DNA of 50,906 nt from Candidatus Kryptoniota bacterium (GTDB taxonomy: Bacteria; Bacteroidota; Ignavibacteria; Kryptoniales; JAKASW01): positions 1-50,906 of the forward strand of contig JAHECO010000027.1 of the NCBI GenBank assembly GCA_024641705.1, read 5' to 3'. How positions within the stretch are numbered: the stretch's first letter is position 1; the number at the start of each line of letters is the position of its first letter. Of the stretch, positions 1-50,906 are shown one piece after another. A program made the position numbers and the translations under genes. The notes beneath the pieces were generated by a model. It was given only the letters and a program-made list of their open reading frames with translations. It made no database searches and was not told where the DNA came from.

Positions 1-2009
1 GTCGGGTGGCACTTCCGGAACCGGACTACCCACCCGACCGCTCGACCTATTATGGCGGTATTCTGATCTGGCATATCGACCAGAGTGTGATCGACGCGAA
101 CCTGGCCTCCAACACGATCAATGCAGATCCATCCCATAGAGGGGTCGCCCTCATGGAAGCTCACGGCGCAAATGAGATCGGGAGGCTTATACAGGATATC
201 ACGGGCCAGCTTTATTATTACGACGGGTCGGCTTTCGATTTTTGGTTTAAAGGCAACCCGGTACCTTCATACTACAACGAGTTCACCCCGGTCTCTTTGC
301 CGAGTTCCAACAGCTACAGCGGCGCCGATTCGCATGTGTATGTGACCAACTTCAGCAGCGCCGACAGCGTCATGACACTCGACGTAGCGGTCGGTGATTC
401 GATCATCGCACCCACGGCCGGTTTTCCGAAGAACATCCACGACGCCACGTACAACTCCTCGCCCGTGTTCGGCCATCTCAGTACGGATGGGAAGCTCCAG
501 GTAATCGCGAACAACGGCGATTCGCTCTATGCCTTCAACATGGACGGTACCTCCGCCGGCTTCGATTCGACCGGGTTCTTCTCGAAAGTTGGCGGTCGAT
601 TCCAACCCGTCGTCTCATCGGAGAACACGGCCGGAAATACGGTCTACGCGTTGGATGATTCGGTCTTTTACGGGCTCGTCGACCAGGACAACAATCACGA
701 CGGCACGGCCGACGCGCTCTTTTCAACTCCTCTGCCGCCGCCCAACCCGAGGGCTGCCGGACCTTTGCTTGTAATGGGATCGAAGGTGACCTCCTTTGGG
801 AACGTGCCGGGAACATGGTCTGTATTCTCGACAGCCGGCAACTACATTGCCTCATTCTCGGCGCCGATCGCCATCGCGGTCAGCGAAAATTCCTCGGCGT
901 TCGGTACCGCCTTTCCTTCGACAAACCCGGCCCAATTTGCCGCAGCTGACACGAGCGTCGCTTATATCAATGTCGGGGGAGCTTACGGTGTCTATCGGGT
1001 GAACATGGACAGCGTGATTAGCGCGAACGTCCGGCACCCGTTCACAGCGCCGCCGCCGGGCAGCAATTCCCCGTACATCCTGGGAATGGCATACGGACGG
1101 CTTTCGTCGACGGGGGCGTCCGGAGTGATCGAAGTTTCTCCACAAGGCGTTTACTTCGACACGCTCAGCTCGCTGCCCTCGAAGATATTTACCGCATTCC
1201 CCGGAGACACGATAACTTCCGGCCCCGTGCTTGCCGATCTGAACGGTGACGGCAGCAGGGACATCATTTTCGCCACGCAGACAAAGGTGTACGCAATCAC
1301 CCGCACGGGCGCCGTACTCAACGGTTTCCCGCTGTCGACTGTCGGGAGCGAGGTGCTCCCCGGCGATGCGAACACGATCGTCGGCTCGATCGCGGTTGCC
1401 GACCTGAACGACGACGGGAAGCCTGAGATCATATTCGGTACGAAGGGCGGGATTATCTATGCCTTCACCGGAGCGACGGCAAAAGTATTCCCCGGATTTC
1501 CGGTAAGTGTCGGCCGGGGTCTTGCCGGGAGTCCCGCTATTGCTTATGATTCGCAGACCGGCAACCTGTACCTGGCAGCAATCGGTCTGGACGGCTACCT
1601 GTACAGTTGGGCGTTCAAGGGAAGTTCGGCGAGTCAGGTCCTCTGGGGAAATCTCCTCGGCGGCAACTACCACATGAATTCGATGACCCAGGCGCTCGCG
1701 GCCCAGCCCGTCACGCCGACTCCTACGCTGATGCCTGCAGACCAGGTCTACAACTGGCCCAACCCCGTAACAAACGGTCTTACAAAAATACATTTCTACC
1801 TGCGCGAGAACGCCACCGTGTCTATAGGGATATACTCGTTCGCCGGCGACAAAGTCGCCGACATACAGACGAACGGTATCGGCGGCATTGCCAACGAGGT
1901 CGACTGGAATGCCAGCGGCGTTCAGAGCGGGGTCTACTTTGCGAGGGTCGAGGCCGTATCATCAAAATCGCGGGACGTGGCTATTATCAAGATCGCAGTC
2001 GTTAAGTGA
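1..2009 (+). CDS. M6-type metalloprotease C-terminal part with FG-GAP-like repeats and T9SS sorting domain (5' partial)
   Basis: The reading frame is already open at base 3, so the gene starts before the window; the GTG at base 6 is probably internal. The first 130 residues resemble the end of an immune-inhibitor-A (M6) catalytic domain, with GILIWHID and GVALMEAHG as landmarks; the HExxH zinc motif would lie upstream and is not seen. Two FG-GAP/VCBS-like calcium-loop repeats follow (DLNGDGSRDIIF and DLNDDGKPEIIFGT, roughly residues 410-480) in a beta-propeller-like region. The last ~85 residues, from YNWPNPV to IIKIAVVK, look like a type IX secretion (Por) C-terminal sorting domain, so the protein is probably secreted or surface-anchored. 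The stop overlaps the next start by 4 bp, implying translational coupling. The propeller and sorting domain are clearer than the protease assignment, because the catalytic core is missing. Confidence 0.8.
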   Translation, partial: RVALPEPDYPPDRSTYYGGILIWHIDQSVIDANLASNTINADPSHRGVALMEAHGANEIGRLIQDITGQLYYYDGSAFDFWFKGNPVPSYYNEFTPVSLPSSNSYSGADSHVYVTNFSSADSVMTLDVAVGDSIIAPTAGFPKNIHDATYNSSPVFGHLSTDGKLQVIANNGDSLYAFNMDGTSAGFDSTGFFSKVGGRFQPVVSSENTAGNTVYALDDSVFYGLVDQDNNHDGTADALFSTPLPPPNPRAAGPLLVMGSKVTSFGNVPGTWSVFSTAGNYIASFSAPIAIAVSENSSAFGTAFPSTNPAQFAAADTSVAYINVGGAYGVYRVNMDSVISANVRHPFTAPPPGSNSPYILGMAYGRLSSTGASGVIEVSPQGVYFDTLSSLPSKIFTAFPGDTITSGPVLADLNGDGSRDIIFATQTKVYAITRTGAVLNGFPLSTVGSEVLPGDANTIVGSIAVADLNDDGKPEIIFGTKGGIIYAFTGATAKVFPGFPVSVGRGLAGSPAIAYDSQTGNLYLAAIGLDGYLYSWAFKGSSASQVLWGNLLGGNYHMNSMTQALAAQPVTPTPTLMPADQVYNWPNPVTNGLTKIHFYLRENATVSIGIYSFAGDKVADIQTNGIGGIANEVDWNASGVQSGVYFARVEAVSSKSRDVAIIKIAVVK

Positions 2010-5000
2010 GTCAGGATTTGTCCCGAAAATCAATTCTTGCGTTTCTCATCGTCTCCCTTTTCTTGAACATGACAGCCTTCGCCCAGGACGAGTTCATCCA
2101 ACCCGAACTGAACTGGCGCACCATCGAGACGCAGCATTTCTATGTCGATTACTACCCCGGTGAAGAACGGACTGCCCAGCTTGTAGCCAGGATCGCCGAA
2201 GAGATCTACGGCCCGCTCACTAAGCTGTACGACCACGAGCCGGACCAGAAGGTCACTTTCGTGATCTGGGATACGGACGACTACTCTAACGGCGAGACCT
2301 ATTATTTCGACAACAAGATAAATATCTGGGCCTCATCTCTCGACTTCGATCTCCGCGGCACGCACAACTGGCTGAGGAACGTCATCACGCACGAGTTCAC
2401 GCACGAGATCCAGATGAACACCGCGACGAAATTCGGGAGGCACTTTCCCGCGATATATCTGCAGTGGCTCGGGTACGAAGCGGAACGCCGTCCCGATGTC
2501 CTCTACGGCTACCCGAACGTGGTTGTCAGCTATCCGCTCAGCGGCATCGTGATCCCCGCGTGGTTCGCCGAGGGGGTGGCACAGTACAACATTCCGCATC
2601 TCCATTACGATTACTGGGATACGCACCGCGATATGATACTTCGCGAGTACGTCCTGAATCACAAGATGTTCACTCTCGACGAGATGGGCGGCTTCGGCAA
2701 GACCAGCCTCGGGAACGAGTCGACATACAACGCGGGCTTCGCCTTCGTCCATTACCTGGCGACGAAGTACGGTCCGGATATCCTGAGGAAGTTGTCCGTG
2801 GCGATGCGCGCGGTCGGTGCCATATCGATCAACCACGCTTTCGAGGAGGTGCTCGGAAAGTCGGCGGACGAAGTCTACCGGGAGTGGAAGACTTTCCTCG
2901 AAGAGACTTACGGCGTCAGGACGGCAGCCATTAAAGAGAGCCTGCACCGCGGCGACATTATAAGCGATGTGGGGTTTGCGAACCTGTTCCCGGTCTTTTC
3001 GCCCGACGGAAAATCGATCGCGTACTGCTCGAACAAGGACAACGATTACTTCGGGACGTCCGCCATTTACATTCGCAATCTCGCGGACAGCACCGAAAGA
3101 GATGTCGCGGACAATGTCGCGAGCGAACTCTCCTGGTCGAGCGACGGCCGTTATCTCGTCTATTCCAAACAGACGCGTCACAACCATTTCTGGAACAGTC
3201 TCGACGATATCTATTCCTATGACCTCAAAGAGGACAGGGACACGAGGTTGACGCACAGCCTCAGGGCGCGGTACCCGTCATTGTCCGCGGATAATAAGAA
3301 GATCGTCTATGTCTCCGGCAGTGACGGCACGGAGAATCTGTGTGTTGCGAATGTCGATCTGGCGGAGGGCAAGATCTCCCGGGCAGTTCAGCTCACGCAC
3401 TTCACCGGCGGCGAACAGATCTACGGCCCGCGGTGGTCCACCGACGGTTCGAAGATAGCGTTCAGCTACTCCGTTGCCGCCTCCCGCCGCGTAGGCATAT
3501 ACGATCCGGCAGACAGCTCATATAAATTCATTACTCCTAAGGGAGAAGATTCCAGGAACCCGATATTCGTCGATGGAGACAGCTCCATCGTATTTTCGTC
3601 GGACCGCAGCGGCATATTCAACATTTATAAGACGAATCTCTACAGCGACTCTACCGTCGCTCTCACTAATGTCCTCGGCGGAGCATTCGAGCCGACCATA
3701 TCGGCGGACGGAAAAATGGTCTATTCGCTCTACCAGTGGAGCGGTTACAAGATCGCGGAGATAAAAGACGCCCGTCCGATTCCCGACCCTCCGAAATACG
3801 ACGTCAACATCAATCCGCCTACACCCGGACCACAGCCGTATAGAATGTTTGCTCGCAATGATGTTAATCTTTTGGCATCGGCAACCAATACGATGTTATC
3901 GCTCTCGGGAGTAGCGATACCAACTCCGGACACTGTACTGGCGGATTCGATTAACAGCTTCCTGGTAAACGGGTTGAAACATTACGATGACGTGGTGATC
4001 CCGGATCTAAAATCCGAGCCTTATCACAGCAACACCACAAGCATGTCGTTCTACCCGGTCCTGCTGTTCGATAATTACAACCCTCACGCGAGTTTCCTCG
4101 ACGAACTCAAGGCCGGGATTTATTTCAGCTCCATGGACATGGTAGGGAAGTACGACATCTTCGGGGGAGTGACGATCAACAAGCTTCTCGAGCGCGACAT
4201 CTTCGTCCAGCTCGATTACAACGACAAGATACCCGGACTTTCTTCGCTCGGCATCTGCCCGCAATTCACGCTCGCGGCGTACAACCTGACCAGGCAAACG
4301 AACGCCGAGATAGGGCTGGGGCTCGACACGATCGGGGTGGGAGTCACCTACGACCTTCTAGAGGTCGATGCCTCTTTCAGCGGGCATATATTCTCGCCGT
4401 ACCTCAGCATGTCGCTCGGGTTCACGTTTGACCGGTATACCTCGACCGTGTCAGGTTTCTTCCTTCCCCCTCCGTTCGGTGCATACGTCGGGTCATCGGG
4501 CGACGTGTATTTTCTGGGGAGGGCGCTTTATGCTGAGTTCGATTTTGACGGGATAATGCCGTCACGGAATTCGTGGGTGAACCCGCTCGGTATCAGGTCG
4601 CGGCTCAGGGTGACCGGATCGCTCGACAAGCTGAACGCGGACGGAAACTATAAGTTCGAGAACGGCGTCCTCGTGCCGATCTACGAACCCTTCAATTTTG
4701 TGCAGGCGGAGTTCCTGAACTACCTGGCGCTGCCGCTTCTGAGGGAAGACGATGCGTTGGCGACCAAACTTCATCTTGGTTATACCTTCGGCCCTCCGAT
4801 AAACAACTTTTTCGACTTCTATGCCGGCGGTCTCATCGGCATGAGGGGTTACCCGTTCTACGCCATCGGTGGGAACAGGATGGCATCGCTCAACCTGACG
4901 TATCGCTACCCCCTTTTCAGAGACGTCAACAAGCAGTTGCTGCAGTTCTATCTGAGCGATGTCTATCTCTCCGCTTTCGGCGACGTGGGGAATGCCTGGG

Positions 5001-5251
5001 ACGGAACACCGGTCGGTACGCGATTCAAGAAGGATGCGGGCGCCGAGATAAGGTTCAGTGGATTCTCGTTCTATGCCTTTCCGACGGCGATCTTCTTCGA
5101 TGCGGTGTACAGCTTCGACCGGTTCAGCGAGCAGGTCCCGCAGTTCAAGACATATGCGACGTATGGCAAGGAGTGGAGATTCTATTTCGGTCTCACGTTT
5201 TCATTCGACATTGTTGATTTTGGGAGAAGAGAATGCGCACAATCGCTTTGA
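2006..5251 (+). CDS. Outer-membrane protein: metallopeptidase-like domain + TolB-type propeller + Omp85-like barrel
   Basis: A 1081-residue exported protein. It begins at GTG 2006, overlapping the previous stop in GTGA. A signal peptide ends near AFAQ. Residues ~30-300 resemble a gluzincin (peptidase MA-like) domain with zinc motif HEFTH at 129-133 and a likely third ligand Glu189 in WFAEGVAQY. Residues ~310-600 carry WD40/TolB-like blades (FSPDGKSIAY, WSSDGRYLVYS, WSTDGSKIAFSYS, SADGKMVYS). From ~680 to ~1065 there are alternating amphipathic strands ending in FYFGLTFSF, as in a BamA/Omp85-type beta-barrel. Proteins of this layout in Bacteroidota are usually annotated as TolB-like or biopolymer transporters. 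The substrate is unknown. The 3' end overlaps the next gene by 19 bp, which adds about 14 residues after the expected terminal aromatic strand. Confidence 0.85.
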   Translation: MSQDLSRKSILAFLIVSLFLNMTAFAQDEFIQPELNWRTIETQHFYVDYYPGEERTAQLVARIAEEIYGPLTKLYDHEPDQKVTFVIWDTDDYSNGETYYFDNKINIWASSLDFDLRGTHNWLRNVITHEFTHEIQMNTATKFGRHFPAIYLQWLGYEAERRPDVLYGYPNVVVSYPLSGIVIPAWFAEGVAQYNIPHLHYDYWDTHRDMILREYVLNHKMFTLDEMGGFGKTSLGNESTYNAGFAFVHYLATKYGPDILRKLSVAMRAVGAISINHAFEEVLGKSADEVYREWKTFLEETYGVRTAAIKESLHRGDIISDVGFANLFPVFSPDGKSIAYCSNKDNDYFGTSAIYIRNLADSTERDVADNVASELSWSSDGRYLVYSKQTRHNHFWNSLDDIYSYDLKEDRDTRLTHSLRARYPSLSADNKKIVYVSGSDGTENLCVANVDLAEGKISRAVQLTHFTGGEQIYGPRWSTDGSKIAFSYSVAASRRVGIYDPADSSYKFITPKGEDSRNPIFVDGDSSIVFSSDRSGIFNIYKTNLYSDSTVALTNVLGGAFEPTISADGKMVYSLYQWSGYKIAEIKDARPIPDPPKYDVNINPPTPGPQPYRMFARNDVNLLASATNTMLSLSGVAIPTPDTVLADSINSFLVNGLKHYDDVVIPDLKSEPYHSNTTSMSFYPVLLFDNYNPHASFLDELKAGIYFSSMDMVGKYDIFGGVTINKLLERDIFVQLDYNDKIPGLSSLGICPQFTLAAYNLTRQTNAEIGLGLDTIGVGVTYDLLEVDASFSGHIFSPYLSMSLGFTFDRYTSTVSGFFLPPPFGAYVGSSGDVYFLGRALYAEFDFDGIMPSRNSWVNPLGIRSRLRVTGSLDKLNADGNYKFENGVLVPIYEPFNFVQAEFLNYLALPLLREDDALATKLHLGYTFGPPINNFFDFYAGGLIGMRGYPFYAIGGNRMASLNLTYRYPLFRDVNKQLLQFYLSDVYLSAFGDVGNAWDGTPVGTRFKKDAGAEIRFSGFSFYAFPTAIFFDAVYSFDRFSEQVPQFKTYATYGKEWRFYFGLTFSFDIVDFGRRECAQSL

Positions 5252-6228
5252 TGATTTTGATGCTGTCTGTCGCGGCAGAAGCACAAACGCCGGCCGCGGA
5301 CGGACTGTTTTTCAGGTCTGCATCTGGATCGGCGGATGTTTCTCGAACCGCCCGGCTAACAGGGGTCCTTTCACAGGATTTGTTCGCGGTCCAACCTCCA
5401 AACGATGATCAGGATTCTGCCGCAGTCATCGAAACGCGTTCGGCACTCAAGGCGGGTGCCTTCTCGCTTCTCATCCCCGGCGCCGGGCAGTTGTACAACC
5501 GGAACTACGTGAAGGCGGCGGCGTTCTTCGCCGTCGAAGTGGCCGGCTGGGTGGTTAACGCGATGTGGACGCAGAAGGGGAACAACCAGACAATATATTT
5601 TCAAAACTACGCCGACGGAACTGCAGGGGACAATTACGCAAACGGTCACTACAGCGTGCTAAGGTATGCTCAGTGGATACAGGTCAACTGGCAGCAGCTT
5701 CTGATTAACGGCGGTCACAACCCGTCCGACAACACCGACCCGTCGGTACGGACCGTGCTCAAATACGAGCCGACCATGGTGGTCAACAACGGCCAGCCCG
5801 CACCCTGGAGCAAGGTAGACTGGTATTCTCTCAACCAGGTCGAGGGGGCGCTCGGAGGATATTTCACCCACTTCCTTCCACCGCACGGCAATCAACAGTA
5901 TTACGAACTGATAGGAAAGTATCCTCAGTTCAGGCAGGGATGGGACGATTCGCCTTACGCCAAGGGGAACACTAACTACGTTGATTTCATGGACTACTCG
6001 ACGACGAACAGCGGTTATTACATGGGTCAGCGAGGGAAAGCCAATTCGCTCTACGCGGTAGCGTCCACAGCGGTGGGGGTAGTGCTGGTCAACCATTTCG
6101 CATCAGCCATCGAAGCCGCCATCTGGGCTCACAGCCACAACAAGAACATAACGGCGCATGTCTCGATGTCGAAACTTCCCATCGGTTTCGGTTATCAGAC
6201 CGAGCTGCAGGTAGCCGTGAACTTCTAA
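5233..6228 (+). CDS. DUF5683-like exported protein
   Basis: A 331-residue protein starting at ATG 5233 inside the end of the upstream gene, with a GGGAGA ribosome site just before it. A signal peptide covers about residues 1-18 (ending AEAQ). The hallmark is residues ~75-105: LLIPGAGQLYNRNYVKAA followed by a hydrophobic helix, the pattern of DUF5683 and related P-G-x-G-Q-x-Y-N proteins of Bacteroidota. The remainder is rich in Tyr, Asn and Gln (many NGGHN/GNTNY stretches) and has a second hydrophobic segment near residues 275-295. Function is unknown. Its 19-bp overlap with the barrel protein suggests one envelope-related operon of three genes, ending at 6228 before the convergent metallophosphoesterase. 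Confidence 0.7.
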   Translation: MRTIALMILMLSVAAEAQTPAADGLFFRSASGSADVSRTARLTGVLSQDLFAVQPPNDDQDSAAVIETRSALKAGAFSLLIPGAGQLYNRNYVKAAAFFAVEVAGWVVNAMWTQKGNNQTIYFQNYADGTAGDNYANGHYSVLRYAQWIQVNWQQLLINGGHNPSDNTDPSVRTVLKYEPTMVVNNGQPAPWSKVDWYSLNQVEGALGGYFTHFLPPHGNQQYYELIGKYPQFRQGWDDSPYAKGNTNYVDFMDYSTTNSGYYMGQRGKANSLYAVASTAVGVVLVNHFASAIEAAIWAHSHNKNITAHVSMSKLPIGFGYQTELQVAVNF

Positions 6229-6312
6229 TCGGACCAAAAGTCTGCCTGAAATCCCGGCGCCTAAGTCTCGATCCGGGTCCCGGAACCGGATTGTTCCCCG
6301 AATACTAAGAAT

Positions 6313-7302
6313 CTATTCCCCGAGCAATTTCTTGTCGAGCGCGCGCGACGAACTTCCCTTCGGATAGGCCACCGCTCCGCGCTTGATGACCTCGATGCCT
6401 CCCTCATCCGATATTGCGACCTCGTTGAACCTGAGGCCCGCATTTCCATAGTGTACGGCGCCGTCGTTCTTCGCCCTCACGGGTGTCAAAGCGGTGCTTG
6501 AATAAAGAATGCCCTGGCGTGAGTATACCCCTTCGACATGCGTATGCCCATGAAGGACGACGTCGACACCGGCGGTCCTGAAGAGTTTCTCAAGCTCTTT
6601 CTTGCGGTGCAGCTTGAGCGTCCGGGATTCAAACCTGTGGTAAAGCGTGGTCCCAAACGAATCGGAGCAGGGTTCGTATTTGTTGAAATGATGGTGTATC
6701 AGGACGACTTTCTTCAATTCCGCGATCGAGGGATGCCGCAGAATTCGATCGGCTTCTTCGAGTTGTGTATCCGATACATCACCGTTCGAGCCGACAGGGT
6801 TCAGGAAGGGATGGAACGCACGGATCGAGTTCATGCCGATAAGAGCGACGGGACCGACGATCTTCACGAACGGGAAAAGGTTCTCTTCGCTGTAGGCTTT
6901 CTTCGGAAACGTCTCTCTGAAGGCGCGCTCGAACATCCGCAATTTCTCCGCGTAGTTCGTCGTCCGGCAGTGCCGTCCGAATGTTAGAAGGTCTTCCGCC
7001 CGGTGGAGACCCCCGAATATGTCGTGGTTCCCGATCGTCACGCTGAGTTTGTCGTAATCCAGAAGGCCGAAGTACTTCAACAGCCTCCTGACCGACCTGT
7101 AGCCGCGCTCTTCGCCGTGACCGGTGATATCTCCGGTTATCGCGATATGATCGAATCCCTCTTCGATGATGTGAGCGAGCAGGTCCCTCAGCTTGGTGAT
7201 ATTGCGCCGGTTGTATTCCGGACTCACATGCGTATCCGAAATATGCGCTATCCTGAAGACTTGTTTTTTCTCAATCGTTACGTCTGCACCACTTAAAATC
7301 AC
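6313..7302 (-). CDS. Calcineurin-like metallophosphoesterase
   Basis: A 329-residue cytoplasmic phosphoesterase with all the metal-site blocks of the calcineurin-like superfamily in order: HISDTH (~residue 20), ITGDITGHGEE (~58), IGNHDIFGG (~90), LIHHHF (~200) and VLHGHTHVEG (~250). These bind a dinuclear metal centre. The spacing suggests a phosphodiesterase or phosphomonoesterase of the Icc/CpdA-like type, but the substrate cannot be read from sequence. There is no signal peptide. The start is a GTG at 7302 without a clear ribosome site. It lies 72 bp downstream of ispE on the same strand and converges with the surface-protein operon. Confidence 0.85.
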   Translation of the reverse strand: MILSGADVTIEKKQVFRIAHISDTHVSPEYNRRNITKLRDLLAHIIEEGFDHIAITGDITGHGEERGYRSVRRLLKYFGLLDYDKLSVTIGNHDIFGGLHRAEDLLTFGRHCRTTNYAEKLRMFERAFRETFPKKAYSEENLFPFVKIVGPVALIGMNSIRAFHPFLNPVGSNGDVSDTQLEEADRILRHPSIAELKKVVLIHHHFNKYEPCSDSFGTTLYHRFESRTLKLHRKKELEKLFRTAGVDVVLHGHTHVEGVYSRQGILYSSTALTPVRAKNDGAVHYGNAGLRFNEVAISDEGGIEVIKRGAVAYPKGSSSRALDKKLLGE

Positions 7303-7374
7303 GCAACAATTTATGAGTGAAATATTAACATGTTGTTTTTAGAATGTTGCGGTATTGTTAAGAATAAGAGAGTG

Positions 7375-8214
7375 TTAGAGGGTAGGGGGAGCCGTGACAT
7401 CGGCCGCCCTGAGCGGGAACGATGCCCGGAGTGAATCGAGTGCCTTACCGGCGGCTGAATCGCTTGCAAAGAAGCCGTATACGCTGCTGCCGCTCCCTGA
7501 CATCGATGAGAAATCGGCACCGGCGGCGATCATCGCGGCTTTGATCTCGCGAATTACCGGAAACTTGCCGAAGACAGGAGGCTCGAAATCGTTGACGACG
7601 GCCTCTTTGTACATCCCATAGTCTTCTCCGAGACCGACGAGAATTTCGCGAAGCGATTTTTCGTGCTCGCCGGACGGAGTGACGAGCGAATACGCGAGCG
7701 CCGTAGAGACCGACACTTCAGGGGTGACCGTGAGGATGTATCTGTCGACACGGTACTTCATGGGTTCTATTATCTCACCCTTTCCCGTTGCGTATGACGG
7801 GACTTTCTTCAGGAAAAATGAAACGTCCGCTCCGAGTTCGGTTGCGATGTCGAAGAGCTCGATATCGCTGAGCGGTTTCCCGTAGAGCTCCTGAAGGGCG
7901 AGCAGCACCGCCGCGGCGTCCGAGCTTCCGCCGCCTAATCCCGATCCGATCGGAATATTCTTCTTGAGCGTCATCTTCACTTCGGCGTTGATCCCGGTGC
8001 GTTCGCAGAAAAAATGAAGGGCTCTCAGGCAAAGGTTCGCATCCGCTTCGAGGTCGATGTTCGAGAAGAACTCATGCTTGTCCGCTTTTACAATCTCGAG
8101 TTCGTCGGCAAGATGTATGGGATAGAACACGGTCTCTATGTCGTGATATTTGTCGGACCGCTTCCGGATGATCCTGAGTCCGATGTTGATTTTGCCGGGA
8201 GCTAATATTTTCAA
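7375..8214 (-). CDS. ispE: 4-diphosphocytidyl-2-C-methyl-D-erythritol kinase
   Basis: A 279-residue GHMP kinase. The N-terminus MKILAPGKINIGLRI and the ATP-binding glycine-rich motif PIGSGLGGGSSDAA at ~88-101 are diagnostic for IspE, which phosphorylates CDP-methylerythritol in the MEP (non-mevalonate) isoprenoid pathway. The catalytic Asp is expected in LGADVSFFL (~132). The C-terminal SGSGSSVYGFF block is the GHMP C-terminal motif. Length matches the family (about 280). It shows that the organism makes IPP/DMAPP by the MEP route, so the type 2 isomerase at 32.1 kb would balance those products. Confidence 0.95.
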   Translation of the reverse strand: MKILAPGKINIGLRIIRKRSDKYHDIETVFYPIHLADELEIVKADKHEFFSNIDLEADANLCLRALHFFCERTGINAEVKMTLKKNIPIGSGLGGGSSDAAAVLLALQELYGKPLSDIELFDIATELGADVSFFLKKVPSYATGKGEIIEPMKYRVDRYILTVTPEVSVSTALAYSLVTPSGEHEKSLREILVGLGEDYGMYKEAVVNDFEPPVFGKFPVIREIKAAMIAAGADFSSMSGSGSSVYGFFASDSAAGKALDSLRASFPLRAADVTAPPTL

Positions 8215-8529
8215 TCCGATCTCCTGATAGCCTGACTACTTGCTGAAAAACGTTACGACTAAAGTTATCAAATGACCTTGTCACAAGAAAGTGTAACAGT
8301 GAATAGCCTTGTGTCGGAGATGGATGGCGAAAGGCGATCGGCGGACATGAATCGTTGCGGGCGCGGCGCGGGATACAGATTGACTTCCAGTTGAAAAAAA
8401 GCGAAATTTATCGGTCGCAGTGGCTTGCGTCCGGCAATTCATAAGCCTTTCTTCCGCGTGCAAGAGAGGCCGCTCATGCAGAAAGAACCCGATTCGTTCC
8501 GTGGCCTACAGATTAAAATGGAGCTGGAC
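8215..8529. other. Divergent intergenic region between ispE and the GH38 gene
   Basis: These 315 bases must hold the promoters for ispE (leftward) and the mannosidase (rightward). A short palindrome CTTG-TCA-CAAG lies at 8277-8287. I see no convincing promoter match and no conserved small gene. The open frame that continues upstream from the mannosidase start (TTG at 8425) encodes no signal-peptide-like sequence and is probably untranslated. Confidence 0.4.
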
Positions 8530-11500
8530 ATGACAGTTTTCTCCCGTCTCACCTTTGCCTTTTCACTTCTCATTCCTCTTTCCTTCGCCGCAGCTCAGAC
8601 AGGACAGACTACGAACGTCGACAGGCTCGTTTCCGCTTTCGATTCAATAGTAGCCACCGCTCACCTGGACAACTGGAAGTTCAGCCCTGATCTGAGCACG
8701 GCGGTGTTCGATGGAGATCCGGCCTCCGCGAGCTTCGACGATTCCGGTTGGAGGGAAGTCCGCCTGGGGAGGGGAATAGGCGTCGACTCGTGCTGGATAA
8801 GGAAAACGGTCGTGTTGCCGGATAGTCTTTTCGGCAAACCTGTCCGCGGGAAAATCAGCCTGTATGTCGCGCTTGACAACTACGGTTACATGTGGATCAA
8901 CGGCAGGGACGAGGGATATTTCCCCTTCGACAAGGAGTTTCCCCTGACGGACAGCGCGAGGCCGGGGATGAAATTTGTCGTCGCGATCAAAGCGGTTAAC
9001 GGCGGCGCGAATTTACATCTCCTGAATGCCGAGCTGCGCAGCGACGCGATCGGCGCGCTGCCGGACATGCTCCGTGATCTGTCGCTCAGCTTCCGCGTCG
9101 GGCAGAAGATCCTCGGCTTTGACACGTACCAGACAAACGCGCACGTAAGGGTCGATCCGCACATCGATAAATCTCACATGAACAGGGGAGAGAAAGCGGA
9201 CCTGAACAACCTGCTTCAGAGCCTCGCGACGAGAATAGACATAGGCGCCCTCCGGAGAGGCGATACGGAAAAATTTATGTCTTCGGTGAACCTAGTCCGC
9301 CCGCTTCTAAAGCCGATAAGCGATTTCGTGAAGCAGTACACGCTTTATTTCGTATCGAACGCCCACATAGACGCGGCGTGGCTCTGGAGATACATCGAGA
9401 CGATCGACGTCTGCGAGCGGACCTTCGGCTCGGTGCTGCACATGATGGATGTGCGGCCGGACATGACGTATGCCCAGAGTGCCGCCGCATACTACGACTG
9501 GATGCAAAAATATGACCCCGCCGTGTTCAACGGCATCAAGCAGCAGGTCAAGGAGGGCAGGTGGGAAGTGGTCGGAGGGATGTGGATAGAGCCCGACTGC
9601 AACATGCCGAGCGGCGAATCGTGGATGCACCAGCTCCTGTACTCCCAGAATTATTTCCGGAAGAACCTTGGCGTCGAAGCCAAGATCGGTTGGAACCCTG
9701 ATTCGTTCGGCTATACGTGGAACATGCCCGAGTTCTACCTCAATGCGGGGATCGATGCCTTCATCACGCAGAAGATCGGATGGAACGACACGGATGTATT
9801 CCCATATCGGGTATTCTGGTGGGAGTCGCCGGATGGTTCCCGCATCCTCAGTTATTTCCCGTTCGACTATGTGAACCAGGTGACTAATCCGTATCGCCTC
9901 ACGGACTGGATGAGGCAGTTTGAAGCCAATACAGGGTTCACGAAGATGATAGTTCTCTTCGGGGTCGGAGACCACGGCGGCGGGCCCTCGCTCGAGATGA
10001 TGAAGAGAATCGATCATCTGAAGACTCTTGATATCTATCCGAAGGTCGAGTTCGGCACCGTTGCCAACTACATAGGCTGGCTGAAAAGTCAGGACCTGAT
10101 GAAGCTCCCTGTCTGGGACAGCGAGTTGTATCTTGAGTACCACCGCGGCACGCTGACGACGCAGTCGGAGACCAAGAAGGCGAACAGGCAATCCGAAGAA
10201 CTCCTCACAAATGCGGAGAAGTTCTCAACCATCGCTACAATGTACGGGAGGAATTACGACAACTCCGCCCTCGAAAGCGCCTGGCGCGAAGTGATGTTCA
10301 ATCAGTTCCACGACATCCTCCCCGGATCGGGAATCCGCGAAAACTACATTGATGCGGCAAAAAGATACAAGGTCGCGAAGGAGCTTGGGGCCCACGAACT
10401 TGACGGCGCATTTTCGCAGATCATCGGACGCGTAAATACTTCCGGCGTGAAGGGACAGCCAGTGATCGTCTTCAACCCGTTGTCGTGGGAGCGCACCGAT
10501 GTCGTGAAAGTCAGGCTCCCGGACAACAGCAGGGGCGAGTTCTCTGTCTACGACCCTGGCGGAAGGGAAGTCCCTTCGCAAATAGTCAGGAAAGGTGTTC
10601 TCTCCCGCGAGCTGTTGTTCGTGGCATCGGGTGTCCCGTCACTGGGGTACAAGGTCTACGATATGAGGCCCGGCAAGCCGCGTGCAGGATCAGGAGGTCT
10701 GCAGGTCACCGACACGACACTGGAAAACGAGTTCTACAAGGTTACGGTGGATCCCGATTCCGGCTGGGTAAAGCGCATCTACGACAAGCGGAGCGGCAGG
10801 GAGGTGCTCACAGGTTACGGTAACAGGCTGCAGGTACTTGAAGACGAGCCGAAACAATGGGACGCCTGGAACATTGGGTTGACGGGAGTGGAATTCCCGA
10901 CGAAGTTCAGGAAGATCGAGGTTGCGGAGAACGGGCCGGTCCGCGTCGTGTTGCGAGTATACAGCGATCTCAGAAAACCCGGACATATTGGGGAATTCCC
11001 GACAGACGATTTCCCGACATCCTTCTTTACGCAGGACATTATTCTGTACAGCGGCATCGATCGCATCGATTTCAAAACGAACGTCGACTGGTGGGAGACA
11101 CACACCATGCTCAAGGTCGCGTTCCCGGTGAACGTTCAGGATACCCTGGCGACCTACGAAATCCCGTACGGTACAATAGTCCGCGCGACGGTTCCTTCGA
11201 ACAGCTGGGAAAGGGCGAAGTGGGAAGTGCCCGCGGAAAGATGGGCGGACATGTCGCACGACGGCTGCGGGGTCAGCCTGATCAACAATTCCAAGTACGG
11301 CTACGACATCAAGGGAAGCGTGATGAGATTGTCTCTGCTCAGGTCACCGGTCTGGCCCGATCCGACTGCCGACCGCGGCGAGCATCATATCGAGTACTCC
11401 ATTTACCCGCATGCCGGATCTTGGAAGTCCGGCGGGACAGAACAAGAGGGCTATGATTTCAATTACCCCCTGATCGCGCGAATCGGGACGAGGCACGGGG

Positions 11501-11778
11501 GAAGTCTGCCGCTGAGTCGCTCATTCTTTAAGCTCTCTCCTTCGAATCTCGTGCTGACGATCGCAAAGCAGGCTGAGAACTCCAGGGCGTGGGTGATCGG
11601 GTGGTACGATGCCTCCGGGAAAGACTCGCGCGCCGACCTGACGCTCCCGCGCACGCCGAGGAGGGTGGTCGAATCGAACTTCCTCGAAGAAGACGGCAGG
11701 CCTATCCCGTTCAAAGGGAACCATATCATCGTGAATACAAAAAAGAATTCGATAAAGACTGTAAAGGTTTACTTTTGA
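8530..11778 (+). CDS. Exported GH38 alpha-mannosidase
   Basis: A 1082-residue glycoside hydrolase family 38 enzyme. I choose ATG 8530 because GGAG (8520-8523) sits 6 bases upstream and because the protein then begins directly with a signal peptide (MTVFSRLTF to FAAAQ); a longer frame opens at TTG 8425. An N-terminal beta-sandwich (~60-200) precedes the catalytic domain: zinc ligands in NAHIDAAWLW (His279, Asp281), nucleophile Asp391 in NPDSFGYTWNMPE, GVGDHGGGPS near 480, and zinc ligand His594 in QFHDILPGSG. The alpha-mannosidase middle and C-terminal beta domains follow. Being exported, it probably trims mannose from external glycans rather than acting in cytosolic turnover. It stands alone, with no sugar transporter beside it and a hairpin right after the stop. 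Confidence 0.93.
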   Translation: MTVFSRLTFAFSLLIPLSFAAAQTGQTTNVDRLVSAFDSIVATAHLDNWKFSPDLSTAVFDGDPASASFDDSGWREVRLGRGIGVDSCWIRKTVVLPDSLFGKPVRGKISLYVALDNYGYMWINGRDEGYFPFDKEFPLTDSARPGMKFVVAIKAVNGGANLHLLNAELRSDAIGALPDMLRDLSLSFRVGQKILGFDTYQTNAHVRVDPHIDKSHMNRGEKADLNNLLQSLATRIDIGALRRGDTEKFMSSVNLVRPLLKPISDFVKQYTLYFVSNAHIDAAWLWRYIETIDVCERTFGSVLHMMDVRPDMTYAQSAAAYYDWMQKYDPAVFNGIKQQVKEGRWEVVGGMWIEPDCNMPSGESWMHQLLYSQNYFRKNLGVEAKIGWNPDSFGYTWNMPEFYLNAGIDAFITQKIGWNDTDVFPYRVFWWESPDGSRILSYFPFDYVNQVTNPYRLTDWMRQFEANTGFTKMIVLFGVGDHGGGPSLEMMKRIDHLKTLDIYPKVEFGTVANYIGWLKSQDLMKLPVWDSELYLEYHRGTLTTQSETKKANRQSEELLTNAEKFSTIATMYGRNYDNSALESAWREVMFNQFHDILPGSGIRENYIDAAKRYKVAKELGAHELDGAFSQIIGRVNTSGVKGQPVIVFNPLSWERTDVVKVRLPDNSRGEFSVYDPGGREVPSQIVRKGVLSRELLFVASGVPSLGYKVYDMRPGKPRAGSGGLQVTDTTLENEFYKVTVDPDSGWVKRIYDKRSGREVLTGYGNRLQVLEDEPKQWDAWNIGLTGVEFPTKFRKIEVAENGPVRVVLRVYSDLRKPGHIGEFPTDDFPTSFFTQDIILYSGIDRIDFKTNVDWWETHTMLKVAFPVNVQDTLATYEIPYGTIVRATVPSNSWERAKWEVPAERWADMSHDGCGVSLINNSKYGYDIKGSVMRLSLLRSPVWPDPTADRGEHHIEYSIYPHAGSWKSGGTEQEGYDFNYPLIARIGTRHGGSLPLSRSFFKLSPSNLVLTIAKQAENSRAWVIGWYDASGKDSRADLTLPRTPRRVVESNFLEEDGRPIPFKGNHIIVNTKKNSIKTVKVYF

Positions 11779-11779
11779 T

Positions 11780-11796
11780 CCGGGATTGAATCCCGG
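11780..11796 (+). terminator. Short hairpin after the GH38 gene
   Basis: CCGGGAT and ATCCCGG face each other around TGA, beginning two bases after the mannosidase stop. There is no U-run, so it may be an RNA 3'-end stabiliser or a weak terminator rather than a classical intrinsic one. Confidence 0.4.
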
Positions 11797-11919
11797 TTAG
11801 TGTGCGGTATGTGGAGCGAGTTCCTGAATTTCCGCGCCGGCTGAGAAGCGACCCGGCCGGTCGTTCATTTTCCAGATAGAATACATAGAGGCGAAAACAA
11901 GTAGGAAGGAATTCCTGTC

Positions 11920-13635
11920 ATGAGAAAAGACATTCCCTTACACGACGTGCCTCATATCGATTCTATCCAGGCTATGCTCCTCGGATCGGCACGCAGATAT
12001 CAGAACAAGCTGGCGCTCGAGGATCTGAACGCAACACCCATTTCCAGAGTGACCTACGGCGAACTCCTGGAGAACGTCCTCCGGTTCGGTGCGGCGTTGA
12101 AGAAACTCGGCATTAAGGAACGCGACCACGTCGCGGTCATGGCTGAGAACAGGGTTCAGTGGGCGATCAGCTATCTGACCGCGATGACGTTCGATTTCGT
12201 CGTCGTACCGGTCGACAAGAATCTCGGGGTGAATGAGGTCTTGAACATTCTCCATGAGTCGGACGCCACGTCCATAGTATTTTCGGAGACATACGAGCCG
12301 ATTTTCCGTGAGAAGAGGAGTACGCTCAAACATGTCAAACACTACATAAGCATGGATCTGCGCAGGGAAGCGGACGGGTTTCATTCCATGGTGGACCTCA
12401 TAAACAAGACCCCCGCAGCCGATCAGGCAAAGCTCCCTGTCATAAACCCCGATGAGATGGCGGTCATCATTTTTACTTCGGGGACTCTGGGAAGAGCCAA
12501 AGGAGTCATGTTGAGCCAGAGGAACCTCGCGTCGAACCTGGTGGATATGGTGGGCTACTTCGGGATCTTTCCCGAAGACAGGTTCTTATCCGTCCTTCCG
12601 ATCCACCACACGTATGAATGCACTTGCGGCATGCTCTGTCCGCTTTACGGCGGCTCGTCGGTCTCCTACGCGCGCTCCCTCAAGACGGTGGTCGAGGACA
12701 TGCAGACCGCAAAACCGACAATCCTGCTGGCAGTGCCTCTTCTTTACGACAAAATGTTCAAGGCGATATACCGCGGGATAAAGGAAAAGAAACTTGTGGC
12801 GCCGATAATAAGACCGATGATAAAGGCGACGGACGTGCTCTCGAAGATCGGATGGAAGAACTCGAAGAAGGCCGTCTTCGGCGAGATCCATCACAAGTTC
12901 GGCGGCTCAATCAGGTGCTTCATAGCCGGAGGAGCCGCCCCCGACCCGCTCGTTGCGAAAGGACTCCGCGAGTTCGGGTTCGGCTTCGTCCAGGGATACG
13001 GCCTGACCGAGACGTCGCCGATCCTGACGCTGAACCGGTTACAGGACTTCAAGGACAATTCAGCCGGGACGCCGCTTCCTCACGTGCAGGTCAGAATCGC
13101 GAACGCCGACGCGAAAGGCGTGGGCGAGGTTTACGCCAAAGGTCCGAACGTCATGTTGGGATATTACAAGAACGAGAATGCGACGCGGGAGACTTTCGAC
13201 GGGGAATGGTTCAGGACCGGCGACGTTGGATTCATAGACGAGGACGAATTCCTCCACATCAGCGGACGGAAGAAGAACGTCATCATCTCGAAGGGTGGCG
13301 AGAACGTCTTTCCGGAAGAGATCGAAGATGCTCTCAACAGGAGCCCCTTCGTAATGGAAAGCATGGTCTATGGTGAGAAGCACGAGAAAGAGGGGGAAAT
13401 AATCGCCGCACAGATCGTCGTCGACGCAGAGGCATTCATCGAGCTCTCGGAATCGAAAGGAGTTCCGATCACCCCTGAACTGCTCAACGAGGTGATAGAC
13501 GGCGAGGTGAGAAGAGTCAATCGCGAGCTACAGACGTACAAACAGGTCAAGAAATTCATCGTCCGCGACGAGGAGTTTCAAAAAACGACCACACAGAAGA
13601 TCAAAAGATTCACGGTGCAGACGGAAGGCAGCTGA
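11920..13635 (+). CDS. Long-chain acyl-CoA synthetase (AMP-dependent ligase)
   Basis: A 571-residue member of the ANL adenylating family, closest in layout to long-chain fatty-acid CoA ligases (COG1022 type). Start ATG 11920 has AGGAAGGA 9 bases upstream. Motifs in order: the P-loop as FTSGTLGRAKGV (186-195 core), PIHHTYE (~226), GYGLTETSP (~362), the W-F-RTGD block (~425) and the hinge GRKKNVIISKGGENVFPEEIE (~450). It activates a carboxylic acid with ATP to an acyl-adenylate and then an acyl-CoA. The P-loop deviates from the usual TSGTTGxPKG. The C-terminal catalytic Lys should be in QKTTTQKIKRF. It is monocistronic. Confidence 0.88.
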   Translation: MRKDIPLHDVPHIDSIQAMLLGSARRYQNKLALEDLNATPISRVTYGELLENVLRFGAALKKLGIKERDHVAVMAENRVQWAISYLTAMTFDFVVVPVDKNLGVNEVLNILHESDATSIVFSETYEPIFREKRSTLKHVKHYISMDLRREADGFHSMVDLINKTPAADQAKLPVINPDEMAVIIFTSGTLGRAKGVMLSQRNLASNLVDMVGYFGIFPEDRFLSVLPIHHTYECTCGMLCPLYGGSSVSYARSLKTVVEDMQTAKPTILLAVPLLYDKMFKAIYRGIKEKKLVAPIIRPMIKATDVLSKIGWKNSKKAVFGEIHHKFGGSIRCFIAGGAAPDPLVAKGLREFGFGFVQGYGLTETSPILTLNRLQDFKDNSAGTPLPHVQVRIANADAKGVGEVYAKGPNVMLGYYKNENATRETFDGEWFRTGDVGFIDEDEFLHISGRKKNVIISKGGENVFPEEIEDALNRSPFVMESMVYGEKHEKEGEIIAAQIVVDAEAFIELSESKGVPITPELLNEVIDGEVRRVNRELQTYKQVKKFIVRDEEFQKTTTQKIKRFTVQTEGS

Positions 13636-13904
13636 AAAAAGAATTCGCTTTAGTCGGACGCGTGAAGTGGAACAGGTCCATGACCTGCAGTGAAACAATT
13701 ATCGGCGATTGACTTTTTCACGTGTTGAATCGGCACTACGCGAACTAAGGCGTCCTCCTTGACGTTAACTATATATATGAGCCGACTCGACTGCCACGGC
13801 CAGGTTTGATGAGAGCTGCGGCAGCGAAGTCGGGGCTTCTGCCATCATCATGAAGATAGCTGACAAGCCTTGTCCCTGAGATTCAAATCAATTCTGGAGA
13901 AATG

Positions 13905-15005
13905 ATGAAAGCCATATCAATAAGGCCCGGTACAACATCCATTCAACTTGTCGAACGCCCTCAGCCAAATATCGGTGCACCCGACGAAGTCAAGGTAAAA
14001 ATAATTCGTGTCGGGATATGCGGGACCGACCGCGAAGAGGCGGCCGGCGGAAGGTCAATGGCGCCGAAAGGAAGCGCGGACTTGGTGTTAGGACATGAGA
14101 TGTTCGGGAAAGTAGTAGAGGTCGGCAAGTCGGTTACCAGAGTGAAGCCGGGCGACTATGTGGTGTTTACGGTGCGCCGCGGCTGCGGCAAGTGCCTCCC
14201 CTGCCTGATGAACCGCTCGGACATGTGCCTTACAGGTGAGTATCACGAACGTGGTATCTGGGGCCTGGACGGGTACCAGACCGAGTTTGTTGTCGACAAG
14301 GAGCAGTACGCCGTGCATGTCCCGGCCGAGCTCGAACCGGTGGCGGTTCTGACGGAACCGACATCTGTAGTGGAAAAGGCGATCGACGAGGCCGTGAGGA
14401 TACAGACATCGCGTCTCCCGGACTCGGGCTCGACCCCCGATTGGCTCTACGGCAAAAAGTGTCTGGTCGCGGGGCTTGGTCCGATCGGTCTTCTTGCTTC
14501 CACAGCGCTGCAGCTCCGCGGCGCAGACGTCTATGGTCTGGACATCGTAGACGAGAACAGCGTGCGCCCGCAGTGGCTCGAGAAAATCGGCGGGAAGTAC
14601 ATAGACGGGAGAAAGGTGCCGCCGCAGAAGGTCGCGGATGCCGTGGCTCCCATGGATCTCGTGTTCGATGCGACAGGCGTCGCACCAGTGGAGTTCAATC
14701 TGCTTGAGGCCCTGGGTCTCAACGGCGTTTACGTCCTGACAGGTGTCCCCGGCGGAGACAGGGCGCTGCAGGTGGATGGAGCGGATCTTATACGCCGCCT
14801 GGTCCTGAAGAACCAGGTTATGGTCGGAAGCGTGAATGCAGCGAGAGACCACTTTCAGCTCGCTGTGGACGACCTCGCCCATGCCAGGCTTCTGTGGGGA
14901 AACCATTTGAACAAGCTCATCACTAACAGGCACCGCTTCGACGACTTCGCTTCCGCCTTCCAGCATCATGGCGCGGACGAAATCAAGGCGGTGATAGAAT
15001 GGTGA
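13905..15005 (+). CDS. Glucose 1-dehydrogenase-like zinc alcohol dehydrogenase
   Basis: A 366-residue medium-chain zinc dehydrogenase. Two ATG codons are adjacent (13902, 13905); the second is 5 bases from GGAG at 13896 and is preferred. Catalytic zinc ligands are Cys39 (GICGTDRE) and His64-Glu65 (GHE). A structural zinc lobe is present with Cys94, 97, 100 and 108. The Rossmann motif GLGPIGLLA is near 188. The N-terminal GICGTDRE, the RRGCGKC lobe and overall organisation resemble archaeal glucose 1-dehydrogenases (Sulfolobus, Haloferax), which oxidise aldoses with NAD(P)+ in non-phosphorylative sugar catabolism. The exact substrate is uncertain, because related enzymes act on other sugars. 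Confidence 0.85.
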   Translation: MKAISIRPGTTSIQLVERPQPNIGAPDEVKVKIIRVGICGTDREEAAGGRSMAPKGSADLVLGHEMFGKVVEVGKSVTRVKPGDYVVFTVRRGCGKCLPCLMNRSDMCLTGEYHERGIWGLDGYQTEFVVDKEQYAVHVPAELEPVAVLTEPTSVVEKAIDEAVRIQTSRLPDSGSTPDWLYGKKCLVAGLGPIGLLASTALQLRGADVYGLDIVDENSVRPQWLEKIGGKYIDGRKVPPQKVADAVAPMDLVFDATGVAPVEFNLLEALGLNGVYVLTGVPGGDRALQVDGADLIRRLVLKNQVMVGSVNAARDHFQLAVDDLAHARLLWGNHLNKLITNRHRFDDFASAFQHHGADEIKAVIEW

Positions 15006-15159
15006 GATGACTTACTCAGTTTATAGGAACGTCTTTGTCCTTGAGTGAATCAGTGTATTGGGACGGATATGAATCCAAGCCCCAGGTTGGTAACATACGA
15101 GGGAGACTGACCGGATTCACGGAAATCGAGTCCAACTCGAGAGACAGCTCAGAAAGTTT

Positions 15160-15520
15160 ATAGCAAGCAAGAACCGGAACGGAAAACTCTTTTTGGTGGA
15201 TTAACGATTGGTTTAAATGGATTTCGTACGGATGAACTACTGCGACACCGTTTTTAATAGCAGGGATGGTTTACATCCCAAGAGCTTCTACTACTATCGG
15301 AGTCATATCTCTCGGAGCCACGGCGCTTTCGGTGCTGCTGGCGATAATCTGTAGCGTATACAGACTCGGTGAGCGAGCCAAGTTCGTTTTGAGCACAGGG
15401 GCTGAGGCACAAGCTTTCAATAACAGGTTGCTGTTAGTTGAGACCCAGATTGATCCAGCAGTAGTTGAAGAATTGAGGCAACTTCAGCTGAGAGCGCTTG
15501 ATGAACCCGAACCCATCTAG
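15160..15520 (+). pseudogene. Small membrane protein, apparent C-terminal remnant of a 2-TM family
   Basis: An open frame from ATG 15266 encodes 84 residues: one strong TM segment (~9-30) followed by YRLGERAKF and a polar helix. Read upstream in the same frame, the sequence stays protein-like (WWINDWFKWISYG, then TTATPFLIAG) but is broken by TGA at 15233 and TAG at 15161, so an originally longer protein seems to have decayed. The block after the TM, (I/V)(F/Y)R(F/L)(E/G)ER, is shared with the intact protein at 15,995, suggesting paralogues. It could instead be a genuine 84-residue protein starting at 15266. Function unknown. Confidence 0.4.
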
Positions 15521-15994
15521 TCTTCTAATGTGGAAACACAGAAAGCTCCTGCCATAAAGCATCTGCAGTTGTGTTTTTGGGGGAGCTTGAATTATACTTA
15601 CGGATGGGTTGGCCAGTTTGATTTGAATTATTTCTCTAGGGGGTTCGGAACCTTGAAAAAAATGACTGCGATGGAAGGTGTGCGCGGGAGATCATGTCGG
15701 ATCGGGAACACAAGACGACTTAACTGTGCGATTCGATTCGTAACGTGAAGCGAGCATGTCCTGTCAAGTATAGTGGATTGGTTAAGAGCAGGTGCATCGG
15801 CGCACATGTGAAAATGATGCAGTGCATTGAGCTCAGGAACTGCCTGGCGTCATTGAAAGGGATGCCCCCTGTTGGGATGCCGAGTTTCACTCATATGAAG
15901 AGTTGAGCATTTTGCAGTACACATGGCGTTATCTTGGGGCCAGCTGTATTTCAACTTCTGCTGGCCACCAAGCATCGCAAATACAAAGTGAAAG
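15521..15994. other. Intergenic region without recognisable gene
   Basis: 474 bases of visibly lower GC than the flanks. A 72-codon frame (GTG 15530 to 15748) has no recognisable protein features. I see no RNA gene or clear repeat. The stretch belongs to a lower-GC island running from about 15.0 to 16.8 kb. Confidence 0.35.
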
Positions 15995-16417
15995 ATGCTT
16001 GATAGAAAGGATACCGAAATGAAACCTCTCGTACCCCGCGATGTTCTGGAGGGGAAACTTCGTCACCATCATCGATGGTACTGGATCAACAGGCTGTTCA
16101 GAGACTATTCTCAGGCTATCAGCCTTGTCATTTCCATATCTATACCCACATGTCTTTTGCTCATTCCCTCGTTACCGCCGGATCATCAAAAATTCGTAAG
16201 CGATCTGCTGCTGATTATTACCTTGATCGGGCTGCTTCTTTCTCTTTCTCGCTCCATCTTTCGCTTCGAAGAAAGAACTCGCCACAACGGTAAGCTGTTG
16301 AAATACGTCCGGCATGTTGCACTAAATTATGACAACAACAAGCTGAGCGACGAAGATCTTATTAAAGAAATTGAGAAGATAGAGGAAGAAGAGGAGAAGG
16401 AATTAGAAATTGACTAG
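15995..16417 (+). CDS. Small two-TM protein, possibly SLATT-like
   Basis: 140 residues from ATG 15995 (an alternative ATG at 16019 has AAGG upstream). It has a basic, His/Trp-rich N-terminus (LRHHHRWYWINRLFRDY), TM1 at ~41-60, a short PPDHQ loop, TM2 at ~68-86, then IFRFEERTR and a charged coiled-coil tail ending in a Glu/Lys-rich stretch. This N-in, helical hairpin plus cytosolic helix is the layout of SLATT-type predicted membrane effectors of nucleotide-signalling defence systems, but I cannot confirm membership. It lies in a lower-GC island next to a decayed relative and is not in an operon with a nucleotidyltransferase or SLOG gene. Confidence 0.6.
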   Translation: MLDRKDTEMKPLVPRDVLEGKLRHHHRWYWINRLFRDYSQAISLVISISIPTCLLLIPSLPPDHQKFVSDLLLIITLIGLLLSLSRSIFRFEERTRHNGKLLKYVRHVALNYDNNKLSDEDLIKEIEKIEEEEEKELEID

Positions 16418-16818
16418 CCGGGATTAGTATTTTATGAACGGCCAATGGCTATAAAGAGTTCGCGAAATGTCAAAGCACCTTTAAAATGAGATATTAGAGA
16501 GAGCCGCCGTTGGGCGTCACATGTGTCACGGACCGAGGTGAAGCCTATGCCGGGACTTTTTTTGATATTAGCGATGCGGCGGGTCACCGAAGGCCAATTA
16601 TCCGCTGGTATCAGTGCTTGCAGGATCCTTTGTAACATAGAATCACACGGCGCCCTTTCGGCGATTAAGGACCCGCAATGCTCGCTGCGGGTGAGTAAAT
16701 AAAAGTGAGAATTCAGAAGCGGCGCTGTGTTTGAAAGATTAATTGAACTGTTCATAGATATCTGCGAGTTGATTAGCCTCCATATGGAAACAATGCTTCA
16801 GGGAAAGCGGGAGTAGCT
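16418..16818. other. Intergenic region, lower GC
   Basis: 401 bases between the two-TM protein and the methyltransferase. A 107-codon minus-strand frame (16755-16432) has unconvincing composition and no ribosome site. Nothing else is recognised apart from the GGGAG ribosome site at 16809-16813 that serves the methyltransferase. Confidence 0.35.
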
Positions 16819-17466
16819 GTGTTGAACTACCTGCAACGGATTGTCTACTGGTCTGACCGGAGACTGCCGTTCTTCAGACTTCTGGAGGAACGACGGGCAC
16901 GCTGGTTCTCGCAGAAGTTTCTGATCAAAGATTGGTTCCCTCCTGGCAGTCTGCTGGTGGACATTGGATCTGGCGTAGGCGACGTCACGAAGACCATCCA
17001 GTCGCGCTCTGGCGGGAGAGTTGTGGCTCTGGACAAGGAGGATTATAGGAGGGCGGGAAATAGGGATTTGCCTGCGAACGATTTCCTGTTAGCAGATGGT
17101 GAGTTTCTCCCCTTCAAATCGGAATCCTTCGATGGGGCTCTCCTCATCTGGGCACTGCATCATATGCAGGATCCACTAACTGTAATGGCGGAGACTGTGA
17201 GGGTGCTGAAGAGGGGAGGTGCACTCGTTGTAGTCGAGGATTTGATCGACGAGGACAGCAAGTTGAATCAAGTCCTTGTTCGAATTTACGACCAATTCAT
17301 TAATCTCGAGCTTCATCCTAGCCTGGAGCACAACCGTTCTCTGCATGGTTGGGACAGTATGATAAGGTCGAATTTCGGATTAAAAGCCACCGAAGTTAGG
17401 TCCCTTCCTGGAATCTGCGGGATTAGATTCTTGAGATTCGGGCTCCTTCGGTATGAAAAGGAGTAG
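16819..17466 (+). CDS. Class I SAM-dependent methyltransferase
   Basis: 215 residues from GTG 16819, with GGGAG 5 bases upstream. Motif I is VDIGSGVGD (47-55), the acidic end of strand 2 is in VVALDKED (~69-76), and motif IV-like SFDGALLIWALHHMQDP (~103-119) resembles the Methyltransf_11 family, where F-D-x-x-x and HH-M-x-D-P are common. Such enzymes methylate small molecules or lipids; nothing in the sequence identifies the acceptor. It is a lone gene at the edge of the lower-GC stretch, with 411 bases before the next gene. Confidence 0.8.
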   Translation: MLNYLQRIVYWSDRRLPFFRLLEERRARWFSQKFLIKDWFPPGSLLVDIGSGVGDVTKTIQSRSGGRVVALDKEDYRRAGNRDLPANDFLLADGEFLPFKSESFDGALLIWALHHMQDPLTVMAETVRVLKRGGALVVVEDLIDEDSKLNQVLVRIYDQFINLELHPSLEHNRSLHGWDSMIRSNFGLKATEVRSLPGICGIRFLRFGLLRYEKE

Positions 17467-17877
17467 GTGCCCATCTGCTGTGGGCCCCCGGTACGTGCCC
17501 TCACGTGCAAACCTGTCGGTTTCTCCTCCTCAAAAAATTGCGCAACTCATCAATGTGTGGTATTGCCGCGGCTGCAAGCATAGGTGCAACGCGGCTCTGT
17601 TTTCCGGATTCCTTCAAGCGGCACTGTGCAGCATGCGTGTCATTTGCATGTTTGCACCTTTCTGAAATTTGTGCATATCTTTCAGTTATGGCAGAGAGAT
17701 CCGCTCTGCCGGATCGAAAACGCGGTCTTCCCGGCGTTGGCCGGAAGTGAAACTCGCTTTTTCCCGCACTTCGCCGCTCGAGGTACTGTGTGATGTGCGT
17801 CGTCAGGCAGCGTGCCCGCCTGATGAACAGGTACCAGGACGAAGTGCTGTTGCCGCAAGAAACCTCAGGAGGAGAGC
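17467..17877. other. Intergenic region upstream of the hybrid kinase
   Basis: 411 bases. The clearest element is an inverted repeat at 17690-17710, GGCAGAG-N7-CTCTGCC, which could be an operator or leader hairpin for the kinase gene. Several frames of 65-80 codons overlap here but have Cys/His-rich, low-complexity translations that do not look like real proteins. A strong ribosome site AGGAGGAG is at 17867-17874. Confidence 0.4.
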
Positions 17878-19848
17878 ATGAGGAACACGGATGGTAAGGG
17901 AGCAGGTCGCAAATCACCCCGCGACGCCAGGAGCGGCGGTGGAAAGAAGGCGCGCGCCGAAACCAAGTCGTCGATCCGCCCGCAGATGTCGGTCGGAGCT
18001 TTTTATGACCTCGTGCCGGTCCCGATGCTTTTCATCGACAACAAAGGCAGAGTAGTAGGCGCAAATAAAGCCATCCGGGAATTGACCGGCTACAGCGAAG
18101 CTGAAGTGGAACGCCTCGACTTTTTAAAGCTGGAGCCGGGATTCTCCCCGAACGAAGTGCGGGAGGGCCTCTCTGGATCCGGAAAGGGCGCCAGGTTCAC
18201 GCGAAGGACGGAGCTTAGACATAAAGACGGCCGGCCCATACCGGGAGAGATCTTCTTTACAAACGTAGTGACGGCTCCCGAACCGTTGCTGCATGTAAGC
18301 TTCAGGAGGGCGGAAGAGGGACCCGATGAGGGGAGTGTCTGGCAGAGCGAGGAGAAATTCCGTCTTATATCGGAGAATGTACCCGATCTCATTGCGGTGC
18401 TTGACGTGAAGGGGAGACATGTCTACGTCAATCCCTCTTACAGCAGTTTCATAAGCGATCCGCAGAGTTTGCTGGGTAAGGAGGTACTCGACATAGTTCA
18501 TCCCGACGATCGTGAGAGAGTCAGGCGGGCGTTGAAGGAAGGTCTAGATACGGGGATTGAGCAGCGGATCGAATTCAGACTCGTGGCTCCCGACGGCAGC
18601 ATCAGATTCGTCGAGGCGCGAGGAAAAGCTGTTCTTGAACGCGGGGGAAAACTGAGAAACGCCGTGATCGTCAGCAGAGATATCACGGAGAAGAGGACGG
18701 TTGAGGAACAGTATTACCGCAACCAGAGGATAGAGAGCCTTGGCACGCTCGCGGGTGGAATATCCCACGACCTCAACAATGTTCTGACACCGGTGATCCT
18801 CGGCGTGGAGGCTTTGAAGAGGCTCAAGATGGACGAGAGGGGAATGGCGATCTTGAATAGCGTCGGCCAAAGCCTGAGCCGGGGGCGCGATATCGTAAAA
18901 CAGGTCGTCACATTTGCCCGCGGCGTCGAGGGGGGAACGATGCTCATCCAGCCCCGCTATATTGTCAAGGAAGCTGTCACGCTGATGAAGGAGACGTTCC
19001 CGAAGTCGATCGCGATTGTGGAGAACATCCCGAAGTCACTTTGGCTGATCAACGGCGACGCGACGCGCATCAACCAGCTGGTGATGAACCTCGGAGTCAA
19101 CGCCAGAGATGCCATGCCCGACGGCGGTATCCTGTACGTCTCCGCCGAGAACGTGATGATAGACGAGCAGTTCGCCGTGTTGAAGCCGGGTTCCAAACCG
19201 GGTCCGTACGTGCTCCTCATCGTTCAGGATACCGGCATAGGAATGTCGCAGGAGGTGAAGGAGCGGATATTCGAGCCGTTCTTTACAACAAAGGAAGCCG
19301 GGAAGGGAACCGGTCTCGGTTTGTCGATCGTGCACTCGATCGTCAAGAACCACGGAGGCTTCATCATCGTGGATAGTGAACCTGGAAAGAGTACAACCTT
19401 CAAGGTCTATCTCCCCGCTATCGAAGTTTCCGAGATGGATAAGGCGGGTGAAACCGACATAAGACTGCTAGCGGGACACGGCGAGTTGCTCATGGTGGTC
19501 GACGATGAGGTGTCGGTATGCCAGATAACCAGGCAAACCCTCGAAGCCTTTGGATACCGCGTGCTCACTGCGACGGATGGAACGGAGGCCGTGGCGCTTT
19601 TCGCGGAGAAGAGGAAGGACATCAGCCTCGTTGTCATGGACATAGCCATGCCTGTCATGGATGGTCCGCGGACTATGCGCGCCCTCCGCAAGCTCAACCC
19701 GGCGGTGAAGATAATCGCTTCGAGCGGAATAATCACCGAGGACCGTCTCAACATCGAGGAGGCTGCCGCGCCCAACGCCTTTCTCCCCAAGCCGTATACT
19801 GCGGACAAGCTCCTGCAGACGATACATGCAGTGATCAAAACCCTTTGA
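17878..19848 (+). CDS. Hybrid sensor histidine kinase (PAS-PAS-HisKA-HATPase-REC)
   Basis: 656 residues, apparently cytoplasmic (no TM segment). Order: basic linker (1-35), PAS (~38-140), second PAS (~155-275, ending in the coiled EKRTVEEQYYRNQRIESLG), dimerisation helix with phospho-acceptor His297 (GGISHDLNN), ATPase domain (N box LVMNLGVNARDAM, G1 DTGIGMS, F box FEPFFTTKEAGKGTGLGLS), then a C-terminal receiver domain with Asp588 (VVMDIAMPVMDG). This layout resembles NtrB-like hybrid kinases whose receiver accepts the phosphate internally or regulates the kinase. No separate response regulator is adjacent, so output may be through another protein. The PAS ligand is unknown. Confidence 0.92.
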   Translation: MRNTDGKGAGRKSPRDARSGGGKKARAETKSSIRPQMSVGAFYDLVPVPMLFIDNKGRVVGANKAIRELTGYSEAEVERLDFLKLEPGFSPNEVREGLSGSGKGARFTRRTELRHKDGRPIPGEIFFTNVVTAPEPLLHVSFRRAEEGPDEGSVWQSEEKFRLISENVPDLIAVLDVKGRHVYVNPSYSSFISDPQSLLGKEVLDIVHPDDRERVRRALKEGLDTGIEQRIEFRLVAPDGSIRFVEARGKAVLERGGKLRNAVIVSRDITEKRTVEEQYYRNQRIESLGTLAGGISHDLNNVLTPVILGVEALKRLKMDERGMAILNSVGQSLSRGRDIVKQVVTFARGVEGGTMLIQPRYIVKEAVTLMKETFPKSIAIVENIPKSLWLINGDATRINQLVMNLGVNARDAMPDGGILYVSAENVMIDEQFAVLKPGSKPGPYVLLIVQDTGIGMSQEVKERIFEPFFTTKEAGKGTGLGLSIVHSIVKNHGGFIIVDSEPGKSTTFKVYLPAIEVSEMDKAGETDIRLLAGHGELLMVVDDEVSVCQITRQTLEAFGYRVLTATDGTEAVALFAEKRKDISLVVMDIAMPVMDGPRTMRALRKLNPAVKIIASSGIITEDRLNIEEAAAPNAFLPKPYTADKLLQTIHAVIKTL

Positions 19849-20068
19849 AAGGGGATAGAAAGGGCCCCGCCGAGGACCGAAAAGCCGCGCGACGGTTCAG
19901 AGATATCCTCGTCCTTCTTTGATCGTCCCTGTCTCTCCAATTTCCCCCTCGCCCTCAACTTCTCGCTCGGTGAAGTCGGGTGCCCTGCGGCGCAATCGTC
20001 TCCCTAAAAATTGCCGAAATATGCGCAAATTTCGGCTTTTACGACCACTCCCAATTGGTTATATTGCA

Positions 20069-20095
20069 TTACGAAATCGTAATATAATTTCGTAA
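20069..20095. promoter_or_regulatory. Perfect inverted repeat, candidate operator
   Basis: TTACGAAAT (20069-20077) and ATTTCGTAA (20087-20095) are exact 9-bp arms around a 9-base spacer. A second nested palindrome, ATTACG-AAAT-CGTAAT (20068-20083), overlaps the first arm, so two alternative structures are possible. It lies about 180 bases upstream of the DUF4402 start. It looks like a dimeric repressor or activator site, or a structured leader. Confidence 0.5.
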
Positions 20096-20196
20096 CACCT
20101 GGCTTTAACACCCCCAAATCCAAGCTTCTGAGCGTATTCACTCCGGCACGAGGATTGTTGACTATATGGGTGAGTATGAAAAAGATGAATTCACAT

Positions 20197-20232
20197 AGGG
20201 CTTCGAAGGATTCGGAACTGAAGGGCTTCGAA
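20197..20232 (+). promoter_or_regulatory. Structured leader with direct repeat before the DUF4402 gene
   Basis: AGGGCTTCGAA occurs at 20197-20207 and again at 20222-20232, 25 bases apart, each containing the palindrome TTCGAA. GATTCG and CGAATC between and after them can also pair. This may be an mRNA leader fold or a pair of protein sites. I recognise no known riboswitch class. Confidence 0.35.
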
Positions 20233-20274
20233 TCAGAAGTTTCAAATAACAAAACGTCTGGCAGGAGGAAAATC

Positions 20275-20775
20275 ATGAAAAAGTTAATGTTGACAGCAGC
20301 GATGGTTCTTGCAACCGTCGGGACTTCGTTCGCGCAAAGCAGCGCGGGCCAAAACGTCACAATCAATGCATCCGTAATCCAGGCTTTGACCCTTGCGGTC
20401 AATACCGCGACTCTTGATCTGGGCACTATGGTTGCCGGCACGACCCCAACTCCGGTTAGCCCGGCCACGAGCCCGATCCAGTTCACGCTGACGGGCAACG
20501 GCAGTTCAGTTATCACAGTGACCTATTCGGCGGTTACTCTCAATGGACCGAGCAGCAGCACGATGACCTTCACGCCCAATTTGACCGGAGATGCGAGTAC
20601 CGCCAACCAAGGGACAGCCTCTTCGGTTACGAGTAGTTCTACGGTCACCCTGTCCGGGTCCAATTATTCTTCGCAGAATTACTACTTCTGGCTGGGAGGC
20701 AGCGTGGGTTCCCTGCCGGCGGCTCAGACGCCAGGATCCTATTCCGGCACATTCACGCTGAATGTTACATACTAA
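20275..20775 (+). CDS. Exported DUF4402 protein
   Basis: 166 residues from ATG 20275, chosen because AGGAGG (20263-20268) is 6 bases upstream and a textbook signal peptide follows (MKKLMLTAAMVLATVGTSFA). The mature protein is Ser/Thr/Gly-rich and fits the DUF4402 beta-sandwich family: ASVIQALTLAVNTATLDLGTM near the start, conserved spacing to GSYSGTFTLNVTY at the end. Members are exported and often likened to pilin or surface-layer subunits, with no defined activity. Strong ribosome site, structured leader and dedicated strong terminator suggest an abundant, separately controlled product. The open frame extends upstream to 20155, but that part does not look translated. Confidence 0.85.
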   Translation: MKKLMLTAAMVLATVGTSFAQSSAGQNVTINASVIQALTLAVNTATLDLGTMVAGTTPTPVSPATSPIQFTLTGNGSSVITVTYSAVTLNGPSSSTMTFTPNLTGDASTANQGTASSVTSSSTVTLSGSNYSSQNYYFWLGGSVGSLPAAQTPGSYSGTFTLNVTY

Positions 20776-20811
20776 GAGTTTCGCTTTCCCCCTCCTGTAC
20801 TAGATGGCGAA

Positions 20812-20847
20812 AGAGGCTCGGCACGATGAGTGCCGGGCCTCTTTTTT
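20812..20847 (+). terminator. Rho-independent terminator of the DUF4402 gene
   Basis: AGAGGCTCGGCAC pairs with GTGCCGGGCCTCT (13 bp with one G-U), loop GATGA, followed by TTTTT. It is the strongest intrinsic terminator in the window and starts 36 bases after the stop codon. Confidence 0.9.
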
Positions 20848-20946
20848 GCACTTCCCTTTGCAGGATTGCCCGATACACCCCATTCGCCACTCATTTTTCA
20901 CGGCCGCGCAGAAAGGCTAATTCCGAGCCCGTTTTGACTTTTGACC

Positions 20947-20981
20947 TCCTGACCTGTCGTCAGGACAGGTTTGAATTTTGA
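20947..20981 (+). repeat. 35-bp palindromic repeat, copy 1
   Basis: The core can form two alternative stems, ACCTGTC/GACAGGT and CCTGAC/GTCAGG, followed by TTTGAATTTTGA. An exact inverted copy is at 38720-38754. It lies just downstream (in the minus direction) of the tRNA-derived array. Confidence 0.75.
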
Positions 20982-20992
20982 CTTCGAAGGGA

Positions 20993-21183
20993 GTACGCCC
21001 AGTTGGACTCGAACCAAGAACCTTCGAGGCTGTCCAGAAAGTCTTGTCTGTCATGCTGAACGAAGTGAAGCATCCATTTTTCAGAACGAATAAGTGGATT
21101 CTTCAGTCGCTCCGCTCCTTCAGAATGACATTTTCCTTGTTTTGGGACAACCTCTGCTCTATCCAAATGAGCTATCTCTGACC
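20993..21183 (-). pseudogene. tRNA-Arg-like copy 1, anticodon arm occupied by a 129-bp palindromic element
   Basis: The 3' part (T arm and acceptor strand, 20993-21024) closely matches the intact tRNA-Arg at 21365-21438, and the D-arm part resumes at 21155-21183. Between them, exactly where the anticodon arm belongs, is the inverted-repeat element 21026-21154. The 5' acceptor strand (TCAGAGA) does not pair with the 3' strand (TGGGCGT), so it cannot be a normal tRNA. Confidence 0.75.
21026..21154. mobile_element. 129-bp MITE-like palindromic element, copy 1
   Basis: Terminal inverted repeats GAGGCTGTCC and GGACAACCTC (9 of 10 match) bound two inward-facing arms of the TGTCAT-CTGAA-GAAG type that recurs in many bacterial genomes. 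It is identical over all 129 bases to the inverted copy at 29125-29253. It has no coding capacity and no obvious target-site duplication. It sits inside a tRNA-like sequence. Confidence 0.75.
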
Positions 21184-21388
21184 AGACATTGAAATTTCGG
21201 GAAATGGGATATAAAAGGCGGGGGTATCTAGTACGCCCAGTTGGACTCGAACCAAGAACCTTCCCGACTCAGCAAGCTGAGTCGGGATGCTCTATCCAAA
21301 TGAGCTATCTCTGACCAGACATTGAAATTTCGGGAAATGGGATATAAAAGGCGGGGGTATCTAGTACGCCCAGTTGGACTCGAACCAA
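21155..21388. repeat. 101-bp tandem direct repeat derived from a tRNA locus
   Basis: 21155-21255 and 21288-21388 are identical over 101 bases. Each runs from the D-arm half of one tRNA copy, through a 47-base spacer, into the T-arm half of the next. Together with the third 3' half at 20993, this shows that a tRNA unit was tandemly duplicated. Confidence 0.85.
21231..21316 (-). pseudogene. tRNA-Arg-like copy 2 with 12-bp palindrome in place of the anticodon arm
   Basis: The T arm and 3' acceptor strand (21231-21262) and the D arm (21288-21309) match the tRNA pattern. The anticodon arm is replaced by a perfect palindrome at 21262-21287: TCCCGACTCAGC, AA, GCTGAGTCGGGA. The 5' and 3' acceptor strands do not pair. 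It is unlikely to be charged, but it could be transcribed by read-through from the tRNA-Arg promoter. Confidence 0.75.
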
Positions 21389-21438
21389 CAACCTACGGCT
21401 TAGAAGGCCGTTGCTCTATCCAATTGAGCTATGGGCGC
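21365..21438 (-). tRNA. tRNA-Arg (anticodon UCU)
   Basis: A full cloverleaf on the minus strand: acceptor GCGCCCA pairs with TGGGCGT, D arm GCTC..GAGC, anticodon stem ACGGC/GCCGT with loop CTTCTAA (anticodon TCT), T arm with TTGGTTCGAGTCCAA, discriminator A. CCA is not encoded. It reads AGA (and AGG by wobble) codons. It is the only intact member of a three-copy array. Confidence 0.93.
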
Positions 21439-21447
21439 GTTGGGATA

Positions 21448-21478
21448 GAAAGATAATCAAAACAGCCCGAAAAGCAAA
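21448..21478 (-). promoter_or_regulatory. Bacteroidota-type promoter of tRNA-Arg
   Basis: On the minus strand, TTTG (21478-21475), a 19-base spacer and TATCTTTC (21455-21448) match the Bacteroidota -33/-7 pattern TTTG-N19-21-TAnnTTTG with one mismatch. The -7 box ends 9 bases before the tRNA 5' end. Confidence 0.5.
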
Positions 21479-21543
21479 CATTCCTCTCTCACGCATGGTC
21501 GAACGTTGTCGATCGAGTTTCCGTCAGGCCGCAAACGGCTAAA

Positions 21544-21576
21544 TTGATTATTGTCCCCCCGAATGATATATTTTTG
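21544..21576 (+). promoter_or_regulatory. Candidate promoter of the M16 protease gene
   Basis: TTG (21544-21546), 22 bases and TATTTTTG (21569-21576) fit TTG-N-TAnnTTTG with slightly long spacing. The ATG follows 8 bases after the -7 box, so the transcript would be leaderless or nearly so. This agrees with the absence of a ribosome site. Confidence 0.35.
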
Positions 21577-21584
21577 GCACAAAA

Positions 21585-22943
21585 ATGCAGAAAAACCATC
21601 GGACACGAAAACGCACCACTCCTGCCACGCTTAAAGTTCCCTATTCCCGCCTGAGTGAACCTTTCAGGGACAGACTCCGGAACGGAGTGACCGTCGTCGG
21701 AGAGAGTATTCCCTCTGTCGAGAGCGTAGCGATCGGTGTCTGGGTGAATTTCGGCTCCCGTGACGAGCGGAAGGAAGAGAACGGACTTACCCACCTTATC
21801 GAACACATGGTATTCAAAGGGACCCAGCACTTCAGCGCCGAAGAGATCGTCGGCACCATTGAGGGACGGGGCGGGTACATCAACGCCTTTACGACGAAGG
21901 AGTTCTCATGCTACTACGCGAAGGTGTTCAAAGACGAACTAAGGCAGACCTTCAGGGTGTTGTCGGATCTCGTTGTATACCCGAAGTTCGAGCGCTCAGA
22001 CCTGCGGAACGAAAGGAAGGTGGTCCTTTCAGAGATGCAGGAAGTCCTGGACGATCCTGAAGATTGGGGGATGGATTATGTCGAGGAGAAGTTGTTCGAC
22101 GGCAACTCGCTCTCGATGCCGATAATCGGCAACGCCTCGAACCTGCGCGGCTTCGAGAGCAGCGATCTCCGGAATTTTCATTCCAGGAATTTCTCTGCCG
22201 ACAGGATCGTCGTCAGTGTCGCAGGCAATTTCGACAGGTCGGCCGTCATGGATCTCGTCTCGGAGTTTTTCTCTCCGCTCACGCCCTCTTCCAAGATCTA
22301 CATAAGGAGGAAGCCGCGTGTCAGCAGAGGCGGAAGCCATACGATACGGCGTGGTACAGGCAAGCAGGCGCACCTCATCCTCGGGGCCCCAGGCCCGGGA
22401 CTTGACGATCCGCGGAGGTACGCCGCTTCCATGGTCGGAGTCATCCTCGGAGACGGGTCCAGCTCGAGGCTGTACAAGAACGTAAGGGAGAAAGCCGGGC
22501 TCGCATACTCGGTGTACTCTTACGGTTCGGCATACGCGAATGTCGGAGTGATGGGAATATACGCTTGCACTTCTTCCGCGGATTTTGCGAAGGCCGAGAA
22601 GAACATCATGGCGACGATAGACGAGTTCGCGCGGTGCGGTCCGACCAAAGAGGAAACCGAAAGGGCGAAGGCCCAGCTCAAAGCCGGGATCATCTTCTCG
22701 CTGGAGAGTTTGTGGGACAGGGCATCGTTGTTTGCAAGGGATGAGCTTTACTACAGGGCGAAGTCGAGGTTTTCCGAATCGCTCGAATCAATAGAGAAGG
22801 TTGGTGAAACAGACATCGCGGAGGCCGCGGGAAACCTCACGAGGGGCGGCCTCACTTCGGTCAGAATACTTCCAAATGCCGCGCACGGCATGCCGCATCA
22901 TATGAAAAATATTATGTCGGAGCGGCAAAAGTCGAGAGCGTAG
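21585..22943 (+). CDS. M16 family zinc peptidase (processing-protease-like)
   Basis: 452 residues. The inverted zinc motif HLIEH (His70-Glu73-His74) lies in the conserved context GLTHLIEHMVFKGT, with the distal Glu expected in NERKVVLSEMQE (~150). The R-Y half-domain signature of the catalytic subunit follows in the C-terminal half (GLAYSVYSYGS, ~308). It resembles mitochondrial-processing-peptidase/YmxG-like enzymes that are single-domain pairs of about 420-450 residues. No signal peptide is visible, so it is probably cytoplasmic, although many relatives are periplasmic. No partner M16 gene is adjacent. Ald follows after 38 bases on the same strand. Confidence 0.92.
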   Translation: MQKNHRTRKRTTPATLKVPYSRLSEPFRDRLRNGVTVVGESIPSVESVAIGVWVNFGSRDERKEENGLTHLIEHMVFKGTQHFSAEEIVGTIEGRGGYINAFTTKEFSCYYAKVFKDELRQTFRVLSDLVVYPKFERSDLRNERKVVLSEMQEVLDDPEDWGMDYVEEKLFDGNSLSMPIIGNASNLRGFESSDLRNFHSRNFSADRIVVSVAGNFDRSAVMDLVSEFFSPLTPSSKIYIRRKPRVSRGGSHTIRRGTGKQAHLILGAPGPGLDDPRRYAASMVGVILGDGSSSRLYKNVREKAGLAYSVYSYGSAYANVGVMGIYACTSSADFAKAEKNIMATIDEFARCGPTKEETERAKAQLKAGIIFSLESLWDRASLFARDELYYRAKSRFSESLESIEKVGETDIAEAAGNLTRGGLTSVRILPNAAHGMPHHMKNIMSERQKSRA

Positions 22944-22981
22944 CGGAGATCCCGCCGCGCCTGAAAGGAGAAACTAATCAA

Positions 22982-24097
22982 ATGATTGTCGGACTACTTA
23001 AGGAAATAAAACCCAACGAGAACCGCGTAGCACTGCTTCCTGCGGGCGTTGAGTTGATGGTAGCTCACGGCCACAAGGTATTGGTTGAGAAGAACGCAGG
23101 GGTCGGCAGCGGCTTCCCGGACGAGCTTTACAAGAAGGCTGGTGCAAAAATCATCCCGACCGCCGCGGAAGTTTACGGCGCCGCCGAGATGGTGATGAAA
23201 GTGAAGGAGCCGATAAAGCTCGAGTACAAACTCATACGGAACGGCCAGATAGTTTTCACATACTTCCACTTCGCGGCCAGCAGAGAGCTGACCGAGGCCA
23301 TGATGAAATCGAAGGGTGTCTGCATAGCCTATGAGACCGTGCAGAGAGAAGACAGGTCTCTTCCTCTGCTCATTCCCATGAGCGAGGTGGCCGGAAGAAT
23401 GGCACCACAGGAAGGTGCGAAATATATCGAAAAAACGATGGGCGGCAGGGGAATTCTCCTCGGCGGAGTGCCGGGGGTCGAACCTGCGGACGTCGTCATC
23501 ATAGGCGGCGGAATCGTCGGCCAGAATGCCGCACGCATAGCGGCGGGCTTCGGCGCGAGAGTGACAATCCTCGACAACGACCTTTACAAGCTGCGCTATC
23601 TCGACGATGTAATGCCCAAGAATGTTCTCACGCTTGCTTCCAACCCGTACAACATCCGCAAGTCGGCATCCCGCGCGGACGTCCTCATTGGAGCGGTACT
23701 CATACCTGGCGCGAAGGCTCCGAAACTCGTCACGAAGGAAATGCTCAAGGACATGAAGGAAGGATCAGTCATCGTCGATGTGTCGGTGGACCAGGGCGGC
23801 TGCATCGAGACCTGTCACCCCACGACGCATGAGAATCCGACGTACGTCGTCGAGGGCGTCGTTCACTACTGCGTGGCGAACATGCCGGGCGCCGTGCCTT
23901 TCACGTCGACCGTGGCCCTGACGAATGCTACACTTCCGTACGCTCTGCAGATAGCCGACAACGGCTGGGAGAAGGCAGTCAGGTCAAACAACGAAGTCAA
24001 ACTCGGCCTGAACATGGCGTTCGGGAAGATTACTTACAAGCACGTTGCAGAGGCGTTCAACTTCGATTACACGCCTGTAGAAGAAGTGCTTGACTGA
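22982..24097 (+). CDS. ald: Alanine dehydrogenase
   Basis: 371 residues, the normal family length. It catalyses reversible oxidative deamination of L-alanine to pyruvate and ammonia with NAD+. Conserved features: [20 protein letters not shown] with Arg15, the KVKEP loop with Lys75, His96 in FTYFHFAAS, the NAD-binding glycine motif [15 protein letters not shown] (~173-187), and Asp in [10 protein letters not shown] (~270). The ribosome site is AAAGGAG, about 12 bases upstream. It is followed by 118 bases and the nuo genes; a role linking amino-acid nitrogen to NADH supply is inference. Confidence 0.96.
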
Positions 24098-24159
24098 GAC
24101 GGATCCCGCTTCCGCCGGAAGAATCTCGCTCGACTGGGATCAAAATCATTCCGGTACTG

Positions 24160-24190
24160 TTGTATGGAAACATGCATATTTATTACTTTG
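24160..24190 (+). promoter_or_regulatory. Candidate promoter of the nuoG-H-I operon
   Basis: TTG (24160-24162), exactly 20 bases and TTACTTTG (24183-24190) match the Bacteroidota pattern with one mismatch in the -7 box. Transcription would start about 20 bases before the nuoG ATG. Confidence 0.4.
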
Positions 24191-24215
24191 TTTTTAGTAC
24201 AAATGGTAGGACGAA

Positions 24216-25913
24216 ATGCCTAAAGTAACAATAGTCGATGATCCCGCTAACGGGGAAGGAAAATCAGTTGAAGTAGAAAACGGCACAACGGTGATCCGCG
24301 CGGCGGCCCAGGCCGGCGTCGAGGTCCCGCATTTCTGCTGGCATCCGGGACTGTCGGTTGCCGGCAACTGCAGGATGTGCCTCGTTGAAATAGAAAAGAT
24401 GCCCAAGCTTGCCATCGCGTGTGCGACGCAGGTATCCGACGGTATGGTGGTACATGTGAATTCCCCCAAAGCCGTCGAGGCCAGGAAAGCGGTGCTCGAG
24501 TTCATCCTGATAAATCATCCGCTCGACTGCCCGATCTGTGACGAGGCCGGGGAGTGCAACCTTCAGGATTACACTTACAGCCACGGCCCGGGGCACAGCG
24601 CTTTCGAGGAGGCCAAGAACAAGAAGCCGAAGCGCGTCCCGCTCGGACCGAACGTCGTGTACGACGCGGAGAGATGCATCCTTTGCTCGCGCTGCATAAG
24701 GTTCATGGATGAAATCGCCAAGGAGCCTACGCTTACGTTCGTGGAACGGGGAGACAGAGTGTTCATCGACACTTTCCCCGGCAAGGGGCTGACGAACCCC
24801 TACTCGATGAACGTCATAGATCTCTGCCCGGTCGGAGCCCTGACCAACCGCGAATACAGGTTCAAGGCGAGAGTCTGGGAAACCTCTTCGACGGAAGGGA
24901 TATGCACCGGATGCGCCCGCGGCTGCGACATCAACATCTGGGTTCGTAACAACGAGATATTGCGGCTCACCCCCCGCCACAACCCCGAAGTCAACTACTA
25001 CTGGATTTGCGACGAGGGACGGCTCAACTCGTTCAGGCACGTCAATTCAAAGGAGCGGCTGAACTCGCCGATGATCCGTAAGGACGGAGTCCTGCAGGAG
25101 GTCGGATGGGACGAGGCCCTCGCACATGCCGCAGACGCCCTTAAACCTTTCGCCAAAGATGAAGTAGCGGTTCTCGGCTCGGCTTACTCGTCGGTAGAGG
25201 ACAATTATGTGCTCCAGAAATTCGCCAGGCAGGTACTGGGTACCGCAAACATAGACTTCCTGAGGCATGAGACCGAGGGGAACCAGGATGGTTTCCTGAT
25301 CCGGGCGGACAAGACCCCCAACGCGTACGGTGCCCGTGAGGCCGGAGTCGTCTCCACGAAAGGCGTCGATGCGAACAGGATCTTTGATCTCATATCTTCC
25401 GGCAAGATCAAGGCACTGTACGTGATGGACGACGATGTGGTCACGACGAAGGAGAGGGAGGAACTTCTGGCGAAGCTGGATGTCCTGATAGTGAATCATT
25501 GGGTCAGGACCAGGACGACCGAGCTTGCCGACGTCGTCTTCCCGAGCGCCACATTTGCGGAAAAGTTCGGTACGTATGTCAATTTCCTCGGAAGGGTCCA
25601 GCTCTCCCGCCCGGCGGTTTCGACCCAGGAGCAGGAGAGGGTACCCGGCAGGTTTAACATGAGCCGCCTTGACAAGTTCGGAAGCCCGTTCGACAAGTGG
25701 AACAAAGGGCCGCGCCGGAATGTCCGCTCCTCATGGGAAATCGTATCTGCCATAGGCAGCCTTCTCGGCGGCAAGATGCGTTACCAGTCCGCCCAGAAAG
25801 TGTTCGATGAAGTCGCGCAGTCGATCCCGAGTTTCAAAGGCCTGTCCTACGCCAGGATCGGCGACCGCGGAGCACTCTTGAAGAAATCCAAAGAAGAAGC
25901 GCTGGTCAGATAA
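24216..25913 (+). CDS. nuoG: NADH-quinone oxidoreductase subunit G
   Basis: A 565-residue iron-sulfur subunit of complex I, on the cytoplasmic peripheral arm. All cluster ligands are visible: [2Fe-2S] Cys41, 52, 55, 69; the His-ligated [4Fe-4S] cluster with His101, Cys105, 108, 114; a [4Fe-4S] cluster with Cys154, 157, 160, 204; and the N7-type cluster Cys230, 233, 237, 265. The molybdopterin-oxidoreductase-like C-terminal domain is much shorter than in E. coli NuoG (about 900 residues), which is common outside Proteobacteria. It passes electrons from the NADH module toward NuoI. nuoE and nuoF are not in the window. Confidence 0.95.
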   Translation: MPKVTIVDDPANGEGKSVEVENGTTVIRAAAQAGVEVPHFCWHPGLSVAGNCRMCLVEIEKMPKLAIACATQVSDGMVVHVNSPKAVEARKAVLEFILINHPLDCPICDEAGECNLQDYTYSHGPGHSAFEEAKNKKPKRVPLGPNVVYDAERCILCSRCIRFMDEIAKEPTLTFVERGDRVFIDTFPGKGLTNPYSMNVIDLCPVGALTNREYRFKARVWETSSTEGICTGCARGCDINIWVRNNEILRLTPRHNPEVNYYWICDEGRLNSFRHVNSKERLNSPMIRKDGVLQEVGWDEALAHAADALKPFAKDEVAVLGSAYSSVEDNYVLQKFARQVLGTANIDFLRHETEGNQDGFLIRADKTPNAYGAREAGVVSTKGVDANRIFDLISSGKIKALYVMDDDVVTTKEREELLAKLDVLIVNHWVRTRTTELADVVFPSATFAEKFGTYVNFLGRVQLSRPAVSTQEQERVPGRFNMSRLDKFGSPFDKWNKGPRRNVRSSWEIVSAIGSLLGGKMRYQSAQKVFDEVAQSIPSFKGLSYARIGDRGALLKKSKEEALVR

Positions 25914-26006
25914 TATCGGCCCTAAATTCTTATATACTGCCCGAAGTTCGTCTTTCGTGAAGCTGTGGGAAGACGGACGGAGTCTGCAAAAAGGAACTGA
26001 AGACGA

Positions 26007-27023
26007 ATGATAGCAATCGAAGCTCTAATCAAGATCGTAATTCTCGTTCTCGTAGTCCTCGGAATAGTCGCGTACTTGGTCCTGCTCGAACGCAAGGTCA
26101 GCGCGTACATGCAGGACAGGATCGGTCCCAACCGGGTCGGACCTAAAGGATTGTTTCAACCCTTTGCCGACATACTCAAACTCGTTTTGAAGGAGATGAT
26201 CGTCCCCGAGAAGGCGAACAAGTTCATACACGCCCTCGCGCCGGTGATCTCGATAACCGTCGCGATCGGTGCGCTCGCGGTCATACCCTTCGGTAACTAC
26301 ATAGTCGTAGGCGGTCAGAAGATCAGTTTGATGATCGCGAACGTGAACGTCGGCGTGCTTTATATCCTTGCGATGTCGTCGCTCGGCGTCTACGGCATCA
26401 CGCTGAGCGGGTGGGCATCGAACAACAAATACTCGCTGCTCGGAGGCCTTCGTTCGTCGGCCCAGATGATCAGTTACGAACTTTCCCTGGGGCTCAGCCT
26501 GATCGGCGTTTTCATGATCAACGGCACGCTCCAGCTCGACAAGATAACGATGGCGCAAAGCGGCGGACTCTGGAATATCGTGTATCAGCCGCTCGGCTTC
26601 CTGGTTTTCGTGACCGCTGCTTTCGCGGAGACCAACCGGCTGCCGTTCGACCTCCCGGAAGCCGAACCCGAACTGGTGGGCGGTTATCACACCGAGTACA
26701 GCGGCATGCGGTGGGGCCTCTTTTTCCTGTCCGAATACACCAACATGATAGTCTCCAGCGCCGTGATGGTATCATTGTACTTCGGAGGATGGTCGCTGCC
26801 GTTTGTGAACTACGCCCACATGGCACCGAACCTGGCGGCTCTCATCCAGGTGTTGACGTTCTTCGTGAAGCTGGGAATACTGATATTCATATTCATGTGG
26901 GTCAGGTGGACGTTGCCGCGTTTCAGGTACGATCAGCTCATGAACGTCGGCTGGAAGATCATGCTTCCTCTGGCCATTCTCAATGTGCTCGGAACCGGCG
27001 CAGTGCTGCTGGCTATAAAGTAA
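26007..27023 (+). CDS. nuoH: NADH-quinone oxidoreductase subunit H
   Basis: 338 residues, a membrane subunit with about eight TM helices that forms part of the quinone chamber. Typical NuoH blocks: VAYLVLLERKVSAYMQDRIGPNRVGPKGLFQPFAD (split here as LLERKVSAYMQ and RIGPNRVGP, ~25-50), GWASNNKYSLLGGLRSSAQMISYE, and FAETNRLPFDLPEAEPELVGGYHTEY (read as ETNRLPFDLPEAE, ~212). Start ATG 26007 has AAAGGA 11 bases upstream. It lies 93 bases after nuoG and 13 before nuoI, so it is part of the same operon. Confidence 0.96.
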   Translation: MIAIEALIKIVILVLVVLGIVAYLVLLERKVSAYMQDRIGPNRVGPKGLFQPFADILKLVLKEMIVPEKANKFIHALAPVISITVAIGALAVIPFGNYIVVGGQKISLMIANVNVGVLYILAMSSLGVYGITLSGWASNNKYSLLGGLRSSAQMISYELSLGLSLIGVFMINGTLQLDKITMAQSGGLWNIVYQPLGFLVFVTAAFAETNRLPFDLPEAEPELVGGYHTEYSGMRWGLFFLSEYTNMIVSSAVMVSLYFGGWSLPFVNYAHMAPNLAALIQVLTFFVKLGILIFIFMWVRWTLPRFRYDQLMNVGWKIMLPLAILNVLGTGAVLLAIK

Positions 27024-27036
27024 CGTGAGGTAAGAG

Positions 27037-27546
27037 ATGACGACTACTAATGGCAATGGACAAAGCGGACCCAAATTAACTCTTTGGGAGAAGCTCTATT
27101 TCCCCGAGATCCTCCGTGGAATGTCGATAACTATCAGGGCCTTCTTCAGGCCGAAATTCACGCGCCAGTATCCCGAAGAGCGCTGGGTCCCGCCGCCTGT
27201 ATTTCGCGGCCGGCCTGTCCTCGTGATGGAGGATGAGACTCACGTGGAGCGCTGCGTGGCCTGCGGGTTATGCGCCCGCGTCTGTCCGTCGCTGGCAATC
27301 GAAGTCCAGGCCGCGGAGACCGAACTGGATAAGGAGCGCTATCCGGAGCGTTTCGAGATAAATATGCTGAGATGCATCTTCTGCGGCTTCTGTGAAGAAG
27401 TGTGCCCCGAAGAGGCGATCATTATGAGCAAGGATTTCGAGATTACTTTCACGGATCCGAGAGACACGATTTTCGGTAAGGATAAATTGCTTATCCCCGC
27501 CTCGCAACTCAGAGATCGCCTGGAGTTCTTGAAAGAGTACCGTTGA
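27037..27546 (+). CDS. nuoI: NADH-quinone oxidoreductase subunit I
   Basis: 169 residues. Two ferredoxin-type [4Fe-4S] motifs are complete: Cys73, 76, 79, 83 (CVACGLCARVCP) and Cys113, 116, 119, 123 (CIFCGFCEEVCP). These are clusters N6a/N6b, which carry electrons to the terminal cluster in NuoB. The N-terminal amphipathic stretch docks on NuoH. It follows nuoH by 13 bases. The usual next genes nuoJ-K-L-M-N are absent; a YjbQ-family gene comes next. Confidence 0.95.
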   Translation: MTTTNGNGQSGPKLTLWEKLYFPEILRGMSITIRAFFRPKFTRQYPEERWVPPPVFRGRPVLVMEDETHVERCVACGLCARVCPSLAIEVQAAETELDKERYPERFEINMLRCIFCGFCEEVCPEEAIIMSKDFEITFTDPRDTIFGKDKLLIPASQLRDRLEFLKEYR

Positions 27547-27691
27547 TCTGCGGGCAGTGCGGCTGCTGAGATAAAAAGAAGGCAGTCGCCGCGGAAGAAG
27601 TCCGTCGCCGATCCGGATCACAGGAAGAAGGGATTTGACCTGGCACCCGGTTTACAAGCCTGCCGACAGTTTTTTTGAAGGAGAAAGCAAA

Positions 27692-28105
27692 ATGAAATCT
27701 CACACGGAATACCTCTGGTTCAACACGAAGAACAGGAAAGAGCTTGTCAACATAACAGGGGACGTGGAGAAGAATGTGAAAGCGAGCGGGGTCCAGGAAG
27801 GCTTCTGTCTCGTGAGCGCCATGCATATCACCAGCGGAATCTGGGTGAACGACGAGGAGCCGGGCCTTAAGCAGGACATGATGGAACTCCTTGAGACGCT
27901 CGCCCCCTTCAAGCCGGAATACCGGCACCACAGGACCGGCGAGGATAACGCGGACGCCCATCTCAAGAGGACGCTGATACACCATCAGGTGGTGCTCCCG
28001 ATTACGAAGGGGAGACTCGACCTCGGTCCGTGGGAGCAGATCTTCTACGCCGAATTCGACGGTCAGAGAAGGAAGAGGGTAGTGGTGAAGATCATAGGAG
28101 AGTAG
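27692..28105 (+). CDS. YjbQ family protein (UPF0047)
   Basis: 137 residues from ATG 27692, preferred because AAGGAG (27678-27683) is 8 bases upstream; the open frame continues 19 codons further. Family features: [17 protein letters not shown] (~40-56), [27 protein letters not shown] (~85-112, three conserved His), and [16 protein letters not shown] (~115-130). The family has a conserved His/Asp pocket, and some members have been reported to show thiamine-phosphate-synthase activity; the physiological role is unclear. It is probably transcribed on from nuoI and ends at a terminator. Confidence 0.88.
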
Positions 28106-28168
28106 ACATTCTCCGCCGCGGTGAAGTACCGCGGGAGGCGTCCGCGCTGCCGACGCGCAAAGTATCGC

Positions 28169-28195
28169 AAAACCCCGTCTCGAACGGGGTTTTGT
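28169..28195 (+). terminator. Rho-independent terminator after the nuo/YjbQ operon
   Basis: AAAACCCCGT pairs with ACGGGGTTTT around CTCGA. The T-tract is part of the stem, so it can act in both directions, but only the rightward operon ends here; the leftward ZIP gene ends at 28248. Confidence 0.8.
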
Positions 28196-28247
28196 CGTTT
28201 CTGGGGGAGTACCTCGTTAGGTCTAAAGGGAAAGCGTCAGGGCGATG

Positions 28248-28970
28248 CTACCCCTTCGCGATCTGGATCACGATATACAGGATCGTAATCCCCAGGAGTG
28301 TCATTACAGTGGTAAGAACTTTCGGATGGGCATGATAGCTTTCCGGGAGCAGCTCGCTCGCACCGATGTATATGAAGAAGCCGCAGAACACCGCAAGGAT
28401 GCTGCTGAGACCTGATGCCGGAAGGACGAAGAACCGTGTGAGCAAGATTCCGGCAACGGGGGCGAGCGCGTCTACCAGCAGCCACCACGAGGCACGCCGT
28501 CTGTTCCCATTGTCCTTCAGAACAAGGCTCACCGTGTTGATGCCGTCGGAGAAATCGTGCGTCAGGACCGCCGCCGTGACGATGGCGCCGACTGCGCTCG
28601 AGACCTGGAACGCAAACCCGATCACCGTTCCGTCGAGAAAGCTGTGCATCGAAAGACCCGCTGCTCCCAATGTTCCGCGATGATGAAGCACCCCGTGTTC
28701 TTCGTCGCCGTGCGACAGGAGTATTACGGCTCTGTCGAGGACGAGGTAGGCGATGAACCCGGCACCTATCATGAGGGACATTGACGACGGCTTCCCGACG
28801 GGACCCTGAAGTGCAATCGCTTCCGGCAGGAGATCGAAGAACGCGACGCCTATAACGGCCCCCGCGCTGAATCCGAGTATCAGGTGGAGCTTGTCCCTGT
28901 ATCTCAGCGCAAATAAACCGCCCAGCATTGTGGACAGGAATGTCGCGAATCCTATGATCATGACAGTCAT
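28248..28970 (-). CDS. ZIP family divalent metal transporter
   Basis: 240 residues from ATG 28970, chosen because AGAGGAG lies about 8 bases upstream; a GTG at 28994 would add 8 residues. About eight TM helices. The metal-site helices carry HSFLDG (109-114) and HDFSDG (138-143) where most bacterial ZIPs have HNFPEG and HN/HEG-type motifs. A His-rich loop (SHGDEEHGVLHH, ~86-97) precedes TM4, as usual. ZIP proteins move Zn2+, Fe2+ or Mn2+ into the cytoplasm, but the direction and metal here are unproven. It faces away from the Nramp gene across a repeat-rich gap. Confidence 0.88.
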   Translation of the reverse strand: MTVMIIGFATFLSTMLGGLFALRYRDKLHLILGFSAGAVIGVAFFDLLPEAIALQGPVGKPSSMSLMIGAGFIAYLVLDRAVILLSHGDEEHGVLHHRGTLGAAGLSMHSFLDGTVIGFAFQVSSAVGAIVTAAVLTHDFSDGINTVSLVLKDNGNRRRASWWLLVDALAPVAGILLTRFFVLPASGLSSILAVFCGFFIYIGASELLPESYHAHPKVLTTVMTLLGITILYIVIQIAKG

Positions 28971-29124
28971 CAGAAAATCTCCTCTAACGGGCACCTTGAG
29001 TTAACGCGGGTGGTATAATTTAACAAAAGGGAGGCTCAGTTCTTAGGTTTAATCGGCCTGGCGGCACCTCAATTCGCTCTTAGAACTCATCCCCCAACCC
29101 CTTCTCCTGGAATGAGAAGGAGCC

Positions 29125-29253
29125 GAGGTTGTCCCAAAACAAGGAAAATGTCATTCTGAAGGAGCGGAGCGACTGAAGAATCCACTTATTCGTTCTGAAA
29201 AATGGATGCTTCACTTCGTTCAGCATGACAGACAAGACTTTCTGGACAGCCTC
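29125..29253. mobile_element. 129-bp MITE-like palindromic element, copy 2
   Basis: Terminal repeats GAGGTTGTCC and GGACAGCCTC. The whole element is the exact reverse complement of 21026-21154 (129 of 129 bases by eye), which indicates recent movement or gene conversion. No flanking target duplication is evident. Confidence 0.75.
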
Positions 29254-29459
29254 ATTAAGGGTGAGTTCTGGGTGGAGTAGCTAAGAGACATCATCGACCA
29301 GCACGAAGATGATCAGACTGTCTCAAACTGAGGGACCTCCATCGGTGTGGTAGTCTCCTGTCTTCACGTTTTGTCGTACCACTGTTTTGAGTAAATCGAA
29401 CACGCGTACGCGGAAATGTACCCTACGTGTTCTATGTTTCTCATATGTTGTCTAGTTCC

Positions 29460-29589
29460 CACTGAAAAATGTTACACAGAGAGGCACCGAGAGCAATGGG
29501 GAGACCCGAGTATACAGAGAATGCCTTTTTTCTCTGTGTCTCTCCGTCTCTTCTCTATGGAACTCTGTGTAATGTTCACTTTTTCAGTG
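29460..29589. repeat. 130-bp imperfect palindromic repeat
   Basis: The left arm CACTGAAAAATG-TTACACAGAG (29460-29481) pairs with a right arm at 29563-29589 that has a 5-base insertion. The interior is rich in CTCTGTGTCTC-type sequence. It resembles intergenic repeats of FCB genomes. Frames read across it are artefacts of the repeat. Confidence 0.6.
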
Positions 29590-29743
29590 AGAATCATTTG
29601 GTCTCTAATTTGACGGTGATCAGCCCACATGATGCTCGTGAAATAGTTCGTCCCGACTGGAAATCGTTCCCTTTGGAATTAAATTGCAATGAAGGCTTTG
29701 AGAAAATGGATCGGAACCACTACATGGAACAGGGTTGCTGCGG

Positions 29744-31045
29744 ATGAAGACTCCATTGGTTTCATCGATAGCCCAGACCGATGGGAGGACGAGGGACTCC
29801 GCCGACGCGGCGCTTTCCGGGACTTCGCAGAAAGGACTTGTTGCGCGGCTCATACCGTTTCTCGGGCCGGCGTTTATCGCGAGCGTGGCCTACGTAGACC
29901 CGGGCAATTTCGCCACCAACATCCAGGGGGGCTCGGGCTTCGGCTACACGCTTCTCTGGGTGATCGTCGCGAGCAACTTGATGGCGATGCTTCTTCAGAC
30001 TCTCTCCGCGAAACTGGGCATCGCGAGCGGGAGCAACCTTGCCGAACATTGCCGCAACCGGTTCAGCAAGCCGGTCGTCTACGGGATGTGGGTGCTGATG
30101 GAACTCGTGGCGATGGCCACCGACCTTGCGGAGTTCCTCGGTGCGGCGATCGGGTTCAACCTCCTCTTCGGTTTTCCGCTCATAATCGGTGGCCTCCTCA
30201 CGGCCGTCTGCACTTTCCTGATCCTCGGCCTCGAACGTTACGGCTTCAGGCCGCTCGAGATCGTCATCACCACTCTTGTCAGCGTCATAGCGGTGAGTTA
30301 CTTGATTGAAACAGTTCTCGACAAACCCGACCTGAAAGTCCTCCTATACCACAGCGTCGTCCCGCAGTTTTCGGGGCCTGAAAGTGTGCTCCTTGCCGCG
30401 GGGATCCTCGGGGCAACGGTCATGCCGCATGCCATATTCCTCCACTCGGCGCTCACACAGCAGCGGATCATAGTCAGGGAACCGGGCAAACTGAAGAAAC
30501 TCTTCCGGTTCGAGATCCTGGACGTCACGATCGCCATGGGCATCGCGAGTCTCGTAAACATGGCGATGCTCGTCATGGCGGCCGCGACATTTTACAGGCA
30601 GGGGCTCACGAACGTTGCGACCATCCAGGACGCGTACCTGACTCTCCAGCCGCTGCTCGGGAAAGCCGCCGGATGGATTTTCGCGGTGTCGCTCCTTGCC
30701 GCCGGCCTTTCCTCTTCGACTGTCGGCACGAGCGCAGGTCAGGTCATGATGCAGGGATTTCTCCGCCGCCATATACCGGTGTGGCTGAGAAGGGCGATAA
30801 CGATCATTCCGTCCATCGCGGTCATTGCCCTCGGTCTCGACCCGACCCGCACGCTCGTCATCAGCCAGGTCGTGCTGAGCTTCGGTCTTCCGTTCACTAT
30901 TATTCCCCTAGTATTGTTCACTGCGAGGGAAGAGATAATGGGAGTCCTGGTAAACAGGAAAAGTACAACCGTTATCGCATCGCTCTTTGCCGCCTTGATA
31001 ATTGCCCTGAATGTTTACTTAATCTACCAGGTGTTCCTTGGATAA
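29744..31045 (+). CDS. mntH: Nramp family metal transporter (MntH-like)
   Basis: 433 residues from ATG 29744 (AGGG 9 bases upstream; a TTG at 29735 would add three). About 11 TM helices. The TM1 metal motif is SVAYVDPGNFATNIQGG (Asp-Pro-Gly-Asn) and the TM6 motif is VMPHAIFLHSALTQ, with Met-Pro-His in place of the A/M-x-P-H consensus. These bind Mn2+ or Fe2+ for proton-coupled import. The N-terminal ~35 residues are polar. Its stop overlaps the universal stress protein start by 8 bp, so the two are translated together. Confidence 0.92.
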   Translation: MKTPLVSSIAQTDGRTRDSADAALSGTSQKGLVARLIPFLGPAFIASVAYVDPGNFATNIQGGSGFGYTLLWVIVASNLMAMLLQTLSAKLGIASGSNLAEHCRNRFSKPVVYGMWVLMELVAMATDLAEFLGAAIGFNLLFGFPLIIGGLLTAVCTFLILGLERYGFRPLEIVITTLVSVIAVSYLIETVLDKPDLKVLLYHSVVPQFSGPESVLLAAGILGATVMPHAIFLHSALTQQRIIVREPGKLKKLFRFEILDVTIAMGIASLVNMAMLVMAAATFYRQGLTNVATIQDAYLTLQPLLGKAAGWIFAVSLLAAGLSSSTVGTSAGQVMMQGFLRRHIPVWLRRAITIIPSIAVIALGLDPTRTLVISQVVLSFGLPFTIIPLVLFTAREEIMGVLVNRKSTTVIASLFAALIIALNVYLIYQVFLG

Positions 31046-31952
31046 CTCACAGATTAGAAAGATACTCGTGCCGCTCGACGGCTCCGCCCTCGCCGAATCC
31101 GTGCTTCCGGCAGCTGCAAGCTTCGCGAAGAAAACCGACGCGACCGTGACTCTTTTCCATGTCATCGAAAGGGACGCTCCCGAGAGGGTCCACGGCCAGA
31201 CTCACCTCACGAAACCGGATGAAGCCGAGAAGTATCTGGTGTCGGTCGCCTCCCGGGCCGTGTTCGAAGGGGTGCACGTGGTTGAGCACGTTCACGAGAC
31301 CGGCGTCCGCGACGTTTCGCAGAGCATTTCGGATCACTCCGAGGAGCTTAATGCCGACATGATTGTCATGTGCACTCACGGGAGCAGCGGACTGCATAAG
31401 CTCCTCGTCGGGTCTATTGCGCAGCAGGTAGTCTCGCTAAGCGGTACTCCCGTTATGCTGGTGAATCCGACGCTCAAGAAATTAAACGCCAGCCCGGACT
31501 TCGAGAGCTTCCTGGTCCCGCTCGACGGTAACCCTGATCATGAGCACGCCCTCTCTTTTGCATCGGCTCTTGCAGGAATGTGCAAGGCGAGACTCCATCT
31601 CATGGTAGCGGTGCCGCGCTTCGGAACGATGTCCGGAGAACTGACCATAGTGAACCGCTATCTCCCCGGTACGACGTCGCGCATGATGGATATGCTCGTC
31701 CCTGAAGCAAAGAAATACCTGAGGGACTTGGAAGACAGGTTAGGACCTTCCGGGCTGAATGTCTCGACAAGCATTTCAAGAAGTAGCCCGGCGAAGGCGA
31801 TATCAAAGACTGCCAGGAGCCTCAAATCCGATTTGATCGTACTCGCGACCCACGGTAAGAAGGGTTCGAAGCCGTTCTGGGAGGGAAGCGTGACGCCTAG
31901 AGTGATAAGGACCGCGAAAGCACCGATACTCCTCGTACCGGTTAGGGAATGA
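31038..31952 (+). CDS. Tandem UspA universal stress protein
   Basis: 304 residues from TTG 31038, with AGGTG 4 bases upstream and an 8-bp overlap with the Nramp gene. Two UspA domains: residues ~5-145 (IRKILVPLDGSALAE ... THGSSGLHKLLVGSIAQQV) and ~155-304 (FESFLVPLDGNPDHE ... THGKKGSKPFWEGSVTPRV). Both end with the TP/AP-(V/I)-L-L-V strand typical of the fold. The Gly-rich nucleotide loop is clear in the first domain and degenerate in the second. Coupling to a metal importer suggests a role in its control or in the same stress, which is inference. Confidence 0.9.
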   Translation: MDNSQIRKILVPLDGSALAESVLPAAASFAKKTDATVTLFHVIERDAPERVHGQTHLTKPDEAEKYLVSVASRAVFEGVHVVEHVHETGVRDVSQSISDHSEELNADMIVMCTHGSSGLHKLLVGSIAQQVVSLSGTPVMLVNPTLKKLNASPDFESFLVPLDGNPDHEHALSFASALAGMCKARLHLMVAVPRFGTMSGELTIVNRYLPGTTSRMMDMLVPEAKKYLRDLEDRLGPSGLNVSTSISRSSPAKAISKTARSLKSDLIVLATHGKKGSKPFWEGSVTPRVIRTAKAPILLVPVRE

Positions 31953-32048
31953 AAGCCTATCCGTCCATAGCGATCCGGACTTTTTGTGATCGCTACCATC
32001 TCAGCAGCGCGCGCCGCTCGCCAGAAGAGGGCTGAGTATCCCCAAACC

Positions 32049-32079
32049 TTGCTTATTTTCGCTTCTGGGGCTATTTTTT
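32049..32079 (+). promoter_or_regulatory. Candidate promoter of the isoprenoid operon
   Basis: TTG (32049-32051), 20 bases and TATTTTTT (32072-32079) match the Bacteroidota form except for the last base. It would start transcription at about 32086 and supports the downstream ATG at 32124 as the fni start. Confidence 0.35.
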
Positions 32080-32123
32080 TAATACACATGCCGATTGCAA
32101 AGCAAGGGCCCGTTTTGACGGGA

Positions 32124-33152
32124 ATGGATCAAACTGCAAAGCGAAAGTCAAGCCATGTCGATCTGGTTCTAAATGAGAAGATCGACTACGCCAGGTCGAC
32201 AGGCTTCGAGAAATACGAGTTCGTTCACAACGCTGTACCGGAGCTCGACTTCGCGGAAATAGATACCCGCATCAAATTTCTCTCGCATGATTTCTCCGCG
32301 CCGATACTCGTCTCGTCGATGACAGGCGGTTATGAAAGAGCCGGACGAATCAACTCGGCCATCGCGGAGTTGTGCAGGGAGAGAAACATCGGCATGGGCG
32401 TCGGAAGCCAGAGACAGGCGCTCCAGAACAGCGACTATCTCGAAACGTTCAAAGTGGTCCGTCGGGTCGCGAAGGACATATTTGTAATGAGCAACATCGG
32501 CGCCGCGCAGGTCGCGGACGGATCTGCCCTCAAAGAGGTCGCGAGAATAATCGAGATGGTTGAAGCCGATGCCCTTGCCATCCACCTCAACGCGCTCCAG
32601 GAGTTCATACAACCGGAGGGTGACAGGAATTTCCGCGGCGTGCTCAAGGGAATCTCGCAGCTGGTCCGTGTCGCGAAGGTGCCCGTGGTCGTGAAAGAAA
32701 CCGGGGCAGGGATCGGTGCCGCCGCCGCGAAGAGGCTCATCGAGGCCGGGGTATCCGCCATCGATGTGTCCGGAGCCGGCGGAACCAGCTGGGCCGCCAT
32801 CGAGACGCTGAGGCGCGACGACAGGCGTATCGGCGAGAAGTTCTGGAACTGGGGAATCCCGACCTCCGAGGCCCTGGTACAGGTGAACAAACTTCCAACC
32901 AGGAAGAAGATAAAATTGATCTCTTCCGGCGGGATCCGCGACGGCATCGACGTCGCGAAGTCAATAGCTCTCGGGGCCGATCTGTGCGCGGGAGCCCAGC
33001 CCTTCCTGAAGGCTCTCGACAGGGACGGTACCGAAGGGCTGTTGAAGGAGTTCGATAATTGGGTGGAAGAATTAAAGGGTGTAATGTTCTTGACCGGGAG
33101 CAGGAATCTGAGTCAACTGAAGAAGGCAAAAATGGTGAAGGTAGCCGATTGA
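32124..33152 (+). CDS. fni: Type 2 isopentenyl-diphosphate delta-isomerase
   Basis: 342 residues from ATG 32124 (family length about 340-350; an in-frame ATG at 32088 would leave almost no leader after the predicted promoter). The enzyme is FMN- and NAD(P)H-dependent and interconverts IPP and DMAPP. Motifs: AKRKSSHVDL, SSMTGG (FMN), GVGSQRQALQ, SNIGAAQ, HLNALQEFIQPEGDR (substrate and Mg2+), KETGAGIG, SGAGGTSWA and SSGGIRDGIDVAKS. It is coupled by a 4-bp TTGA overlap to the polyprenyl synthase, forming an isoprenoid operon. Confidence 0.94.
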   Translation: MDQTAKRKSSHVDLVLNEKIDYARSTGFEKYEFVHNAVPELDFAEIDTRIKFLSHDFSAPILVSSMTGGYERAGRINSAIAELCRERNIGMGVGSQRQALQNSDYLETFKVVRRVAKDIFVMSNIGAAQVADGSALKEVARIIEMVEADALAIHLNALQEFIQPEGDRNFRGVLKGISQLVRVAKVPVVVKETGAGIGAAAAKRLIEAGVSAIDVSGAGGTSWAAIETLRRDDRRIGEKFWNWGIPTSEALVQVNKLPTRKKIKLISSGGIRDGIDVAKSIALGADLCAGAQPFLKALDRDGTEGLLKEFDNWVEELKGVMFLTGSRNLSQLKKAKMVKVAD

Positions 33153-34129
33153 GCAAGTTTACTGAGTCAGCTGAAAAGTACCGTCTGCTCATTGAGAAAG
33201 AGCTTGAGAGATCTCTCGGCCTCGTGTCGGACTCGCCTCTTAAAGAAAACATCGGATATGTCTTTTCGATGGGAGGTAAGAGGGTTCGTCCGCTTCTCAC
33301 GGTTTTCGCTGCCGAGGCTGTCGGGAAGGTTTCCAGGGATGTGCTGTACGGCGCGGCGGCGATAGAGATTCTGCACAACTTCACGCTGGTCCACGACGAT
33401 ATCATGGACAATGCGGATACCCGCCGCGGGAAGGCGACCGTGCATATCACCAGCGGTGTCAACACCGCCATTCTTGTCGGCGACCAGATGATGGCCCTCG
33501 CCTACGACTGCCTCGAGAAGTGCAGCGGAGAACGGTTAAGGGATGGGCTGCGGATCTTCAACGAGGGGGTCAAACAGGTCTGCGACGGTCAGGCGCTCGA
33601 CGAAAGCTTGAGCAAACTGGACGGCGCGAGCATGCCTGCATACATTGATATGATCTCCAAGAAGACGGGAGCCCTGCTTATGGCTGCCGGCAAACTGGGA
33701 GCTCTCCTGGGCGGTGGTACACAGAAAGATGTCGGCCTTCTCGGTGATTTCGGGCTTAATATAGGGATCGCCTTTCAGATACTCGACGACATGCTTGACC
33801 TCGAGGGAGACGCGGAGAGGTTCGGCAAGCCGCGCGGTCTCGATATTATGGAAAAGAAGAAGAACTACATGTTTTTGAAGGCGCAGCAGTCGCTGGACGA
33901 CAGGAAGATCGCCGTCGTGAATGCAGCCTACGGCAAAATGTCCATCACGGATGACGACGTTGTCGCGGTGCGTGATATATACCGCGGAGGAGGTATCCTG
34001 GAAGCGGCAAAGAAAGAGGTGTCTGACTTCACGGCGAAGGCCCTGTCAAGCCTGGAACCGCTGAAGGAGTCGGAAGGAAAAGATGCGCTGGTTGAGCTGG
34101 CAAATTCACTTGTGAAGAGAAAGTTTTGA
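33149..34129 (+). CDS. Polyprenyl diphosphate synthase (geranylgeranyl/farnesyl type)
   Basis: 326 residues from TTG 33149, overlapping the fni stop by 4 bp; the open frame runs further upstream within fni but is unlikely to be used. The first Asp-rich motif is VHDDIMDNADTRRGK (~85-95) and the second is LDDMLDLEGD (~211). GKRVRPLL near 45 binds IPP. These are head-to-tail trans-prenyltransferases that extend DMAPP with IPP. The residues just before the first Asp motif (HNFTLV) suggest a chain of C15-C25, but product length cannot be fixed by eye. Confidence 0.9.
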   Translation: MSKFTESAEKYRLLIEKELERSLGLVSDSPLKENIGYVFSMGGKRVRPLLTVFAAEAVGKVSRDVLYGAAAIEILHNFTLVHDDIMDNADTRRGKATVHITSGVNTAILVGDQMMALAYDCLEKCSGERLRDGLRIFNEGVKQVCDGQALDESLSKLDGASMPAYIDMISKKTGALLMAAGKLGALLGGGTQKDVGLLGDFGLNIGIAFQILDDMLDLEGDAERFGKPRGLDIMEKKKNYMFLKAQQSLDDRKIAVVNAAYGKMSITDDDVVAVRDIYRGGGILEAAKKEVSDFTAKALSSLEPLKESEGKDALVELANSLVKRKF

Positions 34130-34185
34130 CGGCAGCCATCATGTCTTATTTCGGCTGCTGCGCACATTCTAAATACTAGGAACGC

Positions 34186-34452
34186 ATGGTGCAACAGGAA
34201 GTTGTAGTAAAGAATCGTCTCGGACTCCATACCCGCCCCGCAGCATCATTGGTCAAGTTGGCGGCGAAGTACAAGTCGGAATTCTTTCTTGAGAGAGACG
34301 GTTACCGGGTGAACGGGAAAAGCATAATAGGAGTAATGACGCTCGCGGCGGAGGAAGGAGCGAGGTTGCTCCTTCTCTTCGAAGGGGAAGACGAAGAGGC
34401 GGCGTTGACTGCGATGGTCGATTTCTTCGACAGAGGTTTCGATGAGCTCTGA
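34186..34452 (+). CDS. ptsH: Phosphocarrier protein HPr
   Basis: 88 residues. The active His15 is in LGLHTRPAA, and the regulatory Ser46 is in NGKSIIGVM, as in HPr proteins that are substrates of HPr kinase/phosphorylase. It takes phosphate from enzyme I. The gene overlaps ptsI by 11 bp. No enzyme II component is in the window, so the pair may serve a regulatory rather than a sugar-uptake role. Confidence 0.95.
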   Translation: MVQQEVVVKNRLGLHTRPAASLVKLAAKYKSEFFLERDGYRVNGKSIIGVMTLAAEEGARLLLLFEGEDEEAALTAMVDFFDRGFDEL

Positions 34453-36229
34453 GCCTGTCGCACATCCCGATGTCGGCGGGGAAATTGTCCTGAGAGGAGT
34501 CGGCGCCTCACCGGGAATAGCCATAGGGAAGGTGCTGGTACTCAAGAAGGACGGGATAGTGGTCGAGGAAAAAACTGTCGATGACCCCGCAGCCGAGCTC
34601 GAACGTCTGCAGAAAGCAATCGATCGGTCGACTTACGAACTCGACAAGATATATCACACCGCCCGTGAAAAAATAGGCGAAGACAAGGCGAGGATATTCG
34701 AAGCCCAGCTCCTTATCCTCTCCGATCCGGTCTTCTTTGACGGGGTCAAACATAAGATCACCAGGACGAAGAAGAACGCCGAATACGTCGTCTCCACGGA
34801 ATTCTCGAAGCAGGTTGAACAGCTCAGGCGCAGCGACAACGAGGTCTTCAAGCAGCGTGCCATGGAGATCGAAGACTCCAGGAACAGAATTCTTCGGAAC
34901 CTTGCCGAGGCTAAGCTGAGATCCAGGTTCGAAGGGACGCCTATAGTCGTGACGACCGAGCTGACCCCGGCCGACGCGGTGCTTCTCAGCAGGAATGCGG
35001 TGCTCGGTTATGTGAGCGATTTCGGCGGTGCGCGTTCTCACGCGTCCATCCTCTCGCGATCACTGGGAATCCCGGCGGTTGTCGGCCTCAAAGAGGCCAC
35101 GAAACATGTAAAAGACGGCGATGAGCTCATTCTTGACGGCTACCGCGGAGTCATAGTGATCAACCCCTCCGAAGGCACGCTCAGGAGATTCACCGACAGG
35201 AAGAAATGGTGCGAACAGCTCGATACCGAGCTTATGTCGGAAGCCGCCGAGCCCGCGCTTACCACGGACGGTAGGAGAGTCTCGATCGAGGCGAACATAG
35301 AGCTCCTGGAAGAACTTCCGCTACTCAAGCCGCACGGCGCGGACGGCATTGGGCTCTTCAGGACGGAGCCGCTGATCATCGATTCCGATTCTATCCCGGA
35401 CGAGATGGAACAGGCTGAGATCTTCCGGCAGGCTGTGGAAGCTGCTAGCCCGAATGCCGTCGTGTTCAGAACTTTCGACATCGGCGGCGACAAGCTTTTC
35501 GTGGAAGACCACGCTGAGCCGAATCCCTTCCTCGGATGGAGGGGAATCCGTATGATGCTGGATCGACCCGAGCTCCTGAAGGATCAGTTCAGGGCGATAC
35601 TCCGGGCCAGCGCGTTCGGCAAGTGCAAGATCATGTACCCCATGGTCGCGACAGACGAGGAAGTCATCCGCGCGAACGAGCTGCTCGCCGAGGCGAAAAA
35701 GTCGCTCGATGCTGAAGGTGTCAAATACGACGGCAAGTTGGAAGTCGGCGTCATGATCGAGATCCCTTCGGCAGCCTTGATGAGTAAGGAGATCTCAAAG
35801 CACGTGGCGTTCCTCAGCATCGGTACCAACGACCTGACCCAGTACCTGCTTGCCGTGGACAGGACCAACGAGCTTGTCGCGAACATGTTCGAGGAATTTC
35901 ACCCGGCGGTCCTGCGGACAATCAAATTTACTATCGACTCCGGCCACGACGCGGGGATAAAGGTCGCGATGTGCGGGGAGATGGCGGGGAACCCGCTGGC
36001 CACCGTCATGCTTCTCGGGATGGGGCTTGACGAGTTCAGCGCAGTGAGCTCCATGCTCCCTGTTCTCAAAAAGATCATTCGCTCGACGAACTACAAGAGT
36101 GCCCGGAAACTCGCCCGGCAGCTGCTCAAGATGGATTCTGCGGACGAAATCAAGAAGGCTCTCGCCGACCATCTCAAGGCGCATTTCGAGAGGATCTACT
36201 TTACCACGATCAGCGATACCGACTCCTGA
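34442..36229 (+). CDS. ptsI: Phosphoenolpyruvate-protein phosphotransferase (enzyme I)
   Basis: 595 residues. The start ATG 34442 lies within the end of ptsH. The N-terminal HPr-binding helical domain is followed by the swivelling phospho-His domain with His200 (GGARSHASILSRSLGIPAVVG). The C-terminal PEP-binding barrel has RTFDIGGDK, GIRMMLDRPE, VGVMIEIPSAAL, GTNDLTQY and active Cys511 in VAMCGEMAGNP. It autophosphorylates from PEP and passes phosphate to HPr His15. Length and motifs are complete. Expression is evidently coupled to HPr. Confidence 0.96.
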   Translation: MSSEPVAHPDVGGEIVLRGVGASPGIAIGKVLVLKKDGIVVEEKTVDDPAAELERLQKAIDRSTYELDKIYHTAREKIGEDKARIFEAQLLILSDPVFFDGVKHKITRTKKNAEYVVSTEFSKQVEQLRRSDNEVFKQRAMEIEDSRNRILRNLAEAKLRSRFEGTPIVVTTELTPADAVLLSRNAVLGYVSDFGGARSHASILSRSLGIPAVVGLKEATKHVKDGDELILDGYRGVIVINPSEGTLRRFTDRKKWCEQLDTELMSEAAEPALTTDGRRVSIEANIELLEELPLLKPHGADGIGLFRTEPLIIDSDSIPDEMEQAEIFRQAVEAASPNAVVFRTFDIGGDKLFVEDHAEPNPFLGWRGIRMMLDRPELLKDQFRAILRASAFGKCKIMYPMVATDEEVIRANELLAEAKKSLDAEGVKYDGKLEVGVMIEIPSAALMSKEISKHVAFLSIGTNDLTQYLLAVDRTNELVANMFEEFHPAVLRTIKFTIDSGHDAGIKVAMCGEMAGNPLATVMLLGMGLDEFSAVSSMLPVLKKIIRSTNYKSARKLARQLLKMDSADEIKKALADHLKAHFERIYFTTISDTDS

Positions 36230-36320
36230 AGCGGGGTTAACCGCGTTTCTCGCAAGTCTGTCCGGCGTTGCCGGGCGCGGCTATCGGATCAGCCGCCGCT
36301 TACTTTCCGCATTGATGCGG

Positions 36321-36351
36321 TTTGAATTTCTTCTGCCGGTTTATAAATTTT
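36321..36351 (+). promoter_or_regulatory. Candidate promoter of the Crp/Fnr regulator
   Basis: TTTG (36321-36324), 19 bases and TAAATTTT (36344-36351) match the Bacteroidota pattern except for the final G. It leaves a leader of about 90 bases before ATG 36448. Confidence 0.4.
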
Positions 36352-36447
36352 CCATGACCTCCCTCCCGGGAAATGAGTGCTGAGTTGGGAATCTTTGCCG
36401 GATAACCGGAGTTAGTGTTCAATGAAACTTCTTACGGATCAAAGGTA

Positions 36448-37131
36448 ATGGAGCACAAACATACACTTCACGATGTGCCGCTTTTCACAAAACTCTCCCC
36501 CAATGAGCTCAAGCTGATCACCGGAATTTCGAAAACGAAGAAGTTCAGAAAGAACCAGATAATATTCCTCGAAGGTGAGCAGTTCTCGGGTTTCTACGTG
36601 ATTCTGACGGGCCGCGTCAAGGTATACAAGTTGAAAGGAGACGGGGAGGAGATCGTCCTGAGCAAGCTGGAGCCGTTCAGAAGTTTCGCCGAATCATACT
36701 TGTTTTCAGGATCGCGGTTCTACGCGGCATGTGCACAGGCTATTGAGGAATCCACTGCGCTGTACATCCCGAGCGACGAGTTCGCCGCGCTGATGGCAAG
36801 GAACCCGGCGCTCGCAATAAGGATCTCCGAGGCGTCCGCAATGAGGCTGATGGAACTGAACCGGAGGCTGGACGTGCTCGCATCGAGCGTGGAGGCGAGA
36901 GTCGCCAGGTACCTCCTCAACGAGGTGCAGCTCAACAATTCCATCCGCATGCCGGAGCCCTATTTCAACCTGCTGATTCACAAGAAGGACCTTGCGTCCC
37001 ACCTCGGAATGGCGAACGAGACGCTGTCGCGAACGTTCAGAAGACTCAAGCAGGATAAAATAATAAGGGAAGTGTCGAAGAAAATCTTCGTCACGAATAT
37101 CAGGAAACTCCGGGAGTTGAGCGAAGAGTAG
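36448..37131 (+). CDS. Crp/Fnr family transcriptional regulator
   Basis: 227 residues from ATG 36448 (AAAGG 3 bases upstream; the open frame begins at 36415). An N-terminal cyclic-nucleotide-binding-fold domain (~10-125, IFLEGEQFSGFYVILTGRVKVYK) leads through a long dimer helix to a winged helix-turn-helix (KKDLASHLGMANETLSRTFRRLKQD, read as DLASHLGMANETLSR, ~173-187). There is no Fnr-type Cys cluster and the cAMP-binding Arg-Ser motif is not evident, so the signal is unknown. Such proteins often control nitrosative, redox or anaerobic genes. It is apparently monocistronic. Confidence 0.88.
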   Translation: MEHKHTLHDVPLFTKLSPNELKLITGISKTKKFRKNQIIFLEGEQFSGFYVILTGRVKVYKLKGDGEEIVLSKLEPFRSFAESYLFSGSRFYAACAQAIEESTALYIPSDEFAALMARNPALAIRISEASAMRLMELNRRLDVLASSVEARVARYLLNEVQLNNSIRMPEPYFNLLIHKKDLASHLGMANETLSRTFRRLKQDKIIREVSKKIFVTNIRKLRELSEE

Positions 37132-37202
37132 AGACGATCAGCGTCGACCCGCGCGGTTCTCAGCGGGCGAGGCATGCTCCGGGGGGATGGGCAGGGGTTA
37201 GT

Positions 37203-38642
37203 TCAGAACGGGACTTTCTCGTCGGGTTCGGCGGCTGCGCCGGACGGGCCCATGGGGTATTTCGCCAGGTCTTCGAATCTCGCGTACTGCTTTATGAATG
37301 TAAGTTTCACCTCTCCTGTTGGGCCGTTCCTCTGTTTGCTGATCATCACTTCCGCCACACCTGCCGTCGATTCTCCATCGGGGTAACTTTCTATTCCGTA
37401 CATCTCCGGCCTGTGAATGAAGATAACGACGTCCGCGTCCTGTTCCAGAGCTCCGGATTCGCGGAGGTCTGAAAGGATCGGGCGCTTGTCTCCGCGCTCC
37501 TCGACCGAGCGCCGGAGCTGCGACAGCGCTATCACCGGTATATCGAGTTCCTTCGCCAGCACCTTCAGATTGCGCGAGATCATGGATATCTCTCTCTCTC
37601 GGCTCTCAGCCCTTGCCGGACCCTGCATCAGCTGCAGGTAGTCCACTACGATCAGGCCGATGTCGTGCTCGCTTTTTAGGCGGCGCGCTCGCGCGCGGAG
37701 TTCCAGAATGGACAGGGCAGGCGTATCGTCGATAAAGATCGGGGCGGGAGCCAGTTTGTGAATCCGCGTCGAGATGTATGCCCACTTCTCTTCCGGCAGC
37801 GTGCCGGTGCGGAGGGCGTGCGCGTCGACGCGAGCCTCGGCAGCAAGGAGACGTATAAGGAGCTGCTGCTGCGACATTTCCAGACTGTAGAGCGCCGTCG
37901 GCACTCCGTACTTGACGGCCGAATTTCGCGCTATCGAGAGCGCAAAGGCGGTTTTTCCCACGCTCGGCCTGGCGGCTATTATTATGAGGTCGGACTTCTG
38001 CAGACCGCCGGTCATCGAGTCGAGGTCGGTGAAGCCGGTCGGAACGCCGGTCACGCCCCCTTTCGAGCCGTGGATCCGCTCAAGCACTTCCATAGTCTTT
38101 ACGATTGCCTGCTGAAGAGGAACTACCGCTTTCTTGAGCCGGGCTTCCGACACCTTGAAAATATCCCTCTCGATCTCGTCGATCAGCCCGAAGGCGTCTT
38201 CGCGGTTGTCGAAACACTTCTGGACGTTCTGCGACATCGTGGTGATCAGGCTGCGCAGCATGTATTTTTCGGCGACGATCTGTGCGTGGGCCTCGACGTT
38301 TGCCGACGACACGACAGAAGACACGAGGTCGTTCAGGTAAGCAGATCCCCCGATGTTTTCCAGGTGGCCCGTCTTTCGAAGTTCTTCTCTGAGAGTTATC
38401 ACGTCGATCTCGACGTTGCGGGTGTAAAGCTCGATCATGGCGCCGAAAATCTTTTCGTTCGCCGTGGAGTAAAAATAGTCTGGCTGCAAAAGTTCGATTG
38501 CCGGCGATACGGCATGCTTGTCGAGAAGCATCGCGCCGAGAACGGCCTTCTCCGCTTCCACATCTTGCGGGGGAATCCTTCCCCCCGAGCCGCTCTCGGG
38601 TTCGAAGTCTCTCAGTCTCTTTTGGTCAAATTCAGTAGCCAT
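37203..38642 (-). CDS. dnaB: Replicative DNA helicase
   Basis: 479 residues from ATG 38642 (a TTG two codons upstream is also open). The N-terminal helical domain (~22-125, PPQDVEAEKAVLGAMLLD) and linker precede a RecA-like motor with Walker A ARPSVGKTA (Lys230), Walker B IVVDYLQLM (~335) and the arginine-finger region QLRRSVEERGDKRPILSDLRESGALEQDADVV (read as LRRSVEERGDKRP then SGALEQDAD). It forms the hexameric helicase at the replication fork. No intein. It lies 120 bases after the uracil-DNA glycosylase gene on the same strand, separated from it by a palindromic repeat. Confidence 0.97.
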   Translation of the reverse strand: MATEFDQKRLRDFEPESGSGGRIPPQDVEAEKAVLGAMLLDKHAVSPAIELLQPDYFYSTANEKIFGAMIELYTRNVEIDVITLREELRKTGHLENIGGSAYLNDLVSSVVSSANVEAHAQIVAEKYMLRSLITTMSQNVQKCFDNREDAFGLIDEIERDIFKVSEARLKKAVVPLQQAIVKTMEVLERIHGSKGGVTGVPTGFTDLDSMTGGLQKSDLIIIAARPSVGKTAFALSIARNSAVKYGVPTALYSLEMSQQQLLIRLLAAEARVDAHALRTGTLPEEKWAYISTRIHKLAPAPIFIDDTPALSILELRARARRLKSEHDIGLIVVDYLQLMQGPARAESREREISMISRNLKVLAKELDIPVIALSQLRRSVEERGDKRPILSDLRESGALEQDADVVIFIHRPEMYGIESYPDGESTAGVAEVMISKQRNGPTGEVKLTFIKQYARFEDLAKYPMGPSGAAAEPDEKVPF

Positions 38643-38719
38643 TTTCAAACAAAATTCTAAATTTTAAATTCTCAATCTTGAATTGAACTAACGGACTATT
38701 TGTGTTAAAAGATCTGAAT

Positions 38720-38754
38720 TCAAAATTCAAACCTGTCCTGACGACAGGTCAGGA
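38720..38754 (-). repeat. 35-bp palindromic repeat, copy 2
   Basis: The exact reverse complement of 20947-20981. It is followed at 38756-38773 by a hairpin TTCCGGA-TTAG-TCCGGAA that spans the stop codon of the glycosylase gene and may help end that transcript. Confidence 0.75.
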
Positions 38755-38762
38755 ATTCCGGA

Positions 38763-39620
38763 TTAGTCCGGAATCTCATCATACATCTTCCGCATCTTCT
38801 GCACATCCTCCCAGGCAGGGCGCTTCCAGTTAGGGTTCCTGAGCAGCGCGGCCGGATGAAACGTGACCAGGACTTTCACTCCATGGTACTCGTAAATATT
38901 CTGACGCAGTTCGGTCAGCGATGCATTAGTCTTAAGCAGCGTCTGGCCGGCAATCCTTCCGAGGCATAAAATGATTTTTGGCCTGATTAGCTCGATCTGC
39001 TTCTTGAGGTACGGTTCGCAGGAGTCGGCCTCCTCCGGAAGCGGGTCGCGGTTGTTGGGCGGCCTGCATTTCAGAATATTACATATATAGACATCCTCAC
39101 GACGCAGCTGGACCGCTGCGAGGATCTTGTTCAGGAGTTGTCCGGCCCTCCCGACGAACGGCTCACCCTTCTCGTCTTCGTCGGCGCCCGGTGCTTCGCC
39201 TATGAGCACCAGCTTTGCCTTCGGGTTGCCCACGCCGAACACGAAATTCTTCCTCGTCGAACCGAGAGAGCATCTCATGCAGCCCGAAATACGCGAATTC
39301 AGGGTCTCGATCGAATCGCTCTCGTGCCATTTGGGATCTATCTTCCACTCAGTGTTGGTCACTACGCCGTCGAAGAGCCCGTCGGCTTCGGCCACCCTTA
39401 TTGTCTTCGGTTTCTGTTTCAAATCGTCTCCATCGCTGCCGGGCTCCTCTTGCCGGTCGTCTCCTTCTTCTGCCTCGACCGGTGAAGTCGGGTCGGTTCT
39501 GGCTGTCTCAGCGACAGCTTCCCTGGGAAGGAATGTCTCGTCGCCGAACAGGGCAGCCTGTTGCCTGAGAAATAGTTCGACATTTTTGAGAGTCTTCTCA
39601 AGTGGGTCTTCGTTCTCCAT
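38763..39620 (-). CDS. Family 4-type uracil-DNA glycosylase
   Basis: 285 residues. The core begins at ~110: Cys114 and Cys117 (CMRCSLG), motif [24 protein letters not shown] (read as GEAPGADED, ~141-149), Cys185 in [13 protein letters not shown], Cys201 in SCEPYL, and the leucine-loop motif [11 protein letters not shown] (~255). The four Cys bind a [4Fe-4S] cluster. The enzyme removes uracil from DNA. An acidic, probably disordered 100-residue N-terminal extension (rich in Glu/Asp) precedes the domain. It lies directly upstream of dnaB on the minus strand. Confidence 0.92.
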
Positions 39621-39717
39621 TAGTGATGAAATTTATCCGAGCCCCCTCTGAAATACAAACCGAGGAGCGGACGAACGATTCTTATTTGAGCGGATTTTGG
39701 GAGCTTACCGCGAAAAA

Positions 39718-41487
39718 TTACTTTTTGTTGTATTCAAATGCGACGAACCGGATGGTGACCTTCGTACCCTTTCCAGGTTCGCTTTCGATGCCGATCGTGC
39801 CGCTGTGTTCCTGGACGATTCTTCTCGTTACGGCCAAGCCGAGCCCGGTTCCTTTCCCCGGTTCCTTCGTGGTGAAAAACGGGGTGAAGATCTTCTCAAG
39901 GTTCTCCGGCGGGATTCCTTCGCCAGTGTCGGCGATTTCTATCATCACCTGCCTGCGGGTTCCCTTTCCGGCTTCAGTCCGGGTGCGTATCGTCAGCGTC
40001 CCGCCCTTTGCCATTGCGTGGAACGAGTTCACCACGATATTCAGGAACACCTGGTAGACAAGGGCGGGATCGCCATAAACGTGCGGTATCCCTTCCTCCA
40101 AAGGCGAAACGATCTCTATGTCCCCCTTTTTGAACTGCACGCGTATGAAATTCAGGACATCCCTCAACACGCCGTTGATATCGACAGGTTGGAGTGACAG
40201 CACCTTGGGCCTGGCGAAATCGAGGAGCTGTCGCATCAGTAACGACATTCGCTTCGTCTGCTCGATTATCGTCACGAGCTCCCGGTACCCCGGGTCCGAC
40301 TCCTTCATGTCAAGTAGGACGAACTCCGCGTTGCCGGATATGATATTCAGAGGAGTCCCGATCTCATGGGCGATACCTGCTGCCAGCTGCCCGATAGTTG
40401 CCAGCTTCTCGGTCTGGATGATCTGCTGCTCGAGGTTCTTCCGCTCACTGATATCGGATTCGATCCCCATGTACCCGATTTTCGTGTCGCCCATGTATAT
40501 CGGGGTTATGCTGAGCCAGATCGGTATTTCCGCCCCGTCCTTCCTCACGTTCAGTATCTCGCCGCGCCACTGGTTATCCTTTTCCAGCGAGCCCCACATC
40601 TGCTGATAGAATTCTGGAGTAGAGTGCTTGGACTGAATCAACGAGGTCGTTTTGCCGACCGACTCCTCCCGGGTATAGCCGTATATCCTGGTGAATGCGT
40701 CGTTCACGTCCATGATTTTGCCGTCGACCCCGGTGATGACGATTGCATCCGTGGAATGTTCGAATGCGCTGTGGAACAGCTGGAGGCGCTCCTTCAGAAG
40801 TCGTTCCCTGGCGATGTCCCTGTTGAGTCCCATGACACCGCTGAAACTCCCCCAAGAATCGAACATCGCATACCATGACTTAAGGAAGTATGCGGTCTTG
40901 CCGTCCCTTCTGATTATCCTGTGCTCTGAGTTTTCGATGCTCCGATGCGTCACGAAGAGGTTCTTGAACTCTCGTTCGAGCGCCGGCCTGTCGTCGGGGT
41001 GGACGATATCCAGTGGATGCACCTTCCCTGAAACGAACTCTTCTCCCCGGTATCCGGTGATGCGTTCGACGTTGCCGCTCACGTAGTAGACCTTCGCGGC
41101 GGTATTGAACTGGAAAATTAGGTCGTCGGTGGCGGAGACTGTTGGGTTCTCCGTCGACGAGGATTCCGCTTGTCCGTCCGGTCTGACAATTATCGCGACA
41201 GCGCCGTCCTGGCGGTCGAGGGGAATCACTCTCCCGACGACCTGTCGTCCCGAAGGCTTGAGACGAAGTCTCATATGGTCGTCCGTTCCGGACAGAGGGT
41301 GGATCGGCAATCCTTCGAAGATCGCGCTTAGCGATGAAGCCGCATTTCCGTTTCCCGACAGCTCGGCAAAATTCGCGGTAATGTCTATGATCCTGCCGCT
41401 CATGTTTGCGAGCAGAGCGTAAGCTCCTGCGAAGGAGAGCATCTCCATGATACTGCCGGTACCGGGATTGTCGTTCTTAGAAGGCAT
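39718..41487 (-). CDS. PAS-domain sensor histidine kinase
   Basis: 589 residues with no TM segment. An N-terminal PAS-like region (~15-95) is followed by two clearer PAS domains (~115-235 and ~240-360; MDVNDAFTRIYGYTREE, YMGIESDISERK). Then comes a HisKA helix with His374 (LAAGIAHEIGTPLNIISG) and an ATPase domain (N box FLNIVVNSFHAM, G1 DTGEGIPPE, F/G2 FTPFFTTKEPGKGTGLGLAV). There is no receiver domain. The layout resembles NtrB/AtoS-like kinases of NtrC partners, but no response regulator is adjacent. The N box has Asn-Ser-Phe-His-Ala-Met instead of N-A-x-D-A. Confidence 0.9.
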   Translation of the reverse strand: MPSKNDNPGTGSIMEMLSFAGAYALLANMSGRIIDITANFAELSGNGNAASSLSAIFEGLPIHPLSGTDDHMRLRLKPSGRQVVGRVIPLDRQDGAVAIIVRPDGQAESSSTENPTVSATDDLIFQFNTAAKVYYVSGNVERITGYRGEEFVSGKVHPLDIVHPDDRPALEREFKNLFVTHRSIENSEHRIIRRDGKTAYFLKSWYAMFDSWGSFSGVMGLNRDIARERLLKERLQLFHSAFEHSTDAIVITGVDGKIMDVNDAFTRIYGYTREESVGKTTSLIQSKHSTPEFYQQMWGSLEKDNQWRGEILNVRKDGAEIPIWLSITPIYMGDTKIGYMGIESDISERKNLEQQIIQTEKLATIGQLAAGIAHEIGTPLNIISGNAEFVLLDMKESDPGYRELVTIIEQTKRMSLLMRQLLDFARPKVLSLQPVDINGVLRDVLNFIRVQFKKGDIEIVSPLEEGIPHVYGDPALVYQVFLNIVVNSFHAMAKGGTLTIRTRTEAGKGTRRQVMIEIADTGEGIPPENLEKIFTPFFTTKEPGKGTGLGLAVTRRIVQEHSGTIGIESEPGKGTKVTIRFVAFEYNKK

Positions 41488-41544
41488 TTACCTGGACTGG
41501 AACCGCCGGGGCTTTATTGTGTTGAAAGAAACTGACTGCTGAGA

Positions 41545-42933
41545 TTAGACCGTCCTCGAGAAGATCGGCTTTTCCTTCATCATCTTCTCCAGGTAGGCGT
41601 CGAAGGCCATGGCGATATTCCTGATCACCAGCCTGCCCATGCCCTTGACGATTATCTTGTCTTTCGTCAGTTCCAGGAGATCGTCGCTTACGAACTCGTC
41701 GAACTTTGGAAAGGCCGATGCAAAATAGTTATCGAAATCGATCCCGAATTTCTTCTCGACTTCGCGCTTGTCGAGTTCCATGTCGCACATCAGGCGCATT
41801 ATGACGTGCTGCCTTGCAATGTCGTCTTCAGTCATCTTGTACCCCAGTACCGTCGGGAACCGGTTTTCGTCCAGGGCTTTGTAGTAATCCTTCAGCGACT
41901 TGTAGTTCTGGGCGTAGACATGGTTGAACTGGCTTATGGAGGAATTGCCGAAAGCATACAGGTCCGCGCCCGAGTGCGTCGAGTAACCCTGGAAATTCCT
42001 GTAAAGGGTCTTCTCACGCTGTGCCACCGCGAGCTCGTCGTCTGGCTTGGCAAAGTGGTCCATTCCGATATAGACGTAACCCGAAGAAGTGAGAAGCTCG
42101 ATCGTCATCTTCAGGATTTCGAGTTTGACCTCCGGTGTGGGGAGAGTGTCCTTGTCGATCAGTTTCTGGTGAGATTTAAGCCACGGCACGTGCGCGAAAT
42201 TGAAGACGGCGATCCTTTCCGGTGAAATGTCGATGATCTTGCGCAGGCTATTCTCGAACGACTCGAGAGTCTGGTAGGGGAGCCCGTAGATCATATCGAG
42301 GTTCATGCTCTTGAAGCCGAGCTTCCGGCTCCAGTTCACGGCGTCGCGCGTGATCTCCTCCGGCTGGACCCTGTTGACGGCCTCCTGCACTTTCGGCTCG
42401 AAATCCTGGACGCCCATGCTTACCCTGTTGAACCCGGATTCGCGGAATGACTGCATGTGTTCGAAGGTCAGGCCGCGCGGGTCGATCTCCACTCCGGCTT
42501 CGATTTCCGGCGCGAAGGTGAAATGGCCCTTGATGGAATCTGAAAGGCTGACGATCTCCTCCGGGCTGAGGTAAGACGGCGTGCCGCCTCCCCAGTGCAA
42601 TTGGCCGATCCTGCGGTTGCGGTTGAAGTACGGGGCGGAGAGTTCCATTTCTCTCTTCAGATAAACGAGGTACTCGGCGATCCGCTCGCGGCTGTGCGTT
42701 ATCAGCATGTTGCACCCGCAGAAATAACACAGCGTATCGCAGAACGGGATGTGATAATAGAGGGATACTTCTGCCAGCGAGTCCGGCGTATTGTTGGCCT
42801 TCATCGAGCTTAGGAAGTCGTCCGCGGTGAAGCTGGAGCTGAATGCCGGTGCAGGAGGATAACTGGTATATCTCGGTCCCGGCCTGTCGTACTTCTTTAT
42901 GAGTTTTATGTCGATGTTGTCTATCGTGCTCAT
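41545..42933 (-). CDS. hemN: Oxygen-independent coproporphyrinogen III oxidase
   Basis: 462 residues, as in E. coli HemN. The radical-SAM cluster is in YYHIPFCDTLCYFCGC: Cys65, 69, 72, with the extra Cys74 also conserved in HemN. It continues with GGGTPSYLSPEEI and the C-terminal HemN domain, YSTHSGADLYAFGNSSIS. It decarboxylates coproporphyrinogen III to protoporphyrinogen IX without oxygen, so the organism can make haem anaerobically; this fits the multiheme cytochrome at the end of the window. HemN-type residues such as the HIPFCDTLC context separate it from HemW. It is upstream of the kinase gene on the same strand. Confidence 0.94.
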   Translation of the reverse strand: MSTIDNIDIKLIKKYDRPGPRYTSYPPAPAFSSSFTADDFLSSMKANNTPDSLAEVSLYYHIPFCDTLCYFCGCNMLITHSRERIAEYLVYLKREMELSAPYFNRNRRIGQLHWGGGTPSYLSPEEIVSLSDSIKGHFTFAPEIEAGVEIDPRGLTFEHMQSFRESGFNRVSMGVQDFEPKVQEAVNRVQPEEITRDAVNWSRKLGFKSMNLDMIYGLPYQTLESFENSLRKIIDISPERIAVFNFAHVPWLKSHQKLIDKDTLPTPEVKLEILKMTIELLTSSGYVYIGMDHFAKPDDELAVAQREKTLYRNFQGYSTHSGADLYAFGNSSISQFNHVYAQNYKSLKDYYKALDENRFPTVLGYKMTEDDIARQHVIMRLMCDMELDKREVEKKFGIDFDNYFASAFPKFDEFVSDDLLELTKDKIIVKGMGRLVIRNIAMAFDAYLEKMMKEKPIFSRTV

Positions 42934-43300
42934 TTTTGTCCTTTCAAAGAATCAGGGGCGTCAACTCGGATCATCAAGTCCGCCGCGCCAAAGAGGTGCT
43001 ATGCCTGGTCATCGTTTTCGTAAAAAGTTAACCCTTACGTGCTGCAAGTTCAAGATGCGACGCGAACCTTGGGCAGCGTCTCGGCTTGAACTGAACCGCA
43101 CGGAGCACATAGGGATCATTTTCTGTCTCTTCTATGTGCCTATGTGGTTAATTCCCGGAAAGGTCTTAATTCACACGTGAGAGGAAGGCACCGCAGAACC
43201 GCTGAGCGCTTTTCATTTTACGGCGTATTTCAATATCTTTAATGCGTAGCCGGGAACCGGTGGACGGCTGATCTCAGCACCCCATACAGCGGAGGAACCA
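42934..43300. other. Divergent intergenic region with palindromic repeat
   Basis: 367 bases between hemN (leftward) and the small membrane protein (rightward). It holds the imperfect inverted repeat at 43094-43149 and otherwise shows no gene. A 93-codon frame read through it is an artefact of the repeat. Confidence 0.45.
43094..43149. repeat. Imperfect palindromic repeat
   Basis: AACCGCACGGAGCACATAG faces CTATGTGCCTATGTGGTT, an imperfect hairpin of 18-19 bp arms. The CACATAGGCACATAG motif resembles a common intergenic repeat of FCB genomes. Confidence 0.5.
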
Positions 43301-43555
43301 ATGCACTTCCATCCTGCAAAGACGCTGATAACAGGGAGCATCATGATGATGATGGCGATGTACCTGATAATCGGTTCGCTATGGGTGATCTTCGGCGTCG
43401 CTTTCGAATCGGCGATGTCCACGGTCCCGTCTTACGGGATTGTCATGACGTCCGCGTCGATCGTCTGGTCGGCAATCAGTTTGATAATATCGGTCTACTT
43501 CATACACCAGGTCCGGTCGCTAACTAAAAGAGTCAAGCATGAGGGAAAAACTTGA
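43301..43555 (+). CDS. Small two-TM membrane protein
   Basis: 84 residues from ATG 43301, with GGAGGA 5-10 bases upstream. TM1 ~9-34 (Met-rich, SIMMMMAMYLIIG), TM2 ~47-70, and a basic C-terminal tail (RSLTKRVKHEGKT). It overlaps the start of prfA by 17 bp, so it is translated with it. I do not recognise the family; it may be lineage-specific. The ribosome site and codon usage favour a real gene. Confidence 0.65.
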   Translation: MHFHPAKTLITGSIMMMMAMYLIIGSLWVIFGVAFESAMSTVPSYGIVMTSASIVWSAISLIISVYFIHQVRSLTKRVKHEGKT

Positions 43556-44609
43556 GAAGATAAAGGCACGGTACGAGGAGCTTACGAACCTTCTTTCGGA
43601 CCCATCCATTATCTCGAACCAGGAAAGATACAGGGAGCTCAGCAAGGAGCACAGCGAACTCAGTGCAGTAGTCCGGACTTACGGCGAATTCCTCGGCCTG
43701 GATAGGAGCTTGAAAGACTCCAGGGAACTTGCCGGTTCTGCCGACGAGGCAGACCTGCGTCAGCTCGCGAAGCAGGAAGTTGCCGACCTTGAGGCGAAGA
43801 TCGCCCAAAAAGAGGAGGATCTGAAGAGTCTTCTGATTCCCCGTGACCCTGCGGACGTGAAGGATGTCATTGTGGAAATTCGCTCCGGCACCGGGGGTGA
43901 AGAGGCGGCGCTGTTTGCCGCAGACCTTTACAGGATGTACACGAGGTTCTCGGATACGCGGGGCTGGAAGGCGGAGTTGCTCGATTTCAACGAGACCGGA
44001 ATAGGCGGTTTCAAGGAAGTCGTACTCGGGATCAGCGGGAAGGAAGTGTACGGTAATCTGAAATACGAGAGCGGCGTCCACAGAGTGCAGAGGGTGCCCG
44101 CGACCGAGTCGAGTGGAAGGATACACACATCTGCCGCGAGTGTCGTAGTCCTTCCGGAAGCTGAGGATGTGGAGGTGGACATCGATCCCGACGATTTGAG
44201 AATCGACGTTTACCGCGCAGGCGGACATGGCGGGCAGAACGTCAACAAGGTTGAGACGGCGATCAGGATTACACACATCCCGACGGGAATTGTCGTGCAG
44301 TGCCAGGACGAACGGAGCCAGTTCAAGAACAAACAGAAGGCGATGAAGATACTCCGCGCGCGCCTCTACGACCAGATGCTGCAGCAGAGGGATTCGGAGA
44401 TAGCCGCGAAGAGAAAGACGATGGTGCGCAGCGGAGACAGAAGCGACAAGATCAGGACGTACAATTTCCCGCAAAACAGGGTGACTGACCACAGGATAAA
44501 CTACACTATATACGACCTCCACGCGGTTCTGGACGGCAGCCTCGACGAGCTTGTCGAGCAGCTCAAGCTCGCCGAGCGCGGCGAACAGCTGGAGGCTCCG
44601 CAGAAGTGA
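43539..44609 (+). CDS. prfA: Peptide chain release factor 1
   Basis: 356 residues. The tripeptide anticodon PAT is in HRVQRVPATESSGRIHTSA (read as RVPATESSGR, ~187), which identifies RF1 (UAA/UAG) rather than RF2. The catalytic GGQ is at 231-233 (GGHGGQNVNKVE), and QCQDERSQFKNK follows. It needs methylation of the GGQ glutamine by PrmC, whose gene often follows prfA; here a DUF423 gene follows instead, overlapping by 4 bp (GTGA). Confidence 0.97.
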   Translation: MREKLEKIKARYEELTNLLSDPSIISNQERYRELSKEHSELSAVVRTYGEFLGLDRSLKDSRELAGSADEADLRQLAKQEVADLEAKIAQKEEDLKSLLIPRDPADVKDVIVEIRSGTGGEEAALFAADLYRMYTRFSDTRGWKAELLDFNETGIGGFKEVVLGISGKEVYGNLKYESGVHRVQRVPATESSGRIHTSAASVVVLPEAEDVEVDIDPDDLRIDVYRAGGHGGQNVNKVETAIRITHIPTGIVVQCQDERSQFKNKQKAMKILRARLYDQMLQQRDSEIAAKRKTMVRSGDRSDKIRTYNFPQNRVTDHRINYTIYDLHAVLDGSLDELVEQLKLAERGEQLEAPQK

Positions 44610-44986
44610 AACTGGTCTCGGGCAACGCGAAGTTCTACGGTGCAACCGGGGGAGCGGGGCTCTTCCTTGGAGTAGCACTCGGCGCTTTCGCGGCCCACAC
44701 GCTTCGCACGAGAATTTCATCCGAGATGCTCGGTGTCTTTGAGACCGGCGTCAGGTATCAGATGTACCATTCTCTCGCTCTCCTGGCTGTCGCGTTGTTT
44801 GCGGACAGGGGAAAGATGTTTCAGTATGCGGGGGCATTCTATATCGTCGGCATCGTGCTGTTCTCGTTCAGTCTCTACGCTCTGGCGATCACGGGTGTGG
44901 ACGGTCTCGGGATCATAACACCGTTCGGGGGGCTCAGCTTCCTCGTCGGCCACATCTTCCTGGTGCTCGGCTTCCTCAGGCTTTAG
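44606..44986 (+). CDS. DUF423 family membrane protein
   Basis: 126 residues from GTG 44606, overlapping the prfA stop. Four TM helices. Family features: LGVALGAFAAHTLR (~20-33), FETGVRYQMYHSLALL (~48-63), and a Gly-rich third/fourth helix ending ITPFGGLSFLVGHIFL. DUF423 proteins (YgdD/YwdK type) are conserved inner-membrane proteins of unknown function. It probably shares the prfA transcript. Confidence 0.92.
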   Translation: MKLVSGNAKFYGATGGAGLFLGVALGAFAAHTLRTRISSEMLGVFETGVRYQMYHSLALLAVALFADRGKMFQYAGAFYIVGIVLFSFSLYALAITGVDGLGIITPFGGLSFLVGHIFLVLGFLRL

Positions 44987-45092
44987 TTCACAGCCGCTTC
45001 ACAACTCACCCATAGGTTTGACAGATTCCGGAGTGTGGTTTCTTTTGCAGTGCCCCGTCGTTCCAATTCAAACAGAAAAAGGTGACTTAGAC

Positions 45093-46007
45093 ATGATTAA
45101 ATATGGAATTGCGATCTTCCTCCTGGCTCTATCGTCGCAAGTGACGGCCCAGCCTGCGCTGTCGAAGACGGTCGACAGCACGATAATCAATTATCCCGAG
45201 GAGTCACTGAAAGCCGATACGGTGAAGAACGATTCCATGGAGGTCTGGATCCCGACAATGGTGACCGGCCTTAACGTAAGTCAAATCGCTTTCAGCAACT
45301 GGACACAGGGCGGTTCGAACGCGCTGACATGGACCGTGACCGCGAATGTCGGCATGGATTACAAGACCGACAGCTGGACGCTTCGCAACCGGGGGAGAGC
45401 TGCTTACGGCCGGACGAAGCTCGGAGGGCAGGGGTACATCACGAACGACAACGAACTCTTCCTCGAGAACGTGCTGTCGTACAATTTCGGCTGGCCGACC
45501 GACCCGTTCTTCAGCAACACGGTCATAACGACGATTACAAGAGGTTACAATTACAGCGGCACTACGCCCGTGCTGATAGCTGATTTCTTTGATCCGGGAT
45601 ACGTCACTCAGAGTATAGGTTTCAGTTACACGAAGCTTAAGTTCTTCAGCGCTCGTCTCGGGCTGGCGACGCAGGAGGTATTCGCGAACAAATACAGACA
45701 ATACACCGACGATCCGGCCACGACGGCCAAGGTTGAGGCTTTCAGGCTGGAGACCGGTCTGGAGTCGGTTAGCCGGGCAAAACTGCAGGTCGCCGACAAC
45801 ATCCTTCTCACCACCGGCCTCAGACTCTTCACGAGGTTTGAGAGTCTGGACGTATGGGATGTCAGGTGGGACAACGTTATCGCGGCGAAGGTGAATTCGT
45901 TTGTAAACGTGAACTTCAATTATCAGCTGGTTTACCAGAAGGACCAGTCGCTCAGGACACAGATGAAGGAAGGTCTCCAGCTGGGACTAACCTACACAAT
46001 ATTCTGA
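45093..46007 (+). CDS. DUF3078 outer-membrane-like protein
   Basis: 304 residues from ATG 45093, preferred because AAAGGTGA (45079-45086) is upstream and a signal peptide follows (MIKYGIAIFLLALSSQVTAQ). The start of the mature domain, GLNVSQIAFSNWTQGGSNALTW, is the DUF3078 signature. The rest is repeated amphipathic beta-strands with aromatic ends, ending in QLGLTYTIF, so an outer-membrane barrel is likely. The family is typical of Bacteroidota and related phyla, with no known function. It is followed by the tRNA-Asn gene. Confidence 0.87.
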   Translation: MIKYGIAIFLLALSSQVTAQPALSKTVDSTIINYPEESLKADTVKNDSMEVWIPTMVTGLNVSQIAFSNWTQGGSNALTWTVTANVGMDYKTDSWTLRNRGRAAYGRTKLGGQGYITNDNELFLENVLSYNFGWPTDPFFSNTVITTITRGYNYSGTTPVLIADFFDPGYVTQSIGFSYTKLKFFSARLGLATQEVFANKYRQYTDDPATTAKVEAFRLETGLESVSRAKLQVADNILLTTGLRLFTRFESLDVWDVRWDNVIAAKVNSFVNVNFNYQLVYQKDQSLRTQMKEGLQLGLTYTIF

Positions 46008-46036
46008 ACCCGCGCGTGAAGTCGTCCAGAAACCGG

Positions 46037-46067
46037 TTGATTTTATCGCTTTTGGCGGATATATTTG
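46037..46067 (+). promoter_or_regulatory. Bacteroidota-type promoter of tRNA-Asn
   Basis: TTG (46037-46039), 20 bases and TATATTTG (46060-46067) are a perfect match to the Bacteroidota -33/-7 consensus. The tRNA starts 22 bases after the -7 box. Confidence 0.65.
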
Positions 46068-46089
46068 TAGTGCAAATCTGAGTTAATAT

Positions 46090-46162
46090 TCCTCGGTAGC
46101 TCAATTGGCAGAGCAATCGGCTGTTAACCGATGGGTTGCAGGTTCGAGTCCTGCCCGAGGAG
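46090..46162 (+). tRNA. tRNA-Asn (anticodon GUU)
   Basis: Cloverleaf: acceptor TCCTCGG/CCGAGGA, D arm GCTC..GAGC, anticodon stem ATCGG/CCGAT with loop CTGTTAA (anticodon GTT), T arm with GGTTCGAGTCC, discriminator G. CCA is not fully encoded. The sequence after it, to the window end, is of slightly different character (see findings). Confidence 0.95.
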
Positions 46163-46288
46163 CAAAGGGGGCCAGAATCTTCTGACCGGGTGTCACACTT
46201 CTCTTACCATTCGATACATCGTATCCGTCCAATTTGTCCTCGACAGGTTGCCAATGCCTGACAGGAGCACGAATTTGACATTGGCACA

Positions 46289-47446
46289 TCATTCGCCGGT
46301 CGGTCGCCCCTCGGTCACAACCCTCATTACCCTAAGTACTGCGTGACCCCCTACATCCTGTAGCGGGAAATACACCATGCCGGTCTTCTGATCCACGCTT
46401 ACTGAGTGGGCGTGCGGTGCGAAGAAGACCTGCCCCAACTTTCGGGTAGCTGCGGCTCGCAATTCGAACGCGGATACCACACCGCTTTCGGAAGCGACGA
46501 AAAGTATATGCGCCTTCTTATCGAAGGCCAGTACATCAGGACCTGACCCGACCGTCCCGCGTGCGACAACCCTATGAATTGTCAGGTCGAATACCACATA
46601 GGCCGCGTTGTCTTCTCCTGTAATAAAAGCGGAGTGGGTGGTCTCGTCTATATAGAATCCGTGCGGCCCTTTGCAGCCCGATAACTTGTAACGGGCAACC
46701 ATATTAAGGGTGTGAGGATCGATCGCGACCAGTTCTCCCCGCGTCTGCACTGTCGAATAAATCAGCCCGGATATTGAGTCGTAATGTGTGTTTCCTACCT
46801 CTCCTCCCAGCTCGATGTTCCTAATAACCCGGTTATTCTGCGAGTCGAATACCGTGACTACTCTGCCGGACTCGTTCGACACGAAGACCCTTTTCGACTC
46901 AGGATCGTATGCTATTCCATCAGGAAATCTTTCCGTTTGGAAACTGCCGGTTATTTTGAGCGCACTGGCATTTATGACATAAACCCTGTCTTCCGCGGAT
47001 GCAGACACGAACACCCGGTTCATGTCTGGAACGACAAGTATCCCTGTAGGTCGTCTAATGTTTTTGATCTCTGAGATCACTTTGTTTGAGTCGGTGTCGA
47101 AGACAATGACGGAATTGGACTCCATATGCGAGATGTACAGCCTCCTGTTGTCCCCGTCAATTGACTGGTAATCGAATCGGGAGGTTCCGCCCGGTAGCGG
47201 AATATCCTTTACGAACGCCAACCGAATTTCTTCTGACCTCTTTTCAAAAGTATCTTTCTGACCTGCGGCAAGCAAGAAGATCAGAACCGTCAACAATCCG
47301 GCGTAGCGAACAGCGGCTATTGACCGCCGCTTTAACTGGCCCGATCCGTTCACGAGAGTTCCATTTCTTATAGGCTGGTTTCTAAAGTATAATGCCACTT
47401 CGAGGGTATTTGCAAGTATCAATGGAATTAGAATCCAGAGCCTCAA
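46289..47446 (-). CDS. YVTN-type beta-propeller protein
   Basis: 385 residues from TTG 47446. Two hydrophobic segments (~1-20 and ~45-63) suggest membrane anchoring or a mis-set start with the signal peptide at the second. Residues ~85-385 form about seven YVTN/NHL-like blades: RPTGILVVPDMNRVFVSA, FPDGIAYDPESKRVFVSN, GPHGFYIDETTHSAFITG, GPDVLAFDKKAHILFVAS. Such propellers are periplasmic or surface binding proteins, often beside electron-transfer genes. It is divergent from the two-component system, whose promoter region it shares. Confidence 0.8.
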   Translation of the reverse strand: MRLWILIPLILANTLEVALYFRNQPIRNGTLVNGSGQLKRRSIAAVRYAGLLTVLIFLLAAGQKDTFEKRSEEIRLAFVKDIPLPGGTSRFDYQSIDGDNRRLYISHMESNSVIVFDTDSNKVISEIKNIRRPTGILVVPDMNRVFVSASAEDRVYVINASALKITGSFQTERFPDGIAYDPESKRVFVSNESGRVVTVFDSQNNRVIRNIELGGEVGNTHYDSISGLIYSTVQTRGELVAIDPHTLNMVARYKLSGCKGPHGFYIDETTHSAFITGEDNAAYVVFDLTIHRVVARGTVGSGPDVLAFDKKAHILFVASESGVVSAFELRAAATRKLGQVFFAPHAHSVSVDQKTGMVYFPLQDVGGHAVLRVMRVVTEGRPTGE

Positions 47447-47787
47447 GGACAGGATTATGGAGTCGAGTCGCCGTTCCGATCCGGGAACTTGGCCGATTGT
47501 GGGCGAGACTTCACCTCCTTATTGCCCGTGTCCGTTAGCATCTCAGTCCGGCTGCGAACGATGTACCGGAACGTTTGGCATATCCAAAAAGGGAAATGTG
47601 TACCAGTCGTTTAGTCAGTCCCTCCGAGTGATTATGCGCGCGATCAAATTCATCCCCGCAGTTACCGGCCGCACGAAGCGAATTGATCCGTTACCGACCC
47701 GGACCAGATTGACAATGAGGTAGCAGGGCTGCCGAGGAGACCGCACGGATTAATTGCAGCCGTGTATTAAATTTGTCGGGAGAATCC
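47447..47787. other. Divergent intergenic region before the two-component system
   Basis: 341 bases. It should contain the promoters of the propeller protein and the response regulator. An 88-codon frame (47457-47723) is Cys-containing but has no ribosome site or family resemblance, and I do not call it. No clear CusR-type box is seen. Confidence 0.4.
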
Positions 47788-48459
47788 GTGCGAATACTTA
47801 TTATTGAAGACGAATCGAAAACCGCTGGCTACCTGAAGAAGGGGCTCTCGGAAAGTGGGTTTGTGGTTGATACGGTCCAGGATGGAAATACCGGCCTGTC
47901 GTTTCTGGCAATCAACCACTACGATCTCGTAATTCTTGACATTATGCTTCCAGGACTCGACGGGTGGGGTGTTCTCTCCGAACTCAGAGGGCGAGGGAAG
48001 GACACTCCCGTTCTATTCCTGACGGCAAAGGATTCAGTCCAGGATCGTGTCAAAGGTCTCGAGCTCGGAGCGGATGACTACCTTGTGAAGCCGTTTGCCT
48101 TTTCCGAACTTCTTGCCCGAGTCAGGAATGTCCTTCGTCGAGGCCCGATACGCCAGCCCGACATTCTCCGGATAGCTGATTTGGAAGTAGATCTTCTGAA
48201 GCACAGTACAGTGCGTCAGGGAAGGAGGCTCGACCTGACAGCCAAGGAATTCTTACTCCTGACTCTGCTGGCCCGAAGACGAGGCGAGGTTCTGACCCGC
48301 ACTTTGATTGCCGAAGAGGTGTGGGACATGAATTTCGTGAGCGATACAAATGTTGTGGACGTCGCCGTGAGGAGGCTGCGGAAGAAAGTCGATGAGCCCT
48401 TCGAAAGGAAACTTATTAAGACCGTCCGAGGCGTCGGTTATCTTATAGAAAATGAATAA
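47788..48459 (+). CDS. OmpR/PhoB-family response regulator (CusR/CopR-like)
   Basis: 223 residues from GTG 47788, chosen because GGGAG (47778-47782) is 5 bases upstream; a TTG at 47773 would add five residues. The receiver has the acidic pocket IIEDE, phospho-Asp51 ([13 protein letters not shown]), Thr in LFLTAKD and Lys in [10 protein letters not shown]. The C-terminal winged helix ends [32 protein letters not shown] (read as [11 protein letters not shown] and TVRGVGYLI). It is nearest in style to heavy-metal (CusR, CopR) regulators. It overlaps its kinase gene by 8 bp. Confidence 0.92.
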
Positions 48460-49882
48460 TACGTGGACGCGAGCAGTTGGAAGGAGAATGCGGTCGATAA
48501 AGTGGAGATTGGCGACACTTTATGTCGCATCGGCTTTCGGCGTTTTGTTTCTCTCCACCTCATTCCTTTACTGGGCGTTCGCGAGCCGACTTGTCAGAGA
48601 CGACACGCAATACCTGATAACCAAAGTAAATCTGCTGCGTGAAATTCTGAAGGAAGAGCCCAACGATCCGGATGTGATCAGGGAAGAGGTCGAATGGGAG
48701 AGCTCGTCTCTCAGGTTGACGAAGTACTACGCACGCTTGCTCAACTCGCGGAGAGAAACAATTCTGGAAACAGTCGGCATGCAAAATGTTGTGCCGCTCA
48801 ATGTCTTTCCCAGCCCCACAGGTTTGTCGGAAACTCCCTCCGAGGCCGTTAGGTGGAAATCGAAGAACGGTGGCAGCTTTTTGCTGATGACCGCTTCGGC
48901 AAAATCCGGCGGGCCGAATGGAAGGTCTATGATACTCCAGCTTGCCCTGGATATCTCACCCGAAAGTGATCTCATTGCCGATTATAGACGCCAGCTCTTT
49001 GTCGTTCTCTTCGCCGGGATCCTGCTTTTCTCGATTGTCGGCTTCTATTCGGCGAGCAAGGGCCTCAAGCCTATCGAGGAAATCACGAGAACCGTAAAGC
49101 ACATAACTGCAACTCAACTCCAGGGCAGATTGGGCAGATCTAATTGGCCCCAGGAGTTGAGCGAACTTGCCGTCGAATTCGACGGAATGCTTGATCGTCT
49201 TGAAGACTCTTTTGACAGGTTGACCAAGTTCTCTGCCGATATTTCACACGAACTTCGAACGCCGATTAATAACCTCAGGGGCGAGGTGGAGGTAGCATTA
49301 TCACAGGACAGGACGCCCGATGAGTATAAGGAAGTTCTTGGATCAGGAATAGAGGAATACGACAGACTCTCACACATCATCGAGAGTCTACTGTTTCTCG
49401 CGCGTGCTGAGAGCCCCGAGGCACATGTCGAAAAGAGTACATTTGACGCCAGGGAACAGGTTGAAGGATTGTTTGAGTTCTATGAAGCCATGGCTGAAGA
49501 GCGCGGGGTTACATTACACTGTGAAGGTGACGAGATTGTGGATGCAGACCCGACATTGTTCAGGCAAGCCATAAGCAATCTTTTAATGAATGCGATCCAG
49601 CATACCCCAAGAGGCGGCAGAATCCTCGTGGAACTTGTCCGCAATCGCGATCAGAGCCTGTTCGCCTCTGTACGTGATGACGGAACGGGGATCGAGGCAG
49701 AACATCTGCGTCGTGTGTACGATCGCTTTTACCGGGCCGATCCCTCCCGGTTGAATAACAAATCCGGAAGCGGGCTCGGTTTGGCAATAGTGAAATCGAT
49801 CATGCAGCTTCATCGGGGAACGGTCTCGATCGTAAGCGAGCCCGGCAAGGGCACGACGGTTACGCTGTGCTTCCCGGCCTGA
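48452..49882 (+). CDS. CusS-like heavy-metal sensor histidine kinase
   Basis: 476 residues. TM1 ~19-41 and TM2 ~186-205 bracket a ~145-residue periplasmic sensor. HAMP follows (~206-258), then HisKA with His266 ([19 protein letters not shown]) and an ATPase domain (N box [15 protein letters not shown]1 [11 protein letters not shown] box [11 protein letters not shown]2 [11 protein letters not shown]). The [20 protein letters not shown] style (here [12 protein letters not shown]) and short HAMP match the heavy-metal sensor kinase family. It should phosphorylate the upstream regulator in response to an envelope signal such as Cu or Ag. No efflux pump is visible; the next gene is a multiheme cytochrome. 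Confidence 0.92.
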
Positions 49883-50369
49883 CGGTTCGTTGCAGACAAA
49901 TGTAATGTCTTCCTTTTGAACCGCTGAAATGTGCTTCGCATCCGGTCGCGTGTAGCACGATCATTCCTTTCCCTGAGCTTGCATCCAGATTACAGTTTTG
50001 TCATCTGAAGGGCGCCTGAGCGCCGAGTTCATCACGCTGCAAGACCGTGGGGCAGGGTGCAACACTTCTGATACAGAACCGAGAGGTTTTGACAATTTGT
50101 GAGAATTGGGATGATTTCCGCGATATCGTGGAAAATGGACCAAATACCCACCGGTACCCCTTTGACCACATTCTGCACCGACCGAAAGAGATATTTGTCC
50201 AACAAGCGGGAGTCGTACCTAGATTCCACAGCGTGGGTCGTCAAAATGATCTACGTACTCGCGCTTGAGTTACTATTCGGGGATTCGTTGGCACAATTGT
50301 TGACCTCATTGCAGTGATTGAATCCGAAGCGCCTGTTTTGCTTCGGAATCCTAAAATGGAGGTATATAA
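49883..50369. other. Intergenic region before the cytochrome gene
   Basis: 487 bases. Overlapping frames of 60-73 codons show no protein features. The only structured element is the hairpin at 50323-50347. The ribosome site GGAGG for the cytochrome is at 50358-50362. Confidence 0.45.
50323..50347 (+). promoter_or_regulatory. Leader hairpin upstream of the cytochrome gene
   Basis: TCCGAAGC pairs with GCTTCGGA around a 9-base loop containing GTTTT. It ends 10 bases before the ribosome site, so it could affect translation or be part of an operator. Confidence 0.4.
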
Positions 50370-50906
50370 ATGAAAACAATATTACAGAATTCAGTCCTTG
50401 CCTTATCGTCTCTTCTCCTGATCACATTCTTCACTAACGTCGCGTTTGCGCAGTCGACCCTCGATTGTTCGATGTGCCACTCGAATGAAGTCACAGTTTG
50501 GAGCGGAAGCCGACACGCGAACACCCAGACAGACGTGGCAGGTGAATTAGCCGCAAACTGGGCCGGGCAAGCTCCTGACTCGGTCATCAACGGCTCACAG
50601 GCCGAGGACTGCGTGGCTTGTCATGGCCCAACGGCAGTGGCACTCAATGGAGGAATGAGCGAAACGCAGGTGATGGGTACATTCTTCACTTTGACAAACG
50701 GGCTGTACACGAGCAGCACGGTGCCTACTAGCACAAGCACGTGGCCGCATGTGAACTGTGTGACCTGCCACAACGTGCCGTCAAATCATCCTTCGTCGAT
50801 GCCGGCGATCTCAGCATTCAACTCTCAGACCGCCAAATACGATTCCACCCAGAGTCCGTCGGTACTCTGCGGGCAGTGCCATGGAACCCTTCACTTCGCG
50901 GACACC
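50370..50906 (+). CDS. Multiheme cytochrome c, N-terminal part (3' partial)
   Basis: The gene starts at ATG 50370 with GGAGG 7 bases upstream and remains open to the window end (179 codons). A signal peptide covers residues 1-28 (ending VAFAQ). Four haem c-binding CxxCH motifs are present: CSMCH (33-37), CVACH (81-85), CVTCH (130-134) and CGQCH (167-171). Spacings of about 35-50 residues suggest a larger multiheme protein, as in tetra- to octaheme nitrogen-, sulfur- or extracellular-electron-transfer cytochromes. Its function cannot be set from this fragment. It lies downstream of the CusR/CusS-like pair but is separated by 487 bases, so separate control is likely. HemN (41.5 kb) could supply its haem anaerobically. 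Confidence 0.9.
   Translation, partial: MKTILQNSVLALSSLLLITFFTNVAFAQSTLDCSMCHSNEVTVWSGSRHANTQTDVAGELAANWAGQAPDSVINGSQAEDCVACHGPTAVALNGGMSETQVMGTFFTLTNGLYTSSTVPTSTSTWPHVNCVTCHNVPSNHPSSMPAISAFNSQTAKYDSTQSPSVLCGQCHGTLHFADT

Follow-up and report, generated by a model that had tools for sequence, protein, structure and literature searches.

The array downstream of the tRNA-Arg(UCU) gene in this window (the whole 50,906-nt stretch of DNA analysed here) probably consists, at odds that we put near 0.7, of two ORF-less units of a widespread family of tRNA-embedded mobile elements. Members of this family are associated with a GIY-YIG nuclease, appear homing-like, and duplicate half of a tRNA in a way that leaves the host gene functional. 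We class the window units as ORF-less derivatives and not as complete family members, because the GIY-YIG ORF between the tRNA and the pseudo-copy is absent.

Two interrupted copies behind tRNA-Arg(UCU)

The array comprises the following features, listed in their direction of transcription.

21364..21438 (-): intact tRNA-Arg(UCU), the host gene of the array (ARAGORN; Rfam RF00005, 73.9 bits with Infernal)
21309..21363 (-): spacer 1, without an ORF; a GIY-YIG ORF lies at the same place in other family members (sequence)
21288..21309 (-): left arm of copy 2, a D-arm remnant (GATAGCTCATTTGGATAGAGCA; direct repeat D3)
21262..21287 (-): palindrome of copy 2, TCCCGACTCAGCTTGCTGAGTCGGGA, in the anticodon-arm slot (positions 27-43; inverted repeat I2; homologous hairpins in genomes G010 and G012)
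21234..21261 (-): right arm of copy 2, with the variable loop, T arm and 3' acceptor strand of tRNA-Arg (direct repeat D2)
21177..21233 (-): spacer 2, identical to spacer 1 (107-nt repeat D1)
21155..21176 (-): left arm of copy 1, a D-arm remnant (direct repeat D3)
21026..21154 (-): 129-bp high-copy palindromic MITE-like element in the hairpin slot of copy 1 (copies in its own genome; ends and flanks)
20996..21025 (-): right arm of copy 1, the tRNA 3' half, with the native flank directly after it (repeats; alignment to the empty site of genome G009)

The original prediction of an intact tRNA-Arg(UCU) followed on the same strand by two tRNA-derived copies was borne out by ARAGORN, by the repeats and by Infernal on the minus strand. 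A 107-nt block made of the tRNA 3' half, the spacer and the D arm occurs twice (21288-21394 and 21155-21261; 99% identity) with a start-to-start distance of 133 nt, and a 21-nt D-arm block occurs three times, so that the repetition of spacer and D arm was recovered as described. The claim of a matching T arm held in part: the 34-nt 3' end of tRNA-Arg is present three times, and both copies have lost the first T-stem pair through a G-to-C change. The length of the repeats and their recurrence in other genomes exclude a chance origin.

The 26-nt palindrome of copy 2 (two 12-nt arms with 2 nt between them) and the 129-bp element of copy 1 were both found where they had been placed, and each replaces exactly ACGGCCTTCTAAGCCGT, the entire anticodon arm. 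The 5' acceptor strand, said to pair no longer in the extra copies, is missing from both. Neither copy was called as a tRNA by ARAGORN; in Infernal, copy 2 aligns to model positions 7-64 with only 21.9 bits, short of the gathering score of 29, and it forms no canonical cloverleaf with an anticodon in either program.

The 129-bp element is an ordinary high-copy repeat, with at least 40 near-identical copies in its own genome. Its high copy number and the imperfect terminal inverted repeats at its ends (GAGGTTGTCC/GGACAGCCTC) are those of a MITE, and the flanks examined have no consistent or clear target-site duplication. In copy 1 the palindrome arms are gone, with the final GA perhaps left, and the MITE that now fills this slot may either have replaced the palindrome or have arrived together with a deletion. 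We note that a further copy of the MITE lies in the window at 29125-29253 (+).

In a genome of the same genus (G009), the same tRNA is joined directly to the flank that follows the last copy in the window. The two flanks match through GGGCGTACTCC, and sequence further downstream is likewise conserved. Because G009 has this empty site, the window array can be placed between the tRNA and its native flank, and the array spacer is foreign to that flank, which disfavours a plain tandem duplication. Presence at tRNA-Arg(UCU) is patchy, the site being empty in G009 and occupied in G000, and the same tRNA is accompanied by units in G010 and G012, whose homologous hairpins (TCCCGACTCGACTTCTCGAGTCGGGA and TCCCGACTCAACTTCTTGAGTCGGGA) differ by compensatory changes.

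The tRNA-Arg(UCU) gene was not found in three near-complete drafts of the genus (G002, G006 and G007), and it lies near contig ends in three others (G010:C2, G008:C5 and G012:C17); arrays of this kind may therefore break assemblies and hide essential tRNAs.

In the genome from which the window comes, 47 matches to RF00005, one of them weak, indicate about 46 tRNA genes, eight of which have hairpin-interrupted copies. Four of these tRNAs have units that carry a nuclease ORF, namely Pro(CGG), Gln(UUG), Met(CAU) and Ser(CGA), and four have units that do not, namely Arg(UCU), Val(CAC), Leu(CAA) and Ala(UGC); ORF-bearing and ORF-less arrays therefore coexist in one genome. In addition, an orphan unit (L225) stands at a contig end; the units to which it is similar are those of tRNA-Val(UAC) in G006 and G008.

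Architecture and spread of the units

In a complete unit, the intact tRNA is followed by a short GIY-YIG ORF that begins at or near the tRNA 3' end, then by the pseudo-copy and finally by the native flank. The pseudo-copy derives from the same tRNA: it retains the D-stem 3' strand and the tRNA 3' half, and between them a palindrome substitutes for the anticodon arm, a T-loop hairpin being present in addition or instead. The window array fits this plan: beside an intact tRNA stands a partial copy that has a palindrome for the anticodon arm and whose tRNA half faces the native flank.

A hairpin of the TCCCGA..TCGGGA type takes over exactly positions 27-43 in copies of tRNA-Arg, -Ile, -Pro, -Val, -Leu, -Thr and others, and further families of the class have hairpin-interrupted copies behind tRNA-Pro (three 156-bp units) and tRNA-Arg. 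A second hairpin slot is located in the T loop, between C56 and G57 (G011, G005 and G023), and in G256 both slots are filled. The original prediction had proposed that palindromes were inserted into anticodon loops. Palindromes do occupy tRNA loops in general, but simple loop insertion within an old tandem tRNA array does not describe their placement. The whole stem-loop is replaced, and the units have no 5' half because of the way they are built: a spacer or GIY-YIG ORF comes first, the D-stem 3' strand next, then the hairpin and, last, the tRNA 3' half.

The anticodon-arm junctions, which the prediction had suggested seeking in other genomes, were found by a pattern (hairpin, AGG and T arm) in at least 119 public loci, mostly of Bacteroidota; the pattern is keyed to CCCGA..TCGGG and biased toward that hairpin. 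Among the matches listed are also Acidobacteria, Chloroflexi, Patescibacteria, Neomarinimicrobiota and Verrucomicrobia-like genomes, and a few of the matches are probably due to chance. Only this generalised pattern found matches: an exact search of public genome contigs with the window palindrome gave none. Within the phylum, 296 genomes yielded 33 pattern matches in 19 genomes, against 0 for a reversed-pattern control. The junctions are also present in a single-contig genome (G123) and in a complete Chitinophaga chromosome (CP079103.1).

Where a matching tRNA lies within 1.5 kb of the unit (n = 72), 56 units are identical to its 3' half over 31 of 31 bases, and the left arm of the units is strongly conserved over about 6 bases. 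The first stem pair of the hairpin, which the pattern leaves free, is paired in 104 of 107 cases, with 58 expected. Hairpin sequences vary between genomes and between tRNAs, and those at tRNA-Pro and tRNA-Met have other sequences altogether (TGGCGCG.. and TCCGCC..). Two or more units occur at 23 of the 119 loci listed, with a maximum of eight. At L077 and L099 the arrays lie upstream of the tRNA and keep its 5' half instead of its 3' half; mirror-image units upstream of the tRNA, seen at L087 and L147 as well, consist of the tRNA 5' half, the hairpin and part of the T arm.

Some units and hairpins stand in other surroundings. The rRNA operon of G009 contains a partial tRNA-Ile with a hairpin where the anticodon arm would be, and interrupted tRNA-Ile and tRNA-Ala units are found in rRNA operon spacers at L060 / L156 and L245 (G000:C83), a position seen directly for L060 and likely for L245. 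Units in such spacers would be co-transcribed with the rRNA. Hairpins of TCCCGACTC..GAGTCGGGA lie outside tRNAs in L063 (1501-1528) and L067 (1501-1528), and one of this type in G002 adjoins the apparent end of a group II intron reverse transcriptase.

The GIY-YIG nuclease

Long spacers (about 250-300 nt) encode a protein with a GIY-YIG domain and a length of about 80 residues (Pfam PF01541, E about 1e-15 to 1e-17), and the ORF typically fills the space between the tRNA and the pseudo-copy. A small GIY-YIG ORF on the same strand is found within 700 nt of the unit at 53 of the 119 loci listed. In the 119 loci, which together span 797 kb, 39 GIY-YIG ORFs lie directly upstream of a unit on the same strand, at a distance of 100 nt or less; apart from the GIY-YIG domains that have a unit no more than 700 nt away on their own strand, only 4 were found. 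The tRNA-derived left arm supplies the end of the ORF in several units; at L219 the last codons and the stop are formed by the tRNA-Gln sequence GGCGTAGCCAAGTGGTAA. One tRNA-Ala array of Chitinophaga sp. E66 (CP079103.1) contains several units that lack the GIY-YIG ORF and ends with one that carries it; the hairpin is the same in every unit, and the array thus bridges the ORF-less and the nuclease-carrying forms.

In a tree of 96 GIY-YIG domains, which is based on a short alignment and has many unresolved forks, nucleases linked to one tRNA type tend to cluster, even where they come from different genera or phyla. A Met group joins Bacteroidales with Gracilibacteria, and an Ile group joins two Acidobacteria genomes. 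The tree requires 19 changes of tRNA type; 300 label shuffles, which do not fully remove host kinship, averaged 37.6 and never gave fewer than 34. Within the genus alone there are 7 changes against 13.2 when shuffled. The tRNA-Gln nucleases of five species have dN/dS values of about 0.07-0.22, and the enzyme is therefore under purifying selection to work. The closest solved structures are those of UPF0213 proteins (BH0048, 1zg2; EF2693, 1ywl) and of the structure-specific nuclease SLX1. One GIY-YIG query against phage and plasmid collections gave no match.

A second clade of small GIY-YIG proteins in the genus, with a YTGVT motif (L214 1313-2567, L202 and L195), is not at tRNAs; its ORFs stand among arrays of ATTCCCG..CGGGAAT palindromes. 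By analogy with RAYT and REP, this neighbourhood suggests a wider partnership between GIY-YIG enzymes and palindromes.

The main rival of the homing reading is an enzyme that acts on the palindrome, being specific for structure or for palindromes, with TCCCG..CGGGA as its partner in the manner of RAYT with REP and the tRNA as only a safe harbour. We consider this unlikely, in that the nucleases cluster by tRNA type, the tRNA arms are conserved and the hairpins at tRNA-Pro and tRNA-Met differ from that partner sequence, even though the resemblance to UPF0213 and SLX1 and the palindrome-associated second clade would both suit it.

Proposed mechanism and known systems

We return to the reading of the units as homing-like elements and infer that the nuclease cleaves DNA, that the elements home and that the hairpin plays a part in this. 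The nuclease would cut its tRNA gene in the middle where that gene carries no element, and repair from an element-bearing copy would insert the unit via homology in the two tRNA arms. The duplicated tRNA half would keep the host gene intact, with the palindrome standing in for the cut region in the pseudo-copy. Tandem arrays could form if the restored tRNA were cut again, or by unequal exchange between identical 3' halves, and ORF-less units such as those of the window may be deletion derivatives or satellites mobilised in trans. In their anatomy the units look like the outcome of an insertion into a tRNA that is split and then restored on one side of the insert; in most units the tRNA 3' half is on the native-flank side.

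Several points weaken this picture, the variation of hairpin sequences between genomes and tRNAs among them. The element-bearing allele retains an intact tRNA, which is a potential target of its own nuclease and weighs against homing. The nuclease gene adjoins its presumed target gene in relatives but not in the window array, and no nuclease ORF was found in any tRNA-Arg(UCU) array examined in the genus, which weighs against assigning the window units to the family.

That the units are functional tRNA-like RNAs (decoys, tRNA competitors or processing signals) with an extended anticodon arm, the nuclease being a hitch-hiker, seems to us quite improbable. Such RNAs could account for the compensatory changes that keep the hairpins paired, for the folding of copy 2, which is far better than in shuffled sequences (z -5.4), and for unit 3' halves that are often identical to the tRNA, but not readily for the missing 5' acceptor strand, the exchange of hairpins for unrelated palindromes (the 129-bp MITE included), the patchy presence illustrated by the empty site of G009, the upstream arrays of L077 and L099 with 5' halves, or the strong association with nuclease ORFs. 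The decoy role raised in the original prediction gained no support here, and neither did a regulatory RNA role.

Scars of islands or prophages that a tyrosine recombinase had placed at the 3' end of the tRNA, with attR copies left behind, would likewise produce direct repeats of the tRNA 3' end and displace the native flank downstream. This is a very improbable origin: units of 133 and 238 bp are too small for an integrase gene, the pseudo-copy includes a D-stem strand and a conserved palindrome, any gene recognised in between is a GIY-YIG gene, and versions with the 5' half exist. Integrase att scars were rejected, no integrase being seen among the eight neighbouring ORFs scanned. Equally improbable are inert tRNA pseudogenes (tandem duplication with chance palindrome insertions) or misassembly, to which the degenerate, ORF-less window units and the arrays near contig ends in several drafts would point, since the same junctions occur in at least 119 public loci, the complete Chitinophaga chromosome among them, and in single-contig G123, and the spacer is not native flank. 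Duplication of the tRNA gene with random insertion was ruled out by the same spacer and by a slot that is exact at many unrelated loci. An integron attC-like reading was also set aside; T-stem sequences differ in other families (e.g., G023), and the resemblance to a core site is thus incidental.

We regard these tRNA-embedded elements as relatives of the GIY-YIG homing elements, and there is a fair chance that they form a new class. Rather more tentatively, and at somewhat less than even odds, they would form an undescribed minimal selfish class in which tRNA-type-specific, single-domain GIY-YIG enzymes home into essential tRNA genes in many phyla, the missing tRNA half serves as the rescue, palindromes disarm the displaced copy, and the window holds non-autonomous satellites. 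If the homing-like reading holds, many unexplained tRNA-fragment arrays and orphan small GIY-YIG genes of Bacteroidota and other phyla would belong to one family of mobile elements that inhabits essential tRNA genes without harm. Such a family would be a natural parallel to engineered home-and-rescue gene drives, and the coexistence of a nuclease with its target could be studied in it in a simple form. It would also serve as a warning that tRNA annotation and draft assembly can break at tRNA arrays.

No description of an architecture combining tRNA, GIY-YIG nuclease and hairpin was found in the open-access literature (subscription journals lay outside the scope), which for tRNA-linked GIY-YIG elements in bacterial chromosomes led mainly to fungal mitochondria and to phage SegB. 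Among mobile elements at tRNA genes, ICEs and prophages carry part of the tRNA, such that insertion leaves a functional gene, as the units here do; unlike these units, they encode recombinases and are kilobases long, and we know of none with a palindrome in place of the anticodon arm. The E. coli tyrT repeat units (rtT RNA) also follow a tRNA in tandem, and every repeat contains some of the tRNA 3' end; unlike our units they have, to our knowledge, neither a nuclease nor an anticodon-slot hairpin. REP/RAYT and the rickettsial palindromic elements share the small palindromes and, for REP/RAYT, a dedicated enzyme, which is of another class, and they are not known to have the half-tRNA copy arrangement.

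The UPF0213 / COG2827 proteins, the closest solved relatives by sequence, are of similar size to the nucleases here, and the consulted portion of a GIY-YIG superfamily survey (PMC1564403) does not mention linkage to tRNA genes. SegB of T-even phages is described, in excerpts of two papers (PMC13096335, PMC2988022), as a free-standing GIY-YIG homing endonuclease in the phage tRNA cluster, and thus adjoins tRNA genes as do the nuclease-bearing units. SegB differs in that it belongs to phages whereas our units are chromosomal, in that our nucleases are single-domain proteins of about 80 aa, and in that those excerpts make no mention of a hairpin-interrupted half-tRNA copy. According to the excerpted text of PMC13096335, SegB cuts DNA of the tRNA region and drives tandem amplification of a tRNA segment via homologous recombination, and it thus sets a precedent for tandem amplification brought about by a GIY-YIG enzyme acting on tRNA genes.
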